Below are positions 1-64,000 of a DNA stretch of 64,000 nucleotides, piece after piece; positions within the stretch are counted from its first letter, which is position 1; each line of letters begins with the position of its first letter. The DNA comes from Nakamurella sp. PAMC28650 (GTDB lineage Bacteria; Actinomycetota; Actinomycetes; Mycobacteriales; Nakamurellaceae). The stretch covers positions 4,235,001 to 4,299,000 of the forward strand of contig NZ_CP060298.1 in the NCBI RefSeq assembly GCF_014303395.1, in the 5' to 3' direction. A program made the position numbers and the translations under genes. Below the pieces are notes generated by a model. It searched no databases, was not told where the DNA came from, and saw nothing but the letters and a program-made list of their open reading frames with translations.

Positions 1-297
1 GATCCGCAGGAGCCGGTGCACCTTTGCGGCCGCTGGACCGGCCTGCTCGCCGCGGGCCACCGCATCCCTCATCAACCTGATCGCGTGGACCTGCACCGGT
101 AGATATCGGCGGTGCCGCCCGCGGTCGTGACTCATGGCCGGCAAGCCGTAGCGCTGCTCCCAGGACCGCAGCGTCGGCAGCGGCACACCGAGGATGCTGG
201 ACACGTCGGCGATGGCCACGCCGCGGTTGTCCGCCGCATCGGGGCCCCGGACATTCCCACGGTCCGGCGGCACCGACCGGTCCGACCACGTGGCCAT
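1..297 (-). CDS. MerR-family transcriptional regulator, N-terminal part (runs off the window)
   Basis: Reading leftward from the ATG at 297, the frame stays open for 99 codons to the window edge. Residues about 27-50 read VAIADVSSILGVPLPTLRSW, followed by EQRYGLP and then RGRHRRYLPVQVHAIRLMRD. This is the winged helix-turn-helix of MerR regulators of the CarH/LitR sort (LRxWExRYG, then the R-R-Y wing). A sensor domain would be encoded beyond the edge and cannot be seen. The next gene on this strand ends at 483, so the 185-base gap could hold its promoter. Its effector is unknown. Confidence 0.8.
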   Translation of the reverse strand, partial: MATWSDRSVPPDRGNVRGPDAADNRGVAIADVSSILGVPLPTLRSWEQRYGLPAMSHDRGRHRRYLPVQVHAIRLMRDAVARGEQAGPAAAKVHRLLRI

Positions 298-482
298 GAA
301 ACCCTCCGCACTCGGCACTGCCGCCTCGGTACAGCCGATGTCATCGCGGCCTCGACCACCATTTTTACGGTGTAAGGCTCGCTGGGATCGTATCCGCTTC
401 GCGCCGAGATGGATAGAAGGGACGGCCCCTTCACCGCCGGACGCCGGCAGTCGGTCGCGCACCGTCCCGGGCCGCACTGTGA

Positions 483-848
483 TCATAGAAACTGCTGCGG
501 ATCCCAGGAATGGTGTTCGAACAGCACCCATTCGGGTGTGAGATGAGGGAACACCGTGACCCTGGTCTCCCGGCCCGCTCCCGCGTCGAACACCGGCAAC
601 AGGTAACTCTGACGACGGCCGGCCGCGGCCAGCAGTTGGATGCGTATCCCCTCGACGTCGAAAGCCGGTACCTGGTGCCATGTATTGGGGCCGGCGTCGG
701 AACTGGAAGCGAAAAACCACATACCACTGAGCATCTCGGCCGACACCGTCCTGGCGGCATCCCCTGAACGGGCGAAAAATCGTCGGCACCGAAAGCACAC
801 AGGGTCACCGGCCGCCGTGCTGCAGATGGCCCGGAGTCCCTCGGCCAC
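483..848 (-). CDS. hypothetical protein
   Basis: An open frame of about 121 codons if the GTG at 848 is the start. It is open further upstream, but that would run into the start of the GH15 gene on the other strand. The protein has a cysteine cluster near the start (AICSTAAGDPVCFRCRRFF) and an ordinary-looking C-terminal half (WHQVPAFDVEGIRIQLL, then VTVFPHLTPEWVLFEHHSWD). I do not recognise the family. Amino-acid composition looks like real protein rather than a GC-rich shadow, which is the main reason to list it. Confidence 0.4.
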   Translation of the reverse strand: MAEGLRAICSTAAGDPVCFRCRRFFARSGDAARTVSAEMLSGMWFFASSSDAGPNTWHQVPAFDVEGIRIQLLAAAGRRQSYLLPVFDAGAGRETRVTVFPHLTPEWVLFEHHSWDPQQFL

Positions 849-896
849 ATCGCCGATCCTGCATCTGCCCGCCGAGCAGGCTGGTAGACAGGACGG

Positions 897-2695
897 GTGG
901 CCGAGTCGATCGATCGAGATGAACTCGGATATGCCGACCTCCGTAGCTACGCCGCGATCGGCGCGACGGGCGCACCGTGGCACTGGTCGCCCGGGACGGT
1001 CAGGTCGACTGGCTACCCATCCCCGCCATGCATTCCCCGCCGGTCTTCGCCGCGCTGCTCGACGCTCGGAACGGTGGCTTCCTCTCGCTCCACCCGGTCG
1101 CACCTTTCACCGTCGTCCGCGAATACGTCCCGCGAACCAACGTGCTCGCGACCACGTTCCACACCGCGGACGGCAGTGTGCGGGTGACGGATTCGCTCAA
1201 CACCGGGGTGGCGGGCCGACTGCCCTGGGCCGAACTGGCCAGGCGGATCGAGGGTCTCACCGGAACGGTCACCATGTGTGCCACGGTCCGGCCGGGGACG
1301 TGCCTGAACACTTCCTCGCCGTGGGCGGAGACCACGACGGCGGGTGTCCTGCTCGAGGTCGACGGGGTCAACATGGCGGTCCGTACCGCCGGAGCGAAGT
1401 CGGTGACGAACCGGGGACATCAGATGGACGCCGAATACACCGCCACCCCCGGGTCGCGACACCTGCTGGCGGTGGTCGGTACCGAACGGGAACCTCTGTA
1501 CATCCCGTCGCCCGACGACATCGACGGCGGCGTCGACCGCACCATCGCCAACTGGACGACCTGGGCGGATCACTGTCGGTGGGACGGTCCCTGGGCGGAG
1601 GCGGTGCTGCGCAGCGTGCTCGCGCTCAAACTCCTCGTCCACGCCTCGACCGGCGCCATCGCCGCCGCGGCGACCACCTCCCTCCCGGAAAGCCTTGCAG
1701 GCGGCAAGAACTGGGACTACCGGTACGCGTGGGTGCGGGACATGGCCTACTCGCTCACGGCGCTGTTCCGTTTCGGGTTGCGCGAGGAGACACACGGTGC
1801 GATCAGTTGGCTGCTGGCCACCATTCGCGACCATGGCCCCGAACCGCACATCTTCTACCGCCTCGACGGTGGCCCCGTCGAGGCCCAGCAAGCGCGTGAC
1901 GTCCCGGGCTGGCGCGCGATCGGGCTGGTGTAGAGCGGGAACCGGGCCGCCGAGCAACTGCAGCTCGGCGTGTTCGGTGACCTCTTCAGCATCGTCCGAC
2001 TGTATGTGGACAACGGCAATGCCCTTGACACCGATACCGGCCGGATGATGTCCGCCGTGGCCGATCTGGCCTGTGACCGGTGGCGCAGCAAGGACTCCGG
2101 GATGTGGGAGCTGGAGGAACAGCAGCACTACACCTCGTCCAAACTAGGTTGCTGGCAGGCGCTCACCGCAGCTGCGCACCTCGCCGAGATCGGCCAGATT
2201 CCCGGCAACCCGACGCGATGGCTGGCGCAGGCGCAGGAGATCCGGGCGTGGGTGGAGGAGAACGCGTGGTCGGCCGAGAAAGGTAGCTATCTCTGGTACC
2301 CGGGGACCGACAAGGTGGATGCCTCCGTTCTGCTGCACATCATCAGCGGGTACGACCGGGGAGCCCGGATGAATTCGACCGTCGACGTGCTGCGATCCGA
2401 GCTGGGCGACGGGCCGCATCTGTACCGCTACTCCGGAGCCTCCGAGCAGGAGGGCAGCTTCGTGGCCTGCTCCTTCTGGATGGTTTCCGCGTTGCACCTG
2501 CTCGGCCGGCGAGACGAGGCCATCGAACTGATGGATCGATTGGTCGCGTGCACCAACGATGTCGGTCTTCTCTCCGAGATGATCGACCCGCGGAACGGGG
2601 ACTTCCTGGGAAATCTGCCGCAGGGACTGAGCCATCTGGCCCTGGTCAACGCCGCGATCACGATCCTGGGCGACGTCCAGACCGGCATCGACTGA
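897..2695 (+). pseudogene. GH15-family glucoamylase/trehalase-like hydrolase, broken
   Basis: The gene starts at GTG 897 after an AGGACGGG ribosome site and runs about 600 codons, the usual length of actinobacterial GH15 enzymes (alpha-glucan or trehalose hydrolysis in the cytoplasm). Typical stretches are ARDGQVDWLPIPAMHSPPVF near the N-terminus, GGKNWDYRYAWVRDMAYS in the catalytic (alpha/alpha)6 barrel, and SEMIDPRNGDFLGNLPQGLS HLALVNAA at the end. Two lesions break it. Near 960-964 two extra bases shift the frame between SYAAIG and the expected GRTVALVARDGQ. At 1931-1933 an in-frame TAG interrupts GWRAIGLV*SGNRAAEQLQLG. Both flanks remain clearly homologous-looking, so decay is recent or these are assembly errors. 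Confidence 0.82.
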
Positions 2696-2840
2696 ACGAC
2701 AGGAATGCCGGCAGTTGGCCCCGTCCACCTTTCGCCCGGCGAACGAAGCCATCCCTGGGGCCATGCGGCACCGAACGACTGGCACCCGGCGTTCCTGGTC
2801 GGCGGGAGGGCCGCGACCCCGACCGCAGAGCCCCTGCTGA

Positions 2841-3686
2841 TCAGGGCGCCGGGGCCGACGTCGTCGGGGTCCATCTGTTGGCCGCGGCGTCGTAGCCCGC
2901 CAGCCCGGCGTCCTCGAAACCTCTCAACCATCCCGTCATCGGCCAGAAACCCCAGCGGCGCTCGAAAATTGCGGCGTTGCGCAGGATGTCCTCGAGATGA
3001 TCCACCGGAAGCCGCTGCGTCGGATGGTATTGATGAAATGCCTCGGCGCCCCCCACCCAGACCAGGTCGACGCCCGCGCGATGAGCGGCGTACCCGAAGT
3101 CGGTGTCCTCCGCGCCGTATCCCACGTACTCCTCGTGAAAGCCTCCCAGCTGTCGCCAGGCGGCAGCCGAGAGCGCGAACGACAACGACCAGAACAGACT
3201 CCACGACGAGGACGGCATCAGTTCCCCGGGTGCCGGGTTCGGGCGCGCGGGATGCGGATCACCCTGCAGGGTGTCCAGATCGGCCACGCGCGCATCGGGG
3301 TCGAGGTAGCGCACCACACCGCAATGCAGGGCCGGCGTCGTCGAGGCGGCCAACGACCGACGGTAGGAATCGATCAACGCGGCCGACGGGATGCAATCGA
3401 CATCGAGGAAGATCAACTGGTCGGCGCCGGCGCGCAGTGCCTCCGCGGCACCGAGATTCCTGGCCGCCGCCAGTGGAAGGTGCTCGTCGCACTCGATCAG
3501 CCGCGTCCGCACCTCGCAGCCGCCGTCCGCGAGCGGCCCGCTCCGGGTCTGCTGGATCGCCGCCGGATCACCCATCGACACCACCACGTAGACGTCGGGC
3601 GAGAGAGCCGAACGGGCCAGACCGACCTGTTGGTGGTGGAGATGGGCGTGTCGACCCGCGACGATGGTGATGACCGCGATCCTCAC
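2841..3686 (-). CDS. family 2 glycosyltransferase
   Basis: About 281 residues from a GTG at 3686 that overlaps the stop of the upstream gene (GTGA). The N-terminus VRIAVITIVAGRHAHLHHQQ is the first strand of a GT-A fold. FLDVDCIPSAALIDSYRR gives the DxD-like metal/nucleotide-sugar site. GGFHEEYVGYGAEDTDFGYAAHRAGVDL matches the C-terminal acceptor motif (the ED-type base region) of galactosyl/N-acetylgalactosaminyl-type GT2 enzymes. It is the last gene of a tightly overlapping leftward run of four glycosyltransferases, so it most likely adds one sugar to a surface polysaccharide. Donor and acceptor are not predictable from sequence alone. Confidence 0.85.
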   Translation of the reverse strand: MRIAVITIVAGRHAHLHHQQVGLARSALSPDVYVVVSMGDPAAIQQTRSGPLADGGCEVRTRLIECDEHLPLAAARNLGAAEALRAGADQLIFLDVDCIPSAALIDSYRRSLAASTTPALHCGVVRYLDPDARVADLDTLQGDPHPARPNPAPGELMPSSSWSLFWSLSFALSAAAWRQLGGFHEEYVGYGAEDTDFGYAAHRAGVDLVWVGGAEAFHQYHPTQRLPVDHLEDILRNAAIFERRWGFWPMTGWLRGFEDAGLAGYDAAANRWTPTTSAPAP

Positions 3687-4750
3687 GTGGCCGACGCTTC
3701 CGTCGAGGTGGGCACCAGGGATGCGGCGGTCTCGTCCAGGAAGGCTGCCGCCCGCGCTGCCCCGTCCTGGGCCAGCCAACGGGCCCAGGCATGTCCGCCC
3801 AGGGCGATCGCCGCGTCCAGCAGCACCGGCCAGCGGTCGCCCTGTGGCCAGCGCGCCAGGCCGACGGCCACTCCGGCAGCATCGAGAGTCATTGCGGTGT
3901 CGTGCTGTTCGCCGTGGGGGCGGGCGTCGGCGATGACCACGGCCGGCGTCCGGGACGCGGCGACCTCGGCCACCGCGTTCTGGCCGGCATGCGTGATCAC
4001 CACGTCCGCCCACGCCAGCAGGAAACGCACCTCGCCATCGGCCACCCGGTGCTCACCGGTGCCTCCGGCGAACCGCCAGGTTCGATCGGGCCCGGACCTC
4101 CGTGCCTCGGCCAGCTGGGCGTCGGTGAAGGCGGCCGCCGCATCCTGTGACCCCCCTGACCCCCAGAGCACGAGTACCCGGGAGGGGCCACCGTGAGCGA
4201 TCGTGCGCGCGGGTGGCGCGGGGGTGAAGCGTGAGATGGGGCCGGCGTAGAAGGTCTTCTCGTGCCATGCCTGCGGCCAGGCCGGATCGGCGAATTCCGC
4301 TGTCCAGGTGGCCATCAGCGCGTGGGCACCGTCGTACGCGCTGCGATGGGCCCGGTCGGTCCGGTCTCCCCGCATCGCCATCACCACGGTCGGAACCCCC
4401 AGCAACCGGCACAGGGTGGCCACCTCGACCGACACGTCGACCACCACCAGGGTGGGCGCCGTCCGCGCGATCCAGGATGCGATGAGTGCCATCCTCGCGC
4501 GCAGACCTGGATGGTGCCGCGGGACCCAGTGCAGCGTGCCGTTCGCCGTCGGTTCCACGAAGACCGCACCGGTGTCGTCGGAGGGCAGGTGGAGCCATTC
4601 CGGTTCCTCGTTCCGCCGGATCCCCGGCGGGCCACCTCCCGGCCGAGGGAGCGACGAGAGCACGGTCAGTGGTTCGACCAGTTGTGCCGCAATGGATGTC
4701 ATCCGCTGCAGATGACCATGGCCCTGGTGATGCACGTAGTAACCGATCAC
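3683..4750 (-). CDS. GT-B glycosyltransferase, MurG/GT28-like
   Basis: About 355 residues from GTG 4750, which overlaps the upstream stop by four bases. The start VIGYYVHHQGHGHLQRMTSI is the Gly/His loop of GT-B enzymes such as MurG. LVLWGSGGSQDAAAAF and HAGQNAVAEVAASRTPAVVI are the C-domain nucleotide-sugar binding motifs (GGSQ, and HAGxN...E). The central stretch WIARTAPTLVVVDVSVEVATLCRLLGVP fits the N-domain acceptor side. It belongs to the four-gene polysaccharide run. A UDP-sugar donor is likely from the family but not shown. Confidence 0.8.
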   Translation of the reverse strand: MIGYYVHHQGHGHLQRMTSIAAQLVEPLTVLSSLPRPGGGPPGIRRNEEPEWLHLPSDDTGAVFVEPTANGTLHWVPRHHPGLRARMALIASWIARTAPTLVVVDVSVEVATLCRLLGVPTVVMAMRGDRTDRAHRSAYDGAHALMATWTAEFADPAWPQAWHEKTFYAGPISRFTPAPPARTIAHGGPSRVLVLWGSGGSQDAAAAFTDAQLAEARRSGPDRTWRFAGGTGEHRVADGEVRFLLAWADVVITHAGQNAVAEVAASRTPAVVIADARPHGEQHDTAMTLDAAGVAVGLARWPQGDRWPVLLDAAIALGGHAWARWLAQDGAARAAAFLDETAASLVPTSTEASAT

Positions 4751-5892
4751 AGCCGGTCCCAGGCCAGGACAGCGTCCTGGTAGACGTCCTCGTAGCCCCG
4801 CACCATTGCCGTGTCGCTCAAACGAGTTTCCGCCTCCCGGCGCACCGTCCTGCGGTCCAGCCCGAGGGCCTCGCGAAGGGCCGCCCTGGCCGCCGCCATC
4901 TCGTCCGGATCGAGCCGCGTGGACCGCGGAACGGGCAGCAGACGCCCGGACGCCGTACCCACCACCTCCGGCAGCCCCCCCCTGGCGAAAGCGACCACCG
5001 GCGTACCGCAGGCCAGCGCCTCGGCCGCCACCAGTCCGAACGGTTCGTCCCAGGCCGGCGTCACCAGAGCCACCGCGCTGCGGCCGACCAGCTCTGCGAG
5101 CTCCCCGCTGTTCAGGTGCCCGACGTAGCGGATCCGCTCGTCGAGCTGCGGCGCCACCTGCGTTCGGAAGTACCCCTGGTCGACGATGGGCCCGGCGATG
5201 GCCAGCCCGAGACCGGCGGCCCGTGCGATGTCGATGGCCAGGTGTGGGGCCTTCTCCGCGACGATCCGGCCGGACCAGACCGCCTCCGGGCCACCGGGAC
5301 CGGGTCGCCACCAACGGGTGTCGATGCCGTTGAGCACCACGCGCGGAGACAGGAAACGTGACCAGGAAAGCGCGGTCGATCGGCTCACGGCGATGAAGTG
5401 GCCGTCGGACCGACCCCCGGGACCAAGGATCCGCTCGGCCCACGGCAGGGGCGGTGTGTGCAGCGTCGTGATCAACGGGCACGGCAGCGAATCTGCCCTT
5501 TCCACCAGGAGTGGATACAGCGAATTGTTGTGGATGATGTCGAAGTGCCCCAACAGGTCCGAATGGAGATCCTCGGTCAGTCCGGCGAAGCCGGCGAGTT
5601 CGGCAGCCCGGACCGCCGGATTCTCCATGGTGTCGGCGCGCTCCCCGGCGGCATGACGGGGTAGCGCTCCGAAGACGTGGTCGACCATCTCCGGATCGCT
5701 GCCGGCGGCTCCCGCCACCACGACCGAGTGCCCACGCGCCCGCAGACCCCTGGCCAGCGAGGCGGTGTGGGCCTCCAACCCGCCGGCGAACGGCTCGGCG
5801 ATCGGGTACCGCAGGGACGCGACGACCAGGACCTTGAACGAGACCGCCGACATCGTCTCCGCAGCCTGATTCGGCGGGAACATCTGACTCAT
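4747..5892 (-). CDS. family 4 glycosyltransferase
   Basis: 381 residues. The ATG at 5892 has AAGGAG nine bases upstream, and that ribosome site includes the stop of the preceding gene. The N-terminal Rossmann half holds PIAEPFAGGLEAHTASLARGLRARGH, the GGxE loop of GT4 enzymes. The C-terminal half has VVLNGIDTRWW, a sugar-nucleotide stretch (AVWSGRIVAEKAPHLAIDIA), and the E-x7-E motif in EPFGLVAAEALACGTPVVAF. It is a retaining transferase using a nucleotide-activated sugar, here in an exopolysaccharide-type cluster. Confidence 0.88.
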   Translation of the reverse strand: MSQMFPPNQAAETMSAVSFKVLVVASLRYPIAEPFAGGLEAHTASLARGLRARGHSVVVAGAAGSDPEMVDHVFGALPRHAAGERADTMENPAVRAAELAGFAGLTEDLHSDLLGHFDIIHNNSLYPLLVERADSLPCPLITTLHTPPLPWAERILGPGGRSDGHFIAVSRSTALSWSRFLSPRVVLNGIDTRWWRPGPGGPEAVWSGRIVAEKAPHLAIDIARAAGLGLAIAGPIVDQGYFRTQVAPQLDERIRYVGHLNSGELAELVGRSAVALVTPAWDEPFGLVAAEALACGTPVVAFARGGLPEVVGTASGRLLPVPRSTRLDPDEMAAARAALREALGLDRRTVRREAETRLSDTAMVRGYEDVYQDAVLAWDRL

Positions 5893-5898
5893 TGAGGG

Positions 5899-6975
5899 TT
5901 ACTCCTTCGAAGAACGTCCTTGCCGCAGTACCCGGCGATAAACCTGCTCGTGGGTCGCCGCGATCTCGCGCCGCTGGCCTGCGCGGTCGGGTCTGGCAGG
6001 TCTGGCCGAACCCGGGTCCGCCACGATGGCCCGCACCCGGTCCAGCAGCCCGGTGGTCCCGGGGCCGTAGCGGGGATGCCCGTGCTGGTCGCTGTAGGAG
6101 CCCGCCGCGGGAACCAGTACGGCGGTGCCGAGGTCCACGCAGGCCTCCAGCCAACCCGAGTGGGTGCCGAAACCATAGGGGAGGATGCACAGGTCGATGG
6201 ATTGCAGGTAGTTCCACAACTGGTCGTCGTCCAGGCGGGGATGCACCTCGATCTGCACCTGCCGATGGTCCCGGGCCGCAAGGATCCAGCGACGGAGCCC
6301 GGTCGCTCGGGGGTCGTGGTCGGTCTCCCGCAGCACCTCGGGATGGACGTCGACCCGCAGGACGACCCCGGGCAGGTCCGTCAGGCCCGGGAGCAGCGCG
6401 GTCAGTACCGGCAGCGGATCGATGTTCGCCCGCAGGCTCTTGGCGTGCACGCCGATGACGAACTTATCGCCGGGCGTCGCCCGTCGGCCCATCCTCGACA
6501 GTGGAACGATGTGAGGGTGCGGGATGACGGTGGCCTGCCGGCCCCAGCGATCCAGGATCACCGAGGCGGCGCTGTTCGTGAGGGTGATCAGCGCGGCGGC
6601 GGCGGGGACCAGGATCTCCAGCTGCGCCAGGTGGGCGGCCGGATCCGCGAAGTGGGGGTTGACCAGATCATGGACCGTCAGCACGAGCGGAATGCCAAGT
6701 CTGGCGAGCAGGCCGACCCAGGCCGCCAGATGCCCGGGAGTGGCGTCGTCGAAACCGAAGTGCAGATGCATCAGGTCGAACTCGTCGTGGTGCTGCTCGA
6801 CCCAGACCAGGTCGAGCATCCTGGGCGGCCACCACTGGTCCGGTCCCGCGCCGGCCACCGACGGGCGCGGATCCGGCAGGCGGATGACGGCGCCGTCTCC
6901 ACCCGGATCCGTCAGGTGTTGCACGTAGGGGTGGCCGGCCGGTACGGACGCGACGCGGATCCGCTCGGGCGGCAT
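5899..6975 (-). CDS. glycosyltransferase of the GT4 type
   Basis: About 358 residues. I chose the ATG at 6975 because a perfect AGGAGG lies about nine bases upstream; an in-frame ATG at 6996 is possible. Visible GT-B features are HLHFGFDDATPGHLAAWVGLLARLGIPLVLTVHDL in the N-domain and TVIPHPHIVPLSRMG, FVIGVHAKSLRANIDPLPVLTALL and ILPYGFGTHSGWLEACVDLGTAVLVP in the C-domain. The final E-x7-E is weak (HSGWLEACVDLGT). It heads the leftward glycosyltransferase run and is divergent from the WcbI-type gene, so 6976-7051 should carry promoters for both directions. Confidence 0.78.
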   Translation of the reverse strand: MPPERIRVASVPAGHPYVQHLTDPGGDGAVIRLPDPRPSVAGAGPDQWWPPRMLDLVWVEQHHDEFDLMHLHFGFDDATPGHLAAWVGLLARLGIPLVLTVHDLVNPHFADPAAHLAQLEILVPAAAALITLTNSAASVILDRWGRQATVIPHPHIVPLSRMGRRATPGDKFVIGVHAKSLRANIDPLPVLTALLPGLTDLPGVVLRVDVHPEVLRETDHDPRATGLRRWILAARDHRQVQIEVHPRLDDDQLWNYLQSIDLCILPYGFGTHSGWLEACVDLGTAVLVPAAGSYSDQHGHPRYGPGTTGLLDRVRAIVADPGSARPARPDRAGQRREIAATHEQVYRRVLRQGRSSKE

Positions 6976-7051
6976 CGGACGGGCCCTCCTCTTCATCTGG
7001 TAATTCGTCTGGTGATCGGCCGACCATCGGCGGTTCGCGTACCTTCGCGGA

Positions 7052-7990
7052 ATGTCCACCGTCACCGGTCGAACCCGTCACTACGGGTCCTTCTACCGAC
7101 TCTCCGACGACCCATACCAGGGTTCCCCGTCCAGCCCCGGTCCGAACATCCTGGTATACGGCAACTGTCAGGCCGAAGCCCTTCGAATTCTGTTGGCCTC
7201 GTCGACGCTGTCACCGGTGCGAACGATGCGCATTCCCCCGGTCTTCGAACTCGAACCGTCAGATCTACCATTCCTGCGGCTCGCCGCGGCCGATGCCCAG
7301 GTTCTGGTGGCCCAACCCGTCGGTGACGGCTATCGCAACCTGCCCCTGGGTACCGCACAGGTGGCCGCGATGATGCCGTCGGGCAGTGCGGTGATCCGAT
7401 GGCCGGTGGTCCGCCACGCCGGGCTCCACCCGTGGCAGGCGATCGTGCGGGACCCCACAGATCCCTCCCGGAATCCGCCGGTGGTCCCCTATCACGACCT
7501 GCGGACGCTGGCGGGAGCGAAGGTCGGCCAGGACCGCCACCTGGTACCCCCCTCCTCGGCGGCGATCATGGCCCTGGACGAGGAATCGACCGCCGAGCTC
7601 CGCCGACGTGAGAACCGGGACTGCGACGTGTCGGTGTCCGACCTGTTCGAACGGCCCGAGCCCGGGGACATGAAGACCATCAACCATCCCGGCAACCGGA
7701 TCCTCCTGGAACTGGCCCGCCGCGTGCAGCAGGCCATGGGGAGCTCCCCCGACGTCACCGACCCGGGTCGCACCCTGTTGGGAGAGGTGGTCACCCCGCT
7801 GGAGGCGAGCGTCGCCGACGCGTTGGGCCTGCCGTCGCCGACCCGTGAGGCCTGGCAGATCAGCGGGCGCGCAGTACCTGCGTCGACGATTCGGCAGGCT
7901 CAGACGCGTTGGTACGCGGACCATCCCGCCATCCTCGAGGCGGGTTGGGACCGGTACCGGGCCACCATCGAATTGCTGGGGCTCTCGTGA
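7052..7990 (+). CDS. WcbI-family polysaccharide biosynthesis protein (putative acetyltransferase)
   Basis: 312 residues. The motif NILVYGNCQAEALRILL near residue 31 is the GNCQ signature of the WcbI family, first named from capsule loci and thought to acetylate the polymer. Later blocks AAADAQVLVAQPVGDGYRNLPLG, HAGLHPW and MKTINHPGNRILLELARRV (a conserved NHP element) agree with that family. Its stop overlaps the next start by four bases, tying it to the rightward glycosyltransferase and methyltransferase genes. Acetylation is an inference from the family; no activity can be read directly. Confidence 0.78.
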   Translation: MSTVTGRTRHYGSFYRLSDDPYQGSPSSPGPNILVYGNCQAEALRILLASSTLSPVRTMRIPPVFELEPSDLPFLRLAAADAQVLVAQPVGDGYRNLPLGTAQVAAMMPSGSAVIRWPVVRHAGLHPWQAIVRDPTDPSRNPPVVPYHDLRTLAGAKVGQDRHLVPPSSAAIMALDEESTAELRRRENRDCDVSVSDLFERPEPGDMKTINHPGNRILLELARRVQQAMGSSPDVTDPGRTLLGEVVTPLEASVADALGLPSPTREAWQISGRAVPASTIRQAQTRWYADHPAILEAGWDRYRATIELLGLS

Positions 7991-9108
7991 GGGATCGCAT
8001 CACCCTGGTCACGTGCGGTCCGACGGAACACGGAATCTGCCGATTCGGCCGCGACCTGGCCGAGACCGCGCAGCAACAGGACTTCACCGGAACCGTTCTG
8101 CACCATAACGATCCGCACCTCCTCGCGGCGGTGGTGGACCGGGTACCCGGGGACACCCGGCTCCTGCACCTCCAGGCCAACGACTGGCTCTTCACCGATC
8201 GGACCCACCGGGCCGAGGAGGCCGTCCTCGATCTGGCCGCGCTGTTGCGCATCCGCCGGATCGTCTTGTCGTTGACCCTGCACGACCTGCCCCAGCAGGC
8301 GGTCTCGCGGGAGCTGTTCCTCCGGCGGGCCAGGAGCTACGCCGCGATGGCAGGCGCAGCCGTCGGGGTGGTGGTGTCCAGCGAACACGAAAGGCTGTTG
8401 TTGGAGGAGGCCGCGGCGATTCTCGGATCGGTCGACGGCCCGGCCGTGGTCGGGCAGCGGATGCCCCCGGTCGAGGTGATCCCGCTCCCGGTCCGCACCG
8501 GGCCCCGCAACGGGCCCGACGACCGGCCCGGCCACCGGCGGGAAGCACGTGCGGCCGGACCCGTCCATGCGTCGGCACCCGTGATGGGGGTGCTGGGCTT
8601 CATCTATCCCGGCAAGGGACACCGGGAGGTCCTGGAGGAACTGGCCTCGACGAGGACGCCCGTCGCGCTGGTCGCGATCGGCCGCCCGTCGGACGGCCAT
8701 GCGGCGATGCTGCCGGACCTGATCGATCTCGGCCGACGCCTGGGCATCGAATTCACCAGCACCGGCTTCGTGCCGGACGGCGCCCTCGCCGCCCATCTGC
8801 GGGGGGTGGCGGTCCCGATCGCCCCGGCACCCCACGTCTCGGCCTCCGCGTCCGTGAACTCATGGATCGCCGCCGGTCGCCGCCCCCTGGTGCCGGCGAG
8901 CCGATACGCACAGGAGCTGTGCGATCGGATGCCGGGTGCGGTCCGGATCTACGAGCCCGGGGAACTCTGCGCGGCCGTCGAATCCGCGTTGGCGGACCCG
9001 TCGCTGACCTACCTGCCGCCCGGCTTCCGGCCCCACCCCGACCGCACTGAAGCCGCCTCCCGTTACCTGCGGTGGCTGCGGTCGATCGCTGCGTCGTCCA
9101 CCCGATGA
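7987..9108 (+). CDS. glycosyltransferase (GT4-like)
   Basis: About 373 residues from GTG 7987 in a GTGA overlap with the WcbI-type gene. VRDRITLVTCGPTEHGICRFGRDLAETA is a GT-B N-terminus with the donor-side glycine/GICRF loop. VMGVLGFIYPGKGHREVLEELAS is the start of the C-domain, and the end carries APAPHVSASASVNSWIAAGRRPLVPASRYAQEL in place of a classical E-x7-E. Like its neighbours it probably adds a sugar to a surface glycan. The acceptor is unknown. It is followed by a 166-base gap before the next gene. Confidence 0.75.
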   Translation: MRDRITLVTCGPTEHGICRFGRDLAETAQQQDFTGTVLHHNDPHLLAAVVDRVPGDTRLLHLQANDWLFTDRTHRAEEAVLDLAALLRIRRIVLSLTLHDLPQQAVSRELFLRRARSYAAMAGAAVGVVVSSEHERLLLEEAAAILGSVDGPAVVGQRMPPVEVIPLPVRTGPRNGPDDRPGHRREARAAGPVHASAPVMGVLGFIYPGKGHREVLEELASTRTPVALVAIGRPSDGHAAMLPDLIDLGRRLGIEFTSTGFVPDGALAAHLRGVAVPIAPAPHVSASASVNSWIAAGRRPLVPASRYAQELCDRMPGAVRIYEPGELCAAVESALADPSLTYLPPGFRPHPDRTEAASRYLRWLRSIAASSTR

Positions 9109-9274
9109 CACCTCCCCGGCGAGCGGGCGCGAGCCGCGGGCGTGGTGCCCTCCGTTTGGGATGCATCACGACGGGCACTGTGAGACCAGTCGCAGCGACC
9201 GCTCGGTCGCGCACCGCGAACGGACGGTCGGCGGACAGAGCCGACACCTGCACTCACACGTAAGGAACCCCGAG

Positions 9275-9760
9275 ATGACCGACCTGGTCACCGATGCCGC
9301 CAAAGTTGCGAGCCTGGCCAAGGACATCCGCATCACCATGTTGACCACGATCGACGAAGAGGGCCACTTCATCAGTCGGCCCATGGCCCAGCAGGAGGTC
9401 GAGTTCGACGGCACCCTGTGGTTCTTCGCGGAGCGTGCTTCCCGGAAGGTGGGACACATCATCGCGAATCCCCGGGTGGGCGTGACCATGACCTCCGCCG
9501 ACACCTGGATCTCGATCTTCGGGACCGCCGAGATCATCGAGGATTCCGCGAAGGCGCACGAACTCTGGAACCCGTGGGTGGAAGCCTGGCTGCCACAGGG
9601 TCCGGACGATCCCGGCGTCGTCCTCATCGAGGTCACCGGTATCGGAGCCGAGTACTGGGACACCCCCGGTGGCCGGATCGCGTCCGCGATCAGTTTCGTG
9701 AAGTCGAAGGTCACCGGACAACGGTATGACGGTGGAGAGAACGAGAAGGTGGAACTCTGA
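9275..9760 (+). CDS. pyridoxamine 5'-phosphate oxidase-like (split-barrel flavin) protein
   Basis: 161 residues from ATG 9275, with AAGGA ten bases upstream. The sequence KDIRITMLTTIDEEGHFISRPMAQQEVEFDGTLWFFAERASRKVGHI is the FMN-binding split barrel seen in general-stress-protein-26-type proteins of the PPOX superfamily. It ends with an exposed Lys/Glu-rich tail. Such proteins bind FMN or F420 and reduce small substrates; the specific substrate is not known. Its place between a glycosyltransferase and a methyltransferase, with only one base before the next gene, suggests co-transcription rather than a proven role in glycan synthesis. Confidence 0.82.
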   Translation: MTDLVTDAAKVASLAKDIRITMLTTIDEEGHFISRPMAQQEVEFDGTLWFFAERASRKVGHIIANPRVGVTMTSADTWISIFGTAEIIEDSAKAHELWNPWVEAWLPQGPDDPGVVLIEVTGIGAEYWDTPGGRIASAISFVKSKVTGQRYDGGENEKVEL

Positions 9761-9761
9761 C

Positions 9762-10280
9762 ATGCCGATGAGCTCACCGGAAGGAAAAGGCTGGGTCAAG
9801 GAACGCGTCGGGGCCTTGGCGCAGCAGGGTCCCCTGGACGTGCTGGACGTAGGTCCTGGTGTCGGTACGTATGCGAAACTACTGGCTGGTCCTGAGGTCT
9901 CACGTATCACCGGTATCGAGATCTACGCGCCGTACGTCGAGACCTACCGTCTCCGCCAGTACTACGACGACATCATCATCGGCGACGTCAGGGAGGTCGA
10001 GATGCCGCCGGCCGATGTGGTCATCCTGGGCGACGTGGCCGAGCACATGACGGAGGCGGAGGCGATCGACCTGTGGTCACGGTCGGCGACCGCCGCCCGC
10101 AAGGCGGTCTACCTGTCCATCCCGATCGTCCACTACCCGCAGGGCGAGATCGAGGGCAACGAACACGAGCACCACGTGGTCGACGACTGGGACCACCACA
10201 AGGTGATGGAAGCCTTCCCGGGAATCGGCCGGTACTGGCTGGGCGACGAGGTCGGTGTCTACGAACGACTGACCGGTTGA
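9762..10280 (+). CDS. class I SAM-dependent methyltransferase
   Basis: About 172 residues from ATG 9762 (GAAGGTGG lies upstream; an ATG six bases later is also possible). VLDVGPGVGTYAKLLAG is motif I of the SAM-binding Rossmann fold, ITGIEIYAPYVETY supplies the acidic residue after strand 2, and PADVVILGDVAEHMTEAEAIDLW is motif IV. SIPIVHYPQGEIEGNEHEHHVVDDW follows, a His/Glu-rich loop. It sits among glycosyltransferases and its stop overlaps the next start, so sugar or lipid-linked glycan methylation is a fair guess. Confidence 0.82.
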   Translation: MPMSSPEGKGWVKERVGALAQQGPLDVLDVGPGVGTYAKLLAGPEVSRITGIEIYAPYVETYRLRQYYDDIIIGDVREVEMPPADVVILGDVAEHMTEAEAIDLWSRSATAARKAVYLSIPIVHYPQGEIEGNEHEHHVVDDWDHHKVMEAFPGIGRYWLGDEVGVYERLTG

Positions 10281-11683
10281 CCATCGAGGCGACATCGGTC
10301 GGGGACGGCAGGTTCGCCGTTCCGGGCAACCGGTGGGATCTGACGCTGGATCCCGGTGACCCACTGGCGTACAGGGACACCGAGACCTCCGTCGTCGTCC
10401 CGTTCTACGACAACCAACACGATCTGGACCTCCTCCTGACGGCCCTGTCCGTACAGACCCACCCCTCGACTCGTCTGCAGGTCGTCATCGCCGACGACGG
10501 GTCCCCCCGGCCGCCACAGGTACCGGATCAGGCCCGGGGCCTGAACATCTCGGTCGTCGGGCAGCAGAACGCCGGCTTCCGCGCCGGGACCGCGCGGAAT
10601 CTGGGCGTCAGCCGCTCCGAGGGCGAGGTCCTGCTGTTCCTCGACGGTGACACCGTGCCGGGCCCGGACTACGTCCGCCGGCTGAGCCGCCTCCCGGCCG
10701 CGATACCGGACGCCGTGGTGTCCGGACGCCGGCGATACGCCGACCTCAGCCGCTGGACCCCGGCGGACCTGTTGACCTGGTTCGCCGGCCACCACGCGGG
10801 ACCCACGGGGTGGGAGGAGCCGTCGTGGATGACCGGCGAATACGAACGGACCGGGAATCTGCTCCGGGTCCATCCGCGCAGCTACAAGTATCTGATCGGA
10901 GCCGTACTGGGCTGTACCCGCGAGATGTTCGATGCTGTCAGTGGTTTCGACGAGAGCATCGTGGGATACGGCGGCGAGGACTACGACTTCACCTACCGGG
11001 CCTACAATTCGGGCGCGGTGCTGGCGTACGTACCGGGCGCCGTGGCGTGGCACGACGGGCGCGAGTGGGCCGGGCGCACTGATCCGGACCTGCAGTCCGC
11101 GCAGAAGAATCGCGAGATGATGATGCTCGCTGCCCGTATCCCGGAACCGTCGATGCGCGGGCACGGGCAGATCTACCCGGTGGTCGACGTGCTGGTGGAT
11201 GTCCACGGCAGCGGCTGGACCCTGGGCGCCGGGGTGCTCTGCATCCGATCTCTGCTCGCCACCCTGGATTGTGCGGTCACCGTCGTCGGCGAGGACGAGT
11301 CGTGCGTCAACCTGAGGGCCGCCTTCCGATCCGATCCCCGCGTGCGGGATGCTCTGTCCTGCAGCGAGGATCAGATTTCATCCGACGCCAGGGCGCGCCT
11401 GCACGTCGTGGTGCGCGAGGCGGTCCGCGTGACCCCGTCCTTCGCAGACCGGGTCGGTGAGCTGCTGGAGGCCGATGGCGGTTCTCTCGACGTCACCGCC
11501 GGGGGCCGGTCCGTCGTCACCGTTGGTTCGCACCGCCGCCGGACGCGGCTGGCGCGGTACCCCCTCCTACCGGCGGAGGTGACGGACCACTGGTTCTCGC
11601 AGTGCGCCATGGATCATCGGGAGTCGGGCGTGGACCTCATCGCTGCGGAGCCGCGGCTCGCCGCCGTCTTCGGAGGCTACTGA
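10277..11683 (+). CDS. family 2 glycosyltransferase with C-terminal extension
   Basis: About 468 residues, starting at a TTG in the TTGA overlap with the methyltransferase stop. SVVVPFYDNQHDLDLLLTAL, VVIADDGSPRPP, QNAGFRAGTARNLG and LLFLDGDTVPGPDYV are the GT-A fold and its DxD site. GAVLGCTREMFDAVSGFDESIVGYGGEDYDFTYRA is the acceptor-side ED motif. From about residue 300 there is an extra domain of some 160 residues (VVDVLVDVHGSGWTLGAGVLCIRSLLATL onward) that looks like a second, degenerate sugar-transferase-like fold without a DxD. It closes the rightward glycan operon. Confidence 0.83.
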   Translation: MTIEATSVGDGRFAVPGNRWDLTLDPGDPLAYRDTETSVVVPFYDNQHDLDLLLTALSVQTHPSTRLQVVIADDGSPRPPQVPDQARGLNISVVGQQNAGFRAGTARNLGVSRSEGEVLLFLDGDTVPGPDYVRRLSRLPAAIPDAVVSGRRRYADLSRWTPADLLTWFAGHHAGPTGWEEPSWMTGEYERTGNLLRVHPRSYKYLIGAVLGCTREMFDAVSGFDESIVGYGGEDYDFTYRAYNSGAVLAYVPGAVAWHDGREWAGRTDPDLQSAQKNREMMMLAARIPEPSMRGHGQIYPVVDVLVDVHGSGWTLGAGVLCIRSLLATLDCAVTVVGEDESCVNLRAAFRSDPRVRDALSCSEDQISSDARARLHVVVREAVRVTPSFADRVGELLEADGGSLDVTAGGRSVVTVGSHRRRTRLARYPLLPAEVTDHWFSQCAMDHRESGVDLIAAEPRLAAVFGGY

Positions 11684-11699
11684 GCCCGTCCCGTCGTAC

Positions 11700-11717
11700 G
11701 GCGTCAGGGTTGACGCC
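11700..11717. terminator. hairpin terminator between convergent genes
   Basis: A perfect 7-base-pair stem, GGCGTCA and TGACGCC, with loop GGGT, followed by CTGTTTGTTC. It lies 16 bases after the stop of the last glycan gene and on the far side of a membrane protein gene that converges on it. The T-run is short, so strength is uncertain. Confidence 0.55.
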
Positions 11718-11782
11718 CTGTTTGTTCGGGTAGGTAAAGATCAGACGCTCCAGCAGCCCAGGGATGTGCGGGCGTCGAGGTC

Positions 11783-11810
11783 CCACCGCTTGAACGAACA
11801 GGCGGTGGGG
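11783..11810. repeat. inverted repeat, possible second hairpin
   Basis: CCCACCGC at 11783-11790 pairs with GCGGTGGG at 11803-11810. In addition CCTGTTTGTTC near 11716 can pair, with one wobble, with GAACGAACAGG near 11794. The 175-base gap is therefore rich in secondary structure. It may be a reverse-direction terminator for the leftward membrane protein gene. Confidence 0.35.
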
Positions 11811-11858
11811 CCGCCTCCACCCGAGCAGGAACAATCGTGATCTCCACCCTCCACGAGG

Positions 11859-12530
11859 TCACAACTGGTTGCGAACACCTGCCTCCGATTGCACACCGGC
11901 CAGTTGCGCGTCGAGTCCCTCCTCCAACGACTCCCTGGCTCGTCCCCGCCGGCCCGTCGGGAGCACCAGTCGCCCCCGACTGTCCTCCAGGATCGTCGCC
12001 AACCCTCCGTAGAGACCCACCGCGGCGATCACCAGGCCGATGATTCCCGACCAGTGCGCCAGCGTCACCTGACCCGAGAGCTGCTGCAGGCCGCTGAGGA
12101 CGAAACGTACTCCGGAGGCCACCAGCAGTATTCCCAGTGCCGGCTTCCCGGCGATCGCCGATCCGGCCAGCAGCAGCAGGATCAGCGCCAGGACGAAGTC
12201 GAAGGCCGACAGGACGGGACTTCTCGCTCCCGGGGCAGCGGAGAGCATGCTCAGGCCCGTCAGTACCCAGCTCCCTCCGAGGATCGAGAACGCCGTGCCG
12301 GAACCCACATCCCGCCCGAGGAAGGCGAACACCGCGGCCAGGGCCTCCAGAGGTCCGGTGAAGGCGACCAGGATCACGGCGACCTGCCGTGCGTCCTGCT
12401 GCGGGAACACGTCCAGGCTCAGCAGGCTGGTCATGGCGACGCCCACAGCAAAGGCGAAGAAGCCCAGCGGGAGGGGAGAACCGATGGGGCGCAGGATGAT
12501 GCGGGTCTGCGCGTCCGGAACATCAGCCAT
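11859..12530 (-). CDS. GPR1/FUN34/YaaH-like membrane protein
   Basis: About 223 residues from ATG 12530. The opening IILRPIGSPLPLGFFAFAVGVAMTSL resembles the N-P-x-P-L-G-L type signature of acetate/succinate transporters (SatP/YaaH). Six hydrophobic segments follow, for example VAVILVAFTGPLEALAAVFAFL and FDFVLALILLLLAGSAIA. The C-terminal 45 residues are charged and cytoplasmic. It begins eight bases after the end of the F420-dependent oxidoreductase remnant and so was probably the second gene of that operon. Transport substrate is not established. Confidence 0.7.
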   Translation of the reverse strand: MADVPDAQTRIILRPIGSPLPLGFFAFAVGVAMTSLLSLDVFPQQDARQVAVILVAFTGPLEALAAVFAFLGRDVGSGTAFSILGGSWVLTGLSMLSAAPGARSPVLSAFDFVLALILLLLAGSAIAGKPALGILLVASGVRFVLSGLQQLSGQVTLAHWSGIIGLVIAAVGLYGGLATILEDSRGRLVLPTGRRGRARESLEEGLDAQLAGVQSEAGVRNQL

Positions 12531-13316
12531 GCGCAGTCTCACAACCCGCGGAGAGCAGGAAGGATCTCGGCGGTGGCGGCGGACAGGAAGCTGGACTGAT
12601 GATCGGGCCCCACCTGTACCAGGGCCAGGTCGGTGTAGCCGGCGTCGAAGAACTTCTTCGCTGCGGCCACCACGGCGCCGACATCGTCCCCACAGGGGAT
12701 GACGCCCGCCACGTCCTCGGGTCGGGTGTAGTCCGCCGCACTGGAGAAGGCAGCCGGGCTGGGCAACTCGGCGTTCACCTTCCAGCCGGGCAGGCTCCAC
12801 CGGAACAACGCATGCGCACGCTCGGTGGCCGCTTCGACGTTCGAATCCCAGGACACCGGCAGCTGCGCGACCTTCCGGGACGAACTCCGGGTGCTGTACC
12901 GGTCCCACATCGCGGTCAGCTCGGGTTCCGGGTCGATCCCGACCATGACCTGGCCGAGGGGTCCGAAGAGTTCGCACGACTGCTGTCCCGATACCGCGAT
13001 GCCGATGGGGACGCGGACTTCCGGAAGGTCCCACAGCCTGGCCGAATCCACCTGCAGGTGTTCGCCCTGGTAGCTGACCGACTTTCCGTCGAACAGAGCG
13101 GAGATGATCTCGACGGCTTCCACGAGGCGGGCCTGCCGGACGTTGGCCCCCGGCCACCCGGTGGCCACGATGTGCTCGTTGAGGGCCTCGCCGGAACCCA
13201 GCCCGAGGGTGAACCTGTTGCCCGAGATGATCTGGAGGGTGGCGGCCTGTTGGGCGACGACCGCCGGGTGGTAGCGGAAGGTCGGCGATGTCACGTACTT
13301 CATGAGTTGCCCTGTG

Positions 13317-14558
13317 TCAAGCTGCCGTTTCTTGATCTTGGTTCAGGACTCGTTGAAGTGCGCCGTGGTTGGCCGGGTCGTAAGCGGTGTGGTCTTGCCA
13401 GCAGCGCCAGATGATGTGTATCCAGGCGCGCCCCAGGATCCTCACGGCGTGGGGATGGTCGTGGCCTCTGCCGATTGCTTTGGCATACAGGTCGGCGGCC
13501 CAGGGGTTGGCCATTCGGGAGTCGCCGGCGAAGTCGCAAATGGCGTCGCGGAGCTTTTTGTCTGCGCCGAATCGGAAGGTCACGGCCTTGACCTTTCCCG
13601 ATTGTCGGGTGGACGGGGCGACACCGGCCAGGCAGGCCAGGGAGTCGGCGGTGGGAAACCGGCCCCGGGCATCGCCGTTCTCAGCAAGCATCCGGGCCGC
13701 GCGGACGCACCCGGATCGGGGCAGGGAAGTGAGGATCTGTTTGTCAGGGTGGGCGTCGAGTTGCGCGCCGATGGCATCGGCCAGGACACGGATCTGCGTG
13801 TTGAGGGTGCGCAGCACGGCGATGAACACTCCCGTGGTGACGGCGTGCGCAGCTGCGGCGGCCTCGGTGGTGCCGCGGGGCGCTTTGACGATCTTGGCGT
13901 ACAGGACCGCCGGGTCGGTGCCGCCGCTGTAGCTGACCGAGGCCAGCCACGCCGCCAGGGCTGTGACCGAGAGCCGGTCGGCTTGTTCCTGGGTCGTGAA
14001 TTTAGCCAGGAACAGCAGGCTGATATCGGAGTCGATCGCAGCGAAAAGAGTTGCTGCGGCCGGGAAAACGATCTGCAGGTGCGCGCGGAGCTGGTTGGCG
14101 GCAGCGACCCGGTGCACGACGAGATCTCGACGGGCCCGGACGGTCGTGCGCAGCGCGGTCGTCGCTGCGGTGTCCTGCTGCAAGGGACGCAACCGGCGTC
14201 GGTCGGTGCGGACCACATCGGCAAGGACGTAGGCGTCGAACCGGTCGTCCTTATTACCCGCGGAGCCGTACCGGGATCGCAAACCCTTCACCTGCGCGGG
14301 TGGGATCACCAACACGGTCAGCCCGGCGGCCAGCAGCGCTTGGACGACGGTTCCGTCGGGTCGTTCGATTCCCACCTCCTGAACCGCGGCGTCCAGCAGC
14401 CGCCGGACCATGTCCTTCAAACCGGCACGGTTGTCGTTGATCATGAATCGTTGCAGGGCTTCGCCGTCGTCGCCGACGATGCAGACGGCGTGGTCGTCTT
14501 TAGCCCAGTCAACGCCGGCGCAAATTCGCGCGGCGGTTCGTTCTTCGGCGACAATCAT
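13317..14558 (-). CDS. IS110-family transposase (DEDD)
   Basis: About 413 residues. ATG 14558 is preceded by GAGGAGACGACA. ICAGVDWAKDDHAVCIVGDDGE supplies the first Asp of the RuvC-like DEDD domain, and GSAGNKDDRFDAYVLADVVR carries the later acidic pair. The C-terminal half has the transposase-20 region LPRSGCVRAARMLAENGDARGRFPTADSLACLAGVAP and FRFGADKKLRDAICDFAGDS with the conserved serine area. The length is normal and no lesion is seen, so the element may be active. It recombines DNA guided by an element-encoded RNA, according to work on this family. Confidence 0.92.
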   Translation of the reverse strand: MIVAEERTAARICAGVDWAKDDHAVCIVGDDGEALQRFMINDNRAGLKDMVRRLLDAAVQEVGIERPDGTVVQALLAAGLTVLVIPPAQVKGLRSRYGSAGNKDDRFDAYVLADVVRTDRRRLRPLQQDTAATTALRTTVRARRDLVVHRVAAANQLRAHLQIVFPAAATLFAAIDSDISLLFLAKFTTQEQADRLSVTALAAWLASVSYSGGTDPAVLYAKIVKAPRGTTEAAAAAHAVTTGVFIAVLRTLNTQIRVLADAIGAQLDAHPDKQILTSLPRSGCVRAARMLAENGDARGRFPTADSLACLAGVAPSTRQSGKVKAVTFRFGADKKLRDAICDFAGDSRMANPWAADLYAKAIGRGHDHPHAVRILGRAWIHIIWRCWQDHTAYDPANHGALQRVLNQDQETAA

Positions 14559-14808
14559 TGTCGTCTCCTCGCTGTTGCTGCAGTGGGGAAACACCCGGTG
14601 GTCCCGGGGCACCGCAGCCGGTCGCTCACTGAATCGGCGCTCGCTGGCGCACAGCCCTGTAGCCAGTCTGGATGTCCTGGGGTCACCGGACCTCGCAGAA
14701 CTCATGATCGACCTCGACGGTCGAGCCAAGTAGGCGATGGCCCGGTGGGGACCAGAAGTGCTATCAGCGGTTCATCTGGAACCACTCACACAAGGATGGT
14801 GCACCAGT
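14559..14808 (-). ncRNA. candidate IS110 bridge RNA locus
   Basis: The 250 bases between the outer end of the element and the transposase start are non-coding. In IS110-group elements this is where the bridge (seek) RNA is encoded. I see short stem candidates but did not fold it. TCATGA at 14702-14707 also occurs at the insertion target (junction near 13299-13305), which would fit a target-guide match but is short and self-complementary. Confidence 0.35.
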
Positions 14809-15012
14809 GAGCCCGACCCGCTCGGTGGCCTGCGCCACCGCGCCCAGCGTGACCCAGGCGTTGGGAGAATGCCCCATCTCCGTCAGCCAGGGGAAGTAAT
14901 GGTCACTGCACACCTCGAAGTCGAAGCCTGCCTTTTCGGCTCCGACCGCATTCTCGATCAGATCGAGAGGACCGCTCTGCTCCGTCATCAAGGTGTATCC
15001 GATTGATCTCAT

Positions 15013-15150
15013 ATTCCAATGATGACATACGATTCACGAGGTTGCCAGACCGCAATAAGGTTGCTGGACAACGGTTTCCGCTCTGTTGCACAGTGTGGCG
15101 ACGTTTGGGGCCACTTCGGTTGGGCAAGGCGGACGAGCGCTGGTGCGGAA
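15013..15150. other. short intergenic stretch
   Basis: This is the region upstream of the oxidoreductase remnant and downstream of the GlsB-type gene. It is slightly richer in A+T than its surroundings (for example ATGATGACATACGATTC), consistent with a promoter for the leftward oxidoreductase gene. I see no gene or strong hairpin. Confidence 0.3.
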
Positions 15151-15429
15151 TCAGCTGCGGACCCGACTGTTCTTTCCGACCCTGGTCCAGATCAGCAGCA
15201 CGATGACCGCCCCGATGAACGATCCGATGATGCCCGAGGGCTGTAGGAAACCGTTCTGCGCGTCCTTGTGGAAGATCAGGTAACCGAGGAAGCCGCCCAC
15301 GAACGAGCCGACGATCCCCAGCACCATGGTCATCAGGATCGAGAGATCCTGACGACCGGGCACGACCAGCCGGGCCAGTGCGCCGGCGATCAATCCGATG
15401 ACGATGATGGTGACGATGAGACCGAGCAT
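15151..15429 (-). CDS. GlsB/YeaQ/YmgE-family membrane protein
   Basis: 92 residues from ATG 15429, with GGAGGAACGGC just upstream. The sequence MLGLIVTIIVIGLIAGALARLVVPG, then LSILMTMVLGIVGSFVGGFLGYLIF and IIGSFIGAVIVLLIWTRV shows three membrane helices with the glycine-rich pattern of transglycosylase-associated/GlsB stress proteins. Length and topology match the family. Its function is poorly known; family members are linked to general envelope stress. An in-frame ATG further upstream at 15498 lacks a good ribosome site. Confidence 0.88.
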   Translation of the reverse strand: MLGLIVTIIVIGLIAGALARLVVPGRQDLSILMTMVLGIVGSFVGGFLGYLIFHKDAQNGFLQPSGIIGSFIGAVIVLLIWTRVGKNSRVRS

Positions 15430-15507
15430 GCCGTTCCTCCGATCGACGAACGCTTTTCGCGGCCGTCTCGCTGGTTCTGGATGGTTTCCTGCCAGCACCT
15501 GCTGACT

Positions 15508-16642
15508 TCACCGACTCAACCACCCCTGGGGCGGCGCTGGTACACCCCTGGGGAGGTTTGTCTCGGCGACCCGAACCGGCGGCATCGATCGCGTCCGCGA
15601 TGCGGTCAGCGACCCCCCGGCGATCTGCCGGCTCCGTTGTTCGAGCCCGGGAGCCCCGTAGGGGTAGTCGGCCGTCACCGGCGCGCTGACCGAATCGAGA
15701 CGGGCCAGTTCGTCGCTGCTCTGATGCAGGTCGGCCATCCCCAGGTTGTCGACGAGTTGCTCCACCGACCGAGCGCCGAGGATGACGGACGTGACGGCGG
15801 GGCGATCCGCCAGCCAGGCCAGCGCCACCTGGGCAGACGAGATGCCACGACCCGTGGCGATGGCGGAGAGCGTGTCGACGATGTGCCAGGTGCGGTCCGA
15901 GCCCGCGCGGCGGTCGTAGGCCTCCATACCGCGGTCGGGGTCCTCACCCAGCCCGGGTGGCACCGGTGGGCCGCGAGTCCCGCTGATACTTACCCGTCAA
16001 CCAACCTCCGCCCAGCGGAGACCACGGGAGGAGGCCGAGGCCCGCATCGACCGATGACGGCAGGATCTCCCACTCCAGTTCGCGGACCAGGAGGTTGTAC
16101 TGCGGCTGCAGGGTGACCGGCGCCGGCAGACCGAGAGCCGTCGCGATCGCGACGGTCTTCTGGATCTGCCAACCGGTGAAATTCGACAACCCGAAATAGC
16201 GGATCTTGCCGGAGCGGATGAAATCGTCCAGGACGCGGAGGGTCTCGGCGATCGGCGTCAGCGGATCCCAGCTGTGCACCTGGTAGAGGTCGACGCAATC
16301 GACTCCCAGCCGACCGAGCGAATCATCCAGAGCTCGCTGCAGATGTCGTCGCGACAGACCCGCGTCGTTGGGTGCATCTCCCATCGGGAACCGTCCTTTG
16401 GTGGCCAGGACGACGGAGTCCCGGGTCGACCGGGGGCGCCCGGCCAGCCACTGCCCGATGATCTGCTCGGAGGCACCCGCCCCGTAGACATCGGCGGTGT
16501 CGATCAGGTTGCCGCCGTGCTCGACGAACATGTCCAGCTGCGTGTGGGCGGTTTCAGTCGTCGTCTCCGCACCGAACGTCATGGTGCCCAGTGCCAGTCG
16601 CGAGACGGCGCATCCGGAATTGCCCAGAAGTCGATATTCCAT
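15508..16642 (-). pseudogene. aldo/keto reductase with a frameshift
   Basis: From ATG 16642 the first 230 residues read MEYRLLGNSGCAVSRLALGT, NLIDTADVYGAGASEQIIG, DSVVLATKGRFPMG, DCVDLYQVHSWDPLTPI and QPQYNLLVRELEWEILP: an AKR (beta/alpha)8 barrel with the catalytic D-Y-K-H set (D and Y in IDTADVYG, K in ATKGRF, H in QVHSWD). Near 15955 an extra G in a CCCGGG run shifts the frame at PTGATR. The continuation LGEDPDRGMEAYDRRAGSDR to VTADYPYGAPGLEQRS follows in the next frame to 15508. The two parts fit one enzyme of about 340 residues plus a tail. NADPH-dependent carbonyl reduction is known for the family; this copy is likely dead unless the extra base is an error. Confidence 0.8.
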
Positions 16643-16707
16643 ACCTTCCAGGTGCCCGGGTCGAACCCGGTGAAACACGAACGACGGGGCGGCGCAACAC
16701 CCGGCCG

Positions 16708-17475
16708 TCAGCCGCTCGTCCGTTCCTTCCCGGCCAGCAGACCCGTCGTGCACAACTCCTCGCAGACCGTCCGCAATTTCACGTTGCTCTCGGAGGAGGC
16801 CCTGACCAGTGCGGCGAACGCAAGCTCGGGAGTGAGCCGGAACCGTTCCATCAGAATGCCCTTGGCCTGTCCGATGACATCCCGACTGCTCAAGGCCGTC
16901 TGCAGGTTGGTCACCCGCTGCGCGGAGGCCAGGGCGATGGCCGCATGAGCGGCGAAGACCCGTCCCAAGCTCTGGGCCTCGTCGTCGAACGCCTCGAGAT
17001 CCCCGATCAGGGTCAGTGCCCCGATGATCTGGTCGTCGATGATCAGCGGGATGCACAAGATGGCACCGGCTCCGGCCCGAGCCGCCGCCGGACCGAAGTT
17101 CGGCCATCGGATGTCCGTGGCGACATGAGGCACCAGGATGAGCTTGCCGTCGGCGATCGCGTCGAGGCAGGGCCCCTCCTGCCCACGGTTCTGGAGGTTC
17201 ATCACGTCCCGGGGCACGCCGTTCCCAGCGACGGCCTTGGCCGCCAGGCGACCCGGCTCCTCCGAGGTGACCACTGCGGCGTGCCGTGCACCGGGCACCA
17301 GTTGGACGGCCCCGACCACGATCTGCTCGATCAGATCCGCCGGGGGCGAGCGCACGTCTTGCAGCGACAATGCGAATCTGGTCACCAGTTGGGCGAAATC
17401 GCCGGTGCCCGGCTCGATGGACAGGTCTTGTGCCCCGCCGATCGCCGATGCGGTCACGCTCGTGTAGTCGAACAC
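16708..17475 (-). CDS. GAF-ANTAR transcription antitermination regulator
   Basis: About 255 residues from GTG 17475, with AAAGG nine bases upstream (the frame is open further upstream). Residues about 35-165 form a GAF domain (RHAAVVTSEEPGRLAAKAVAG, GPCLDAIADGKLILVPHVATDIRWPNFGPAA, GAILCIPLIIDDQIIGALTLIGD). The C-terminus, VTNLQTALSSRDVIGQAKGILMERFRLTPELAFAALVRASSESNVKLRTVCEEL, is an ANTAR RNA-binding domain with the conserved A-K-G-x-L-M-E core. Such proteins bind two-stem RNA motifs and prevent termination. Ligand and target RNAs are unknown. Confidence 0.9.
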   Translation of the reverse strand: MFDYTSVTASAIGGAQDLSIEPGTGDFAQLVTRFALSLQDVRSPPADLIEQIVVGAVQLVPGARHAAVVTSEEPGRLAAKAVAGNGVPRDVMNLQNRGQEGPCLDAIADGKLILVPHVATDIRWPNFGPAAARAGAGAILCIPLIIDDQIIGALTLIGDLEAFDDEAQSLGRVFAAHAAIALASAQRVTNLQTALSSRDVIGQAKGILMERFRLTPELAFAALVRASSESNVKLRTVCEELCTTGLLAGKERTSG

Positions 17476-17609
17476 CGGGGTGGCCTTTCGCCGATGGCTG
17501 GGTGTGGCACGTTCTTCGACCAAGATCTGGGTCCGTCGAGCGCAGGAGCACCTCATCCTATGGCCCAGCCGCTCCCACGAGGTAGCCGCTGGCCGTGAGG
17601 CGACCGACA

Positions 17610-18158
17610 TCAGGTCTGATGCTGGGCGGTGAACACCAATTGTGTGTACTCGGCCAGGCGTCGGGTGCAGAGCTCGAGCACCCGATCGGCCTCCCCCGCG
17701 GCCTCGGCTCCGAAGACATCCCGCGCTTTGATGGTCCGGTGCCATCGCTTGAGCCGTTCCAGGCTCTGCTCCTCCTCTTCGAGTTCGGCGAAGGTCAACT
17801 TGTTGATCCGGATCTCCTTGTCGATCTCGACATCGAACTTCGCACCGTCTGCGATGAACTCCAGCCATTCGTCCTGACGCTGCGCGGTGAACAGTTCCTG
17901 CAGCCGTCGTCCGTCGTGTGCCGAACGGCCCACGGCACGGAGCACGAGGATCTCGCCGCCTCCCCTGGTCGCCAGCCCGACCGCGCGACTGATTCCGGCG
18001 GCGACCCCGGGCACCTCCGGCGCCGCCCAGGTCGCCTGCCCGAGCAGCAGAGCACCCACCCGCCGGAGTTCACGCCACACGGCGACACGGTGCCGGGTCG
18101 GCTCGGCAGGTACCCGCACGGCCAGGACCAGCCACTGCGGCTCTACCGGACGATCCAT
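17610..18158 (-). CDS. ChrB N-terminal-domain protein
   Basis: 182 residues. WLVLAVRVPAEPTRHRVAVWRELRRVGALLLGQATWAAPEVPGVAAGIS is the winged-helix-like N-terminal domain of chromate-resistance protein ChrB. After it comes QDEWLEFIADGAKFDVEIDKEIRINKLTFAELEEEEQSLERLKRW, a charged helical region also typical of the family. The ChrB C-terminal catalytic-like domain is absent, as in many actinobacterial stand-alone copies. There is no chrA transporter gene nearby, so chromate resistance is not implied. GGAG precedes the ATG. It is divergent from the small membrane protein gene at 18354. Confidence 0.75.
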   Translation of the reverse strand: MDRPVEPQWLVLAVRVPAEPTRHRVAVWRELRRVGALLLGQATWAAPEVPGVAAGISRAVGLATRGGGEILVLRAVGRSAHDGRRLQELFTAQRQDEWLEFIADGAKFDVEIDKEIRINKLTFAELEEEEQSLERLKRWHRTIKARDVFGAEAAGEADRVLELCTRRLAEYTQLVFTAQHQT

Positions 18159-18205
18159 TTCTCCACTTTAGCCAAAGTATCTGCGGTTACGGCGATTGAA
18201 GTAAT

Positions 18206-18228
18206 CAACAGTGGGGTATCAACTGTTG
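18206..18228. promoter_or_regulatory. inverted repeat, possible operator
   Basis: CAACAGT at 18206-18212 and ACTGTTG at 18222-18228 are perfect inverted halves separated by nine bases, inside the 195-base region between the divergent ChrB-like and DUF6458-like genes. A six-base-pair hairpin CCGGGG-TTTG-CCCCGG follows at 18241-18256. The repeat could bind a dimeric regulator. Confidence 0.35.
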
Positions 18229-18353
18229 CGACTGGCCGACCCGGGGTTTGCCCCGGCGTGGACGTCGGTTCCAGCCACCGGTTGCGTCATCTGACGTGAC
18301 CGCAGAATCTGCGGGTGCGGACCGCATCTGCCGTTCGAACAGGGGAGACAGAC

Positions 18354-18605
18354 ATGGGTATCGGATTGGGCGTATTCCTGATCATCGCGGGCGCAGTCCT
18401 GGCCTTCGGGGTCAAGGCGAACATCCACGACCTGGATCTCACCACCATCGGATACATCCTGATGGGGGGAGGCGTGCTCGTGATCCTGCTGAGCATGTTG
18501 ATCTTCATGCCCCGCACCCGACGGTCGCGCAGCACTGCGGTGACGACCGACTCGCTCGGCCGCCAGGCCGTCGTCGAGCGCGACGACCGCATCAGCGGCC
18601 TGTAG
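18354..18605 (+). CDS. small two-helix membrane protein (DUF6458-like)
   Basis: 83 residues from ATG 18354, with GGGGAGACAGAC upstream. MGIGLGVFLIIAGAVLAFGVKANIHDLDLTTIGYILMGGGVLVILLSMLIFM shows two membrane helices joined by a short loop with the IHDLDLTTIGYILM element that I associate with DUF6458 proteins of actinobacteria. The tail is Arg/Thr-rich and cytoplasmic. The function is unknown. It precedes another very small membrane protein. Confidence 0.78.
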   Translation: MGIGLGVFLIIAGAVLAFGVKANIHDLDLTTIGYILMGGGVLVILLSMLIFMPRTRRSRSTAVTTDSLGRQAVVERDDRISGL

Positions 18606-18704
18606 CAGACCGACGGGATCGACCTCTTCGACCCGTCGAACCCCGCGTGCGGGTCGCATCTGCGGCCCGTCCCCCGCAACACCCGTCATGAAGGGAAGAA
18701 CGAC

Positions 18705-18860
18705 ATGATCATCCTGGGCATCATCCTCCTGGTCATCGGCTTCGTCGCCAAGATCGCGATCCTCTGGACTCTCGGCATCATCGTGCTGGTCGTCGGAGCC
18801 ATCCTGGTTCTGCTCGGGGCCAGCGGGCGTGCAGTCGGTGGCCGGAAGCACTGGTACTAG
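18705..18860 (+). CDS. small hydrophobic membrane protein (DUF6131-like)
   Basis: 51 residues from ATG 18705, with AAGGGAAGAACGAC just upstream. The reading is MIILGIILLVIGFVAKIAIL, then WTLGIIVLVVGAILVLLGAS and GRAVGGRKHWY. Two hydrophobic helices and a short basic tail match the DUF6131-type miniproteins of actinobacteria. The ribosome site, third-position GC and membrane pattern make it convincing despite its size. It probably shares a transcript with the 83-residue membrane protein 100 bases upstream. Confidence 0.75.
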   Translation: MIILGIILLVIGFVAKIAILWTLGIIVLVVGAILVLLGASGRAVGGRKHWY

Positions 18861-18906
18861 CCTCAATCTTTCGTGAGACGCCCGGCCTTTCCTCGGCGCG
18901 ATAGAT

Positions 18907-20520
18907 CTGGTGTTTCGCACCGACGGGCATGTCTGCGGGTTCGTCGAAGCCCCGGTGGGTCACCTGGGTGGGTGCCGGATTCCACGTTCCGGGGGGTTTG
19001 TCTTCTTGCTGGCCGGGTGGGTTGTTGAAGGTCAGGTCGGCGCCGGCAGCTGGGTCAGCCGGTCCAGGGCGGTGGTGAACAGGTGCCGGTGGGTTGCGTG
19101 ACCGGACAGCCGCAGCCAGACTCGTCGGGATCGGCGCGCAATGGTCCCGGCCACGGAGAACAGCTGCAACCGCAGCCGTTTCGGTTCCCACCGGCGGGCG
19201 CCGGTGCCGGTCAGCGCGAGCATCTGCAGCCACGCGGTCAGCTCCGTAGCGAGCTGGACGACGGCGACCCAGATCTGATTTTGCGCGAACGCAGTCAAGG
19301 GCAGGTTCCGCAGCCCGGTGTCTTTCGCGTTGCGGATCCGGTCTTCGCAGCGGGCCCGGTGGCGGTGCCGCAACTCCAGGTCCGCGAGTTGCCCACCAAC
19401 AGTGTTGGTGACGAACGCGGTCAGCCGGTTGCCGCCTGAGTCGGTGAACCGCAGCTGCGCCCCGGGGTGCGGACGTTCGGCCCGGACGATCACCCGCATC
19501 CCTGCCGGCCACGTTGACAGGTCCAGCAGGCCGGTGAGTTCGGTGACCCACGCCCCGTCGCGGACCTTCCCATCGCCGTCGTAGGCCGGGGTCCACCCTT
19601 GGTCGGGGATCAGGTTGATCTTGTCGACGATGTCCTGCGTCAGCCCGAACCCCACCGAATACGACAGGCCCTGCCCGGCCAGCCACTTCAGGTATTCGTG
19701 GGTGCCGCCGCCGCTGTCGGCGCGGACCAGCACCCTGCGCCCGATCCGGCCACCGCGGCGGTTGAAGGGCAACTGCCGCAACGCATCCTTGGTGACCGCG
19801 ATGTGGTCGGCGGCGGTGTTGGATCCGGCCCTTCCGGGGCGCAGCATCATCGACAGTGGCTCACCGGTGCCGTCGGGGCCGTGGTCCACCCACGACCCGA
19901 GCGGGTGGAACCCGAAGCCCTTCTTGTAGGTCGGCGCCGCCAGTTCCTTCTCCGAGTGGGAGGTGATCAAGGTGGCGTCCAGGTCGATGATCAACGGCCG
20001 GTCCCGGGATATCTCGAAGTCGGGGGCGTCCTTCCCGGCCATCTTCCACACCCGCTGTCTGACAGTTGCTCTGGCCTGGTTGATCGCCGCCAAAGCGGCC
20101 TGCGGGGTCGCGGCCAACGCGTCGATCAGCCGGGACACGGTCGGGTCGGAGGCGACCCGCCCGAACACCGCCGGCTCAGACCGCAACGCCGAGATGTCGG
20201 CCAGGCAGTCCCCGCCGATGGCGACGCTGATCGCCAGGTCCAGCAGGATCTTCCCCGGATCCAGCACCGCCCACTGCTTGCGCCACGGCGCCAACGCCGC
20301 AGACAAAGCCCGGTCCAACCCGACCTTCCCGGCGGTGGTGACCAGCAGCACAGCACCCGCATGGGACACCACCCGCTTCGCGGTCGTGTCCACTGTCAAC
20401 GGCGGATAGAAACCAGTACGCTTCGACATTAGAAAGGTGCTCCTGTTTGCTGACGATATGGACCTTAGAGACCCTCATTATCGCAGGTGAGAGCACCTTT
20501 CCCTCACTTTGAAACACCAA
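18907..20520 (-). mobile_element. IS1380-family insertion sequence
   Basis: About 1.6 kb bounded by short inverted ends: CTGGTGTTTCG at 18907 and the opposite-strand match CTTTGAAACACCA around 20510-20518 (shared core TGGTGTTTC). No flanking duplication is obvious. To the right is a kinase gene lacking its N-lobe; to the left is the stop of an unrelated small gene. This pattern fits a deletion next to the element after insertion. Confidence 0.8.
19032..20429 (-). CDS. IS1380-family transposase
   Basis: 465 residues. The protein has the DDE pattern of IS1380 enzymes: RPLIIDLDATLITSHSEKE (first Asp region), RRVLVRADSGGGTHEYLKWLA (second Asp, the RADSG motif) and HRHRARCEDRIRNAKDTGLRNLP (the late Glu, in the characteristic ExxIRxxK-D-xG stretch). 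AILLV-type N-terminal HTH sequence and a basic C-terminus are also present. The gene is full length and uninterrupted, so the element could be active. Only an IS-internal role is expected. Confidence 0.93.
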   Translation of the reverse strand: MSKRTGFYPPLTVDTTAKRVVSHAGAVLLVTTAGKVGLDRALSAALAPWRKQWAVLDPGKILLDLAISVAIGGDCLADISALRSEPAVFGRVASDPTVSRLIDALAATPQAALAAINQARATVRQRVWKMAGKDAPDFEISRDRPLIIDLDATLITSHSEKELAAPTYKKGFGFHPLGSWVDHGPDGTGEPLSMMLRPGRAGSNTAADHIAVTKDALRQLPFNRRGGRIGRRVLVRADSGGGTHEYLKWLAGQGLSYSVGFGLTQDIVDKINLIPDQGWTPAYDGDGKVRDGAWVTELTGLLDLSTWPAGMRVIVRAERPHPGAQLRFTDSGGNRLTAFVTNTVGGQLADLELRHRHRARCEDRIRNAKDTGLRNLPLTAFAQNQIWVAVVQLATELTAWLQMLALTGTGARRWEPKRLRLQLFSVAGTIARRSRRVWLRLSGHATHRHLFTTALDRLTQLPAPT

Positions 20521-21319
20521 ATCCAGTATCTGCGTGAAAGCGCGAGGCTAGCCATCACCCTGGCGTCGGTGTTGGACACCGTGCACCGGCAGGGAATGGT
20601 TCATCGGGATGTCAAGCCCGCCAACGTCCTCCTGTCCGCTTCGGGCCAGATCAAGCTGGGCGATTTCGGGTTGGCCAGGATTCTGACCGCCGAGGACCGG
20701 CTCACCACCGGCGCGGAAGTGATGGGGACCGCCGCCTACTTCAGCCCGGAGCAGGCTCGAGCCGGCGACGTCGGTCCCCCGGCGGACATCTACTCGCTCG
20801 GACTCGTCCTGCTGGAGTGCCTGACCGGGCGGAAGGAATTCCCAGGGCACGCCGTCGCCGCTGCGGTCGCCCGACTCCTGCGGGACCCTGTCATCCCGGC
20901 GGACCTCCCCGCCCCCTGGAAGAGCCTGCTCACGGCGATGACCTCCGGTGACCCGGCCGTCCGGCCCACTGCCTCCCAGGTACGGGCCGCCCTCGTCGGA
21001 GACGGGACTCCGACGGGTCCGGACGCGACAGCGCCCGCCTCTGCCGCGCGGCGCGACGGCGAGGAGGCGACCGGGCCGACCACTGCCTGGTCGAGCCCGG
21101 TGACTCCCTTCCTGACCCGACCACCCGACGACCTGCGTCCCTCCGGCCGAAGGCACCGCCGGGCGATCATCGCGAGCGTCCTGACGATCGCCGCTCTGGC
21201 CGCAGCACTCTGGACGGTGCTGCCCGCCGACAACGACGCGCCGAACGCACACCCCACCACCACAGCGCACCCCACCATCGGGACAGGTCTGGCCACGTCG
21301 GCCCGCACCGCACCGCCGC

Positions 21320-22350
21320 ACTGGGTAGCTGCTTGAGTAAAGTTCAGAACGGGACGTCCACTGCTGCAACAGGATTGCGCAGTTCAGCGAGCGGGTGTGG
21401 GTCTGTGTTCACGGCCTGCTGCAACAGTCGGTAGAACAAAAGCCCGCGACTCTTCGAGGTGCGTCGGTTGAACCGGAATGTGTATTCGTCCAGGTAGTAG
21501 GCCAGGTGCTCCTGGGAGACCGCGTAATGCAGGGTGCCGGTCAGCCAGCGTTTGAGCAGCGAGGCGACCATGTGGACGCCGGGGAGGTTGATGTGGGCGG
21601 GCTCGGCGCTGTCGGTCCCGACGAACGCGACGTGCTCGTAGCCGGCCGCGGTCAGCTTCTTCAGGTAGTTGGCGCCATCGGTTCTGACCGTTGATCCTTT
21701 GGCGATGACGCGGTCGGCGAAGCCGAGCATGCTGACCGATCGGGCTGTCTCGGCCAGCTCGATGCGGACCCTGCCCAGCTTGCGGCCGGGGATCGATTCC
21801 ACTGCGATCATCGCCGCGGTGTGGTCCTTCACGCCGCCTGCGCGGCCGCGAGACTCGTTGCCGATGAACACTTCATCTAACTCCACCACACCGGAGAGCA
21901 ACTCCCGCTCGGGGCGGACCATCGCCCGGCGTAGCTTCTGCAGCCACGCCCACGCTGTTTCGTAGGATCCGAAACCCAGCACCCGCTGCAGACCTTGCGC
22001 GGACATCCCGTTCTTCTGCGAGGTGATGAACCAGATCGCCGCGAACCACGTCGACAGCGGCGTCCGGAGCCGGTGGAAGATCGTGCCGGCGGTCACCGAC
22101 GTCTGCCGGCCACACCTGGTGCACATCCATTTCGCCTTCGCCGTACGCCAACCGCCGGGCGCCCCGCACACCGGACACACAAACCCCTGGGGCCACCGCA
22201 GACGCTCCAGATACGCCAGACACGACGAGTCATCCGGGAACCACTCCAGCAACTCCTGAAAGGTCCGGGGGTAATCGACACCACCGACCGGGTAGGCACA
22301 CACTGGCTCTGACATGGCCAAATACAACTTGACTCAAGCAGCTACCCAGT
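21320..22350 (-). mobile_element. IS1595-family insertion sequence with exact 8-bp target duplication
   Basis: 1,031 bases. The 25-base ends at 21320-21344 and 22326-22350 are inverted copies with one mismatch (they start ACTGGGTAGCTGC). The 8-base sequence ACCGCCGC flanks both sides (21312-21319 and 22351-22358), the duplication size typical of IS1595. The clean duplication shows simple transposition with no later rearrangement at these ends. Confidence 0.95.
21344..22315 (-). CDS. IS1595-family transposase (ISXO2-like)
   Basis: About 323 residues from ATG 22315. An N-terminal zinc ribbon is visible (FVCPVCGAPGGW, then WMCTRCGRQTSVTAGTIF). The catalytic domain follows with GVVELDEVFIGNESRGRAGG (first Asp), TVRTDGANYLKKL (second Asp) and LPGVHMVASLLKRWLTGTLHYAVSQEHLAYYLDEYTFRFNRR, the ISXO2 core ending with the conserved Tyr/Asp-Glu and FxFNRR motif. 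The last codons lie in the left inverted repeat. The gene is full length and plausibly functional. Confidence 0.93.
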   Translation of the reverse strand: MSEPVCAYPVGGVDYPRTFQELLEWFPDDSSCLAYLERLRWPQGFVCPVCGAPGGWRTAKAKWMCTRCGRQTSVTAGTIFHRLRTPLSTWFAAIWFITSQKNGMSAQGLQRVLGFGSYETAWAWLQKLRRAMVRPERELLSGVVELDEVFIGNESRGRAGGVKDHTAAMIAVESIPGRKLGRVRIELAETARSVSMLGFADRVIAKGSTVRTDGANYLKKLTAAGYEHVAFVGTDSAEPAHINLPGVHMVASLLKRWLTGTLHYAVSQEHLAYYLDEYTFRFNRRTSKSRGLLFYRLLQQAVNTDPHPLAELRNPVAAVDVPF

Positions 22351-22757
22351 ACCGCCGCGCACCGCAAGTTCTGGTGCGGCGACCCCGAAACATGTTTCCG
22401 CCAGGAGTATCTCGCCGAGCATCGGTCCGTCGTCCACCGGAGTGCTCGAGGCGCGCCCCACCACCCCGGCGCGGGTCGTCGCCGTCACCACTTCCAGGAC
22501 TGCGCCGCCATCCCCCTCCCGGACCCGCGGCTCCTCCGGCGCCGTTCGACTCCCCCTTGCACCGAGCAGTTCGACGGCGTCGACGCCGACCGGAAACCAG
22601 GGCAACGGCGCCCAAGGCAACGGCAACGGGAACGGCAACGGCGGACCGGGAAACGGCCACGGACACAAGAAGCCGAAGAAGTAACCCCCACCGGCCACCC
22701 ACACCCGCATTGACACCCCCACACCCACGGGACGAACCCAGAAAGAACAGCGCGGGA

Positions 22758-24722
22758 TCAGGATCGAGCCCGGAGGGGGTAGACCGTCCATCCACCCACG
22801 GTGGCGGCGAGGAAATGGGAGGCGACCCAGGCGGAGATCCGGCCCTCGGCCAGAGCAGTTCCGGCCGCCCGGTCCGCGGCGGTCGAGGGAACGGCGATGT
22901 AGTAGCCGATCCGGCCGGCGGCGACATCGGCCCGGAACTGGTCCAGCGTCGGTGATGGATCGGTCCAGGTGTATCCCCCGATGGCCATCACCGCCTTGGC
23001 GTGGAGCACCAACTCCAGCGAGGCAGCCCGGCTGGAACCGTTGATCGCGGCCGCCCAGGTCGTGTGCGAGGAATCGACCAGACCGACGAGTGCGGCCGAG
23101 GTCTCCGGCCCGTCCGGCGGCAGCGTGCCGGTCGGCGGGTTGGCCCCGTTGGAGCCCGGCCCGGCCCGGAACTGGCTGGCCGGGCCCGCTTTCGGGCTGA
23201 CTCCCGAGCTGGGGGTGGCCACCGTCGCGACGGTGAAGGCCCCCATCGCCAACGATGCGGCCAGCACCCCGATCGACAGGGCGGCACCGGCCAGACGCCT
23301 CGACGTCGGAGCGGCAAGGGCGAACCACAGAGCACCACCCAAGGAGCCGGCCGACGCCGACCACCGCAGCAGCGGAAGCCAGCCCGGTACCGTGCGGTCG
23401 AGCAGGAAGGATCCCCACAGCCCGGTCCCGGCGATCATGACGGCCAGCACACACCGTGGTCCGCCCTGACCGCGATCGCGCCACAGTCGGGTGCCGACCA
23501 CCGCAATGGTGGCCGCGGCGGGTGGAACCATGATCAACGAATAATACGAATGGCTGATCCCTTTCATGTAGGAAAGAACCAGACCCGTACAGATCAGCCA
23601 ACCACCCCACATCATCATGGCGGCCCTGGTTCGGTCGGTCCGGGGCGCCTTTCTGGTGAACCAGATACCCGCACCGACCGCGACCAGTGCGGCCGGCAAG
23701 AGCCACGCGATCTCCGGCCCGAATGCGGGACCGAACATTCGGCCAGGACCGGCCTGGTCCGAAGCGCTACCGTAGGTCGCGGGGATATTGGCGTCTCCGC
23801 CGAACAAGCGGCCGAGACCGTTGTAGACGACGGCCAACTGCCAGAGCGAATTGTCCGAACTACCGCCGATGTAGGGCCGGGATCCCGCCGGCCACCAGGC
23901 CACCAGCGCGAGGTACCACCCGGCCGAGACCATCAGGGATGCGCCGGCCGTCAACAGGTGGAGAGTTCGGCGCCACCACGGAATCGGTGCGGCGACCGCG
24001 TACACCAGGACCATTCCGGGCAGCACGAACAGGCCCTGACCCATCTTGGTCAGGAACGCCACGCCCACCAGCGCGCCCGCCAGGACCATCCACCAGATCG
24101 CACCACGGTCGGGCGCGTCGATGGCGCGGACCACGGCGTACGCCGCCGCCGTCACCAGCAGCACCAGGAGTGCATCGGGGTTGTCGAACCGGAACATCAG
24201 CGCAGCAACGGGTGTCAGTACCACCAACACACCGGCGGCGACACCGGCGGCCGGCCCGGCCCACCGACGGACACCGGCGTAGGTGAGCCCGACGGTGCCG
24301 ACCCCGGCCAGTACCTGCGGCAGCAACAACGCGAAGGAGGAAAATCCGAGCATTCGGCACGACAGCACCATGACCCAGAGCGAAGCCGGTGGCTTGTCCA
24401 CCGTGATCGAGTTGGCCGAATCCAGCGATCCGAACAGCCAGGCCTTCACCGAGAGCGTCCCGGCCTTCACGGCTGCGGCGTAGTAGGAATTGGCATACCC
24501 GTTGCGGGTCAACCCGAACAGGTAGAAGGCAGCCGTCAGCAGGAGCAACGCCAGAAGGGCCGGTCTCACCCAGCCCGGATCCGTCTGTGCGCCCCTGAGC
24601 AATCGCAGTGCGGGTGGACCTTTCCGAATTCCGGCTGCGACCGGCGCGGTCCGGTCGGCGGCGGCTGCATCGGCACCCACCGATTCAGCCACTGCAGGGT
24701 CCGTCGACAACCTTGCTCTCAT
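22758..24722 (-). CDS. ArnT/PMT-like membrane glycosyltransferase
   Basis: 654 residues with about 11-12 membrane helices. The first periplasmic loop has GYANSYYAAAVKAGTLSVKAWLFGSLDSANSITVDKPPASLW, the D-K-P-P motif with upstream acidic residues found in GT39/GT83 enzymes that use polyprenyl-phosphate sugars (mannosyltransferases of the YkcB type). FRFDNPDALLVLLVTAAAYAVVRAID and LTKMGQGLFVLPGMVLVYAV follow the family pattern. The C-terminal 150 residues form an exported domain (ELVLHAKAVMAIGGYTWTDPSPTLDQFRADVAAGRIGYYIAV). A role in protein O-mannosylation or wall glycan decoration is inferred. The gene lies divergent from the exported Ala/Pro-rich protein operon. Confidence 0.85.
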   Translation of the reverse strand: MRARLSTDPAVAESVGADAAAADRTAPVAAGIRKGPPALRLLRGAQTDPGWVRPALLALLLLTAAFYLFGLTRNGYANSYYAAAVKAGTLSVKAWLFGSLDSANSITVDKPPASLWVMVLSCRMLGFSSFALLLPQVLAGVGTVGLTYAGVRRWAGPAAGVAAGVLVVLTPVAALMFRFDNPDALLVLLVTAAAYAVVRAIDAPDRGAIWWMVLAGALVGVAFLTKMGQGLFVLPGMVLVYAVAAPIPWWRRTLHLLTAGASLMVSAGWYLALVAWWPAGSRPYIGGSSDNSLWQLAVVYNGLGRLFGGDANIPATYGSASDQAGPGRMFGPAFGPEIAWLLPAALVAVGAGIWFTRKAPRTDRTRAAMMMWGGWLICTGLVLSYMKGISHSYYSLIMVPPAAATIAVVGTRLWRDRGQGGPRCVLAVMIAGTGLWGSFLLDRTVPGWLPLLRWSASAGSLGGALWFALAAPTSRRLAGAALSIGVLAASLAMGAFTVATVATPSSGVSPKAGPASQFRAGPGSNGANPPTGTLPPDGPETSAALVGLVDSSHTTWAAAINGSSRAASLELVLHAKAVMAIGGYTWTDPSPTLDQFRADVAAGRIGYYIAVPSTAADRAAGTALAEGRISAWVASHFLAATVGGWTVYPLRARS

Positions 24723-25166
24723 CGGGTCGCGCCTCCTGACATGTCATCCGGTAGACCCCCGGCCCGGCACGTGGGATCTTGCACCGGCCGCCACCGAAAG
24801 TGATCGCCGCTCGACGAAAGGTCGGCTGCCACGGAGAAATCTCTGAGATGAGCGTTTCGGTCCGACGACCCGGATATCGGAAAACCAATGCAGAGAATAC
24901 ATCTCGGAGACCTGGGCGGGGTCTGCCTACCCAGGTGCCTGAGCCCAGCATACGTCTGTTGCAACGTGCCGCCGATCAAATCTCTGTCCCCCAGGGCAAT
25001 GCATCCGGCGCTCCGTCATGGCAGAACCATCACGGCACCGGCCGTGCCCAGAACTCACCGAAAATACCCCCGGCCAGTTCTTACCTCAGCTTCAGGTTCA
25101 GCCAGGACGGATTTTGCCTTCCGCCTGTTCACTGAGAGGACGTTGGCCGATGAAAGGAAATTCTCG
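24723..25166. promoter_or_regulatory. divergent intergenic region / leader of the electron-transfer operon
   Basis: About 444 bases without a convincing gene between the leftward membrane glycosyltransferase and the rightward operon. It holds a stem CCTGGG (near 24909) with CCCAGG (near 24930), and a moderately A-rich stretch (ATATCGGAAAACCAATGCAGAGAATAC split around 24873-24900) that could hold a promoter. The frame of the downstream protein is open back to 24888 but lacks family features and a ribosome site there. Confidence 0.35.
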
Positions 25167-25877
25167 ATGCGAAGAACCCGAATCACTGCGGCGACTCTGG
25201 CCGTCACCTCAGCCCTGACCGCCGGTGCGTGGACCCTGAGCACGGCAGCCGTCCCGTCCCCACCTGATGCTTCCATGGTCCCGGTGGTGGCCACCGCGCC
25301 GCTGACCCCCACCCTGGCACGCACCAGTGCCGATCCGATGGCCCTGCGGATCCAGAAGATGGAGACCCGTCTGCAGGCCCTGATCGTCGAACGTGATGCC
25401 GCCGCCCGTGCGGCCGGTCGTGCCGCCCGGGTGGCGGCGGCCGCCATCGCGGCCGAAACACCGCCGCCTGTCATCCCGGCTCCGCCGGCTGCGGCCCAGC
25501 CGTCGACATCCCTCCCGCCGGCGACCCCGGCAGCTCCCAGCGTTGCTCCGGTGGCCCCGGTCGCCCCGCCGGCCCCGAGCATCGCGCAGGTGGCTGCGAC
25601 AGCCCCCAGCGTTGTCCAGGTGGCGGCCCCGGCACCCGCCACCACCTACGTGCCCGCGGTGGTCCCTGCGGTGGCCGCGCCGGCCGCGCCCGCGCCGGTC
25701 GCGACGCCTGCCCCCCAGCCGGCCCGCTACACCCCGGCTCCCGTGGTCAAGGCCCCACCGGCCACCCACACCTCGACGGGGGCTTCCGGTTCGTCGTCCC
25801 ACCCGACGGCAGGCCAGGACACCTCGAGCGACGACCAGCAGAAGGCCAAGCAAGGAGGGGACAAGCAGGATGACTGA
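25167..25877 (+). CDS. exported Ala/Pro-rich protein with C-terminal HTxTGASG motif
   Basis: 236 residues from ATG 25167 (AAAGGA ten bases upstream). RRTRITAATLAVTSALTAGAW is a signal peptide or anchor. Residues about 55-85 (ALRIQKMETRLQALIVERDA, then AARAAGRAARVAAAAIAAET) form a heptad-like helix. The rest is a Pro/Ala/Val linker of low complexity. Near residue 195 comes ATHTSTGASG, then a Ser/Asp/Lys-rich hydrophilic tail. TGAS matches the core [ST]GA[ST] of ApbE flavinylation sites, and an apbE gene follows two genes downstream, but the usual upstream Asp and FMN-binding domain are absent. I do not recognise a named family. Confidence 0.72.
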   Translation: MRRTRITAATLAVTSALTAGAWTLSTAAVPSPPDASMVPVVATAPLTPTLARTSADPMALRIQKMETRLQALIVERDAAARAAGRAARVAAAAIAAETPPPVIPAPPAAAQPSTSLPPATPAAPSVAPVAPVAPPAPSIAQVAATAPSVVQVAAPAPATTYVPAVVPAVAAPAAPAPVATPAPQPARYTPAPVVKAPPATHTSTGASGSSSHPTAGQDTSSDDQQKAKQGGDKQDD

Positions 25878-26619
25878 CGGCAGATCACGCCGGGCCACCT
25901 GGGGTCCGATGGCAGTCGTGGCGCCCGCCTCGTTGGCGTTCCTCGCGGGAGTCACCGTGTGGGTCAACGCACACGACCCGAGAGCCGCCGCTGCGCCGCC
26001 CGCACCGACACCGACACCGCCGGTGGCACTCCAGACGGCGGTGTCGCCGGCCGGTCGGTCCACCTTGATCAGCAGCACCGATGCGGCGTTGGCGGCCCGG
26101 TACGCCCGTCTGGACCAGTTGTTGGTCCGGACCGAAGAGCAGGTCAAACAGTGGGACCAGGACACGAAGAGGTCCGTCGAGGCCACCAGGAAGGCAGTGG
26201 CGACACAGAAGGCGGCCACCGCATCGAGGGCCAGGGCGGCCGCCAAGGCCGCTGCAGCGGCCAGGGCCAGTGCGGCAGCCAGGGCCAGGTCGGCGGCAGC
26301 AGCGGCGACGTCCGCTGCACCCGTGCCCGGCTCCGCTCCCGTTGCTGCTCCTGTTCCTGTTCCCGTGCAGGCGAATTCCCCGTCCGCGCCCGTGATCCAG
26401 GCGGCGCCGGCCCCAGCCGTCCAGGCCGCGCCGGCACCCGCGCCCGCGCCGGTGGTCCAGGCCGCACCAGCGCCGCCACCCCCGCCGCCGCCACCACCCC
26501 CGCCGCCGCCGCCGCCACCGCCACCGCCACCGCCCCCACCACCGCCCCCGCCGGTCGCTGCCCCGGCGCCGGCGCCCGCGCCCGCTGCGCACACGAAGAC
26601 AGGAGCGTCGGGTGCCTGA
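25870..26619 (+). CDS. membrane-anchored Ala/Pro-rich protein with polyproline tract and HTxTGASG terminus
   Basis: 249 residues. The start ATG 25870 overlaps the previous gene by eight bases. One membrane helix (WGPMAVVAPASLAFLAGVTVWV) is followed by a charged helix (AARYARLDQLLVRTEEQVKQ, then WDQDTKRSVEATRKAVATQK) and a long Ala/Arg then Pro/Ala linker, with about 27 consecutive prolines at codons 26473-26553. The chain ends AAHTKTGASGA, nearly identical to the HTSTGASG stretch of the preceding protein. The architecture (anchor, coiled coil, rigid rod, small tip motif) suggests a spacer that presents the tip across the wall. Flavin attachment at TGAS by the adjacent ApbE is my inference. 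Confidence 0.72.
   Translation: MTDGRSRRATWGPMAVVAPASLAFLAGVTVWVNAHDPRAAAAPPAPTPTPPVALQTAVSPAGRSTLISSTDAALAARYARLDQLLVRTEEQVKQWDQDTKRSVEATRKAVATQKAATASRARAAAKAAAAARASAAARARSAAAAATSAAPVPGSAPVAAPVPVPVQANSPSAPVIQAAPAPAVQAAPAPAPAPVVQAAPAPPPPPPPPPPPPPPPPPPPPPPPPPPPVAAPAPAPAPAAHTKTGASGA
26473..26553 (+). repeat. polyproline codon tract
   Basis: About 27 consecutive CCN codons using CCG, CCA and CCC irregularly, so it is a coding tract and not a simple DNA microsatellite of one unit. It would form a polyproline-II rod and probably needs elongation factor P for translation. Confidence 0.8.
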
Positions 26620-27616
26620 TCTCGCGACGGAACTCCCCACGTGGGACCGGACGGACGTCCACCGGTTCCGGGCCATGGCATGTCAGATCACGGTGCAGCT
26701 GGTCGGCGCCGAACCCGAGGAGGCCGCCGACGCATTCAGGACCGTGGAGGAGATCTTCCGGGAGACCGAGTCCTCCTGCACCAGGTTCGATCCGGCCAGC
26801 CCCCTGATGACGGCCAACGGGGCGCCTCGCCGCTACCACGCCGTACCGTCACGATGTTTCGACGCCATTCTCGAGGCCTACGACGCCTACTGCGTCACGG
26901 GTGGGTTATTCGATCCGAGGGTGCTCGGCTCCCTGGAATCGTTGGGCTACGACAGGTCGCTGGCCTTCGACACCGGCGACGTCCGGATCGAGGTCCCGGC
27001 CGGCACGACGACATCCGACCCGGTGGTACATCCCTGGCTGCCACGCTTCCGGGAAGCGACCGGTTCGGTTCGGTTGGGGCCTAGGCGGATCGATCTGGGC
27101 GGGATCGGGAAGGGCCTTGCGGTCCGGTGGGCGATGTCCGCGCTCCGGTCCCACGGCACGGCCGCCCTCGTCGAGGCCGGCGGTGACCTTGCGACCCGGG
27201 GATCCGGACCTGAAGGCACCGGGTGGCGCGCGGCGGTCGAGAATCCCCTGGTCCCCGGCCGGGCGGCGCACCGGGAGCCGATCGCCGTCATCGACGCCTC
27301 GGACCGGGCCGTGGCCACCTCGTCCGTCCGACTGCGACACTGGCAGGTGGGGGGTCGAGAGGTGCACCACCTGATCGACCCGGCCACCGGCCGGCCGGCC
27401 GCCTCCCGGTTGGCCGCCGTCACGGTCATCCACGAGGATCCGGCCTGGGCCGAGGTCTGGAGCAAATCGCTGTTCGTCGCGGGGGCCGCAGACATCGGAG
27501 CGCTGGCCGAATCCCATGCGCTGGCTGCGATCTGGGTCGATTCGTCCGGTGGCATCTCGGTCAGTCCGGCGGCCGACACACGTGTGATCTGGCAGGTGTC
27601 CGATGCGGGCTCCTGA
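26612..27616 (+). CDS. apbE: FAD:protein FMN transferase (ApbE family)
   Basis: 334 residues from GTG 26612, overlapping the previous gene by eight bases. Motifs in order are FRAMACQITVQLVG (N-terminal strand), TGGLFDPRVLGSLESLGYDRS, RRIDLGGIGKGLAVRWAM (FAD pyrophosphate region), ALVEAGGDLATRGSG, and AVATSSVRLRHWQVGGREVHHLIDPATGRPAASRLAAVTVI carrying the metal-binding and H-x-I-D-P segment. The enzyme moves FMN from FAD to a Thr/Ser of an exported protein. No signal peptide or lipobox is evident at the chosen start. Its likely clients are the two TGAS-bearing proteins just upstream. Confidence 0.9.
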   Translation: MPDLATELPTWDRTDVHRFRAMACQITVQLVGAEPEEAADAFRTVEEIFRETESSCTRFDPASPLMTANGAPRRYHAVPSRCFDAILEAYDAYCVTGGLFDPRVLGSLESLGYDRSLAFDTGDVRIEVPAGTTTSDPVVHPWLPRFREATGSVRLGPRRIDLGGIGKGLAVRWAMSALRSHGTAALVEAGGDLATRGSGPEGTGWRAAVENPLVPGRAAHREPIAVIDASDRAVATSSVRLRHWQVGGREVHHLIDPATGRPAASRLAAVTVIHEDPAWAEVWSKSLFVAGAADIGALAESHALAAIWVDSSGGISVSPAADTRVIWQVSDAGS

Positions 27617-28292
27617 ATCCGCGTGCCTGGCTGCGCGGGCCGGTGTCGTCGCGTTGTCGGCAGCCTGCTGTGGAGTGCTGACCGGGTTCATCTGGCAGCA
27701 GATCGAAGGGAACAAGGTCGCTCTGTGGCTGGTCGCCCGAGCCGCTGGGGCCTCCGCTCTACTCCTGTTGACGGTCGCCACCCTGGCCGGCCTGTTGTTG
27801 TCCCATCCGGGCCGAGCCGGTATCCGGGGCTTGTCGCCGACCACCAGGTTGCGCCTGCACGTCTCGCTGACCGTCTTCGCTCTCGCCTTCACCGCACTTC
27901 ACGTCGTGGTGTTGGTCCTGGATCCCTACGCCAAGGTCGGCTGGGTCGGGGCGCTGGTCCCGATGGGAGCGGCCTACCGTCCGCTTCCGGTGACACTCGG
28001 GGTGATCTCGCTCTGGGCCGGGGCGGCGGCCGGGATCTCGGCGGCCCTGGCCGGCCGGATCCGGATCCGGTGGTGGCGGGGTCTGCACCGGGCGGCCGGC
28101 CTCTCCTGGCTCGCGGCCTGGGCCCACGCCGTTCTCGCCGGATCGGACAGCGGTCCATGGACAGCCGCCTATGTGGCGACCGGAATCGTCGTGCTCGCCG
28201 CCGCCTGGTGGCGTTACGCGGCTGGTCGACCGACACCGAATGCCGGGAAGGCTGCGCCGAAAGATATTCCCAGAGAGGTGATCTCCAGATGA
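27603..28292 (+). CDS. ferric reductase-like heme b membrane protein
   Basis: 229 residues; the start overlaps apbE by 14 bases. Six hydrophobic segments are present. Paired histidines on two helices (RLRLHVSLTVFALAFTALHVVVL, and GLHRAAGLSWLAAWAHAVLAG) fit bis-His heme b ligation as in the ferric-reductase/cytochrome b561-like transmembrane domain. No flavin or NAD domain is fused. It therefore probably passes electrons across the membrane from the NuoF-like and ferredoxin partners encoded next to the flavinylated exterior proteins. Confidence 0.82.
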   Translation: MRAPESACLAARAGVVALSAACCGVLTGFIWQQIEGNKVALWLVARAAGASALLLLTVATLAGLLLSHPGRAGIRGLSPTTRLRLHVSLTVFALAFTALHVVVLVLDPYAKVGWVGALVPMGAAYRPLPVTLGVISLWAGAAAGISAALAGRIRIRWWRGLHRAAGLSWLAAWAHAVLAGSDSGPWTAAYVATGIVVLAAAWWRYAAGRPTPNAGKAAPKDIPREVISR

Positions 28293-29530
28293 ACCGCCTC
28301 ACGCATGGCAAACCTCTGCTGGGTACAGACGTCATCGACATCGGTGATGCCTCTGGCGTCTTCCGCTCCGGGGACCAGCAGGTGCGCAGACACGACCGCC
28401 CGGCACACGAGGCCGCCTTCGGCCCAGTGACGGCCGGACTCGAGCCGAACTGGCTGGATCACCAGGTCCGCGCCATCGCTCTCACCGGCCGGGGTGGCGC
28501 CCACTTCCCGGTCGCCACCAAATGGCGGGCTGCACAGCAGGCCGACGTCGGCGGCTGGACCCTCGTGGTGAACGGAGGTGAGGGTGAACCTGCCTCGGGC
28601 AAGGATGCGTCCCTGTTGCAACTGAGACCGCACCTGGTGCTGGACGGTGCTGAACTCGCCGCGTCGATGATCGGGGCCGACCGGACCGTGCTCTGGCTGG
28701 CGCAGGAGGCGGGGGCGACGTTGCAGAGCATGCGTTCGGCCCTCGCGGAGCGGCGGACCGGGTCCACCCCGGCGCCGGAAATCGTCACCACCCCGGAGCG
28801 CTATCTGGCGGGCGAGTCGTCAGCCGTCATCAGAGCGGTCCACGGTGGCCCGGCACTCCCCCGCACGACGATGAACCCCGCGCAGCCGTGGGCGGGCGGC
28901 CCACCGGTCCTGGTGCACAACGTGGAGACGTTGGCCAGACTGGGTCTGCTGGCCCGGACCGGGGCGCGCCTGCACGAACCGACCTCGTTGGTGACGGTGA
29001 CCGACGAGGACCGCAGGTTCGTCGTCGAGGTGCCCGCCGCCCAGACCTTCGCCGAGCTCTTCGACCGGGTCGGAGTGCCTGCGCCGCAGGCAGTTCTACT
29101 CGGCGGCTACGGTGGTGAATGGGTGGGTTGGGCGGAGCTGGCTCCGCTGGCCGTCGATCCGCACTCGCTGCGGGAGGCCGGACGATCCCTCGGTGCCGGT
29201 GTCCTGATCGTCCTGCGGCAGGGGGCCTGCGGCCTCCGGATCACCGCATCCGTCGCCACCTGGCTGGCCGAGCAGAGTGCGGGCCAGTGCGGACCGTGCC
29301 GATTCGGGCTTCCTGACGTCGCGGAGCGCGTCTCGCGCCTCGCCGATCGTCGTGTGGGTCGGCGGGACCTGGAGCGACTGCACGAGATGATGGCCCTGGT
29401 CGATGGCCGGGGTGCCTGCCGACTGCCCGACGGGGCCCTGCGGATGATCCGCAGCGCACTACGGGAATTTCCGGCGGAGATCGACGACCACCGTCACGGT
29501 CGATGCCTCCAACTGGAGCGACGACGATGA
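28289..29530 (+). CDS. NuoF-like NADH:flavin/Fe-S oxidoreductase
   Basis: 413 residues from ATG 28289 (ATGA overlap). It has the FMN and NADH site of complex I subunit F: LTGRGGAHFPVATKWRAAQQ and WTLVVNGGEGEPASGKDASL, then the SLBB-like TFAELFDRVGVPAPQAVLLGGYGG. The 4Fe-4S motif is altered: SAGQCGPCRFG aligns with the usual SCGKCTPCREG so that the first Cys is Ala. A later Cys is present (GRGACRLPDG). It likely oxidises NAD(P)H and feeds the ferredoxin and heme proteins of the operon rather than complex I, whose other genes are absent. Confidence 0.85.
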   Translation: MNRLTHGKPLLGTDVIDIGDASGVFRSGDQQVRRHDRPAHEAAFGPVTAGLEPNWLDHQVRAIALTGRGGAHFPVATKWRAAQQADVGGWTLVVNGGEGEPASGKDASLLQLRPHLVLDGAELAASMIGADRTVLWLAQEAGATLQSMRSALAERRTGSTPAPEIVTTPERYLAGESSAVIRAVHGGPALPRTTMNPAQPWAGGPPVLVHNVETLARLGLLARTGARLHEPTSLVTVTDEDRRFVVEVPAAQTFAELFDRVGVPAPQAVLLGGYGGEWVGWAELAPLAVDPHSLREAGRSLGAGVLIVLRQGACGLRITASVATWLAEQSAGQCGPCRFGLPDVAERVSRLADRRVGRRDLERLHEMMALVDGRGACRLPDGALRMIRSALREFPAEIDDHRHGRCLQLERRR

Positions 29531-29784
29531 GGGGCGCCCGCCGGGCCGACTTCGTCGACGAGGGCGACAAGACCGAGAAGGCCGAGAAGGCAAGGCTCCG
29601 AATCGATCCGGTCTCCTGTGAAGGCCTCGGTATGTGCGCGCACCTGGCGCCGAGGCTCATCGACCTCGACCCGTGGGGCTTCCCGGTGCTCCCCCTGACC
29701 GACCTGGAGGGACCGGACCGGCGCGCTGCCGTGCGTGCGGTGCGCGCATGCCCGCGACGGGCTCTGCACGTGTCCGTGGAGTGA
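29527..29784 (+). CDS. ferredoxin, 3Fe-4S or single-cluster type
   Basis: 85 residues from ATG 29527, in an ATGA overlap. RLRIDPVSCEGLGMCAHLAPRLIDLDPWGFPVL and AVRAVRACPRRALHVS give a C-x5-C...C-P pattern, missing the central Cys of a 4Fe-4S site; this is typical of actinobacterial 3Fe-4S ferredoxins that partner with P450s and oxidoreductases. The N-terminus is lysine/glutamate rich. As the last gene of the operon it is likely the soluble electron carrier between the NuoF-like protein and the membrane heme protein. Confidence 0.87.
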   Translation: MRGARRADFVDEGDKTEKAEKARLRIDPVSCEGLGMCAHLAPRLIDLDPWGFPVLPLTDLEGPDRRAAVRAVRACPRRALHVSVE

Positions 29785-29811
29785 GCCTCCGACCACCACG
29801 ATCGAGCCGCG

Positions 29812-30486
29812 TCAGTCGTCTGCCGGGCCGGTCGTGGTGGTCACCGGTCGGTCGTCTCCCGTGGTGCGGACTCGCGTGGTCGGTGCCGGTGGCGCCGCTG
29901 CCGGGACGGTGGCCGGCGAACTCGACCCGGCACGTCCGGGCGGCGGTGGAACCGGAGGCATCGGCGGGATCGTCGGAGTCGTCACCGGTGTCGGTGCCGG
30001 TATGACGGCCGGACCCGCGGAGGTCGGCTGGGCCGGGCCCCCGTTCGAGTAGAGCGAGGGGAAGGAGTCCGACGTCGGCGGCGTGGCGACCGGCGGTGCC
30101 ACGCCGTTCGGCACCGGTCTGGCCGGGAGGGATCTCGGTGCTACCGATTTCGGTGGTGCAGATTTCGCCGGTACAGGTTTCGGTGGTGCAGATTTCGTCG
30201 GGACCGCCTTCGGCGGTACAGGTCTGGAGGAAGCGGATCCTGACGGGACGGAATCGGAGGAGGCACCCGCACGGTGTCCGGGGACCGGACCCGGGGCCGC
30301 CGACGAGGCGGCGGCAGCAGTCGCAGGGACCGGAACCGCGATCACCACGGATTCCGACGGCGGCGCGGCCAGTGGCATCGCCGAGACGATGGCAGCGACG
30401 GCCGTCAGGGCGCATCCGGTGAACAGAAGTGCCACGAGCAGGCGCGTGACGACTCCCCGCAGCGGCATGAGGATGATGGTACCCAC
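29812..30486 (-). CDS. exported Pro/Ser-rich protein
   Basis: 224 residues (an ATG at 30468 is an alternative start). LRGVVTRLLVALLFTGCALTAVAAIVSAMPL is a membrane anchor or signal sequence with a Cys that could be a weak lipobox (LFTGC). The rest is low complexity, with a degenerate repeat of the type KxxPPKxVPAKSAPP around residues 85-120, then PIPPMPPVPPPP. No domain is recognisable. It converges on the ferredoxin gene and is divergent from the response regulator. It resembles the Pro-rich spacers of the neighbouring operon but has no TGAS tip. Confidence 0.6.
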   Translation of the reverse strand: MGTIILMPLRGVVTRLLVALLFTGCALTAVAAIVSAMPLAAPPSESVVIAVPVPATAAAASSAAPGPVPGHRAGASSDSVPSGSASSRPVPPKAVPTKSAPPKPVPAKSAPPKSVAPRSLPARPVPNGVAPPVATPPTSDSFPSLYSNGGPAQPTSAGPAVIPAPTPVTTPTIPPMPPVPPPPGRAGSSSPATVPAAAPPAPTTRVRTTGDDRPVTTTTGPADD

Positions 30487-30510
30487 ACCGCACGGGAGGA
30501 GGCTTCACCG

Positions 30511-31164
30511 ATGAAGGTGCTCGTCGTCGAAGACGATCCTGCCGTCTTCGTCCCGCTGCTGGAAGGTCTGCGCCGCAACGGACTCGAGGTCGATCACGCT
30601 CGGACCGGTACGGAAGTGGTCGCCGCTGCTCGTCATGTCGACCTGGTGCTGCTGGACCTGGGCCTCCCCGACGCCGATGGGCTCGACGTATTGAAGGCTC
30701 TGCGTCAGAGCAGCGACGTCCCGGTGATCGTGGTCACCGCGAGAGGTGACGAAACCGATCGGGTGGTGGGGCTGGAACTGGGCGCAGACGACTACGTCGT
30801 CAAACCGTTCTCCGTACGCGAGCTCAGCGCCCGCATCCGGGCCATCGCACGGCGACGGCGGATCGAGGCACCCCTGGAGACCGGCCGGCTTCGGATCGAC
30901 CGCACCCGGCGATCGACGTGGATCGACGGCAGTTCGGTACAGCTGACGGCCAAGGAATTCGAACTGCTCGCAGTTCTCGCGGAGCAGCCCGGACGGGTCG
31001 TTCCGCGCAGCGAACTGCTGGCCCGGGTCTGGGATCCGATCTGGCACGGCTCGGGCAAGTCCCTGGACGTCCATGTCTCGGTCATCCGCCGGAAGCTCGG
31101 CGCGCCCGAACTGATCGAGACGGTCCGGGGCGTCGGCTACCGGCTCGTCGAGAACTGCGAATGA
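30511..31164 (+). CDS. OmpR-family response regulator
   Basis: 217 residues from ATG 30511 with GGGAGGAGG upstream. The receiver domain has the acidic pair VVEDDPAV, phospho-acceptor Asp in LVLLDLGLPDADGL, TARGDETDRVVGLELGADDYVVKPF with the conserved Thr and Lys. The C-terminal winged helix has LTAKEFELLAVLAEQPGRVVPRSELLARVW and KSLDVHVSVIRRKLGAPELIETVRGVGYRL. Its stop overlaps the histidine kinase start. Being divergent from the Pro-rich protein gene and downstream of the electron-transfer operon, it could control either. Confidence 0.93.
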   Translation: MKVLVVEDDPAVFVPLLEGLRRNGLEVDHARTGTEVVAAARHVDLVLLDLGLPDADGLDVLKALRQSSDVPVIVVTARGDETDRVVGLELGADDYVVKPFSVRELSARIRAIARRRRIEAPLETGRLRIDRTRRSTWIDGSSVQLTAKEFELLAVLAEQPGRVVPRSELLARVWDPIWHGSGKSLDVHVSVIRRKLGAPELIETVRGVGYRLVENCE

Positions 31165-32555
31165 CACGGCGACTCGTCCTGGCCCTGGTGGCCCTCACGG
31201 CAGCGGTGGCCATCGCGCTGGCCGTGCCCCTGGTCGTCATGGTCGACCGGGATCAGCGGGCCGCGTTCGTGTCCAGGATGCAGGTGGACGCGCTGCTCAC
31301 CTCAGCGCAGCTGTCGGTGCAGCCGACGGAGCTCTGGGCCACCACCATTTCGGCCGCGGCTGCCCGCACCAAGGCCCGCATCATCATCGTCCGACCCGAT
31401 CTGAGCCTGGCCGCCGATTCAAACATGAGCGCACTGGACCGGACCTTCGACCGGCCGGAGATTCGTCGCGCCCTGTCCGGTCAACTGGCCTCGGACACCA
31501 GGACGTCGCTCACTCTCGGGGGCACGCTGCGGTACGTCGCAGCTCCGGTCGTCCAACACTCGAAGGTGGTGGCGGCCGTCAGGTTGAGCCTCCCCGAGGA
31601 CGTGGTCGACGACGTGGTGGCGCGCACCGGTCGATCGCTGGCCATCTTCATCGCCAGCGTCGTCCTCGCGGCTGCCCTGGTCGCCTGGCTGTTGGCACGC
31701 TCGCTCGCTGCGCCGCTGCACCGACTCGCCGGAGTGGCCGGGCGACTGCCCGCTAATCTCGCCCTCCGCGGCGATGTGGACCACGGACCGTCCGAGGTCC
31801 GCCAGGTTGCTGCTGCCCTCAACGCGACCGCCGGCCATCTCGACGCACTGGTGACACGGCAACAACGGGTCGCGGCCGATGCCTCGCACCATCTGCGGAC
31901 CCCGCTGACCGGAATCCGGCTGCGGCTGGAGGCCATCGAGGATCTGACCTCGGACGAGGTCGTCCGCACGAACGCCGGTGCGGCGCTCGCCGAGGTCGAC
32001 CGCCTCGCACGCCGGCTGGACCAGGTGCTCGCACTCGCCATCAGCGATTCCGGTCCGGCGTCGACCGCGGTGCCGGCGTCCGACATCATCCGCAGCCGGA
32101 TCGCCACCTGGCAGACGTCTGCGAAGGAATACCGCATCCTGCTGAAGGCCACGGTGGCGAGCGGGCTCGTCATCGAGGCACCGGCCGAGGTCCTGGACCG
32201 GGTGATCGACGAGTTGGTGGGAAACGCCCTTCGCTACGCAAGCCACCGGATCGACGTGCGACTCGCCCAGGCCGGCGCGATGGTCACGCTGACGGTGGCC
32301 GACGACGGGCCGGGACTCGCTCCCGAAGAACGGGAAACGGTCTTCGAGCGGTTCGCCCGGGGTTCGCAAGCCGTCCCGGGTGGCAGCGGGCTCGGACTGG
32401 CACTGGTGCGGGACAGTGCGAGGAATGCCGGGGGCGACGCAGTCGCCCAACCGTCGCCCACCGGCGGCCTGCAGATCGTCACCACCTGGCTGACCGCGAC
32501 GAGCGATCTCCCGCCGGTTGCCAGGGTGGCAGAAGACCTGCCGCACCATTCCTGA
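31161..32555 (+). CDS. sensor histidine kinase
   Basis: 464 residues from ATG 31161 (ATGA overlap with the regulator). A first helix (LVLALVALTAAVAIALAVPLVVMV), a sensor domain of about 120 residues, a second helix (SLAIFIASVVLAAALVAWLLARS) and a HAMP-like linker are followed by the H box (RVAADASHHLRTPLTGIRLRLEAIE), N box (VIDELVGNALRYAS) and G boxes (VADDGPGLAPEERETVFERFARG, GGSGLGLALVRD). The external loop has no recognisable ligand fold. Together with the regulator it forms a complete two-component system. Confidence 0.92.
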   Translation: MTRRLVLALVALTAAVAIALAVPLVVMVDRDQRAAFVSRMQVDALLTSAQLSVQPTELWATTISAAAARTKARIIIVRPDLSLAADSNMSALDRTFDRPEIRRALSGQLASDTRTSLTLGGTLRYVAAPVVQHSKVVAAVRLSLPEDVVDDVVARTGRSLAIFIASVVLAAALVAWLLARSLAAPLHRLAGVAGRLPANLALRGDVDHGPSEVRQVAAALNATAGHLDALVTRQQRVAADASHHLRTPLTGIRLRLEAIEDLTSDEVVRTNAGAALAEVDRLARRLDQVLALAISDSGPASTAVPASDIIRSRIATWQTSAKEYRILLKATVASGLVIEAPAEVLDRVIDELVGNALRYASHRIDVRLAQAGAMVTLTVADDGPGLAPEERETVFERFARGSQAVPGGSGLGLALVRDSARNAGGDAVAQPSPTGGLQIVTTWLTATSDLPPVARVAEDLPHHS

Positions 32556-32593
32556 TCCGATCTGGCGTCGACGTCGTCATCCCTGCACGCCGC

Positions 32594-32612
32594 CGGCCCG
32601 ACCGACGGGCCG
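32594..32612. terminator. hairpin between convergent genes
   Basis: CGGCCCG and CGGGCCG pair perfectly over seven bases with loop ACCGA, between the histidine kinase stop and the convergent GGDEF gene stop. There is no T-run on either strand, common for actinobacterial terminators. Confidence 0.5.
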
Positions 32613-32640
32613 CCCACCACCGGGCGACCGCCGGCACGAC

Positions 32641-33633
32641 TCAGCTCCCGTGGCTCGTGCGCCGCCCCTCGGGATCGCCGACGCCGGGTGGCATCAGCAG
32701 CCGGCGCGGCCGGAATCCGGGAGGAACCTGCCCACGTGCCCTGCGATCGGCCGACTGCTTCTGCCGATACATCTTCCGATCCACCTCGTCGATGACGCCG
32801 TGCACGTCACGCGGCTCGTCGAGGGTGATCGCGCCGACCCCGGCGGTGAGGGTGACGGTGATCCCGTCCAATTGGAACGGAGCGCCGAGGGCCGCCTGCA
32901 CACGCCCTTGCAGCACCGCCGGTGTCGGTGAGGCGACACCGAGCTCGGCGCAGATGACGAACTCGTCTCCCGCCAGACGGGCCACGGTGTCCCCGGCTCT
33001 CAGCGCTCCGCGGAGCCGGCGAGCGACCTGCTGCAGTAGCTGGTCCCCGACAGCGTGGCCGTGGGTGTCGTTGACCGACTTGAAACCGTCCAGGTCCAGC
33101 AGCATGACCAGGACCTGGGCGCACTGACGTCCGAGCCGGGCCATCGATGTTTCGAGGCGATCGATGAGCAGGACCCGGTTGGGCAGACCCGTGAGGGGAT
33201 CATGGGTCGCAGCTCTGAGCCACTGCTCCTCCTGCGCTGCTCGTGCAGTCACGTCGCAGCAGATCAGGCCGATCACCCGGGCACCGTCCGAATCGATGGT
33301 GTGTGCCAACGACTCGATCCGGATCACCCGCCCGTCCGCGCGGACCAGATCGGTCTCGAAGGAGGTCGGGGGCAGTTTCAGCCGGCACCGGTCGTGCAAC
33401 GCCAGACGACGGCGTAGGCCGGGGACCTCGCTGGGGTGGACGAGATCCAGCACGTCGCGCCCCACCAGGGACCCGGGAAGTTCCAGCATCTCGTCGGCGG
33501 CCGCGTTGGCGTAGCTGATCCGCCCCCGCTGCAGCACCACCACGGCGGCCGGCGTGGACGTCAGCATCTGGGTGAGAGCTTCCGACACCTCTGCGGCGGG
33601 ACGGGCCAGAGTCGGCTCCTCCGAGTGATCCAT
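32641..33633 (-). CDS. PAS-GGDEF diguanylate cyclase-like protein
   Basis: 330 residues. Residues about 15-135 are a PAS domain (TSTPAAVVVLQRGRISYANAAADEMLELPGSLVGRDVLDLVHP). The GGDEF domain begins at ATHDPLTGLPNRVLLIDRLE, continues VLVMLLDLDGFKSVNDTHGHAVGDQLLQQVARRL and carries the signature as LAGDEF, a variant still found in active cyclases. No EAL domain and no membrane helix are present, so it should be cytosolic. It probably makes cyclic di-GMP in response to a PAS signal. It may share a promoter region with nothing else: 234 bases separate it from the next gene. Confidence 0.9.
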   Translation of the reverse strand: MDHSEEPTLARPAAEVSEALTQMLTSTPAAVVVLQRGRISYANAAADEMLELPGSLVGRDVLDLVHPSEVPGLRRRLALHDRCRLKLPPTSFETDLVRADGRVIRIESLAHTIDSDGARVIGLICCDVTARAAQEEQWLRAATHDPLTGLPNRVLLIDRLETSMARLGRQCAQVLVMLLDLDGFKSVNDTHGHAVGDQLLQQVARRLRGALRAGDTVARLAGDEFVICAELGVASPTPAVLQGRVQAALGAPFQLDGITVTLTAGVGAITLDEPRDVHGVIDEVDRKMYRQKQSADRRARGQVPPGFRPRRLLMPPGVGDPEGRRTSHGS

Positions 33634-33867
33634 GAACCTGTCCCGTCGTGCTTCGTGGGCTGCGCACCCCGATCCGGCCCCTGCGCAGTCCTGCTCGTCG
33701 ACAGCGGGAGGTTCGCGCTGGTCGAAGGGATGAGTGCCCCGGCTGACCCGAACAAAACCCGATGACGGACAGACCCACCATTAGGGTGGCGCGGGCACCG
33801 GGATTTCACAGGAGGCTCTCGAGCGCCAGGTGGACGTGTGCGGACCGGGGTCCTCGCAAGCGACGGG

Positions 33868-34719
33868 TCAGACCGATGATTTCCCAGGTTCGACGATCGT
33901 CGGGGCGGTGGAGACGTGCACCCGGGCCACGGTGATCACCGGGCAGTGGGCACGGCGCAGCACCTCTTCGGTGATGGGCCCCAGCCGGATGCTCCAGCGG
34001 TCGGAACTGTGGTGCGTGCCGACCACCAGGAGCTGCGACCTCCGGGACAGACCGACCAGCGCCTCCGCCGGGTCGGCGTCGATCCAGTCCACCTCGATCG
34101 TGAGTTCCGGTTCGGCGATCGCCAGTTCGTCGAAGTGAGCCAGCATCGCCTGCCCGTCGGCCGAGAGCCGGCTCGACCCGACGACGGCGATCAGGACGGC
34201 GCTCATCCGGATGGCCTCGCTCGCGGCGAACCGGACCGCCGCCCGCCCGGCCGGGGTCGGCATCGCCCCGACGACCACCGTCCGGTTCGTGTTCGAACTG
34301 GGCTGCCAGCCGGCCGAGATCCAGGCCACCGGTGATTCCGCCGCCGCGGCGAGGTGCTCCGGCAGGCTCCCCAGCATCCGTGGATGCAGGCGGGAGGGTG
34401 CACCGACCACCAGGACATCTGCCGCCGAACTCCAGCGCAGCAGTCCCGCCGACGGAGCGTCGACCTCCACCGCGATCTGCAGGTCGAGGTCGCGGAAGCG
34501 TTCGGCCACCGCGTGCACCGCAGCGTCGACCTTCGACTTCTCCTTGACGAGCATGCGAGATCCGCCCTGTTCGCCGGCCCCGCCGCCGAGGGAGTCCTGC
34601 AGCATCTCGTGCACGACCACCACGCTCCGGTTCGTCAGCAGCGCCTGGTGCACGGCCCAGTCCAGAGCCGAGTGTCCTTCCGGCGAATCCGTCCAGCCGA
34701 CGATGATCTGACCATTCAT
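33868..34719 (-). CDS. tandem universal stress protein
   Basis: About 283 residues from ATG 34719 (an in-frame GTG/ATG at 34731 is possible). It holds two UspA domains: MNGQIIVGWTDSPEGHSALDWAVHQALLTNRSVVVVHEM to VLVVGAPSRLHPRMLGSLPEHLAAAAESPVAWISAG, and RTVVVGAMPTPAGRAAVRFAASEAIRMSAVLIAVVG to LLVVGTHHSSDRWSIRLGPITEEVLRRAHCPVITV. The second has a GxHx-S type end motif, so ATP binding is plausible there. It lies 38 bases after the metal ATPase gene on the same strand, suggesting one transcript. Confidence 0.9.
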   Translation of the reverse strand: MNGQIIVGWTDSPEGHSALDWAVHQALLTNRSVVVVHEMLQDSLGGGAGEQGGSRMLVKEKSKVDAAVHAVAERFRDLDLQIAVEVDAPSAGLLRWSSAADVLVVGAPSRLHPRMLGSLPEHLAAAAESPVAWISAGWQPSSNTNRTVVVGAMPTPAGRAAVRFAASEAIRMSAVLIAVVGSSRLSADGQAMLAHFDELAIAEPELTIEVDWIDADPAEALVGLSRRSQLLVVGTHHSSDRWSIRLGPITEEVLRRAHCPVITVARVHVSTAPTIVEPGKSSV

Positions 34720-34769
34720 GATGCCCACCAATCGTTCTCGGTCATTCGTTCTCGATCATCTGACGACGA

Positions 34770-37100
34770 TCACGGCGCGACGGTCGCGACGCTGTTCGGA
34801 TCGTGTTTCTGCTCGTCCGGCAGCAGACTGAACAGACCTTCCTCCTCCTGCGCGTTGTGCAGTTTGAGGATCGCGTAGAGGCCGTACAGCAGTCCCCTCA
34901 ATTCCGTCACATCCGCGAGGGTGGGTGCGTCGCCGATGATCTCGTCGAGCAGTCGATGCAGACGAGCGACCTGCACATCGATCTCGGCATGCGTGCGGCT
35001 GAGCGCCGCCGTCGCGTTCGGCCCGCTCATCAGTTCGTCCATCATCGGATAGAGGTCGTGCTCCTCCGCGTGCTCGTGCGGGAGGAGTTCGGACTCCAAC
35101 CGCTGCAGCAGCTTCCGCGTCGCGACCAGCGACTCCGGATTGGTGGCGAGGGAATCGGCGACCACCCGGATCTGCTCCACCACCGGAAGCACCGAGGCGT
35201 GTTCGTCGAACAGTCGCTGGGTCAGGGCCAGGTCCTGCGGCGGGAGCGTCAGGGTGTGGCTGCGTCCAGGGGTCACCGCGCGCAGAGCCACCATGATGGC
35301 CAGCACGTCGATACCCTCCTGGGCCAACGCACCGACCGCCGGGGGGAGATACCCGAGCGCGGCCACCACCATGGCCACCAGCGACAGACCCATCCCGACC
35401 GTCACCGATTGCAGCGCAATGGCTTTGGATCTTTGCGCGATCATGATCGCATCGGCCAGCAGGTCGATGCGGTTGCCGGTGATGACCACGTCGGCCGTCT
35501 CGGAGGAAGCGGTGGCACCTCCGGCGGCCAACGCCACGCCGACCGCGGCGGTGGCCAGTGCGGGGGCGTCGTTCACACCGTCGCCGACCATGATTGTGGG
35601 CCCGTTGGCGGCCTCGGCGACCACCTGCTGCACCTTGGCGGCGGGGTCGCAATCGGCCCGGACGAAGTCCACCCCGACCAGCGCCCCGACGGATTGTGCG
35701 ATGTCGGCCCTGTCGCCGGTCAGCAACACGGTCCGGGTGACGCCGGCGGACCGCAGCGACTGGATCATCCGCCGGGCATCGGGGCGGATGGGATCCTCCA
35801 GCAGGATCACCCCGCCGGGTCGCCCGTCCACCGAGACGAACACCGTCAACGAGGACGTCGAGGCCGCTCTGCGGCGGGCCGTCTGCATCCAGTCGGGCTC
35901 CTCTCGATCCAGGATCCAGGACGCTTTGCCCAGCCGCAGGAGGTGGCCGTCGACGGTGCCCTGGATGCCGTACCCCGACTTCTCGGCGACCGCCACCGGC
36001 AGGTCCAGCGCCAGGCCGCGGGTGCGGGCCGCTTTGACGATCGACGCCGCCATCACGTGCGGGGAGACCTGGTCCAGCCTGGCGGCCCAGCGCAGCAGGT
36101 CATCCGGGTCCACCTCGACGCCGTCGGTCACCACCTCGCTGACCTCCGGCTCACCCCGGGTCACCGTTCCGGTCTTGTCCAGGATGAGCACCCGACCGGC
36201 GGCGAGACGCTCCAGGGCCTCGCCACCCTTGATGATGACGCCCAGACGGGCCGATCTGGACAGCCCGGACATGATGGCGATCGGAGCGGCGAGCAACAGC
36301 GGACACGGTGTCGCCACCACCAGTACCGCCACCGCCCGCACCGCATCCCCGGTGACCAGCCAGGCCCCGCCGGCCAGCGCGAGGGTGAACGGGACGAAAT
36401 AGACGGCGAACCGGTCCGCGGTGCGCACGAACGGCGCCGAGTCGGCGTTGGCCTGCTCCACCAATCGAACGATCTGCGCGTAGGTCGAGGAAGCCGCCTC
36501 GGAGGTGGCGATCAGACCGATCGGGGGTCCGGCGTTGACCGAACCGCTGCGCACGGTCTCGCCGGCGATCCGGTCGACCGGACGGGATTCCCCGGTGAGG
36601 CTGGACTCGTCCAGCACTGCGGCCTCGAGCAGGTGTCCGTCGACCGGAACCACCTCACCGGGACCGACCACGAGGTGATCACCGCGGCGGACCTCGTCGA
36701 CCGGGATCTCCACCACCCCGCCGGGCCCCACCCGACGGGCGGTCCGGGGCGCGCGCTCGACGAGCAGGCTCAGATCCCGTTGGGCGCGCCGGGCGGCACT
36801 GGCCTCCAGCAGTCGTCCGCTGGCCAGCATGACCGTGATCATCGCTCCGGCGAAGGGCTCGCCGACCGCGAGCGCCCCGAGCAACGCCAGCACCGCGATG
36901 AGGTCGACGCCGAGTTGGTGCTTGCGGAGCGAGATCACCACCCAGGACACCGAGACGACCACCCCGAGCACCGTCGACACCGTCCAGCACACGGCTTCCC
37001 ACCGGCCCGCGCCCGACCACCACCCGATCGCACCGGCCCCCAGCAGCAGCAGGGAGACCAGGAACAGGATCAGGTCGAAATAACGCCGCACGGTCGCCAT
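34770..37100 (-). CDS. P1B-type metal ATPase with C-terminal hemerythrin-like domain
   Basis: 776 residues. The ATPase part (about 1-600) has ESSLTGES (actuator), AVLVVATPCPLLLAAPIAIMSGL (membrane metal site TPCP), ILDKTGTVTRGEPEV (phosphorylated Asp) and MVGDGVNDAPALATAAVGVALA. No N-terminal metal-binding domain is seen. Residues about 625-776 form a hemerythrin-like helix bundle: LPHEHAEEHDLYPMMDELM, LSRTHAEIDVQVARLHRLL and ILKLHNAQEEEGLFSLL supply His/Glu ligands. TPCP plus a C-terminal hemerythrin domain is the P1B-5 architecture, whose characterised member exports Ni and Fe. Metal choice here is inferred. Confidence 0.88.
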   Translation of the reverse strand: MATVRRYFDLILFLVSLLLLGAGAIGWWSGAGRWEAVCWTVSTVLGVVVSVSWVVISLRKHQLGVDLIAVLALLGALAVGEPFAGAMITVMLASGRLLEASAARRAQRDLSLLVERAPRTARRVGPGGVVEIPVDEVRRGDHLVVGPGEVVPVDGHLLEAAVLDESSLTGESRPVDRIAGETVRSGSVNAGPPIGLIATSEAASSTYAQIVRLVEQANADSAPFVRTADRFAVYFVPFTLALAGGAWLVTGDAVRAVAVLVVATPCPLLLAAPIAIMSGLSRSARLGVIIKGGEALERLAAGRVLILDKTGTVTRGEPEVSEVVTDGVEVDPDDLLRWAARLDQVSPHVMAASIVKAARTRGLALDLPVAVAEKSGYGIQGTVDGHLLRLGKASWILDREEPDWMQTARRRAASTSSLTVFVSVDGRPGGVILLEDPIRPDARRMIQSLRSAGVTRTVLLTGDRADIAQSVGALVGVDFVRADCDPAAKVQQVVAEAANGPTIMVGDGVNDAPALATAAVGVALAAGGATASSETADVVITGNRIDLLADAIMIAQRSKAIALQSVTVGMGLSLVAMVVAALGYLPPAVGALAQEGIDVLAIMVALRAVTPGRSHTLTLPPQDLALTQRLFDEHASVLPVVEQIRVVADSLATNPESLVATRKLLQRLESELLPHEHAEEHDLYPMMDELMSGPNATAALSRTHAEIDVQVARLHRLLDEIIGDAPTLADVTELRGLLYGLYAILKLHNAQEEEGLFSLLPDEQKHDPNSVATVAP

Positions 37101-37170
37101 CTGTCCAGCCTGGTCCGCCGGCCCGCTGCCGACTACGGTCGAAGGTCCCGACTCGCTGCGCCGTTCGTCT

Positions 37171-37926
37171 TCATCGGTCGGGGGTCGGACCGTCCATTCG
37201 CCGGAGGGTCCGGACCAGACCGATCAGACGGTCCGCCATCTCATCGAAGAACTCCTGGCCCCGCTGGGCGGTGGCTCCGGTCGGATCACCCAGGACGCCG
37301 TTGGGGCTCACCGCGGTGACACCGCCCGCGCGCATCTGCTCGATCAACTCGGACAGCGGCTCGAGAGCACCGGCCGCCGCGAGGTCCATCCGGATCGTCT
37401 CGGGCCGGAGGAACAGCATCAGCGACGTCTCGCGATATCCGGCGTGCGCGTCGGCCCGGTGGCCGGCGCCGGCCGCGTGCCAGACCGTCAGGGATCTACC
37501 TTCGGACCGCAGCAGGTCCTCGGCCGAACGGAGGGCCGACGCATTCCCGCCGTGGCCGTTGACGATCAGCACGTGGCTCCAGCGCAGCGACGCGTGGCGG
37601 ACGAACTCGACGACGACCGACGTCAGCGCCTGGGTTCCGATCGACAGCGTGCCCGGGAAGTCGGCGTGTTCGCCGCTGGCACCCAACGGCAGCGCCGGTG
37701 CCAGACCGACGCCCGGGAAACGCCGGTGCGTCGCCCTGGCCAGTTCGTCGGCGATGACGGTGTCGGTGCCCAACGGCAGGTGCGGGCCGTGCTGTTCGGT
37801 GGAACCGATCGGCCACAGCAGCAGATCCCTGGTGGCCGAGCGGATCTGGGGCCAACGCGCCAGCGCCAGCGGGGGCAGCGAATTCTCCGGGACGGCGCCG
37901 GCCAAGGCGTCAGACCCGGGCGGCAC
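37171..37926 (-). CDS. mftE: mycofactocin peptidase MftE (creatininase family)
   Basis: About 251 residues from GTG 37926; the frame is open to a GTG at 37980, which would overlap mftF by 71 bases. LLLWPIGSTEQHGPHLPLGTDTVIADELA contains the creatininase metal motif (E-Q-H-G-P-H-L-P-L-x-T-D). HVLIVNGHGGNASALRSAEDLL and HAGYRETSLMLFL complete the metal site. MftE releases the C-terminal Val-Tyr-derived unit from the modified MftA peptide. It is the last gene of the leftward mycofactocin half-operon, after mftF. Confidence 0.93.
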   Translation of the reverse strand: MPPGSDALAGAVPENSLPPLALARWPQIRSATRDLLLWPIGSTEQHGPHLPLGTDTVIADELARATHRRFPGVGLAPALPLGASGEHADFPGTLSIGTQALTSVVVEFVRHASLRWSHVLIVNGHGGNASALRSAEDLLRSEGRSLTVWHAAGAGHRADAHAGYRETSLMLFLRPETIRMDLAAAGALEPLSELIEQMRAGGVTAVSPNGVLGDPTGATAQRGQEFFDEMADRLIGLVRTLRRMDGPTPDR

Positions 37927-39400
37927 GACGGTTCCGCGTGGTGCGTCCCAGAGAGGTGATCCGTCCGAGGGAAAGGTCACGGACCCGGGGAAGGACGGGT
38001 TCCAGCGTCCGGCGCCTGATCACGCCGATCCAGACGCCGGTGCTGTAGGCCAGATCGTCCAGGGTCCGGGCGATCAGGGACTCACCGGCGAGACGGGCCG
38101 ACACCCACCGGCTGTCGGTCGCCAGGCGGGCCGACCGGACGTCGAGGCCGACCAGGTACACCAGACCGCCGACCGCGGCCAGGGCAAGTCGCCGCCCCGT
38201 CCCGGGCCGGGCCAGGCCCAGGGCGAGGGTGGCCGGCGCCATCGGGCGGATGAGCCACCGTCCGAGTGCACCGGCGGCCAGCAGGTGGCCCTGCACGGCG
38301 AGTTTCCGGGCCTTCGACGGCGGCAGCGTCGGCATCCCCCAGGGCGCGATGGCTGCGGTGACACCGGCCGCGACGACGCCGAGAAGCGGATGGACCAGGA
38401 CGCCCAGCACCCACGGCCCGAAGGAGTAGATCGAGACGTCCACGTGCCGAAGGGATCCCGGGTGCCGCCGGCCCAGATCGGCCGCACTCGTGCCGTAGGC
38501 GACCCGTCTGCGCAGGGCAGCCCACAGACTGGTGCGCGGCTGGTGACCCACCCGCACATCGGGCAGGTAGCGGATGCGCCCGAATCTGGCGAGCCGCCAG
38601 ACGAGATCGACGTCCTCGCCGACCTGCATGCTCTCGTCGAATCCCCCGCAGCGCCGGAACGTCCCGGTCTCGACCAGCATGGCGGCGCTGGGGACGTAGG
38701 AGACGGTCCTGCCCACCCCGACGTCCGAGGGCACACCACCGAGATCCAGTGCGCAGACTCGGTTTTCGAACCAGCCTCCCCATCCCGACCCCGGGAGCGG
38801 ATAGATCCGGGGGGCGGCCAGCACCACACGGTTCCGCTCCTGCGAAGCGGTGTGGTCCGACTGGTCGATACGGCCCTTCAACGCTGCGATCCACCCCGGA
38901 TCCGGCCGGGTGTCGGCGTCCAGGAACGCGATCCACGAAGTGGTGACCAGGGCGGCCCCGGTGTTCCGGGCCGCCCCAGGGCCGCGGGAGACGGGGTGCC
39001 GCACCACGGTCACGTTCGCCCGTCCGACGGCGAGGCCGGCCAGCGGTTCCGCAGACCCGTCGTCCACGACGATCACCGGTGTCGCCGATCCGATACGGTC
39101 CAGCAGATCGACGACCGGTCCGGGAGCGGAACGGGCCGGAATCACCACTGTCACCGGGAAGTCGTCCGCCGGTGCGGGGGCCGGGGCCACCAGCAGACCG
39201 GCGTCCTGCAGCCGGACGAGCAACTCCTGCACGACCGGGTCGTGGCCGCCGGACGCGCCGCCGAGGATCTCCCGTACCGTCTGCGAGCCCCGTCCGGTCA
39301 GGGTGATCACCCGGTACGGAGCGCCGCCGGCCAGCGTGACCTGGTCGAGCCATCGAACGGACTGCGCCAGATGCCAGACCTGCCCGCCCGGCGCCGTCAT
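37910..39400 (-). CDS. mftF: mycofactocin glycosyltransferase MftF
   Basis: 496 residues from ATG 39400, overlapping the SDR gene by four bases. About 85 N-terminal residues precede the GT2 fold: FPVTVVIPARSAPGPVVDLL, VIVVDDGSAEPLAGL, GPGAARNTGAALVTTSWIAFLDADTRPDPGWIAAL (DxD), VGRTVSYVPSAAMLVETGTFRRCGGFDESMQVGEDVDLVWRLA (ED motif). The C-terminal 180 residues are partly hydrophobic. MftF adds beta-linked glucose units to premycofactocin. Length and domain order fit the family. Confidence 0.92.
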   Translation of the reverse strand: MTAPGGQVWHLAQSVRWLDQVTLAGGAPYRVITLTGRGSQTVREILGGASGGHDPVVQELLVRLQDAGLLVAPAPAPADDFPVTVVIPARSAPGPVVDLLDRIGSATPVIVVDDGSAEPLAGLAVGRANVTVVRHPVSRGPGAARNTGAALVTTSWIAFLDADTRPDPGWIAALKGRIDQSDHTASQERNRVVLAAPRIYPLPGSGWGGWFENRVCALDLGGVPSDVGVGRTVSYVPSAAMLVETGTFRRCGGFDESMQVGEDVDLVWRLARFGRIRYLPDVRVGHQPRTSLWAALRRRVAYGTSAADLGRRHPGSLRHVDVSIYSFGPWVLGVLVHPLLGVVAAGVTAAIAPWGMPTLPPSKARKLAVQGHLLAAGALGRWLIRPMAPATLALGLARPGTGRRLALAAVGGLVYLVGLDVRSARLATDSRWVSARLAGESLIARTLDDLAYSTGVWIGVIRRRTLEPVLPRVRDLSLGRITSLGRTTRNRRAARV

Positions 39401-40230
39401 CCGACGAAACCGCCGTCCACCCGCAGGGCGATCCCGGTGACCGCCGACGATGCCGGGCTGCACAGCCATCCGACGGCCGCAGCGATCTCGGACGGCTCCA
39501 GGATGCGCGCCAGGCGCTGGTGCGGGGCGAAGGCGTCGACATCGGGCAGGTCGTACACCCTGGCGCTCCGTTGCAGCAGTGCCGTCCGGGTGCTCCCCGG
39601 CAGCACCGCGTTCGCCGTCACCCCCAGCGGGCCCAGATCGGCTGCCAGACTTCGGATGTAGCCCAGCGCCGCATGTTTGGACGACACGTACCCGGCCAGC
39701 CGGGGCAGGCCGGTCTCGCCCGCCGTCGACACGATCGCGACGAACCGGCCGCGGCCGTGGGGGGCGTGCAGGAGGGCCGGCACCGACACCCGTGCAAGGT
39801 TGGCGACGCCATGGAAGTTGGTGTCCATGTCCCGGTCCAGGTCGGCCCGGCTGAATTCCCAGGCCGGTGCGTCGGAGCCGATGATCCCGGCGACCGAGAC
39901 CACCGCATGCAGTCGGCCCGGCTCGACCAGCTCGACCGCCAGGGCCAGTGCCGCCTCGTCGCGGACATCGGCTGCCATCACGTGGATCTCGGCGCCGAGT
40001 GCGCGGCAGAGTGCGGCCACCTCCTGGAGTTCGTCCTGGGACCCGAGGTCGTAGCCGAGACCGGCGATCGCGTCCACGGACGGTGCGTCGACCAGGACGA
40101 GGTCGAAATCCTGGCGGGCCAACTGCAGCGCCACCGCTGCGCCTATTCCGCGGGCCGCACCGGTGACCACCGCAACCGCCCGCTGCGTGACGGGAGTCGC
40201 CGTCGTCGTCGTCGTAGTCGTGGTCGTCAC
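39397..40230 (-). CDS. mycofactocin-associated short-chain dehydrogenase
   Basis: 277 residues from GTG 40230, which overlaps the mftR stop (GTGA). After a run of nine threonines (VTTTTTTTTTATPVTQ) the SDR fold begins: AVAVVTGAARGIGAAVALQLA (TGxxxGIG), SVAGIIGSDAPAWEF, and the catalytic S-Y-K in AIVSTAGETGLPRLAGYVSSKHAALGYIRS. SDRs encoded with mycofactocin genes carry a tightly bound NAD and use mycofactocin as electron acceptor. Its alcohol substrate is unknown. Position between mftF and mftR makes it part of the leftward operon. Confidence 0.88.
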   Translation of the reverse strand: MTTTTTTTTTATPVTQRAVAVVTGAARGIGAAVALQLARQDFDLVLVDAPSVDAIAGLGYDLGSQDELQEVAALCRALGAEIHVMAADVRDEAALALAVELVEPGRLHAVVSVAGIIGSDAPAWEFSRADLDRDMDTNFHGVANLARVSVPALLHAPHGRGRFVAIVSTAGETGLPRLAGYVSSKHAALGYIRSLAADLGPLGVTANAVLPGSTRTALLQRSARVYDLPDVDAFAPHQRLARILEPSEIAAAVGWLCSPASSAVTGIALRVDGGFVG

Positions 40231-40844
40231 GGTCTGGCCTCCGGTGCATCGGGCGAGGCGAAGATGGTCAGCGAATCCGCGAGCAACGCCAGCAGGTCGC
40301 TGCGGTCGGTCTCGAGCCATTGTTCGTAGGCGGCCAGGGCGGCGCCGAGAGCCAGGTGTCCCAGAGTTCTCGGCACCAGATCGTTCTCGGGAACGCCGAG
40401 CCGCAGCGCCGCGAACTCGACGATGACCGACCGCCACGCCCCGTATCTCAGGGTGGAGTAGGCCTGCAGAGCGGGCGAGGAGAGGATGATCCGCATCCGG
40501 TCCCGCAGCGCAGTGGTGGCCGGACCGTCGAAGGTGTTGAACCGCAGGACGCCTGCCCTGATCGCCGCCCGCAGCGGCAGTTCGGCCGGGCACTCGCGGA
40601 ACCACTGGGCGAAACGATCGAGCTGGGTGTCGAAATCACCCCAGACCGCGTCGTTCTTGGACTTGAAGTACCGGAAGAAGGTGCGTCTGCCGATACCGGC
40701 GGTGGCCGCGATGTCGTCGACCGAGGTCACGTCGAAACCCCGGGCGGCGAACATGGTGAGGCAGATCTGTTCCAGCTCGACCCGACTGGTCACCTGGGGA
40801 CGGCCGAGCCCGGGCGGCTCTGGCGACAGCGGAACGGAACTCAC
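40227..40844 (-). CDS. mftR: mycofactocin system TetR-family regulator MftR
   Basis: 205 residues. The DNA-binding helices are RVELEQICLTMFAARGFDVTSVDDIAATAGIGRRTFFRYFKSKNDAVWGDFDTQLDRFAQWF, close to the wording I associate with MftR (the RRTFFRYFxSKNDxxWGDF stretch). The ligand domain has an all-helical C-terminus. In mycobacteria MftR represses the mft operon and responds to acyl-CoA ligands. It is divergent from mftA with a 233-base gap holding a palindrome that is a good operator candidate. It is the first gene of the leftward mycofactocin operon. Confidence 0.93.
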   Translation of the reverse strand: MSSVPLSPEPPGLGRPQVTSRVELEQICLTMFAARGFDVTSVDDIAATAGIGRRTFFRYFKSKNDAVWGDFDTQLDRFAQWFRECPAELPLRAAIRAGVLRFNTFDGPATTALRDRMRIILSSPALQAYSTLRYGAWRSVIVEFAALRLGVPENDLVPRTLGHLALGAALAAYEQWLETDRSDLLALLADSLTIFASPDAPEARP

Positions 40845-40996
40845 CCGCCGCCTCCCTCTTCCGGTCTCCTTGCGGGCCGGGTCGTGTGGGGTGACCCTAC
40901 CGGTAGCCGACCGGGACTGCGGATCGCGGCCGACATCACTGAATCACCGCAAGCGCAGCGACTTTCGAGCATAGGGCGAAAGCCCCCGCCATTCTC

Positions 40997-41026
40997 TTGA
41001 CAAACGGCACTGAGTGCCATTACCGT
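40997..41026 (+). promoter_or_regulatory. candidate mftA promoter with palindromic operator
   Basis: A perfect TTGACA (40997-41002) is followed after 17-18 bases by a weak -10 (TACCGT at 41021-41026). Between them lies the perfect palindrome GGCACT-G-AGTGCC at 41006-41018. A repressor bound there would cover the promoter; MftR is the obvious candidate. Confidence 0.6.
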
Positions 41027-41077
41027 CCGCAGTGACGCAGGCCACAGTCTGCGAAACCACCCGTGAAGGGACCTCCC

Positions 41078-41239
41078 ATGTCAGACAATGCCGTCGACGA
41101 CACCGTTCTCGAGCACGCCGACAGTGCACCTGCGGAGGCCGACGTCGCAGCCGCTCCGACCGCACTCTCTGCCCCGACGGCCCTGTCGGATCTGCTCGTC
41201 GAGGACGTCTCGATCGACGGCATGTGCGGCGTCTACTAG
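41078..41239 (+). CDS. mftA: mycofactocin precursor peptide MftA
   Basis: 53 residues from ATG 41078, with GAAGGGACCTCCC upstream. The peptide reads MSDNAVDDTVLEHADSAPAE through an Ala/Pro-rich leader to LSDLLVEDVSIDGMCGVY and a TAG stop. The terminal IDGMCGVY is the hallmark of MftA: MftC decarboxylates the last Tyr and links it to the preceding Val, and MftE then frees this unit. The leader is longer than in many mycobacterial copies. mftB begins nine bases after the stop. Confidence 0.96.
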   Translation: MSDNAVDDTVLEHADSAPAEADVAAAPTALSAPTALSDLLVEDVSIDGMCGVY

Positions 41240-41248
41240 ACATCGGCG

Positions 41249-41590
41249 ATGACCTCGACGACGGATTCGCCGGCGGACACCCGCCACCCACCCGCCTCCA
41301 CCGCGACCGACATCCGGGCTTTCGACCCTGACCTGCCCTATGAAGTGCATCCCCAGGTGGAGATCCGGCCGGAGCCGTTCGGCGCACTGCTCTACTCGTT
41401 CAAGACCAGACGGCTTTCCTTCCTGAAGGATCCGACTTTGGTGACCGTGGTCCGCACGCTGGCCGACCACCCGTCGGCGGCGGCCACCTGCCGGGCCGCC
41501 GACATCACCGATCCGGCGCGCGCCGCACAGTTCGCACGGGCGCTGGCCACCCTGGCCGCCACCGAAACAATCCGGGAGCGTCGATCATGA
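41249..41590 (+). CDS. mftB: mycofactocin peptide chaperone MftB
   Basis: 113 residues. FDPDLPYEVHPQVEIRPEPFGALLYSFKTRRLSFLKDPTLVTVVRTLADHPSAAATC is the PqqD-like RiPP recognition fold of MftB; the PEPFGALLYSFxTRRLSFLK block is characteristic. It binds the MftA leader and presents it to MftC. A Thr/Ala/Pro-rich N-terminal extension of about 25 residues precedes the fold. Its stop overlaps the mftC start by four bases. Confidence 0.94.
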   Translation: MTSTTDSPADTRHPPASTATDIRAFDPDLPYEVHPQVEIRPEPFGALLYSFKTRRLSFLKDPTLVTVVRTLADHPSAAATCRAADITDPARAAQFARALATLAATETIRERRS

Positions 41591-42807
41591 CCACCACCGC
41601 CGCGACCACCACCGTCCTGCCGTTGGTCGAGCACTTCGCGCTGGGCCTGGACGCCCCGATCTGCCTGACCTGGGAGCTGACCTACGCCTGCAACCTGGCC
41701 TGCGCGCACTGTCTGTCCAGCTCCGGGCGGCGTGACCCGCGAGAGCTCACCACCGGGGAGGCGAAGGCCGTCATCGACGAGCTCGAGCGCATGCAGGTGT
41801 TCTACGTCAACATCGGAGGCGGCGAACCCACTGTGCGGCCGGACTTCTGGGAGCTCGTCGACTACGCCACCGCCCACAAGGTGGGGGTCAAGTTCTCCAC
41901 CAACGGCGTCAAGATCTCGCCGGCGGTGGCCCGGCGGCTGGCCGGTAGCGACTACGTCGACGTACAGATCTCGCTGGACGGCGCCACCGCGGAGGTCAAC
42001 GACTACGTCCGGGGGGTCGGCTCCTACGACACCGCCATCACGGCCATGGAGAACCTCTACGCCGCCGGCTTCGCCGGATTCAAGATCTCCGTCGTCTGCA
42101 CCCGCCAGAACATCGGCCAGCTCGACGAGTTCAAGGCCATCGCCGACCGGTACGACGCGCAACTGCGCCTCACCCGGTTGCGGCCGTCCGGTCGGGGCGC
42201 CGACGTCTGGGACGAACTGCATCTGCTCGCCGGGCAGCAGCGGGAACTCTACGACTGGCTCGTGGAGAACGGGGAGAACGTCCTCACCGGCGACTCCTTC
42301 TTCCACCTCGCGGCCTTCGGGGATTCGCTGCCGGGCCTCAACCTCTGCGGGGCAGGCCGGGTGGTCTGCCTGATCGACCCGGTCGGCGACGTCTACGCGT
42401 GCCCGTTCGCCATCCACGAGTCGTTCCTGGCCGGCAACGTCCGCTCCCCCGGCGGATTCAGGACCGTCTGGCGCGATTCGGAACTGTTCGCCGAACTGCG
42501 CAGGCCCCAGAGCGGCGGGGCCTGCTCCTCCTGCTCGGCCTACGACTCCTGCCGCGGCGGCTGCATGGCGGCGAAGTTCTTCACCGGGCTGCCGCTGGAC
42601 GGGCCGGATCCGGAGTGCGTCAAGGGGTATGGCGAGATCGCCCTGTCCAAGCTGACTCCCGGTCTTTCCCCGAAACCATCTCTCGACCATTCCCGCAAGA
42701 CACTGCTGCCCAACGCACCCGTGATGCTGACCCTCGGGCGCAAACCCCCCGGCCGGGACTGCAACGAGGACCCGGTCGCCGGTCTGCAGGTGGCGGCGAC
42801 CGCCTGA
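41587..42807 (+). CDS. mftC: mycofactocin radical SAM maturase MftC
   Basis: 406 residues from ATG 41587. CLTWELTYACNLACAHCLSSSGRRD holds the CxxxCxxC cluster motif of radical SAM enzymes; VNIGGGEPTVRPDF is the GGE motif. The C-terminus carries a SPASM domain (GAGRVVCLIDPVGDVYACPFAIH, GACSSCSAYDSCRGGCMAAKFFTG) for auxiliary Fe-S clusters. MftC performs oxidative decarboxylation of the MftA C-terminal Tyr and then forms the Val-Tyr ring bond. The final 50 residues are hydrophilic and variable. Confidence 0.96.
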   Translation: MTTTAATTTVLPLVEHFALGLDAPICLTWELTYACNLACAHCLSSSGRRDPRELTTGEAKAVIDELERMQVFYVNIGGGEPTVRPDFWELVDYATAHKVGVKFSTNGVKISPAVARRLAGSDYVDVQISLDGATAEVNDYVRGVGSYDTAITAMENLYAAGFAGFKISVVCTRQNIGQLDEFKAIADRYDAQLRLTRLRPSGRGADVWDELHLLAGQQRELYDWLVENGENVLTGDSFFHLAAFGDSLPGLNLCGAGRVVCLIDPVGDVYACPFAIHESFLAGNVRSPGGFRTVWRDSELFAELRRPQSGGACSSCSAYDSCRGGCMAAKFFTGLPLDGPDPECVKGYGEIALSKLTPGLSPKPSLDHSRKTLLPNAPVMLTLGRKPPGRDCNEDPVAGLQVAATA

Positions 42808-42907
42808 GCGTGCAGGACCGGGGCGGATGTGCAGCGCCGAGCCGGCCGTGCAGCGCCGAGACCATCAGCTCCACCATCGATGTCAATGAAGACGAAGGGC
42901 AAGTCCA
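42808..42907 (+). other. mftC-mftD spacer with short direct repeat
   Basis: The 100-base gap contains GTGCAGCGCCGAG twice, at about 42829-42841 and 42848-42860. GAAGGGCAAGTCC just before 42908 includes the mftD ribosome site. No gene or terminator is evident. Confidence 0.4.
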
Positions 42908-44134
42908 ATGGGCAATCCGTGGTTCGAGACCGTTGCCGAAGCTCAACGGCGGGCGAAGAAGAGGCTCCCCCCGTCGGTCTACGGCGCCCTGGTGGCAGGG
43001 TCCGAACGTGGGTTGACCATCCAGGACAACCAGGCCGCCTTCGGCGAACTGGGATTCGCTCCGCACGTGGCCGGGATGTCGGCGAAGAGAAACCTGTCCA
43101 CCACCGTGATGGGACAGGCGATCTCGATGCCCGTCATCATCTCGCCCACCGGCGTGCAGGCCGTGGATCCGGACGGCGAGGTGGCGGTCGCCCGCGCAGC
43201 GGCCGCCCGCGGGACCGTCATGGGGCTGAGTTCGTTCGCCAGCAAGAGCGTCGAGGAGGTGATCGCCGCCAACCCGCAGACGTTCTTCCAGCTGTACTGG
43301 TCGGGCACGCTGGACCAGATCAAGCAGCGGATGGACCGGGCCAGGGCGGCCGGGGCCGTCGGGCTCATCGTCACCCTGGACTGGTCGTTCTCCCACGGTC
43401 GCGATTGGGGCAGCCCCGCCATCCCGGAGAAGGTCGATTTCAGGGCGATGCTAAAATACGCGCCGGAGGCACTGACCCACCCGAGGTGGCTGGCCTCGTT
43501 CGCCAGGACCCGGAAGATCCCCGACCTCACCGTTCCCAACATGGCCGAGCCGGGCGTTCCGGCACCGACCTTCTTCGGTGTCTACGGCGAATGGATGCAG
43601 ACCCCGCCACCCTCCTGGGAGGATGTCGCCTGGCTCGTCAGGGAATGGGGCGGACCGCTGATGTTGAAGGGCGTCTCGCGGGTCGATGACGCACGGAAGG
43701 CCGTCGACGCCGGCGTCACGGCCATCTCGGTGTCCAACCACGGCGGCAACAACCTCGACAGCACGCCCGCCACCATCCGGGCGCTGCCCGCCGTCGCGGA
43801 AGCCGTCGGGGACCAGATCGAGATCGTGCTCGACGGTGGCATCCGCCGGGGCAGCGACGTCGTCAAGGCCGTGGCTCTCGGGGCCAGGGCCGTGATGATC
43901 GGCCGGGCCTACCTGTGGGGTCTGGCCGCCAACGGGCAGGCCGGCGTCGAGAACGTCCTCGACATCCTGCGCGGAGGCATCGATTCGGCACTGCTCGGGA
44001 TGGGCCACTCCGACATCCACGACCTGTCGCAGGACGACATCGTGATCCCCGCGGGTTTCCGCCGGGACCTCGGTGTCGGCTCCTCGCAGCGATCCGGCGG
44101 AGCGAAGGCGGCTACGCCCGCGAACTCGTCGTGA
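42908..44134 (+). CDS. mftD: mycofactocin FMN-dependent dehydrogenase MftD
   Basis: 408 residues. MGNPWFETVAEAQRRAKKRLPPSVYGALVAGSERGLT is the typical MftD opening. The barrel belongs to the lactate/hydroxyacid oxidase family: MPVIISPTGVQAVDPDGEVAVARAAAARG, FQLYWSGTLDQIKQRM, ISVSNHGGNNLDSTPATIRALPAVAEA (catalytic His) and IVLDGGIRRGSDVVKAVALGARAVMIGRAYLWGL (FMN phosphate). MftD oxidatively deaminates the released unit to give premycofactocin, with a redox-active diketone. The 3' end overlaps the convergent regulator gene by 23 bases. Confidence 0.95.
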   Translation: MGNPWFETVAEAQRRAKKRLPPSVYGALVAGSERGLTIQDNQAAFGELGFAPHVAGMSAKRNLSTTVMGQAISMPVIISPTGVQAVDPDGEVAVARAAAARGTVMGLSSFASKSVEEVIAANPQTFFQLYWSGTLDQIKQRMDRARAAGAVGLIVTLDWSFSHGRDWGSPAIPEKVDFRAMLKYAPEALTHPRWLASFARTRKIPDLTVPNMAEPGVPAPTFFGVYGEWMQTPPPSWEDVAWLVREWGGPLMLKGVSRVDDARKAVDAGVTAISVSNHGGNNLDSTPATIRALPAVAEAVGDQIEIVLDGGIRRGSDVVKAVALGARAVMIGRAYLWGLAANGQAGVENVLDILRGGIDSALLGMGHSDIHDLSQDDIVIPAGFRRDLGVGSSQRSGGAKAATPANSS

Positions 44135-45785
44135 TCCTGAGGCGTCGCATCCGGTTGTAGAGGGTGCCACGACTCACCCCGAGGGCCTTGGCCGTTCTCA
44201 TCTTGTTCCCGTCGTGCTCGGCCAGCGCGGCCACGATCGCATCCCGTTCGACCCGGTCGAGTCCCCCGAGATTGCTGGGTGGGGCGGCGGTCCGGTACGA
44301 GGCGGGCAGATCGGCGGCGGTCACGTCACCCGCGCTCCGCCGCGCGGCGACGTAGGTCATCACCACCCGGAGTTCGTGGAAGTTCCCGATCCACGCCTGC
44401 GTGCTCAGCGCATCGATCGCACTCGGCGTGAGGCGGAGCGGGGCGCCGCCGCTGACCTCGTCGAGCATCCGCGCGGCGAGATCGCCGATGACCGCCGCTT
44501 GCCGGGACAGGGCCGGCAGGTCGACGGAGCGCACGCACATGCTGGCCAGGGTGTGGGCGAGTCCGGTCAGACCGTCCATCGGGCCGCAGGTGACGATGAG
44601 GTCGGAGCGGAAGTTCTTCTTGGCCAACGAGATGATCAGGTGGATCAGCCGGTCGGAGAGCAGATCGATCTCCTCGACGACCACGGTCCCGGCCCGGCTG
44701 CTGATCGCATCCACGAACCGCTGGGCCCAGGCCGCCTCGCCGTCCAGGGCCGCGAAACCCGGTTCGAGCACCGTCACCGGGTGACGCTGGACCGCGGCGG
44801 TGGCGGCCCGCGAGCGGCCGGTGCCCGGCGCCCCGGAGATCAGGATGGGCAACCGGGGCCCGCGCTGGTCCCGGAGGCTGCCGCGGTCGGCTGATCCGCC
44901 GACGACCTCGGCCGCCGGGGTGATCTCGAAGACGAAGCCTCCGGCCGACCCGGATACCGCATGGGCGAGCACGGTTGCTCGCATCCCGTTCTGCAGGGGC
45001 ACGTCGGCGGCAAAGCCGCTCTCGGATCCAACCGGCCCGACCAGTGCTCTGAGCAGCGCGAAATCGTGGGGGTTGAGCAGGTCGAGGGCCGCCCGGTTCG
45101 ACAGCACGACGTCGTCGCCGAGGGCGACGACGGGATGGCGTCGATGCGCCGTCATCGTCTGGAAGGCCGCGAACAACAGTCGTTCCGATGCCCGCGCCCC
45201 GTCGAGCAGTCGCTGCTGGACGTGGTCGACCGAATGCGCGACGAGCGCCGCCAGCAGCGGGTTCACACCGGCCCCGAACGAGGTGAAGTTCAGTACCCCC
45301 TCGACCCGGTTCGTCAGCGGATGCAGGATTGGCTGGCCGTAGCAGCTGAACGCCTTGAGCTCGTCGGCGAAGTGCTCGGACCCGTTGATCGCCACCCCCC
45401 GGCGGAGTTCGAGGGCGGTACCCAGGCCGTTGGTACCCACGACCTCCTCCCGACAGGTCGCGCCCGGCCGGACCCCTAGATCGTCGAAGGTGCCCTCGGC
45501 CCGGGTCTCGTCGCACCACCGATGGATCACCCGGCACTCGCGGTCGGCCAGCAGCACGCTGTGGGCCGAACCCCGCAGCTGGGACCGAAGCGTGTCGAGC
45601 ACCGGGCTCGCCGCGGACAGCAACCGGCTCTGCGCATCGAACTCACCGGTCCGCAGGTGACTCAGCGCATCCTCGGGTACCAGGCCGACGTCGCGGGAAC
45701 GGGCCCAGGACAGGGCGATCTCGGGGCGGAGACCCGGGAGGACCGGGGTCTGCTGATGCGGCTGCTCCTGATACATACGTGTCAA
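44112..45785 (-). CDS. AcoR-like transcriptional activator without a sigma-54 contact loop
   Basis: 557 residues. The N-terminal GAF domain shows VIHRWCDETRAEGTFDDLGVRPGATCREEVVGTNGLGTALELRRGVAINGSEHFADELKAFSCYGQPILHP, as in AcoR regulators. The central AAA part has a Walker-A-like LISGAPGTGRSRAATAA and VVVEEIDLLSD for Walker B, but no GAFTGA loop. The C-terminus, RDAIVAALAEHDGNKMRTAKALGVSRGTLYNRMRRL, is a Fis-type HTH. Such proteins control alcohol and ketone oxidation genes in actinobacteria. Divergence from the NDMA-type alcohol dehydrogenase, with a palindrome in between, argues for that target. Confidence 0.87.
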   Translation of the reverse strand: MTRMYQEQPHQQTPVLPGLRPEIALSWARSRDVGLVPEDALSHLRTGEFDAQSRLLSAASPVLDTLRSQLRGSAHSVLLADRECRVIHRWCDETRAEGTFDDLGVRPGATCREEVVGTNGLGTALELRRGVAINGSEHFADELKAFSCYGQPILHPLTNRVEGVLNFTSFGAGVNPLLAALVAHSVDHVQQRLLDGARASERLLFAAFQTMTAHRRHPVVALGDDVVLSNRAALDLLNPHDFALLRALVGPVGSESGFAADVPLQNGMRATVLAHAVSGSAGGFVFEITPAAEVVGGSADRGSLRDQRGPRLPILISGAPGTGRSRAATAAVQRHPVTVLEPGFAALDGEAAWAQRFVDAISSRAGTVVVEEIDLLSDRLIHLIISLAKKNFRSDLIVTCGPMDGLTGLAHTLASMCVRSVDLPALSRQAAVIGDLAARMLDEVSGGAPLRLTPSAIDALSTQAWIGNFHELRVVMTYVAARRSAGDVTAADLPASYRTAAPPSNLGGLDRVERDAIVAALAEHDGNKMRTAKALGVSRGTLYNRMRRLRITTSSRA

Positions 45786-45876
45786 GCTTCCATCGCCTTC
45801 CTGCGCCGGTGCAGGGTCACGAACAGCAATCCATCACGGGGCGATCGACCATCCAGGTGGGAACCGGCCGACCCGA

Positions 45877-45897
45877 ACTGTCCAAAATTTGAACAGT
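45877..45897. promoter_or_regulatory. palindromic operator candidate upstream of the alcohol dehydrogenase
   Basis: Two near-inverted halves, ACTGTCCAAA and TTTGAACAGT, meet around a central A; only one position differs between arms. It lies 60 bases before the dehydrogenase start and 92 bases before the divergent regulator start. It is the best candidate binding site for the AcoR-like protein. Confidence 0.55.
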
Positions 45898-45956
45898 CGG
45901 TCCTCGTGTCCTCTGCGAGTGTAATGCTCGTCACCCACACCGAAGGAGCTGTGAAG

Positions 45957-47072
45957 ATGAAGACCAAGGCTGCCGTCGTCGTCGAACCGGGCAAGCGCAT
46001 CGAGATCGAGGAACTGGATCTGGACGGTCCACGTGAGGGCGAGGTCCTCATCCGGTACACCCACGCCGGCCTCTGCCACTCCGACATCCACATCGCCCAC
46101 GGCGATCTCCCCGCCCGGCTCCCGATGGTGCTCGGGCACGAAGGGGCCGGCATCATCGAGGAGGTCGGACCCGGTGTCACCCGCGTCAAGCCCGGCGATC
46201 ACGTGGTCTGTTCGTTCATCCCCAACTGCGGGGTCTGCCACTACTGCGCCACCGGCCGCCAGTCGATCTGCGACATGGGCGCCACGATCCTGGAGGGGTA
46301 CCTCCCCGGGGACCGGTTCCCGATCACCGGACCACGCGGGCAGTACGGGGCCATGTGCATGCTGGGCACGTTCAGCCAGTGGGGCGTCATCCACCAGAAC
46401 TCCGCGGTCAAGGTCGACGACGACCTACCGCTGGACAAGGCCGTACTGGTCGGCTGCGGCGTTCCCACCGGCTGGGGCGCTGCCGTCAACACCGCCAACG
46501 TCAGGGCCGGCGACACCGTTGCCATCTACGGGGTGGGCGGCATCGGCATCAATGCCGTGCAGGGCGCCCGCTACGCCGGCGCCAAGAACGTCATCGCGAT
46601 CGATCCGCTGGAGAACAAGCGGGAGAAGGCGATGGAACTCGGTGCCACCCATGCCTTCGCCACGGCTGCGGAAGCGCAGACCGCGATCACCGACATGACG
46701 CGGGGTCGCGGCGCCGACTCGGCGATCCTGACGGTCGGGCTGATGACCGAGGAGGTCGTCAGCAGCGGGTTCGACGCCATCGGCAAGGGCGGAACGGTGG
46801 TCGTCACCGGGCTCAACAAGTTCGAGGAGGCCACCATCCACCTCTCCGGTGCGGTGCTCACCCTGTTCCGCAAGAACATCAAGGGGAGCCTGTTCGGCGA
46901 CTGCAACCCGACAACGGACATCCCGAAAATCCTCGGCCTCTACCAGAGCGGTGACCTCAAGCTGGATGAGATCATCACCCGCACCTACACTCTCGAGCAG
47001 GTCAACGAGGGCTACGACGACCTGCTGGCCGGCAAGAACGTCCGCGGCGTCGTGATCCACGAGCATTCGTGA
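45957..47072 (+). CDS. NDMA-dependent (mycofactocin-type) zinc alcohol dehydrogenase
   Basis: 371 residues from ATG 45957 with GAAGGAG at good spacing. Zinc ligands and loops are GLCHSDIHIAHGDLPARLPMVLGHEGAGIIEEVGPGV and CSFIPNCGVCHYCATGRQSICD (structural zinc Cys). The nucleotide fold is TVAIYGVGGIGINAVQGARYAGAKNVIAIDP. The MCMLGTFSQWGVIHQNSAVKVDDDLPLDKAVLVGCGVPTGWGAAVNTA stretch is typical of the actinobacterial group with tightly bound NAD that needs mycofactocin (or the artificial acceptor NDMA) to turn over. It sits beside the mft genes, so it is the probable local client. Confidence 0.92.
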   Translation: MKTKAAVVVEPGKRIEIEELDLDGPREGEVLIRYTHAGLCHSDIHIAHGDLPARLPMVLGHEGAGIIEEVGPGVTRVKPGDHVVCSFIPNCGVCHYCATGRQSICDMGATILEGYLPGDRFPITGPRGQYGAMCMLGTFSQWGVIHQNSAVKVDDDLPLDKAVLVGCGVPTGWGAAVNTANVRAGDTVAIYGVGGIGINAVQGARYAGAKNVIAIDPLENKREKAMELGATHAFATAAEAQTAITDMTRGRGADSAILTVGLMTEEVVSSGFDAIGKGGTVVVTGLNKFEEATIHLSGAVLTLFRKNIKGSLFGDCNPTTDIPKILGLYQSGDLKLDEIITRTYTLEQVNEGYDDLLAGKNVRGVVIHEHS

Positions 47073-47995
47073 GTCGAGTTGCCGAAAGCACCATCGGGCG
47101 GTCCCGAGAGGTCGAACTGCTGCTCGCCGCACTTGACGGTGGTGCACATGTCGTCCTCGAGGGGCCGCCCGGCACGGGCAAGAGCACGCTCCTGCGCACG
47201 GTGGCCAGGAGCCGTGACGTGCCGTTCCACTTCGTCGAGGGCAACGCCGAGCTGACGCCCGCGCGGCTGGTCGGGCACTTCGACCCCGCGCGGGTGCTCT
47301 CCGACGGGTACGTCCAGGAGATCTTCGTGGACGGACCGCTGGCCGCCGCGCTCCGGGACGGCGGCCTGCTCTACGTCGAGGAACTCAACCGGGTACCGGA
47401 GGAAACCCTCAACGTCCTGATCACGGTGATGTCCGAGGCCGAGCTGCACGTCCCCCGCCTCGGCCGGATCGACGCGGCCGCCGGCTTCCGGCTCGTCGCG
47501 GCCATGAATCCGTTCGATGCCGTTGGCACGGCCCGCATCTCCGCGGCCGTCTACGACCGCACCTGCCGGATCGCGATGGGCTACCAGACGGCCGGCGACG
47601 AGGTGCAGATCGTCTCCGCACGGGCGCCCGAGGTGCCGCCGGTGTGGCGGGCCGGCGTCGTCGAGTTGACGCGACGCACCAGGTCCCATCCCGACGTCAG
47701 GGTCGGCTCTTCGGTGCGCGGGGCCATCGACCTCGTGCGCGTGGGCACCTCGCTGGCCGTTGCGCGCGGCTGCCCGGTCGACGACTGGCAGGTCGGGCTG
47801 GACGCAGCCTTCGTGTCGCTGTCGGGCCGCATCCGCCTGTCCGAGTCGGCCGGGCGAACCCCGGAGGACATCGTGCGCCAACTGTACGAGGACGTCTTCG
47901 GTCCTCGGCCGGCCGACTCCGACGACCCCGCCCGGGACGGTGATTCGCCGGGGGAAGCGGTGGCCCGCCGCCAGGGGCGGGCAGCAGTGCGGTAA
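47069..47995 (+). CDS. MoxR-type AAA ATPase
   Basis: 308 residues from GTG 47069, overlapping the dehydrogenase stop by four bases. HVVLEGPPGTGKSTLLRTVA is Walker A, DGGLLYVEELNRVPEETLNVLITVMSEAELHVPRLG is Walker B with the MoxR-type lid region, and FRLVAAMNPFDAVGTARISAAVYDRTCRIAMGYQ carries sensor 1 and the arginine finger. With the VWA protein encoded next it should form a chaperone pair that matures or activates a partner; the dehydrogenase in the same transcript is the obvious candidate. Confidence 0.9.
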   Translation: MSRVAESTIGRSREVELLLAALDGGAHVVLEGPPGTGKSTLLRTVARSRDVPFHFVEGNAELTPARLVGHFDPARVLSDGYVQEIFVDGPLAAALRDGGLLYVEELNRVPEETLNVLITVMSEAELHVPRLGRIDAAAGFRLVAAMNPFDAVGTARISAAVYDRTCRIAMGYQTAGDEVQIVSARAPEVPPVWRAGVVELTRRTRSHPDVRVGSSVRGAIDLVRVGTSLAVARGCPVDDWQVGLDAAFVSLSGRIRLSESAGRTPEDIVRQLYEDVFGPRPADSDDPARDGDSPGEAVARRQGRAAVR

Positions 47996-48021
47996 ACCGA
48001 CCGCAGCGTGGTGCAAGGACC

Positions 48022-48891
48022 ATCTCGCGCACCGATCTGCAAAGGCGGCACGAACAGTTCGCGGCCGTCTCCCCCGAACTCGGCGCCATCGACGAGGCGG
48101 CGCTGGACGACGCGCTGCGCAACGACGCGGCCCGGGCGCTGCACCTGCTCGCCGACCTGACCACCGCCACCGACGAGGCGCTGCGCGAGGCGGCGCGCCG
48201 ACTGGCCGGGAAGATCATGCTCGACCTCGCCCGCACCGGAACCGCGCCCCGATCGGGAAGCGTTCGGCTGCAACAGGTGCCGGCCGACCGTGGCGGGGAT
48301 CTGGATGTCGATCTGTCGATGGAGGCCATCGCCGGTGCGCGGGCGGCCGGACGGGTGCCGAATCTGGAGGAACTGTTCTCGCGCGACTGGCGGCGGCCGG
48401 ACGTCGCCCTCTGCCTCCTCGTCGACGCGTCCGGTTCGATGAGCGGCGATCGCCTCGCCGCGGCGGCACTGACCGCCGCCGCCTGCGCCTGGCGGGCACC
48501 CACCGAGTTCGCCGTGCTCAGCTTCGACCGTCAGGTCAGGGTGCACCGCGCGATCGCGGCCACCAGCGCGCCGGTGGAGACCGTGACGGGGTTGCTGGAG
48601 TTGCGCGGCCACGGGGTGACCGCGGTGGCAGCCGCGCTCCGGGCCGCCGCCGGGCAACTCGCCTCGGCGCGTGCGGCGCGCCGGATCACCATCCTGCTCA
48701 GCGACTGCCGGGCCACCGACGAGCAGGACCCCCTCCCGGCCGCCCGCGCCTTGCAGGAACTGATCGTGCTCGCACCGGCGGACGACTGCGCCGAGGCCGC
48801 CGAACTGGCGCACGCCTCGGACGCCCGCCTCGGAAGGCTCCGGAGCGCGGCGGATGCGCCGGCGGCCCTCGCCGCAGCGCTCGACCGCTGA
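48022..48891 (+). CDS. VWA-domain protein, start unclear
   Basis: About 290 residues with a MIDAS metal site: RRPDVALCLLVDASGSMSGDRLAAAALTAAA (DxSGS), then VTGLLELRGHGVTAVAAALR and ITILLSDCRATDEQDPL. It is the usual partner of a MoxR ATPase. The oddity is the start. The frame opens after a stop at 47941 and has no ATG, GTG or TTG until ATG 48217, which would cut into the helical N-terminal region (TISRTDLQRRHEQFAAVSPE, then LGAIDEAALDDALRNDAARA) that looks genuine. A lost or extra base near 48009-48020, next to an out-of-frame GTGGTG, would explain this. I mark the left end where protein-like sequence begins. Confidence 0.75.
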   Translation: MSRTDLQRRHEQFAAVSPELGAIDEAALDDALRNDAARALHLLADLTTATDEALREAARRLAGKIMLDLARTGTAPRSGSVRLQQVPADRGGDLDVDLSMEAIAGARAAGRVPNLEELFSRDWRRPDVALCLLVDASGSMSGDRLAAAALTAAACAWRAPTEFAVLSFDRQVRVHRAIAATSAPVETVTGLLELRGHGVTAVAAALRAAAGQLASARAARRITILLSDCRATDEQDPLPAARALQELIVLAPADDCAEAAELAHASDARLGRLRSAADAPAALAAALDR

Positions 48892-49125
48892 CGCCGCCAC
48901 CCTGCCGACGCTGACCGACGCTGCCGTTGACCGTGCTGACGGTGCTGACCGTCGGGGTAACCAATTCCTTGCATTCTTGTTCGAGTTGCCGGGTTCTCAC
49001 CGAAGACTTACCCGGAACACCTCGTCGATCACACAGGAACTGTGAGTCTGCCCAGTAGTTCAGGAGCGTTTCCTGACCGACCATCGAATTGGACTGCGCA
49101 CCGTCAAGACTGGCGCTGACCACCG
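48892..49125. other. intergenic region with short repeats
   Basis: Just after the VWA stop, imperfect direct copies of CCGACGCTGA/CCGTGCTGA/CGGTGCTGA run from about 48903 to 48955 and can fold on themselves, perhaps ending transcription. The remaining 170 bases precede the second electron-transfer module, and TTGCATTCTTGTTCGAG near 48970 is relatively A+T rich, a possible promoter. Confidence 0.35.
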
Positions 49126-49491
49126 ATGATCCACCGAGAGGTTCCCTTGATCGCTACTATTGCACCCGACCGGCCGGACGCCGCCGCCGGCCGCCCAGCA
49201 CCCCCTCCACGTCTGTCCTCCCGGGGATGGGCGCGCATCCGACGGAGCACGACGACGGCCGTCTTCGTGATCGCCACCGTGATCGCCATCGCCGTCGGCG
49301 TGCGCGGGGTGGAGGTGTCACCGGTCGCTCCGGCGCTGGCGCTGTCCCCACCCGCCACCTCCACCGTCGCGATGCAGCCGACCGTCACCGCCGACGGGCC
49401 GGGCCGACCGGAGGCGGGTCCGCGCCTCGACAACGGGGCCGGTGGACCCGGGGGGGCCCGCAGCGGCAACCCGGGTGGGGGCCGGCCGTGA
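49126..49491 (+). CDS. small single-pass membrane protein, Pro/Gly-rich exterior
   Basis: 121 residues from ATG 49126; a TTG at 49147, with GAGGTTCCC before it, is also possible. After a basic cytoplasmic region comes one helix (STTTAVFVIATVIAIAVGVRG), then an exported Ala/Pro/Thr stretch ending PRLDNGAGGPGGARSGNPGG. No domain is recognised. Its stop overlaps the start of the ferric-reductase-like gene, so the two are surely co-transcribed. It has no [ST]GA[ST] site. Confidence 0.65.
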   Translation: MIHREVPLIATIAPDRPDAAAGRPAPPPRLSSRGWARIRRSTTTAVFVIATVIAIAVGVRGVEVSPVAPALALSPPATSTVAMQPTVTADGPGRPEAGPRLDNGAGGPGGARSGNPGGGRP

Positions 49492-50792
49492 AGCCGGACC
49501 GGTTCGCCCCAAAGTTCCTGTGGGGCATCACCTCGGGGTCGGTGGCGGCCATGGCGCTGGCCCTGGAACATGCGCCGTGGCCGATTCCGGTCGACGCCGC
49601 CCTGCTGGCCCATGTCACTGGCCTGGTCGCCGGGTACCTGGTCGCGGTGATGTTGGTGCTGATGTCGCGGATGCCGATCCTGGAACGTCGGATCGGCCCG
49701 GACACCCTGGCCCGTTGGCACGCGAAAGGCGGCCGCACCTTCCTGATCCTGGTGTTGGTCCACGCCGGCGGAGCGGTGCAGTCGTGGGCCGATTCGCGGC
49801 ATCAGAGCCTTCCTGCCTCGCTGATGGCCGTCCTCGGCCTTCCCGGCCTGGCGACCGCGACCGTCGGGACCGCCGTCTTCGTCGCCGTCAGGATGATCTC
49901 GATCCGCGCATCCCGGCGGAAGTTGTCGTACGAGACCTGGCACGGCGTCCATCTCCTGACCTACGTCGCCGTGGCGCTGTCGTTCGCCCACGAGCTGGCC
50001 GGGCCGAATCTGGCGGGGTTGCACGTCGTCCAGATCATCTGGACTCTGGTCTACGCCTACGCTTTCGCCCTGGTGCTGCGCTACCGGTTCCTGGCCCCGA
50101 TCGGCGACCTGTGGCGGCATCGACTGGGGGTCGAGTCCGCGATCGCCGAGGCCGACGGGGTGGTCAGCCTGATCATGAAGGGCCGACACCTGGAGGAACT
50201 GAACGCCGAATCAGGCCAGTTCTTCCGCTGGCGTTTCCTGACGTCGCGGACGTGGCGCAGCGCCCACCCGTTCTCGCTGTCGGCCGCCCCGTACGGAGAC
50301 CGGATGCGCATCACCGTCAAGGCTCTCGGTCGGGGCAGTATCCTGGTGCATTCCGTGCGACCCGGCACCTTGGTGTTCGCCGAGGGGCCGTCGGGATCGA
50401 TGACGGCCCGCCGCCGCACCCAGCCATCGGTCCTGCTGATCGCCGGTGGCGTCGGGATCACGCCGATGCGAGCGCTCTTCGAGACGATCGAGCGCCGCGA
50501 CGGGCGCCTGACCCTGCTCTATCGCGTGTCCAGCCAGGAGGACATCGTCTTCGGTCCCGAACTGCAGCACCTTGCGCGGATCCGGGGGGCGGAGGTCATC
50601 TGGATGGTCGGCAGGTCCTCGGAGCCGGCCAACCGGTTCACCGCCGACAACCTGCGCAGGCTGGTACCCGACGTCGATCGACGGGACGTCTACCTGTGCG
50701 CCTCCCCGGGATTGGCGGCCACCGTCCGCCGGGCCCTGGACGAGGTCGGCCTGCCCGCCCACCGGCTGCACGAGGAGGTCTTCGGATTCTGA
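49488..50792 (+). CDS. ferric reductase-like membrane flavocytochrome (first copy)
   Basis: 434 residues from GTG 49488. The N-terminal half has six helices with histidines for two b hemes (LLAHVTGLVAGYLVAVML, ARWHAKGGRTFLILVLVHAGGAV, YETWHGVHLLTYVAVALSFAHEL). The C-terminal half is FNR-like: GQFFRWRFLTSRTWRSAHPFSLSAAP (R-x-x-S/H-P-x-S, FAD), VLLIAGGVGITPMRALFETI (NADPH) and DVYLCASPGLAATVRRALDEVG. It should pass electrons from cytosolic NAD(P)H outward. It faces the two-component genes. Confidence 0.9.
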   Translation: MKPDRFAPKFLWGITSGSVAAMALALEHAPWPIPVDAALLAHVTGLVAGYLVAVMLVLMSRMPILERRIGPDTLARWHAKGGRTFLILVLVHAGGAVQSWADSRHQSLPASLMAVLGLPGLATATVGTAVFVAVRMISIRASRRKLSYETWHGVHLLTYVAVALSFAHELAGPNLAGLHVVQIIWTLVYAYAFALVLRYRFLAPIGDLWRHRLGVESAIAEADGVVSLIMKGRHLEELNAESGQFFRWRFLTSRTWRSAHPFSLSAAPYGDRMRITVKALGRGSILVHSVRPGTLVFAEGPSGSMTARRRTQPSVLLIAGGVGITPMRALFETIERRDGRLTLLYRVSSQEDIVFGPELQHLARIRGAEVIWMVGRSSEPANRFTADNLRRLVPDVDRRDVYLCASPGLAATVRRALDEVGLPAHRLHEEVFGF

Positions 50793-50835
50793 GCCGGCGA
50801 GCCCGCGGATCGAGGACGACATCGCGTGCTCCGAC

Positions 50836-52191
50836 TCAGCCCCCCAGGGTGAAGCCGATCCGTGCGCCGCCACCCGGCCGGGATTCTGCGAAACCGGCGC
50901 CGTCATGGGCGGCTGCGACCTCGGCCACGATGGCCAGCCCCAGACCGGAGCCGGGCATGCTCCGCGCCGCATCGGCCCGGAAGAAGCGGTCGAAGATCCG
51001 CCTCTGATCGGCCGGGTCGATGCCCGGGCCCCGGTCACGGACCTCGATCCGCCCGGGCGAGACGCCGACTTCGATTGCGCCGCTGCCGATATCGAACTTG
51101 AGTGCATTGTCCAGCAGATTCGAGATGGCTCGCTCCAGGGCCTTGGGACGGCCCAGCACGGTCACCTCCGGGTCGCCCGTGACGACCAGGGTCCGCCGGC
51201 TGCGATGCTCGTAGACGGCCGCCACTTTTCTGGCCAGAGCGGCGAGGTCCAGCGTCTCCGGCTTCTCGGTGTCGCGGCGATCCATGGCCAGTTCGATCAG
51301 TTCGTTCACCAGATTGGTGAGTTCCCTGGTTTCGCCGGCGACGTCGTCGAGCAGTCGCTGTTGCGAGCTCTGCGAGAGTTCGTCGAAGCGGCGCAGCACA
51401 CTGATGTTCGTGCGCAGACTGGTCAGTGGGGTGCGGAGCTCGTGGCCGGCGTTCTGGACCAACCGCTGCTGGGCCTGCTGCGAGGCCGACAGCTGGCTGA
51501 CCATCGCCTGCAGGGACGAGCTGAGCCTGCCGACCTCGTCCCGGCCGGGCATCGCGAACTCGACGTCCAGATCGCCGTGCTGGCTGACGGTCTCGGCCAT
51601 CCCGGTCAGCCGGGTCAGTCTCCGGGTGATGCGGCGGGCCAGCCACCACCCGGCAATGGCGGCGAGCACCAGGACCGCCAACCCGACCAGCGCGGTGACG
51701 ATCGCCAGGTGTCGCAGGATGCGGGCGGCCTCGTTGAGGTCGCGGCCGACCTGCACCGCTCCTCTGGTACCGCCGAGCGACTGGGTCAGCACCTGAAAGG
51801 TGTTGTTCCCCACCGTGACCTGATCGACGACGCGCAGGCCCGCGATGGTCCCGGCGGCAATCGACCGAGCCTGCGGGCTGACCGGCAGGCTGACCGCGGC
51901 ACCCGAGAGGTGGGTGGCGCTGCCGTCGGCACCGACCGACTGGGCGGTCTCCACCACTGTTTCGGGGCCGTCGGCGCGACCTTGATCCCCACCGAAGCCC
52001 TGGGTACCGGACAGCGAGATCGTGGAGAGGGTCCCGCCGCCGGCCAGAGTGCTGGCCGCCGCCGCGAGCGACACGTTGATCTCGTTGTGCAGCGCGTGCT
52101 CGGTGGTGCTGTAGGCGACTGCGCCGATCGTGCCCGCCACCACGGCCGCGACCACTGCGAAGGCAAGGACGAACTTCTGTCGCAGCGTCAT
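50836..52191 (-). CDS. sensor histidine kinase (MprB-like)
   Basis: 451 residues from ATG 52191, ATGA overlap with the regulator stop. Helix one (KFVLAFAVVAAVVAGTIGAVAYSTTEHAL), an extracytoplasmic sensor of about 120 residues, helix two (HLAIVTALVGLAVLVLAAIAGWWLARRI), HAMP, H box (LVQNAGHELRTPLTSLRTNISVLRRF), N box (ERAISNLLDNALKFD), G boxes (EVRDRGPGIDPADQRRIFDRFFRAD, GSGLGLAIVAEVA). Closest in layout to the envelope-stress kinases MprB/BaeS of actinobacteria. It lies between the two flavocytochrome genes and may regulate them. Confidence 0.92.
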   Translation of the reverse strand: MTLRQKFVLAFAVVAAVVAGTIGAVAYSTTEHALHNEINVSLAAAASTLAGGGTLSTISLSGTQGFGGDQGRADGPETVVETAQSVGADGSATHLSGAAVSLPVSPQARSIAAGTIAGLRVVDQVTVGNNTFQVLTQSLGGTRGAVQVGRDLNEAARILRHLAIVTALVGLAVLVLAAIAGWWLARRITRRLTRLTGMAETVSQHGDLDVEFAMPGRDEVGRLSSSLQAMVSQLSASQQAQQRLVQNAGHELRTPLTSLRTNISVLRRFDELSQSSQQRLLDDVAGETRELTNLVNELIELAMDRRDTEKPETLDLAALARKVAAVYEHRSRRTLVVTGDPEVTVLGRPKALERAISNLLDNALKFDIGSGAIEVGVSPGRIEVRDRGPGIDPADQRRIFDRFFRADAARSMPGSGLGLAIVAEVAAAHDGAGFAESRPGGGARIGFTLGG

Positions 52192-52883
52192 AGCTCGGCC
52201 GGGCCCCGCAGGCTGTAGCCGACGCCTCGAACGGTCCGGATCAGCGCGGGCGCGCCGACCAGTTCCAGCTTGCGGCGCAGATAGCTGATGTAGACGGCCA
52301 GGTTCTTGGACTCCGGCCCGAAGTCGTACCCCCAGATGCGATCGTAGATCGCCGAATGGGTCAGCACGGTACCCCGGTTGCGACCGAGCAGTTCCAACAG
52401 GTCGAACTCGGTCTTGGACAGGTCCAGCTGCTCGCGGTGCCACCAGACCCTTCTGCTGTCGGAATCGATCCGCAGGCCCTCGAGCTCGAACTGCGGATCG
52501 GAGCCGGCCGGCTCCAAGGGAACCCTTCGCAGGAGCGCCCGCAGTCTGGCCAGCAGTTCCTCCAGCTCGAACGGCTTGGCCAGGTAGTCGTCGGCGCCGG
52601 CATCCAGGCCCTCGACGCGGGCATCCACCTCGACCCGCGCCGTCAGCATCAGGATCGGCACCCGCATCCCGTCGGCCCGGATCACCCGGCAGACCCCCAG
52701 TCCGTCGACGCCCGGCATCATCACGTCCAGGATCACCACGTCGGGGACCTCGCGGCGGATCTTCGACAGCGCCTGCACCCCGTCGACGACCGAGGTGACC
52801 GCATAGCCCTCCAGTTCGAGGGCGCGCTCCAGCGACTCGCGGATCGCACGGTCGTCATCGGCCAGCAGAAGTCGGGGCACCAT
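52188..52883 (-). CDS. OmpR-family response regulator (MprA-like)
   Basis: About 231 residues from ATG 52883 (MVPRLLLADDDRAIRESLERAL); an upstream ATG at 52985 adds an unlikely leader. The receiver has DD, DVVILDVMMPGVDGL and KPFELEELLARLRALLRR. The DNA-binding winged helix shows LDLSKTEFDLLELLGRNRGTVLTHSAIYDRIWGYDFGPESKNLAVYISYLRRKLE and IRTVRGVGYSLR. It is divergent from the second flavocytochrome gene with a 254-base gap, and pairs with the kinase downstream. Confidence 0.93.
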   Translation of the reverse strand: MVPRLLLADDDRAIRESLERALELEGYAVTSVVDGVQALSKIRREVPDVVILDVMMPGVDGLGVCRVIRADGMRVPILMLTARVEVDARVEGLDAGADDYLAKPFELEELLARLRALLRRVPLEPAGSDPQFELEGLRIDSDSRRVWWHREQLDLSKTEFDLLELLGRNRGTVLTHSAIYDRIWGYDFGPESKNLAVYISYLRRKLELVGAPALIRTVRGVGYSLRGPAEL

Positions 52884-53137
52884 CGGTCCATCGTGACCGA
52901 TAGCGGCCGAACTACCGCACAATCTCACCAAGTTCTCACCGACCGGACCGGGGCATCCCACCCGCCCCTTACCTCCGGCGTTCATCCTGGAGCGGCATCT
53001 CGGCGAAACATCCGACCAGGTCAGACCATCAGCAGACCCTCAGTTGGCGCACAGCCCGGACACAGTCGAATCCGTCGCAATCCATAGCCGGGCACGACAC
53101 GATCGGCTCCAGACACATCAAGAGGGAGTCGCGACGC
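52884..53137. promoter_or_regulatory. divergent intergenic region
   Basis: 254 bases between the leftward response regulator and the rightward flavocytochrome gene. The direct repeat TCTCACCAAGTTCTCACC at about 52921-52938 (TCTCACC twice, 11-base step) is the arrangement expected of an OmpR-family tandem site. GGGAGTCGCGACGC precedes 53138. Confidence 0.45.
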
Positions 53138-54544
53138 ATGACGGCACAAGCCCTTTCACGAGCGGACCACGCCACCGGCGGCACCGCGGTCAGCACCACC
53201 CGGGCACGGTGGGACTCATCGGTGCGGCTGGCATTTCTGGTGGCCTGCTGGTCGAGTCTGCTGCTGGTAACCTACTGGTGGGCCAGCGGCGGGGGCATCT
53301 CGGACCTGACCGGCTGGGAGACCGGGCTGACCTCGACGGGTCGGCTGACGGGGCTGCTGTCCGCGGACCTGCTACTGGTCCAGGTCCTGCTGATGGCCCG
53401 AATACCGTTGCTGGAGCACGCGTTCGGGCAGGACCGGCTGGCCCACGTCCATCGCCTGGTGGGGTTTGCCTCCTTCAATCTGATGCTCGCGCACCTGGTG
53501 CTCATCGTCTGGGGCTACGCCGCCGGGAAGCTGAGCGCGACGCCCGGCACCCTCTGGGACATGACGATCCACGATCCCGGCATGCTGCTGGCTGCGGGCG
53601 GCACCCTGTGCCTGATCATGGTCGTCGTGACCAGCGTCAAGGCCGCCCGGCGCAAGTTGCGCTACGAGTCCTGGCACCTGCTGCACCTCTACGCCTACCT
53701 GGGTGTCGGGCTGGCTCTGCCCCACCAGTTGTGGACGGGTCGGGAGTTCCTGGCCAGCACGGCCAGGACCGTCTTCTGGTGGGGCTTGTGGATCGCCTCC
53801 GTGGCAGCGGTTCTGGTGTGGCGACTGGCCCTGCCGCTGTGGCGCAGCGCGCGCCACCGCATCCGGGTCACCGCCGTCGGACCGGAAGGCAGTGGGGTGA
53901 TCTCGGTGCACATGGCCGGTCGCGGATCCCGGATACGGGCAGAGGCGGGGCAGTTCTTCAACTTCCGGTTCCTGAGCGGTGCGGGTTGGACCAGATCCCA
54001 TCCCTACTCCCTGTCCGCCGCCCCCGACGGGCGCCATCTGAGGATCACCGCCAAGGTGGTCGGGGACGGCAGCGCGGTGCTTTCCTCGCTGCGTCCCGGG
54101 ACACGGGTGCTGGTGGAAGGTCCGTACGGCCGTCTCGGTCCTCGTGCCCGCACCCGGCCACGAATCGCACTGATCGGGGCCGGGGTCGGGGTGACTCCGT
54201 TGCGGGCACTGGCCGAAGCGCTGACCTATGCGCCGGGGGAAGCCGTTCTGCTGTACCGGTTCTCCGGAGTGCCACTGTTCGAGAGCGAATTGCTCCGGCT
54301 CGCCGATCAGCGGGGCCTTCGGGTGGTTTTTCTGCCCGGGCACCGGCGGCACGCCGGCTCCTGGCTCGGGTCCGGCATCGGACCGGCCGACGACCTGACG
54401 GCCCTGACCCGCTGGGTGCCGGACATCGCCGATCGCGATGTCTACGTCTGCGGTCCCCAGGAATGGGCGCAGGACGTCCGGCGGACCACCGAGGCCGCCG
54501 GGCTGAGGGCAGACCAGTTCCACGTCGAAAGCTTTGGGTGGTAA
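53138..54544 (+). CDS. ferric reductase-like membrane flavocytochrome (second copy)
   Basis: 468 residues. Six helices with heme histidines (RLAHVHRLVGFASFNLMLAHLVLIVWG, YESWHLLHLYAYLGVGLALPHQL) are followed by an FNR part: GQFFNFRFLSGAGWTRSHPYSLSAAPDG (R-S-H-P-Y-S, FAD), VLVEGPYGRLGPRARTRPRIALIGAGVGVTPLRALAEAL (NAD(P)H) and RDVYVCGPQEWAQDVRRTTEAAG, ending FGW as in this family. It is clearly paralogous to the copy at 49488 and is directly followed by an FMN-binding protein and apbE. Confidence 0.92.
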   Translation: MTAQALSRADHATGGTAVSTTRARWDSSVRLAFLVACWSSLLLVTYWWASGGGISDLTGWETGLTSTGRLTGLLSADLLLVQVLLMARIPLLEHAFGQDRLAHVHRLVGFASFNLMLAHLVLIVWGYAAGKLSATPGTLWDMTIHDPGMLLAAGGTLCLIMVVVTSVKAARRKLRYESWHLLHLYAYLGVGLALPHQLWTGREFLASTARTVFWWGLWIASVAAVLVWRLALPLWRSARHRIRVTAVGPEGSGVISVHMAGRGSRIRAEAGQFFNFRFLSGAGWTRSHPYSLSAAPDGRHLRITAKVVGDGSAVLSSLRPGTRVLVEGPYGRLGPRARTRPRIALIGAGVGVTPLRALAEALTYAPGEAVLLYRFSGVPLFESELLRLADQRGLRVVFLPGHRRHAGSWLGSGIGPADDLTALTRWVPDIADRDVYVCGPQEWAQDVRRTTEAAGLRADQFHVESFGW

Positions 54545-54549
54545 CAGCT

Positions 54550-55038
54550 GTGAAACGCATCGTGATGTTCTTCATGAGCACCGTCACCGTCCTGGTGTTG
54601 CTGCTCGGTTACCACACGTCCACCTCTTCGAAAGCGGTCGGGGGCGAGACCGCGTTCGTGTCCACCCGGGAGGCCGGGCCGACCAGCGCTGCAGCGGCCC
54701 CCGCCACCAGCGCCGCGGCAGCGCCCAGCACCAACGCCGCGGCAGCCCCTAGCACCGGTAAGAACGCCACCGTCACCGGCAGCGTCGCGGATACCCGATG
54801 GGGGCCGGTCCAGGTGCAGCTGACCGTGCAGAACGGCAAGATCACCGCCGTGTCGGTGGTGCAGTACCCGAACGGCAACGGTCGGGACCAGGAGATCAAC
54901 TCCTACGCCCTGCCGATCCTGGTCCAGGAGACGATCACCGCGCAGAGCGCCAAGGTCGACATGGTCAGCGGCGCCACCGTCACCAGCGACGGCTACCTGA
55001 CGTCCCTGCAGAGCGCCATCGATCAGGCCGGGCTGTGA
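54550..55038 (+). CDS. exported FMN-binding-domain protein (covalent flavin carrier)
   Basis: About 162 residues from GTG 54550 (an earlier GTG at 54538 is possible). VKRIVMFFMSTVTVLVLLLGYHTS is a signal anchor. An Ala/Ser/Pro linker with three imperfect TSAAAAPST repeats leads to an FMN_bind domain: VTGSVADTRWGPVQVQLTVQNGKITAVSVVQYP and INSYALPILVQETITAQSAKVDMVSGATVTSDGY. The D-x-V-S-G-A-T stretch is a canonical ApbE flavinylation site (FMN on the Thr). It would receive electrons from the flavocytochrome encoded upstream. Confidence 0.92.
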   Translation: MKRIVMFFMSTVTVLVLLLGYHTSTSSKAVGGETAFVSTREAGPTSAAAAPATSAAAAPSTNAAAAPSTGKNATVTGSVADTRWGPVQVQLTVQNGKITAVSVVQYPNGNGRDQEINSYALPILVQETITAQSAKVDMVSGATVTSDGYLTSLQSAIDQAGL

Positions 55039-55877
55039 ACCGATCGGGCCGGGCTACGAATCAATCAGGCCCGACTGCGACACCGGTTGATGCCGATGAC
55101 CCCGCTGCATCCGACATCAAGTCCGCCACGGCTCGGTACGTGGAACACGTCATGGGCATGCCGGTCAGCCTCGCACTGCGAGGGCGGCACAGCCGCGACG
55201 ACCGGGCCACCGCTGCCTGGTCGCGGGTCATGGCCGTTCTGCGCGACGTCGACGCGGTGTTCAGCACATACCGACCCGACTCGTTCATCAGCCGGCTGGG
55301 GCGCCACGAGATCACCGTCCAGGACTGCCCGCCCGAGGTCGCAGAGGTATTCGCCCTTGGGCAGGCCGCCGAGTGGGAGTCGGACGGCGCGTTCAGCATC
55401 TCGCTCCCCGGCCCCGGCAACACCCGCGTCCTGGACCCGAGCGGCGTCGTCAAGGGCTGGGCGGTGGAACGGGCCGCCGCCGCATTGCGGGAGTTGCCCG
55501 GGACCGACTTCTGTCTCTCGGCCGGAGGCGACATAGTCTGTCGCACCGTCGATACCAGGGGCGCCCTGTGGCAGATCGGGGTGGAGGACCCGCGCGATCC
55601 CAGCCGGATCCTGGCCGTCGTGCCCGTCCGCACCGGCGCCGTCGCCACCTCCGGCACGGCTCATCGCGGACACCACCTGATCGACCCCCGGACCGGGCTG
55701 AGCCCCGTCGGCGTCGCGTCGGTCACCGTCGTGGGCCCATCGCTGACCGGTGCCGACATCGACGCCACGGCCGCGTACGTGCACGGCCGTGATGCCGCCC
55801 GGTGGCTGCGGACCCGCCCGGGCCGCACGGGTCTGGTCGTCTGGGAGGACGGCAGCACCACGATCGTGCAGCCGTAG
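55035..55877 (+). CDS. apbE: FAD:protein FMN transferase (ApbE family), second copy
   Basis: 280 residues from GTG 55035, GTGA overlap with the FMN-binding gene. VEHVMGMPVSLALRG, RDVDAVFSTYRPDSFISRLGR, WESDGAFSISLPGPGNTRVLDPSGVVKGWAVERAA, DFCLSAGGDIVCRT, and GAVATSGTAHRGHHLIDPRTGLSPVGVASVTVVG are the ordered ApbE blocks. The position right after its substrate gene makes the pairing clear. A metal-binding Asp/Thr near the end (GADIDATAAYVHG) is retained. It is shorter at the N-terminus than the other ApbE in this window. Confidence 0.92.
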   Translation: MNRSGRATNQSGPTATPVDADDPAASDIKSATARYVEHVMGMPVSLALRGRHSRDDRATAAWSRVMAVLRDVDAVFSTYRPDSFISRLGRHEITVQDCPPEVAEVFALGQAAEWESDGAFSISLPGPGNTRVLDPSGVVKGWAVERAAAALRELPGTDFCLSAGGDIVCRTVDTRGALWQIGVEDPRDPSRILAVVPVRTGAVATSGTAHRGHHLIDPRTGLSPVGVASVTVVGPSLTGADIDATAAYVHGRDAARWLRTRPGRTGLVVWEDGSTTIVQP

Positions 55878-55974
55878 TCCGGGCGCTGCCGAGAAGCGGG
55901 CGACGTCGGTGGGTATGGTGCAGATCTGCTGAATCGACCCTCTCGGCATTAATCACGAAACCGGAGAAATCACC

Positions 55975-56736
55975 ATGGATCTCGACAGCGCAGTAGCCGT
56001 GATCACCGGGGGGGCCAGCGGCCTCGGTCTGGCCACCGCGCGGAGGCTGGCCGCCGCGGCCGCCCAGGTGGTCCTCGTCGACCTCGGCTCGTCGGGCGGA
56101 CGCGAGGTCGCCGCCACCTTCGACGGGAAGGCGAGCTTCGTCGAAGCCGACGTCACGAGCGAAGGGCAGATCGCGGCGGCCTTCGACCTCGCCGAGAGCT
56201 TCGGCCCGGTGCGGGTCGTGGTCAACTGCGCCGGGATCGCCACCCCTGGTCGCATTCTCGGCAAGGGCGGCGTCCTCCCGCTGGAGCAGTTCAGCAGGGT
56301 CGTCCAGATCAACCTGGTCGGCACCTTCAACGTCCTCCGTCTGGGCGCCGAACGCATCGCCCGGACGGACCCGATCGGCGAGGAGCGGGGCGTGATCGTC
56401 AACACCGCCTCGGTCGCGGCGTTCGACGGTCAGATCGGGCAGGCCGCCTACTCGGCGAGCAAGGGCGGGGTCGTGGGCCTGACTCTTTCCGCAGCAAGGG
56501 ATCTCGCGGACAAATTGATCCGCGTGATGACGATCGCACCCGGCATCTTCGAGACTCCGATGCTTGCCGGCCTCCCGGAGTCGGCCCGGCAGTCCCTCGG
56601 CACCCAGGTGCCCCACCCGAGTCGGCTGGGAACTCCGGACGAGTATGCGGCTCTGGTGGAGCACATCATCGCCAATCCGATGCTCAACGGCGAGGTCATC
56701 CGTCTGGACGGTGCCATCCGGATGGCACCCAGATGA
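55975..56736 (+). CDS. short-chain dehydrogenase (3-hydroxyacyl-CoA dehydrogenase type 2-like)
   Basis: 253 residues. [22 protein letters not shown] (TGxxxGLG), [11 protein letters not shown] (Asp choosing NAD), [76 protein letters not shown] (S-Y-K) and [16 protein letters not shown] match the HSD17B10-like acyl-CoA dehydrogenase group. It is monocistronic and converges on mysD. A link to sunscreen synthesis is possible only by position. Confidence 0.88.
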
Positions 56737-56784
56737 CGTTGCCCGGCCACACCGTCGTGCACCGCCGCCGTTCTCGTCGCCGTT

Positions 56785-57810
56785 CTATCGTGCGATCGCC
56801 TCCTGCACGGCGATCCGGAAGAGATCGGACAGCGGTATCCCGGCGGCCTCGGCCATCATGGGGATGACGCTCTTCCCGGCGAAGGAGCAGTAGAGGCCGG
56901 CCTCCAGGAACCACGGCTGCCCGCTGGGGTCGATCCGGAAGTCGAAAAGGCTGTAGTCGCGACATCCCAGGGCCACGTGACACTTCTTCGCCGCTTCCCA
57001 CACCCGCGACGTGATCGGATCACCCAGGTCCACCATCCACGCCTTCGACAACTGCTTCGCGACCAGGTTGAGGTCACCGTCGTCGTTCCGGCTGATCTTG
57101 TCGTCGTGATTCCTGATCGGCTTGGTCGCACTGTCGACCCGGTACTCCTCCAGCGGCAGCGCGACGAGTTCACCGTCACGCACCAGGATGCCGCAGCGAA
57201 CCTCGCGGCCGAGTTCGACGAACGACTCCACCAGGGCCCCGCCGGAATGGGCGAACGCCAGCTTGAGGGCGGCGCCGTACTCCTCCCGGCTGCGGACCAG
57301 GCTCACACCGAGGGAGTTGTCGCCGTCGACCGGTTTCACAACCACCGGCAGCGGGAGGGACGGCTCCGCTCCCCCTCGGCGGAGTACCTCGCCGGGCGGT
57401 ACGGCCACACCCGCTGCGGCCACGACGGCTTTCGCGTGCGCCTTGTTCGCGGTCATCGCCATCACGTCGGGGGTGTTCCCCACGTAGGGCAGCCCGAGCA
57501 CATCGAGCAACGCCCGGTAGGACGTCATGCCGGGGAGGCAGAACATCTGCGGCACCACGACATCGAGCCGGAGCGCCGTCAGGTGCTGCACCGCCTCGCT
57601 CAACGGCATCGGCGGTGCCGAGCCGATCGCTTCGGGGCTCAGATCGGCCGGGAACCGCCATTGCAGATCCGGGGTCACATAGGCGACGTGGAATTCGTAG
57701 CGTTCGGCGTCCGCCGTAGATTCCAGCGCATCCTTCGCATACAGACGCGACAGATCGCACAGGAATTCGCTGACCGCGGAACCCACCAGGTGCAGCACAC
57801 GGGCGGTCAC
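56785..57810 (-). CDS. mysD: mycosporine-like amino acid ligase MysD (D-Ala-D-Ala ligase family)
   Basis: 341 residues from GTG 57810, three bases after the mysC stop. The text VLHLVGSAVSEFLCDLSRLYAKDALESTADAERYEFHVAYVTPDLQWRFP is a MysD opening, not that of cell-wall Ddl. PQMFCLPGMTSYRALLDVLGLPYVGNTPDVMAM, VVKPVDGDNSLGVSLV (ATP-grasp), VELGREVRCGILV and YSLFDFRIDPSGQPWFLEAGLYCSFAGKSVIPMM follow. MysD joins a second amino acid (Ser, Thr or others) to mycosporine-glycine, giving shinorine-type products. It is the last gene of the operon. Confidence 0.94.
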   Translation of the reverse strand: MTARVLHLVGSAVSEFLCDLSRLYAKDALESTADAERYEFHVAYVTPDLQWRFPADLSPEAIGSAPPMPLSEAVQHLTALRLDVVVPQMFCLPGMTSYRALLDVLGLPYVGNTPDVMAMTANKAHAKAVVAAAGVAVPPGEVLRRGGAEPSLPLPVVVKPVDGDNSLGVSLVRSREEYGAALKLAFAHSGGALVESFVELGREVRCGILVRDGELVALPLEEYRVDSATKPIRNHDDKISRNDDGDLNLVAKQLSKAWMVDLGDPITSRVWEAAKKCHVALGCRDYSLFDFRIDPSGQPWFLEAGLYCSFAGKSVIPMMAEAAGIPLSDLFRIAVQEAIAR

Positions 57811-57813
57811 CGG

Positions 57814-59208
57814 TCAGTCCCCGGCCGGCTCGACGAGTTTGCCGATGTTGAAGTCGATGCGCACCCAGTACTTCAGATGCAGGAGATTGTGCAGCAGCAA
57901 CCACGGGATCTGCGCGTGGTGGACCATCAGGAACGGCAGCGGATCGTTCCAGTCGAAGATGGCGTCCTTCCCGCGACGGATCGTCGCGAGCCGGGACCTG
58001 ATGTTCTTCGGCTGCGTCACCAGACGCCAGATCTCGTGGTAGATCCAGTAGGTGGGCCGGCTACCCTCCAGCGGCTTGATCATCGGGACGCCGTCGTCGA
58101 GGTAGGCCGACGCCAGGTCGGGATGGTCGTAGAACATCGTGATGGCCGAGTGGGTCCGGGGATTGCACTCGATGGCGTAGAGACCGCCGTCATCGGCCTC
58201 GATGAAATCGAAGCTGACCTGGCCGGTGATCTTCAGCGGTTCGACGAATTTCCTGACCCATTCCTCGATCTCGGGCTTGTCGACCATCTGGTAGTTGATC
58301 TGGAACGCCGACGACTCGCAGCAGCAGTAGACCTGGATCTTCCCGTCCCGCACGGTGCTGTGGGTGCAGTACTCCTGGCCGCGGACCATCGCCTGCATGA
58401 TCCACGGGTTGTCCGCCGAGATCGGTTTGGACGCAGCGAAAGCGGCGGTCTCCGCCTGGGTGGGGCGAGGCAGCGTGGTGAGATCCATCCGGTGGACCGG
58501 GTCGTAGGCGATGCTCTTGAGGATGTAATCCTGCTCGGCCCCGCCGAAGTCGAAGTCGTCGACCTGACGCGCCGACGAGATGCGGTGGGTGTCGGGCACC
58601 GACAGACCCAGCGAGGCGGCCCGGGAGGCGAACTCGTACTTGTCGTCGACGGTCCGGATCATGTCCAGGTCGCAGTGCAGCACCTCGCAGTACTGCGACA
58701 GGGCCGGCTTTGTGAGCGCGTCGTAGTAGCTGGCCGCCGGGCTGCAGACCGGTACGTAGACATCGACGCCCTCCTTGCGCACGATGGCGATCAGCGCGTC
58801 CACGTAATCGGGCGACTGCGGTTTCGGAATGGTGTGGAAGCGGTCGACGGCCCGGGAGAATCGATGTCCGGTCAGCCAGTACTTGCCCGATTCGACCAGG
58901 ATGACCCGGTGGCCGTCCGCGTGGAACGACCGCGCGAGTTGCAGCGCCTTGGTCATCTTGCCCCCGCTGATCAGGATCGTACTGGGCCGCAGCGCTTTCC
59001 GTCGGGAGGGGCCGACGAACTTCGACCGGACCAGCGCGACCGCCGTGAGCAGCAGGTTCAGGGGTAGGGCCAGCAGGAGCAGACCGAGGGCACCGAGCGT
59101 CTTGGACACGGTCTTCACCGGGCGCCGCCCAGCAGGGACGGGTGCGGGGACGTGTGCAGGCGCGGATTTCTCGGTGGATGTCGAAGCGGATGCCTGGGAG
59201 GGAGACAA
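57814..59208 (-). CDS. mysC: mycosporine-glycine synthase MysC (ATP-grasp)
   Basis: 464 residues. A Pro/Ala-rich start and one hydrophobic helix (TLGALGLLLLALPLNLLLTAVALV) precede the diagnostic block ILISGGKMTKALQLARSFHADGHRVILVESGKYWLTGHRFSRAVDRF. Others are VCSPAASYYDALTKPALSQYCEVLH, QAMVRGQEYCTHSTVRDGKIQVYCCCESSAFQINY, GQVSFDFIEADDGGLYAIECNPRTHSAITMFY (ATP-grasp metal site) and the final VRIDFNIGKLVEPAGD. MysC activates 4-deoxygadusol with ATP and adds glycine. The helix suggests membrane association, as in cyanobacterial MysC. Confidence 0.95.
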   Translation of the reverse strand: MSPSQASASTSTEKSAPAHVPAPVPAGRRPVKTVSKTLGALGLLLLALPLNLLLTAVALVRSKFVGPSRRKALRPSTILISGGKMTKALQLARSFHADGHRVILVESGKYWLTGHRFSRAVDRFHTIPKPQSPDYVDALIAIVRKEGVDVYVPVCSPAASYYDALTKPALSQYCEVLHCDLDMIRTVDDKYEFASRAASLGLSVPDTHRISSARQVDDFDFGGAEQDYILKSIAYDPVHRMDLTTLPRPTQAETAAFAASKPISADNPWIMQAMVRGQEYCTHSTVRDGKIQVYCCCESSAFQINYQMVDKPEIEEWVRKFVEPLKITGQVSFDFIEADDGGLYAIECNPRTHSAITMFYDHPDLASAYLDDGVPMIKPLEGSRPTYWIYHEIWRLVTQPKNIRSRLATIRRGKDAIFDWNDPLPFLMVHHAQIPWLLLHNLLHLKYWVRIDFNIGKLVEPAGD

Positions 59209-59265
59209 GGCTGGTGTCCCGTCTGTTTCGTCGATACCGGAGTCTGCTGGACGACGGGACGACGG

Positions 59266-60096
59266 CTACGCCGCCGCCGGTCCGGCGCTGAGCCGGCCGT
59301 ACCCCGTCACCATGCCGCGGTGCATCACCCGGTCGCCGACGACGTCACCGTGGTCAGCTCGATGCAGGACGCAGCCGTTGTCCCACATCACCACGTCGCC
59401 GGGCGACCAGGCGTGACGAAAGGTGTTGTCCTCGGCGGTGGAATGGCGGTAGAGGTAGTCGATCATGCTGCGCCCCTTCGCATCCCCCATACCGCTGATG
59501 GACACGCAACGCTCCGGGGTGGACAGGTACAGCGCCGTCCGGCCGGAGATCGGGTGCGGACGGAAAACTGGATGCTCGGCCTCGGTCTCGTCGTCCTCGC
59601 CGAGGTCGAGGCCGGTCACGACGTGCTTGATCATCCGGCCCTCCAGCTCCGCCCGGATGTCACCCGGCAGGGTCTCGAACGCCCGGTACTGGTTGGTGAA
59701 GAGAGTCTCCCCTCCCCGCGCGGGGATCTCGACCGCCCGCAGCGCGGTGTAGGCGGGCGGGTTGCGCACGTAGCTGGTGTCGACGTGGAACACGCTGCGG
59801 GGCGGGGTGGTCCGCCCGACGTTGCTGATCACGTTGAGATCCGGGAAGCCGGCCACGGGCGTCTCCCCGGTGGAGAAGGTCAACTCCCCGAACCGCTTCA
59901 GGAACGCGACGAAGGCTGCGTCGTCCACGTCCTGGCCCGGCAGGACCACGACGCCGTGGTCGGCCAGCAGACGCCGCAGTTCGGCGAGCACGTCCTGATC
60001 GACCTCGCCCAACGGCAGGTCGGTGATCCTCAGACCGATCGGGGCCAGGACTTCGTGATGCATGGTCTTTCCCTTCGAGAACTGCGCGTGCGTCAT
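59266..60096 (-). CDS. TauD-type Fe(II)/2-oxoglutarate dioxygenase in the mys operon
   Basis: 276 residues from ATG 60096, ATGA overlap with mysB. The facial triad is visible as SVFHVDTSY (H104, D106) and WDNGCVLHRAD (H245); R260 in RVMHRGMVTGY fits 2-oxoglutarate binding. The fold text GLRITDLPLGEVDQDVLAELRRLLADHGVVVLPGQDVDDAAFVAFLKRFGEL is standard TauD/TfdA. Known mycosporine tailoring uses MysH, from a different (phytanoyl-CoA hydroxylase-like) branch. This enzyme may hydroxylate, demethylate or decarboxylate the product. It lies between mysB and mysC in one operon. Confidence 0.88.
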   Translation of the reverse strand: MTHAQFSKGKTMHHEVLAPIGLRITDLPLGEVDQDVLAELRRLLADHGVVVLPGQDVDDAAFVAFLKRFGELTFSTGETPVAGFPDLNVISNVGRTTPPRSVFHVDTSYVRNPPAYTALRAVEIPARGGETLFTNQYRAFETLPGDIRAELEGRMIKHVVTGLDLGEDDETEAEHPVFRPHPISGRTALYLSTPERCVSISGMGDAKGRSMIDYLYRHSTAEDNTFRHAWSPGDVVMWDNGCVLHRADHGDVVGDRVMHRGMVTGYGRLSAGPAAA

Positions 60097-60977
60097 CGGT
60101 CTGAAAGCCCGGTCGCGTCGACCCGACGAATCAGGGTCAGACCGTCGCGTAGCGGGATGATCACCTGTTCGACCCGGGCGTCAGCGGCCACCCGCTGGTT
60201 GAACTCGGCGATCGCGGCCCCGTTCGGCGTCGAGGAACCAGGCACCCACGGCTGCCCCTGCATCAGGGTGTTGTCGACGCACACCAGTCCGTGTGGTGCC
60301 AGCAGTCCGGAGTCCAGGATGGCGTCGAGATAGGCGGCGTAGCCGCCCTTGTCGGCGTCGATGAAGATGAGATCGAAGACCTGGCCGGCGGCGGCCAGTT
60401 CGTGCAGGGTGGTCAGGGCGGGGCCCACTTGGACCGTGATCCGGTGCCCCACGGCGGACTCCTGGAAGCAGCGCTGCGCGAAGGCGGCGACGTCGGCATC
60501 GATCTCGCAGGCGACCAGCCGACCGCCGTCCGGGAGCGCTTCGGCCATCGCGAGTGCCGAATACCCGGTGAACATCCCGATCTCCAGCACGTGCTCGGCG
60601 CGGGTGGCGTGCACCAGCATCTTCAGGACCTGGCCCTCGACGTGGCCGGAGAGCATCTCCTGCTCCAGAGGTCCGGGCCCCTCGCCCTGGGGACGACGAT
60701 TCCAGTCCTGCTCCTGGGTCCGCCGGGTGAGCAACCTCAGCGCAGCGGACTCCGGTGTCGTCCAGCGGTCCAGGTAGGGATCCAGACCTTGTGCGAGCTC
60801 GCAGATCTCGCGGAGTTCCGACATCAGGGACGGCTCGACGCCGTCCGCCTCGCCCACCCGCTGGAGGAGTTGCTCGAGTCGGTGCGCCAGGATGCTGCTC
60901 GGTGTCACCGGTCTCGGCGAGCCCGGCACCGACGTGGTGGCCGGGTTCCTGCGAGCCGCTGCGATTGACCCGGTCAT
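60093..60977 (-). CDS. mysB: O-methyltransferase MysB (4-deoxygadusol formation)
   Basis: 294 residues from ATG 60977, ATGA overlap with mysA. After about 120 helical residues comes [42 protein letters not shown] (SAM motif I, GxFTGYS as in class I O-methyltransferases of the caffeoyl-CoA type) and [47 protein letters not shown] with the metal-binding Asp and Asn. MysB methylates 2-demethyl-4-deoxygadusol. The position directly after mysA is as in cyanobacteria. Confidence 0.93.
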
Positions 60978-62179
60978 ACGGTGAACATCTCTTCGCCGGC
61001 GCCCCCGCGCGGGTAGTGACCGCACACCTCGCCGTGGATGGTGAGCATCCGGTCGAGCTCGTCGCCGGTCAGATCGTTGATGAAGTAGCAGGTTCCGATC
61101 GGCCTGGGTACGGCAGCCCGGAGTTGGCCGTCGCGGGTCTGGATGATCGCATCGGTTCCCTTGCCCAGCAGTTCGGAGGTGAGGTGGGGGCTGTTCAGGG
61201 CAAGCCCGAGCCGGCTCATCAGCCAGAAGATCCGGTCGCGCTCGCTGACCGAGATGTAGCCGCGCTGCTCGGCAAGGGTGGTCGAGAAGGCCATGTCGAT
61301 GTTGATGGCCTGGCCGTGGAAGAACGGAACCTCGGGCGTCAGCTCCAGCACGGGGCTCCAGGTGTGGCCGAAGGCGATCACCCGGTCGAGATCGAGCTCG
61401 TGCAGGTTGGGAACCTCCAGCCGCAGCATCGTCTCGATGGCCTGGTAGGTGACCTGCTGGGCGATCTCCCGCAGCTCCTGCGTCCCGTCGAGATGACCGA
61501 ACCGGGTGTGCAGCAGATCCTCGCCGTACTTCTCCAGGAGCTCGAAGATCCCGCTGTTGGCGACGGTGGAGATCTTGATCAGCTCGGCCATCCCGTTGCG
61601 AACCTGGTCGGTCGGAAGGGTTTTCAGGAACGAGAAGTCCAGGATGACCTTCTGGGATGCGTGGTAGGCACCCAGGCGGTTCTTGGATTTTCCGTGGTTC
61701 ACGCCCACCTTGATGGAGACGCTCGCGTCGATCAGTCCGATCAACGTCGTGGGGATCCGGATGTAGTTCGTCGATCGGCGGTAGGAGGCACAGGCGAACC
61801 CGGCTACATCGGTCGTCAGGCCGCCACCGACGACCAGCACCGGTTCGGTGCGCAGCAGCCCGAACTCGCCGAACGCGTCCACGATCGATTCGACCGTCCG
61901 CAGGGTCTTGGCGGTTTCCCGGATGGCGACCGGGAACATCGTCAGATCGATGTGGTGGTAGTCGAAGTAGGCACGCATCTGCTCGCCGTTCAGCGCGTAC
62001 ACGGCGTCGTCGATGACCATCAGGCAACGCCCGAGATGGCGGTAGCTGTCGGCGATCTCGGTGTTCTCGACGTTGAAGGCGCCATCGACGTACAGCAGCG
62101 AGTAGTCGATCTTCTCGTAGGCCTCGATGTGGAATGCGGTGTCCGTCGCGGTGAAGGTCGGTTGCAGCTGGGCGGTCAT
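60974..62179 (-). CDS. mysA: 2-demethyl-4-deoxygadusol synthase MysA (sugar phosphate cyclase)
   Basis: 401 residues from ATG 62179 (GGAG nine bases upstream; an ATG at 62236 lies in a GC-rich leader). It belongs to the dehydroquinate-synthase-like cyclases: [85 protein letters not shown] and [37 protein letters not shown] give the NAD and zinc (E, H, H) sites. The cyclase uses sedoheptulose 7-phosphate. DDGS rather than epi-valiolone synthase is inferred from the mysB-D neighbours. Confidence 0.94.
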
Positions 62180-62282
62180 TTTTGATGCATCTCCAGTTCG
62201 TTGGTCGGCGCGCAGGGCGGCGCACGCGCGCGGCAAGGAGCACTTGCCTGCACGCAGGATCGAGTGGGTGAGGTTCGGCCGA
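62180..62282 (-). promoter_or_regulatory. spacer between the HAD-like gene and mysA
   Basis: 103 bases with the stem GCAAG-GAGCA-CTTGC (about 62234-62248 on the plus strand) and a CG-rich repeat of GGCGC/GCGCG units at 62208-62233. This may attenuate read-through from the HAD-like gene or hold the mysA promoter. No clear -35/-10 pair is seen. Confidence 0.35.
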
Positions 62283-63161
62283 TCAGTTCAGTCCGGCGAC
62301 CAGCTGCAGTTCGCGCACGTCCAGCCGGTCGACGCTGCGATCGGCGGCGGCGACGTCGTGCCCGGCCGTGTTCTCGTTCAGGAAGGCGACGCAGACCAGA
62401 CCGGCGGCTACGGCGGACTGCACACCGTCGACGTTGTCCTCGATGGCGACGCACTGCGTCGGGCTCTCGTCCAACATCTCGAGCGCGTACGAGTACGCGG
62501 CCCGGTCCGGCTTCGGCTGTCCCACGCTCGACGAGTCGACGACGACGTCGAAGTCCTGGCGGCGTACCTGGGGGCTCAGCGCCGCCAGCAGCGCCGAGAC
62601 GTTCTCGCGGGAAGTGGTCGTCACCAGACCGACCTTCCAGCCGCTCTTCCTGGCGTCCCGGATGGTGTCGACGACGCCTTCACGCGGCGCCAGCTCCGAC
62701 GTCGCCAACGCGTCCTGGAAAATCCTGGATTTCGTCTCGTGCACCGCCCGGGCGTCGACGCTGTGCCCCAGTGAGTGGGCGTAGTCGGCGACTCTGTCCT
62801 GCCCGCCGCTCCTGGACAGCATGGTGCGGTAGGTCTCGCGATCCCAGTGCCAGTCGAGGCCGTGGGCCTCGAACGCCTGGTTGAATGCGCGACGCTGGAG
62901 TTCGGAGGTGTTGGCGACGGTGCTGATCGAGCCGAACAGGATTGCTGACATCTGGGGTAACCCATTCTGTTGGTGGTCTGCCTGGTCGCAGGCGGGGAAA
63001 GTTCCGACCGAGCGCGTGGCCGCGGCGTGGTCAGGTCCGGCGAGAACGACCTGGGCCCAGTTCATGTCGAGCTGACCCTTTCGACGAACGCACCAATCTC
63101 CGTACCGGTGGCCGGCAAGGAAGCGCCGGACCGGGGTGGCCGTCACGTTCTGTTCGGTCAT
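62283..63161 (-). CDS. HAD-fold protein lacking the catalytic aspartates
   Basis: The HAD part starts at ATG 62951 (222 residues), but the frame is open with high third-position GC to ATG 63161, which has a good GAGGA site, giving 292 residues with a 70-residue extension; I prefer the longer form with moderate trust. Motif I, normally DxDGT, reads [11 protein letters not shown], so both Asp residues are gone. The other parts remain: cap helix [11 protein letters not shown], motif [13 protein letters not shown], motif [13 protein letters not shown], motif [20 protein letters not shown]. The fold is of the beta-phosphoglucomutase type. Catalysis by the usual mechanism is not possible. It is the first gene of the mys operon by order. 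Confidence 0.75.
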
Positions 63162-63392
63162 CGGTGTCCTCGTTCCATCACTCGGATGATGCCCAGACTT
63201 TTCTACCCACACCGGGGCCAAACTCTGCAAATCGTGCAACGACGGCGACTCCCTTCCCTCCCGCCGACGGTGGCCCGCGCCGGGCACCGGTGGTTTTCCC
63301 TGGTCAACCTGCGCCGCTTCGGCATGCAACGGATCCGATGTCAGGGACGTCATGATGGGAGATGATGATTGCGAAGTGGGGTGGACAGCAGA
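63162..63392. promoter_or_regulatory. divergent intergenic region upstream of the mys operon
   Basis: 231 bases between the HAD-like gene and the rightward DUF2079 gene. On the minus strand TTGCAG (about 63222-63227) and TAGAAA (about 63199-63204) could act as -35 and -10 elements, though their 17-19-base spacing needs checking. No strong hairpin is seen. Confidence 0.35.
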
Positions 63393-64000
63393 ATGGGGTC
63401 GCCGGTGCGCACGGACGGTGGAAGGTCGACGGTCGAGATCGATCGGCGTCGACTGCCGCTCCAGGACGAGACGACGCCCGCTGACGGGTTCGGGCCTGTC
63501 CGGTCCTCGGCCGTGACCGACTCCGGACGACCTGCGGGGACGACGACGACGATCCCGCTCCGGTGGCTGCCGTACGCGCTGTGGGCCTTCTTCGCCGGGG
63601 TGTACTCGCTGCTGTCGCTGACCAGGTTCAACATCCTGTCGACGCCGTCGTGGGACAACGCGATCTTCCAGCAGGCGATCAGCGGCTACGCCCACCTTCG
63701 GGCTCCGATCGTGGACATCAAAGGTCCCGGCTACAACATCCTCGGCGACCACTTCTCCCCCATCCTGGCGATGCTGGCACCGGTCTTCCGGCTGTTCCCG
63801 TACGCGCAGACCCTGCTCGTCGCCCAGGCCGTGCTGATCACGCTGTCCGTGGTACCCGTCACCCGGATGGCCCTGAGGCGACTGGGGCCCGCCGGTGGCG
63901 CCGCCGTCGCGCTGGGCTACGTGCTGTCCTTCGGGATCCAGTCCGCCGTCTACACCGACTTCCACGAGATGGCCTTCGCAGCACCGCTGATCGCCTTTGC
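63393..64000 (+). CDS. DUF2079-type polytopic membrane protein, partial
   Basis: From ATG 63393 the frame stays open for 202 codons to the window end. A 55-residue Thr/Pro/Arg-rich cytoplasmic start leads to RWLPYALWAFFAGVYSLLSLTRFNILSTPSWDNAIFQQAISGYAHLRAPIVDIKGPGYNILGDHFSPILAMLAPVF, the first helix and large exterior loop (W-D-x-x-I-F-x-Q, then GDHFSP) of DUF2079 proteins, which are thought to be GT39-like enzymes. It continues with helices VLITLSVVPVTRMAL and VALGYVLSFGIQSAVYTDFHEMAF. The C-terminus is outside the window. Confidence 0.82.
   Translation, partial: MGSPVRTDGGRSTVEIDRRRLPLQDETTPADGFGPVRSSAVTDSGRPAGTTTTIPLRWLPYALWAFFAGVYSLLSLTRFNILSTPSWDNAIFQQAISGYAHLRAPIVDIKGPGYNILGDHFSPILAMLAPVFRLFPYAQTLLVAQAVLITLSVVPVTRMALRRLGPAGGAAVALGYVLSFGIQSAVYTDFHEMAFAAPLIAF

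Follow-up and report, generated by a model that had tools for sequence, protein, structure and literature searches.

A predicted non-phosphatase HAD protein and a TauD-type dioxygenase in the mycosporine-like amino acid operon of Nakamurella sp. PAMC28650

Background

An operon for mycosporine-like amino acids (MAAs), which are natural UV sunscreens, in Nakamurella sp. PAMC28650 combines homologs of mysA, mysB, mysC and mysD with two further genes, one coding for a HAD-fold protein and the other for a TauD-type dioxygenase. What might these two proteins contribute to the pathway? For this family the route that starts at sedoheptulose 7-phosphate and ends in a disubstituted MAA is established, and work by Miyamoto in 2014, which PMC9789016 and PMC11888242 cite, reportedly placed homologs of mysA to mysD in a single MAA cluster in both Actinosynnema mirum and Pseudonocardia sp. 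P1. We analyzed a stretch of 64,000 nucleotides of the Nakamurella genome (henceforth the window), for which an earlier note had proposed an MAA operon with a modified product, and compared its genes with their homologs across actinobacteria and cyanobacteria.

An MAA operon of known kind

All six frames are open and lie on the minus strand. The first gene (62283-62951; 222 aa; Pfam HAD_2) encodes a predicted CbbY-like pseudo-phosphatase and is followed by mysA (60974-62179; 401 aa; Pfam DHQ_synthase), of the desmethyl-4-deoxygadusol synthase kind, and by mysB (60093-60977; 294 aa; Pfam Methyltransf_3), which codes for an O-methyltransferase. Next come the gene for the TauD/TfdA-family Fe(II)/2-oxoglutarate dioxygenase (59266-60096; 276 aa; Pfam TauD, PF02668), mysC (57814-59208; 464 aa, TTG start; Pfam ATP-grasp_3), for the ATP-grasp ligase joining glycine to 4-deoxygadusol, and mysD (56785-57810; 341 aa, GTG start; Pfam Dala_Dala_lig_C), for an ATP-grasp ligase resembling D-Ala-D-Ala ligases. 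The overlaps of mysA with mysB and of mysB with the dioxygenase gene (4 bases each, ATGA) and the gap of 3 bases between mysC and mysD are exactly as previously described; 57 bases separate the dioxygenase gene from mysC and 103 bases the HAD gene from mysA, or 46 bases if the TTG at 62236 is the mysA start. Upstream of the operon lies a divergent gene for a DUF2079 membrane protein and downstream a convergent short-chain dehydrogenase gene, and clustering of the open reading frames of the compared loci, with shadow frames roughly removed, detected no further gene common to most of them besides those for the HAD protein, MysA to MysD and TauD. Of the bounds 56785..63161 given in the earlier note, the position of the six genes stands, whereas the upper one is an alternative ATG that would yield a HAD protein of 292 aa. 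As homologs 78-84% identical have 222 aa, we place the start at 62951 rather than 63161 and regard the 70-residue N-terminal extension as probably non-coding.

The assignment to MAA biosynthesis itself holds: mysA, mysB, mysC and mysD are all present with their Pfam matches, the wording quoted from MysC and MysD occurs in the translations, and a MysA of the desmethyl-4-deoxygadusol synthase kind adjoins homologs of MysB, MysC and MysD. Their co-occurrence by chance is excluded because they stand together in most of 80 MysC loci. Against the sequences of the structure database MysA scores 577 bits with 5tpr, which we take to be the Anabaena desmethyl-4-deoxygadusol synthase, 251 with 4p53, presumably the epi-valiolone synthase ValA, and 123 with the best dehydroquinate synthase. 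The grouping on which the assignment had been said to hinge also came out in its favor: in an 83-row tree (44 actinobacterial rows including that of the window, 35 cyanobacterial and 4 outgroup) the protein falls among the MysA rows, separate from the dehydroquinate synthase of its own genome. By homology, MysA would convert sedoheptulose 7-phosphate to desmethyl-4-deoxygadusol, a known chemistry, MysB would methylate this intermediate, MysC would add glycine and MysD a second amino acid, as in compounds of the shinorine type.

Strong MysC matches were found in 2 of 17 Nakamurella genomes, that of the window included, and the available text of PMC9789016 already notes an MAA cluster in Nakamurella sp. 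PAMC28650 that two other Nakamurella lack. As MAA operons go, this one is ordinary and already published; neither it nor the presence of both extra genes is new in print. What is new is that one extra gene appears, by its sequence, to code for a conserved pseudo-phosphatase, and that the HAD and TauD pair is found in cyanobacteria too. The joint explanation that we consider best, and rather probable, is a single minus-strand MAA operon in which a glycine-oxidizing dioxygenase would give a palythine-type product and a non-phosphatase HAD protein would act as a ligand-binding accessory protein.

A HAD protein without catalytic aspartates

The HAD protein has a CbbY-like HAD fold with a cap, as seen from sequence and from a structure model comparison that re-ranked Foldseek's own best matches. 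Motif I, FDVDGT in CbbY, reads FGSIST in the window protein, with GSI where the nucleophile and acid/base aspartates of DxD would stand. Both aspartates are gone in all 120 homologs among the matches listed and in all 56 locus proteins above 150 bits, a count without the duplicates L004, L005 and L102 and without L107. Motifs II (T), III (K) and IV (ED) are kept, with T111, K147 and E171 in 79/79 proteins and D172 in 78/79. Matches below 150 bits include eight canonical proteins that keep DVDGT (L090, L101, L104-L108, L113) and three Chamaesiphon proteins that read GAIGT (L097, L098, L109). Every HAD hydrolase mechanism known to us uses the nucleophile and acid/base aspartates; as both are absent, no hydrolysis can be inferred, and the HAD gene lends no support to the suggestion of a modified product. 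We accordingly rejected an ordinary phosphatase on the loss of motif I; sequence and model indicate that the protein is most likely something other than a phosphatase.

The gene is kept by selection. Pairwise dN/dS, calculated over aligned segments by simple counting, was 0.05-0.35 in 15 pairs picked for closeness, mostly slightly higher than for mysA and close to the values of the other mys genes. It was 0.08 in the pair L079/L086, neither of which has TauD, 0.08 in L067/L085, where one TauD is broken, and 0.21 in L038/L042, with TauD damaged in both.

A Roseobacter plasmid protein with FGSIGT is encoded outside any MAA cluster, among unrelated genes, and its 119 other homologs among the matches listed lack both aspartates (118 by pattern, 1 by eye). 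In a tree computed without the motif region the mys-linked HAD proteins form a clade (100/96) with the Roseobacter protein as its neighbor (97/84). That the aspartates were lost just once across the whole group was considered and set aside, since in this same tree the canonical L090 falls inside, with weak support. The HAD and MysA trees drew cyanobacteria within actinobacteria; we claim no direction of transfer between the two, one actinobacterial clade not being rejected (p-AU 0.524 and 0.946, respectively). All trees were built without L102, those of MysA and MysC also without L004-L007 and L118, and rows under the coverage limits, such as the L067 TauD, were dropped.

A dioxygenase that may trim the glycine

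The HxD...H iron triad and the 2-oxoglutarate arginine are present in the dioxygenase, and H104, D106, H245, R256 and R260 are invariant in an alignment of 60 chosen rows that leaves out known damaged copies. ScoE and Rv0097 are TauD-family enzymes that act on an N-carboxymethyl group. It is plausible that the putative product-modifying enzyme of the operon alters the MAA; most likely it would oxidize the alpha carbon of the N-linked glycine, after which glyoxylate would leave and a palythine-type amine be retained. We think it unlikely that its target is another part of the molecule, such as the second amino acid or the ring, or an unrelated substrate altogether. The varied substrates of solved relatives (for which structural matches were ranked in the same manner as for the HAD protein) and the absence of substrate data for this dioxygenase leave room for such a role, but TauD matches at E <= 1e-40 were confined to mys-bearing genomes in a sample of 396, and palythines have been attributed to a related operon, in that the available text of PMC11888242 cites unpublished expression of a Rhodococcus fascians operon as giving shinorine, palythine and palythine-serine.

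Distribution of the two genes

The MysC loci examined were the best 80 of 293, a set biased to near relatives, and in all 41 actinobacterial ones among them the HAD gene is present at the level of the locus or the genome: 38 have it in the locus, and the other three run into contig ends and come from two genomes with the gene on another contig. Locus L050, titled Melainabacteria, was counted as actinobacterial, its contig being the same as that of G020, a genome of the window's order with which its genes group. The position of the HAD gene was measured in 45 loci: in 43 it directly precedes mysA on the same strand, and in L088 and L089 it follows a divergent cyclase gene. The latter two gave rise to the idea of HAD genes following divergent cyclases outside MAA clusters, which we discarded as both are full mys clusters with the cyclase alone divergent. 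In an even sample of 396 genomes there were eight HAD matches at E <= 1e-30, seven of them in mys clusters, and these seven genomes are precisely those with a mysA-like match at E <= 1e-60; the eighth (G130) is a canonical phosphatase with no mys genes beside it.

Among 38 cyanobacterial mys genomes, 8 have both HAD and TauD, 2 have HAD alone, none has TauD alone and 28 have neither. This rejects a confinement of the HAD protein to Actinobacteria, and it follows from the 28 genomes that mysABCD as such needs no HAD protein. The two HAD-alone genomes are metagenome assemblies (L046 and L070), the L046 gene being near a contig end. With phylogeny ignored, the association of the two genes has a Fisher p of 9e-7, the state counts being taken without L029 and L112 (a plasmid record); phylogenetically independent pairs show the same trend, which is not significant. 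TauD differed in the same direction in 4.3 and in the opposite direction in 0.0, on average, of 5 supported pairs differing in HAD (sign test median p 0.125), and HAD differed in only 4.5, on average, of 10 pairs differing in TauD. The eight genomes include two of Chamaesiphon with the distant FGAIGT form, one with HAD on another contig than TauD and the other with two copies, one of them by TauD. A single clade of HAD-positive cyanobacteria is rejected on MysC (p-AU 9e-8), yet their HAD proteins, FGAIGT forms apart, do make up one clade (8 rows, support 99), as do their dioxygenases (8 rows, support 100), pointing to repeated joint loss or transfer among cyanobacteria. Of 244 evenly sampled cyanobacterial genomes, 17 carry a MysA at least 60% identical and two show a HAD match, namely the canonical G651 and the centre genome, itself picked beforehand.

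What the HAD protein may do

Most likely, in our reading, the HAD protein serves the MAA pathway as an accessory protein that binds a ligand: in the genomes compared the dioxygenase never occurred without it, and in actinobacteria it would appear to have a role independent of the dioxygenase. More broadly, though only tentatively, we propose that the MAA-linked HAD proteins form a conserved pseudo-phosphatase clade akin to sugar-bisphosphate phosphatases and take an active part in sunscreen biosynthesis; that the palythine branch depends on them, with actinobacterial clusters keeping them even without this branch; and that the marine GSIGT sister group is a further unrecognized family of aspartate-less HAD proteins.

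The best surviving alternative, which we still hold to be unlikely, sees the HAD protein as a dedicated TauD partner with no other role, either in a complex or in handling the hemiaminal or glyoxylate. It would account for the absence of any dioxygenase gene without an aspartate-less HAD gene (0/8 in the cyanobacterial genomes and 0/6 in the actinobacterial sample) and for the two cyanobacterial genomes, L096 and L098, in which HAD and TauD stand as a separate pair of genes at a distance from mysABCD. A strict tie of this kind is rejected by clusters that keep an open HAD gene without an intact TauD, namely the actinobacterial L079, L086, L092, L038, L042 and L067 and the cyanobacterial L070 (actinobacterial TauD states being partly at the level of the locus, and genome-wide in G251 and G471-G474 but not in the L038, L042 and L067 genomes). 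As the HAD gene is retained where TauD has been lost, under selection in the three pairs measured above, its product is not simply a TauD subunit; conversely, in L027, one of the eight cyanobacterial genomes with both genes, the HAD gene carries an in-frame TAA beside a TauD that looks intact.

Somewhat less likely again is a service at the cyclase step, in which the protein would bind a sugar phosphate, either sedoheptulose 7-phosphate or one related to it, and regulate or assist MysA. The position directly upstream of mysA, the kinship with a sugar-bisphosphate phosphatase and the retention after loss of TauD are consistent with this proposal; most cyanobacterial mysA genes lacking a HAD gene, the downstream placement in L088 and L089 and the HAD-TauD pairs away from mysA argue against it. 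A newly gained, aspartate-free catalytic activity, for which GSI[SG]T itself would be the active loop, is improbable: the loop is strongly conserved, also in the 119 listed homologs of the Roseobacter protein, beyond what simple decay leaves, but there is no candidate substrate, and we know of no precedent. That the gene is a mere passenger is very improbable, for despite its absence from 28/38 cyanobacterial mys genomes and the lack of a biochemical test in the portion of the MAA literature covered, it accompanies 41/41 actinobacterial loci and all 7 of 7 in the even phylum sample and has low dN/dS.

Taking the accessory protein as the preferred reading, a practical consequence concerns annotation, as sequence databases and, in its available text, the genome-mining preprint PMC11888242 file the gene under HAD hydrolases. 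If the protein is a pseudoenzyme, the hydrolytic step suggested by this name does not exist, and in rebuilt actinobacterial pathways it should be viewed as a partner or regulator, foremost at the dioxygenase step.

Comparison with known systems

Searches of a literature with few subscription journals returned, for mycosporine together with haloacid dehalogenase, only PMC11888242 and an alga paper, and, for aspartate-less HAD proteins, nothing on an MAA-linked one among the matches listed, judged by title and start of abstract. CbbY, a xylulose-1,5-bisphosphate phosphatase (PDB 4uar, 4uat, 4uau; PMC10212915, as excerpted), shares its fold and motifs II to IV with the MAA-linked HAD proteins, which differ in lacking both motif I aspartates.

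Among dioxygenases, MysI of Nostoc MAA clusters (Nostoc sp. UHCC 0926), for which the accessible part of PMC10510106 proposes glycine hydroxylation leading to palythine, is likewise a TauD/TfdA-family member in an MAA setting; compared by description alone, it differs from the window enzyme in being described beside MysF and MysE. A Nostoc plasmid TauD (L114, among the 40 best of 111 records) was rejected as a candidate for MysI, its setting not being one of MAA genes. MysH, a phytanoyl-CoA-type dioxygenase according to the sections available of PMC10510106 and PMC11378024, is also 2-oxoglutarate-dependent and linked to palythine formation, which for the window enzyme is a proposal, but belongs to a different family from the PF02668 protein described here. 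Given a HAD/TauD module in some cyanobacteria, their genomes may encode products of the palythine type even in the absence of MysH.

The closest counterpart is the set of actinobacterial MAA clusters delineated with GATOR-GC in the 2025 preprint PMC11888242, where the same two extra genes, HAD and TauD/TfdA, are conserved at >60%. As far as its available text goes, that study takes the former for a haloacid dehalogenase domain whose role is not validated and regards both genes as not present in Cyanobacteriota, whereas we find the catalytic aspartates missing and both genes together in 8/38 cyanobacterial mys genomes.

Divergent cyclases and damaged dioxygenase genes

Two actinobacterial mys clusters, L088 and L089 (genomes G146 and G284), carry a complete complement of HAD, mysB, mysC, mysD and TauD genes beside a divergent cyclase with just 36-37% identity to MysA. 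The L089 cyclase scores 238 bits against 5tpr, which we take to be the Anabaena desmethyl-4-deoxygadusol synthase, versus 186 bits against 4p53, presumably the epi-valiolone synthase ValA. Genome G251 (L091) encodes a second MysA-like cyclase, 41% identical, located apart from its mys cluster. In L038, L042 and L067 the TauD-type dioxygenase gene is damaged and the remainder of the mys cluster looks intact, which suggests that the putative tailoring step has been lost in these loci.

Pseudo-HAD proteins and gene neighborhoods

A pseudo-HAD, lacking the motif I aspartates and bearing an FGSIGT motif, is encoded on the Roseobacter plasmid pROLI81 (L103, 7989-8660) with no mycosporine-like amino acid setting around the gene. 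Both aspartates are likewise absent from 119 further homologs among the matches listed, the names on some of which include Roseobacter, Yoonia, Sulfitobacter and Pseudothioglobus.

A putative regulator, recovered as family 6 upon clustering the ORFs of the loci and resembling the TetR type by eye, is present in 13 of the clustered loci (including L039, L021 and L065). It adjoins the mys genes in those loci inspected; none was noticed adjoining the operon of the window. On the plus strand of the window, consecutive genes for a ferric-reductase-like protein, an FMN-binding protein and ApbE (53138-55877) form a trio that looks like a flavinylated electron-transfer set.
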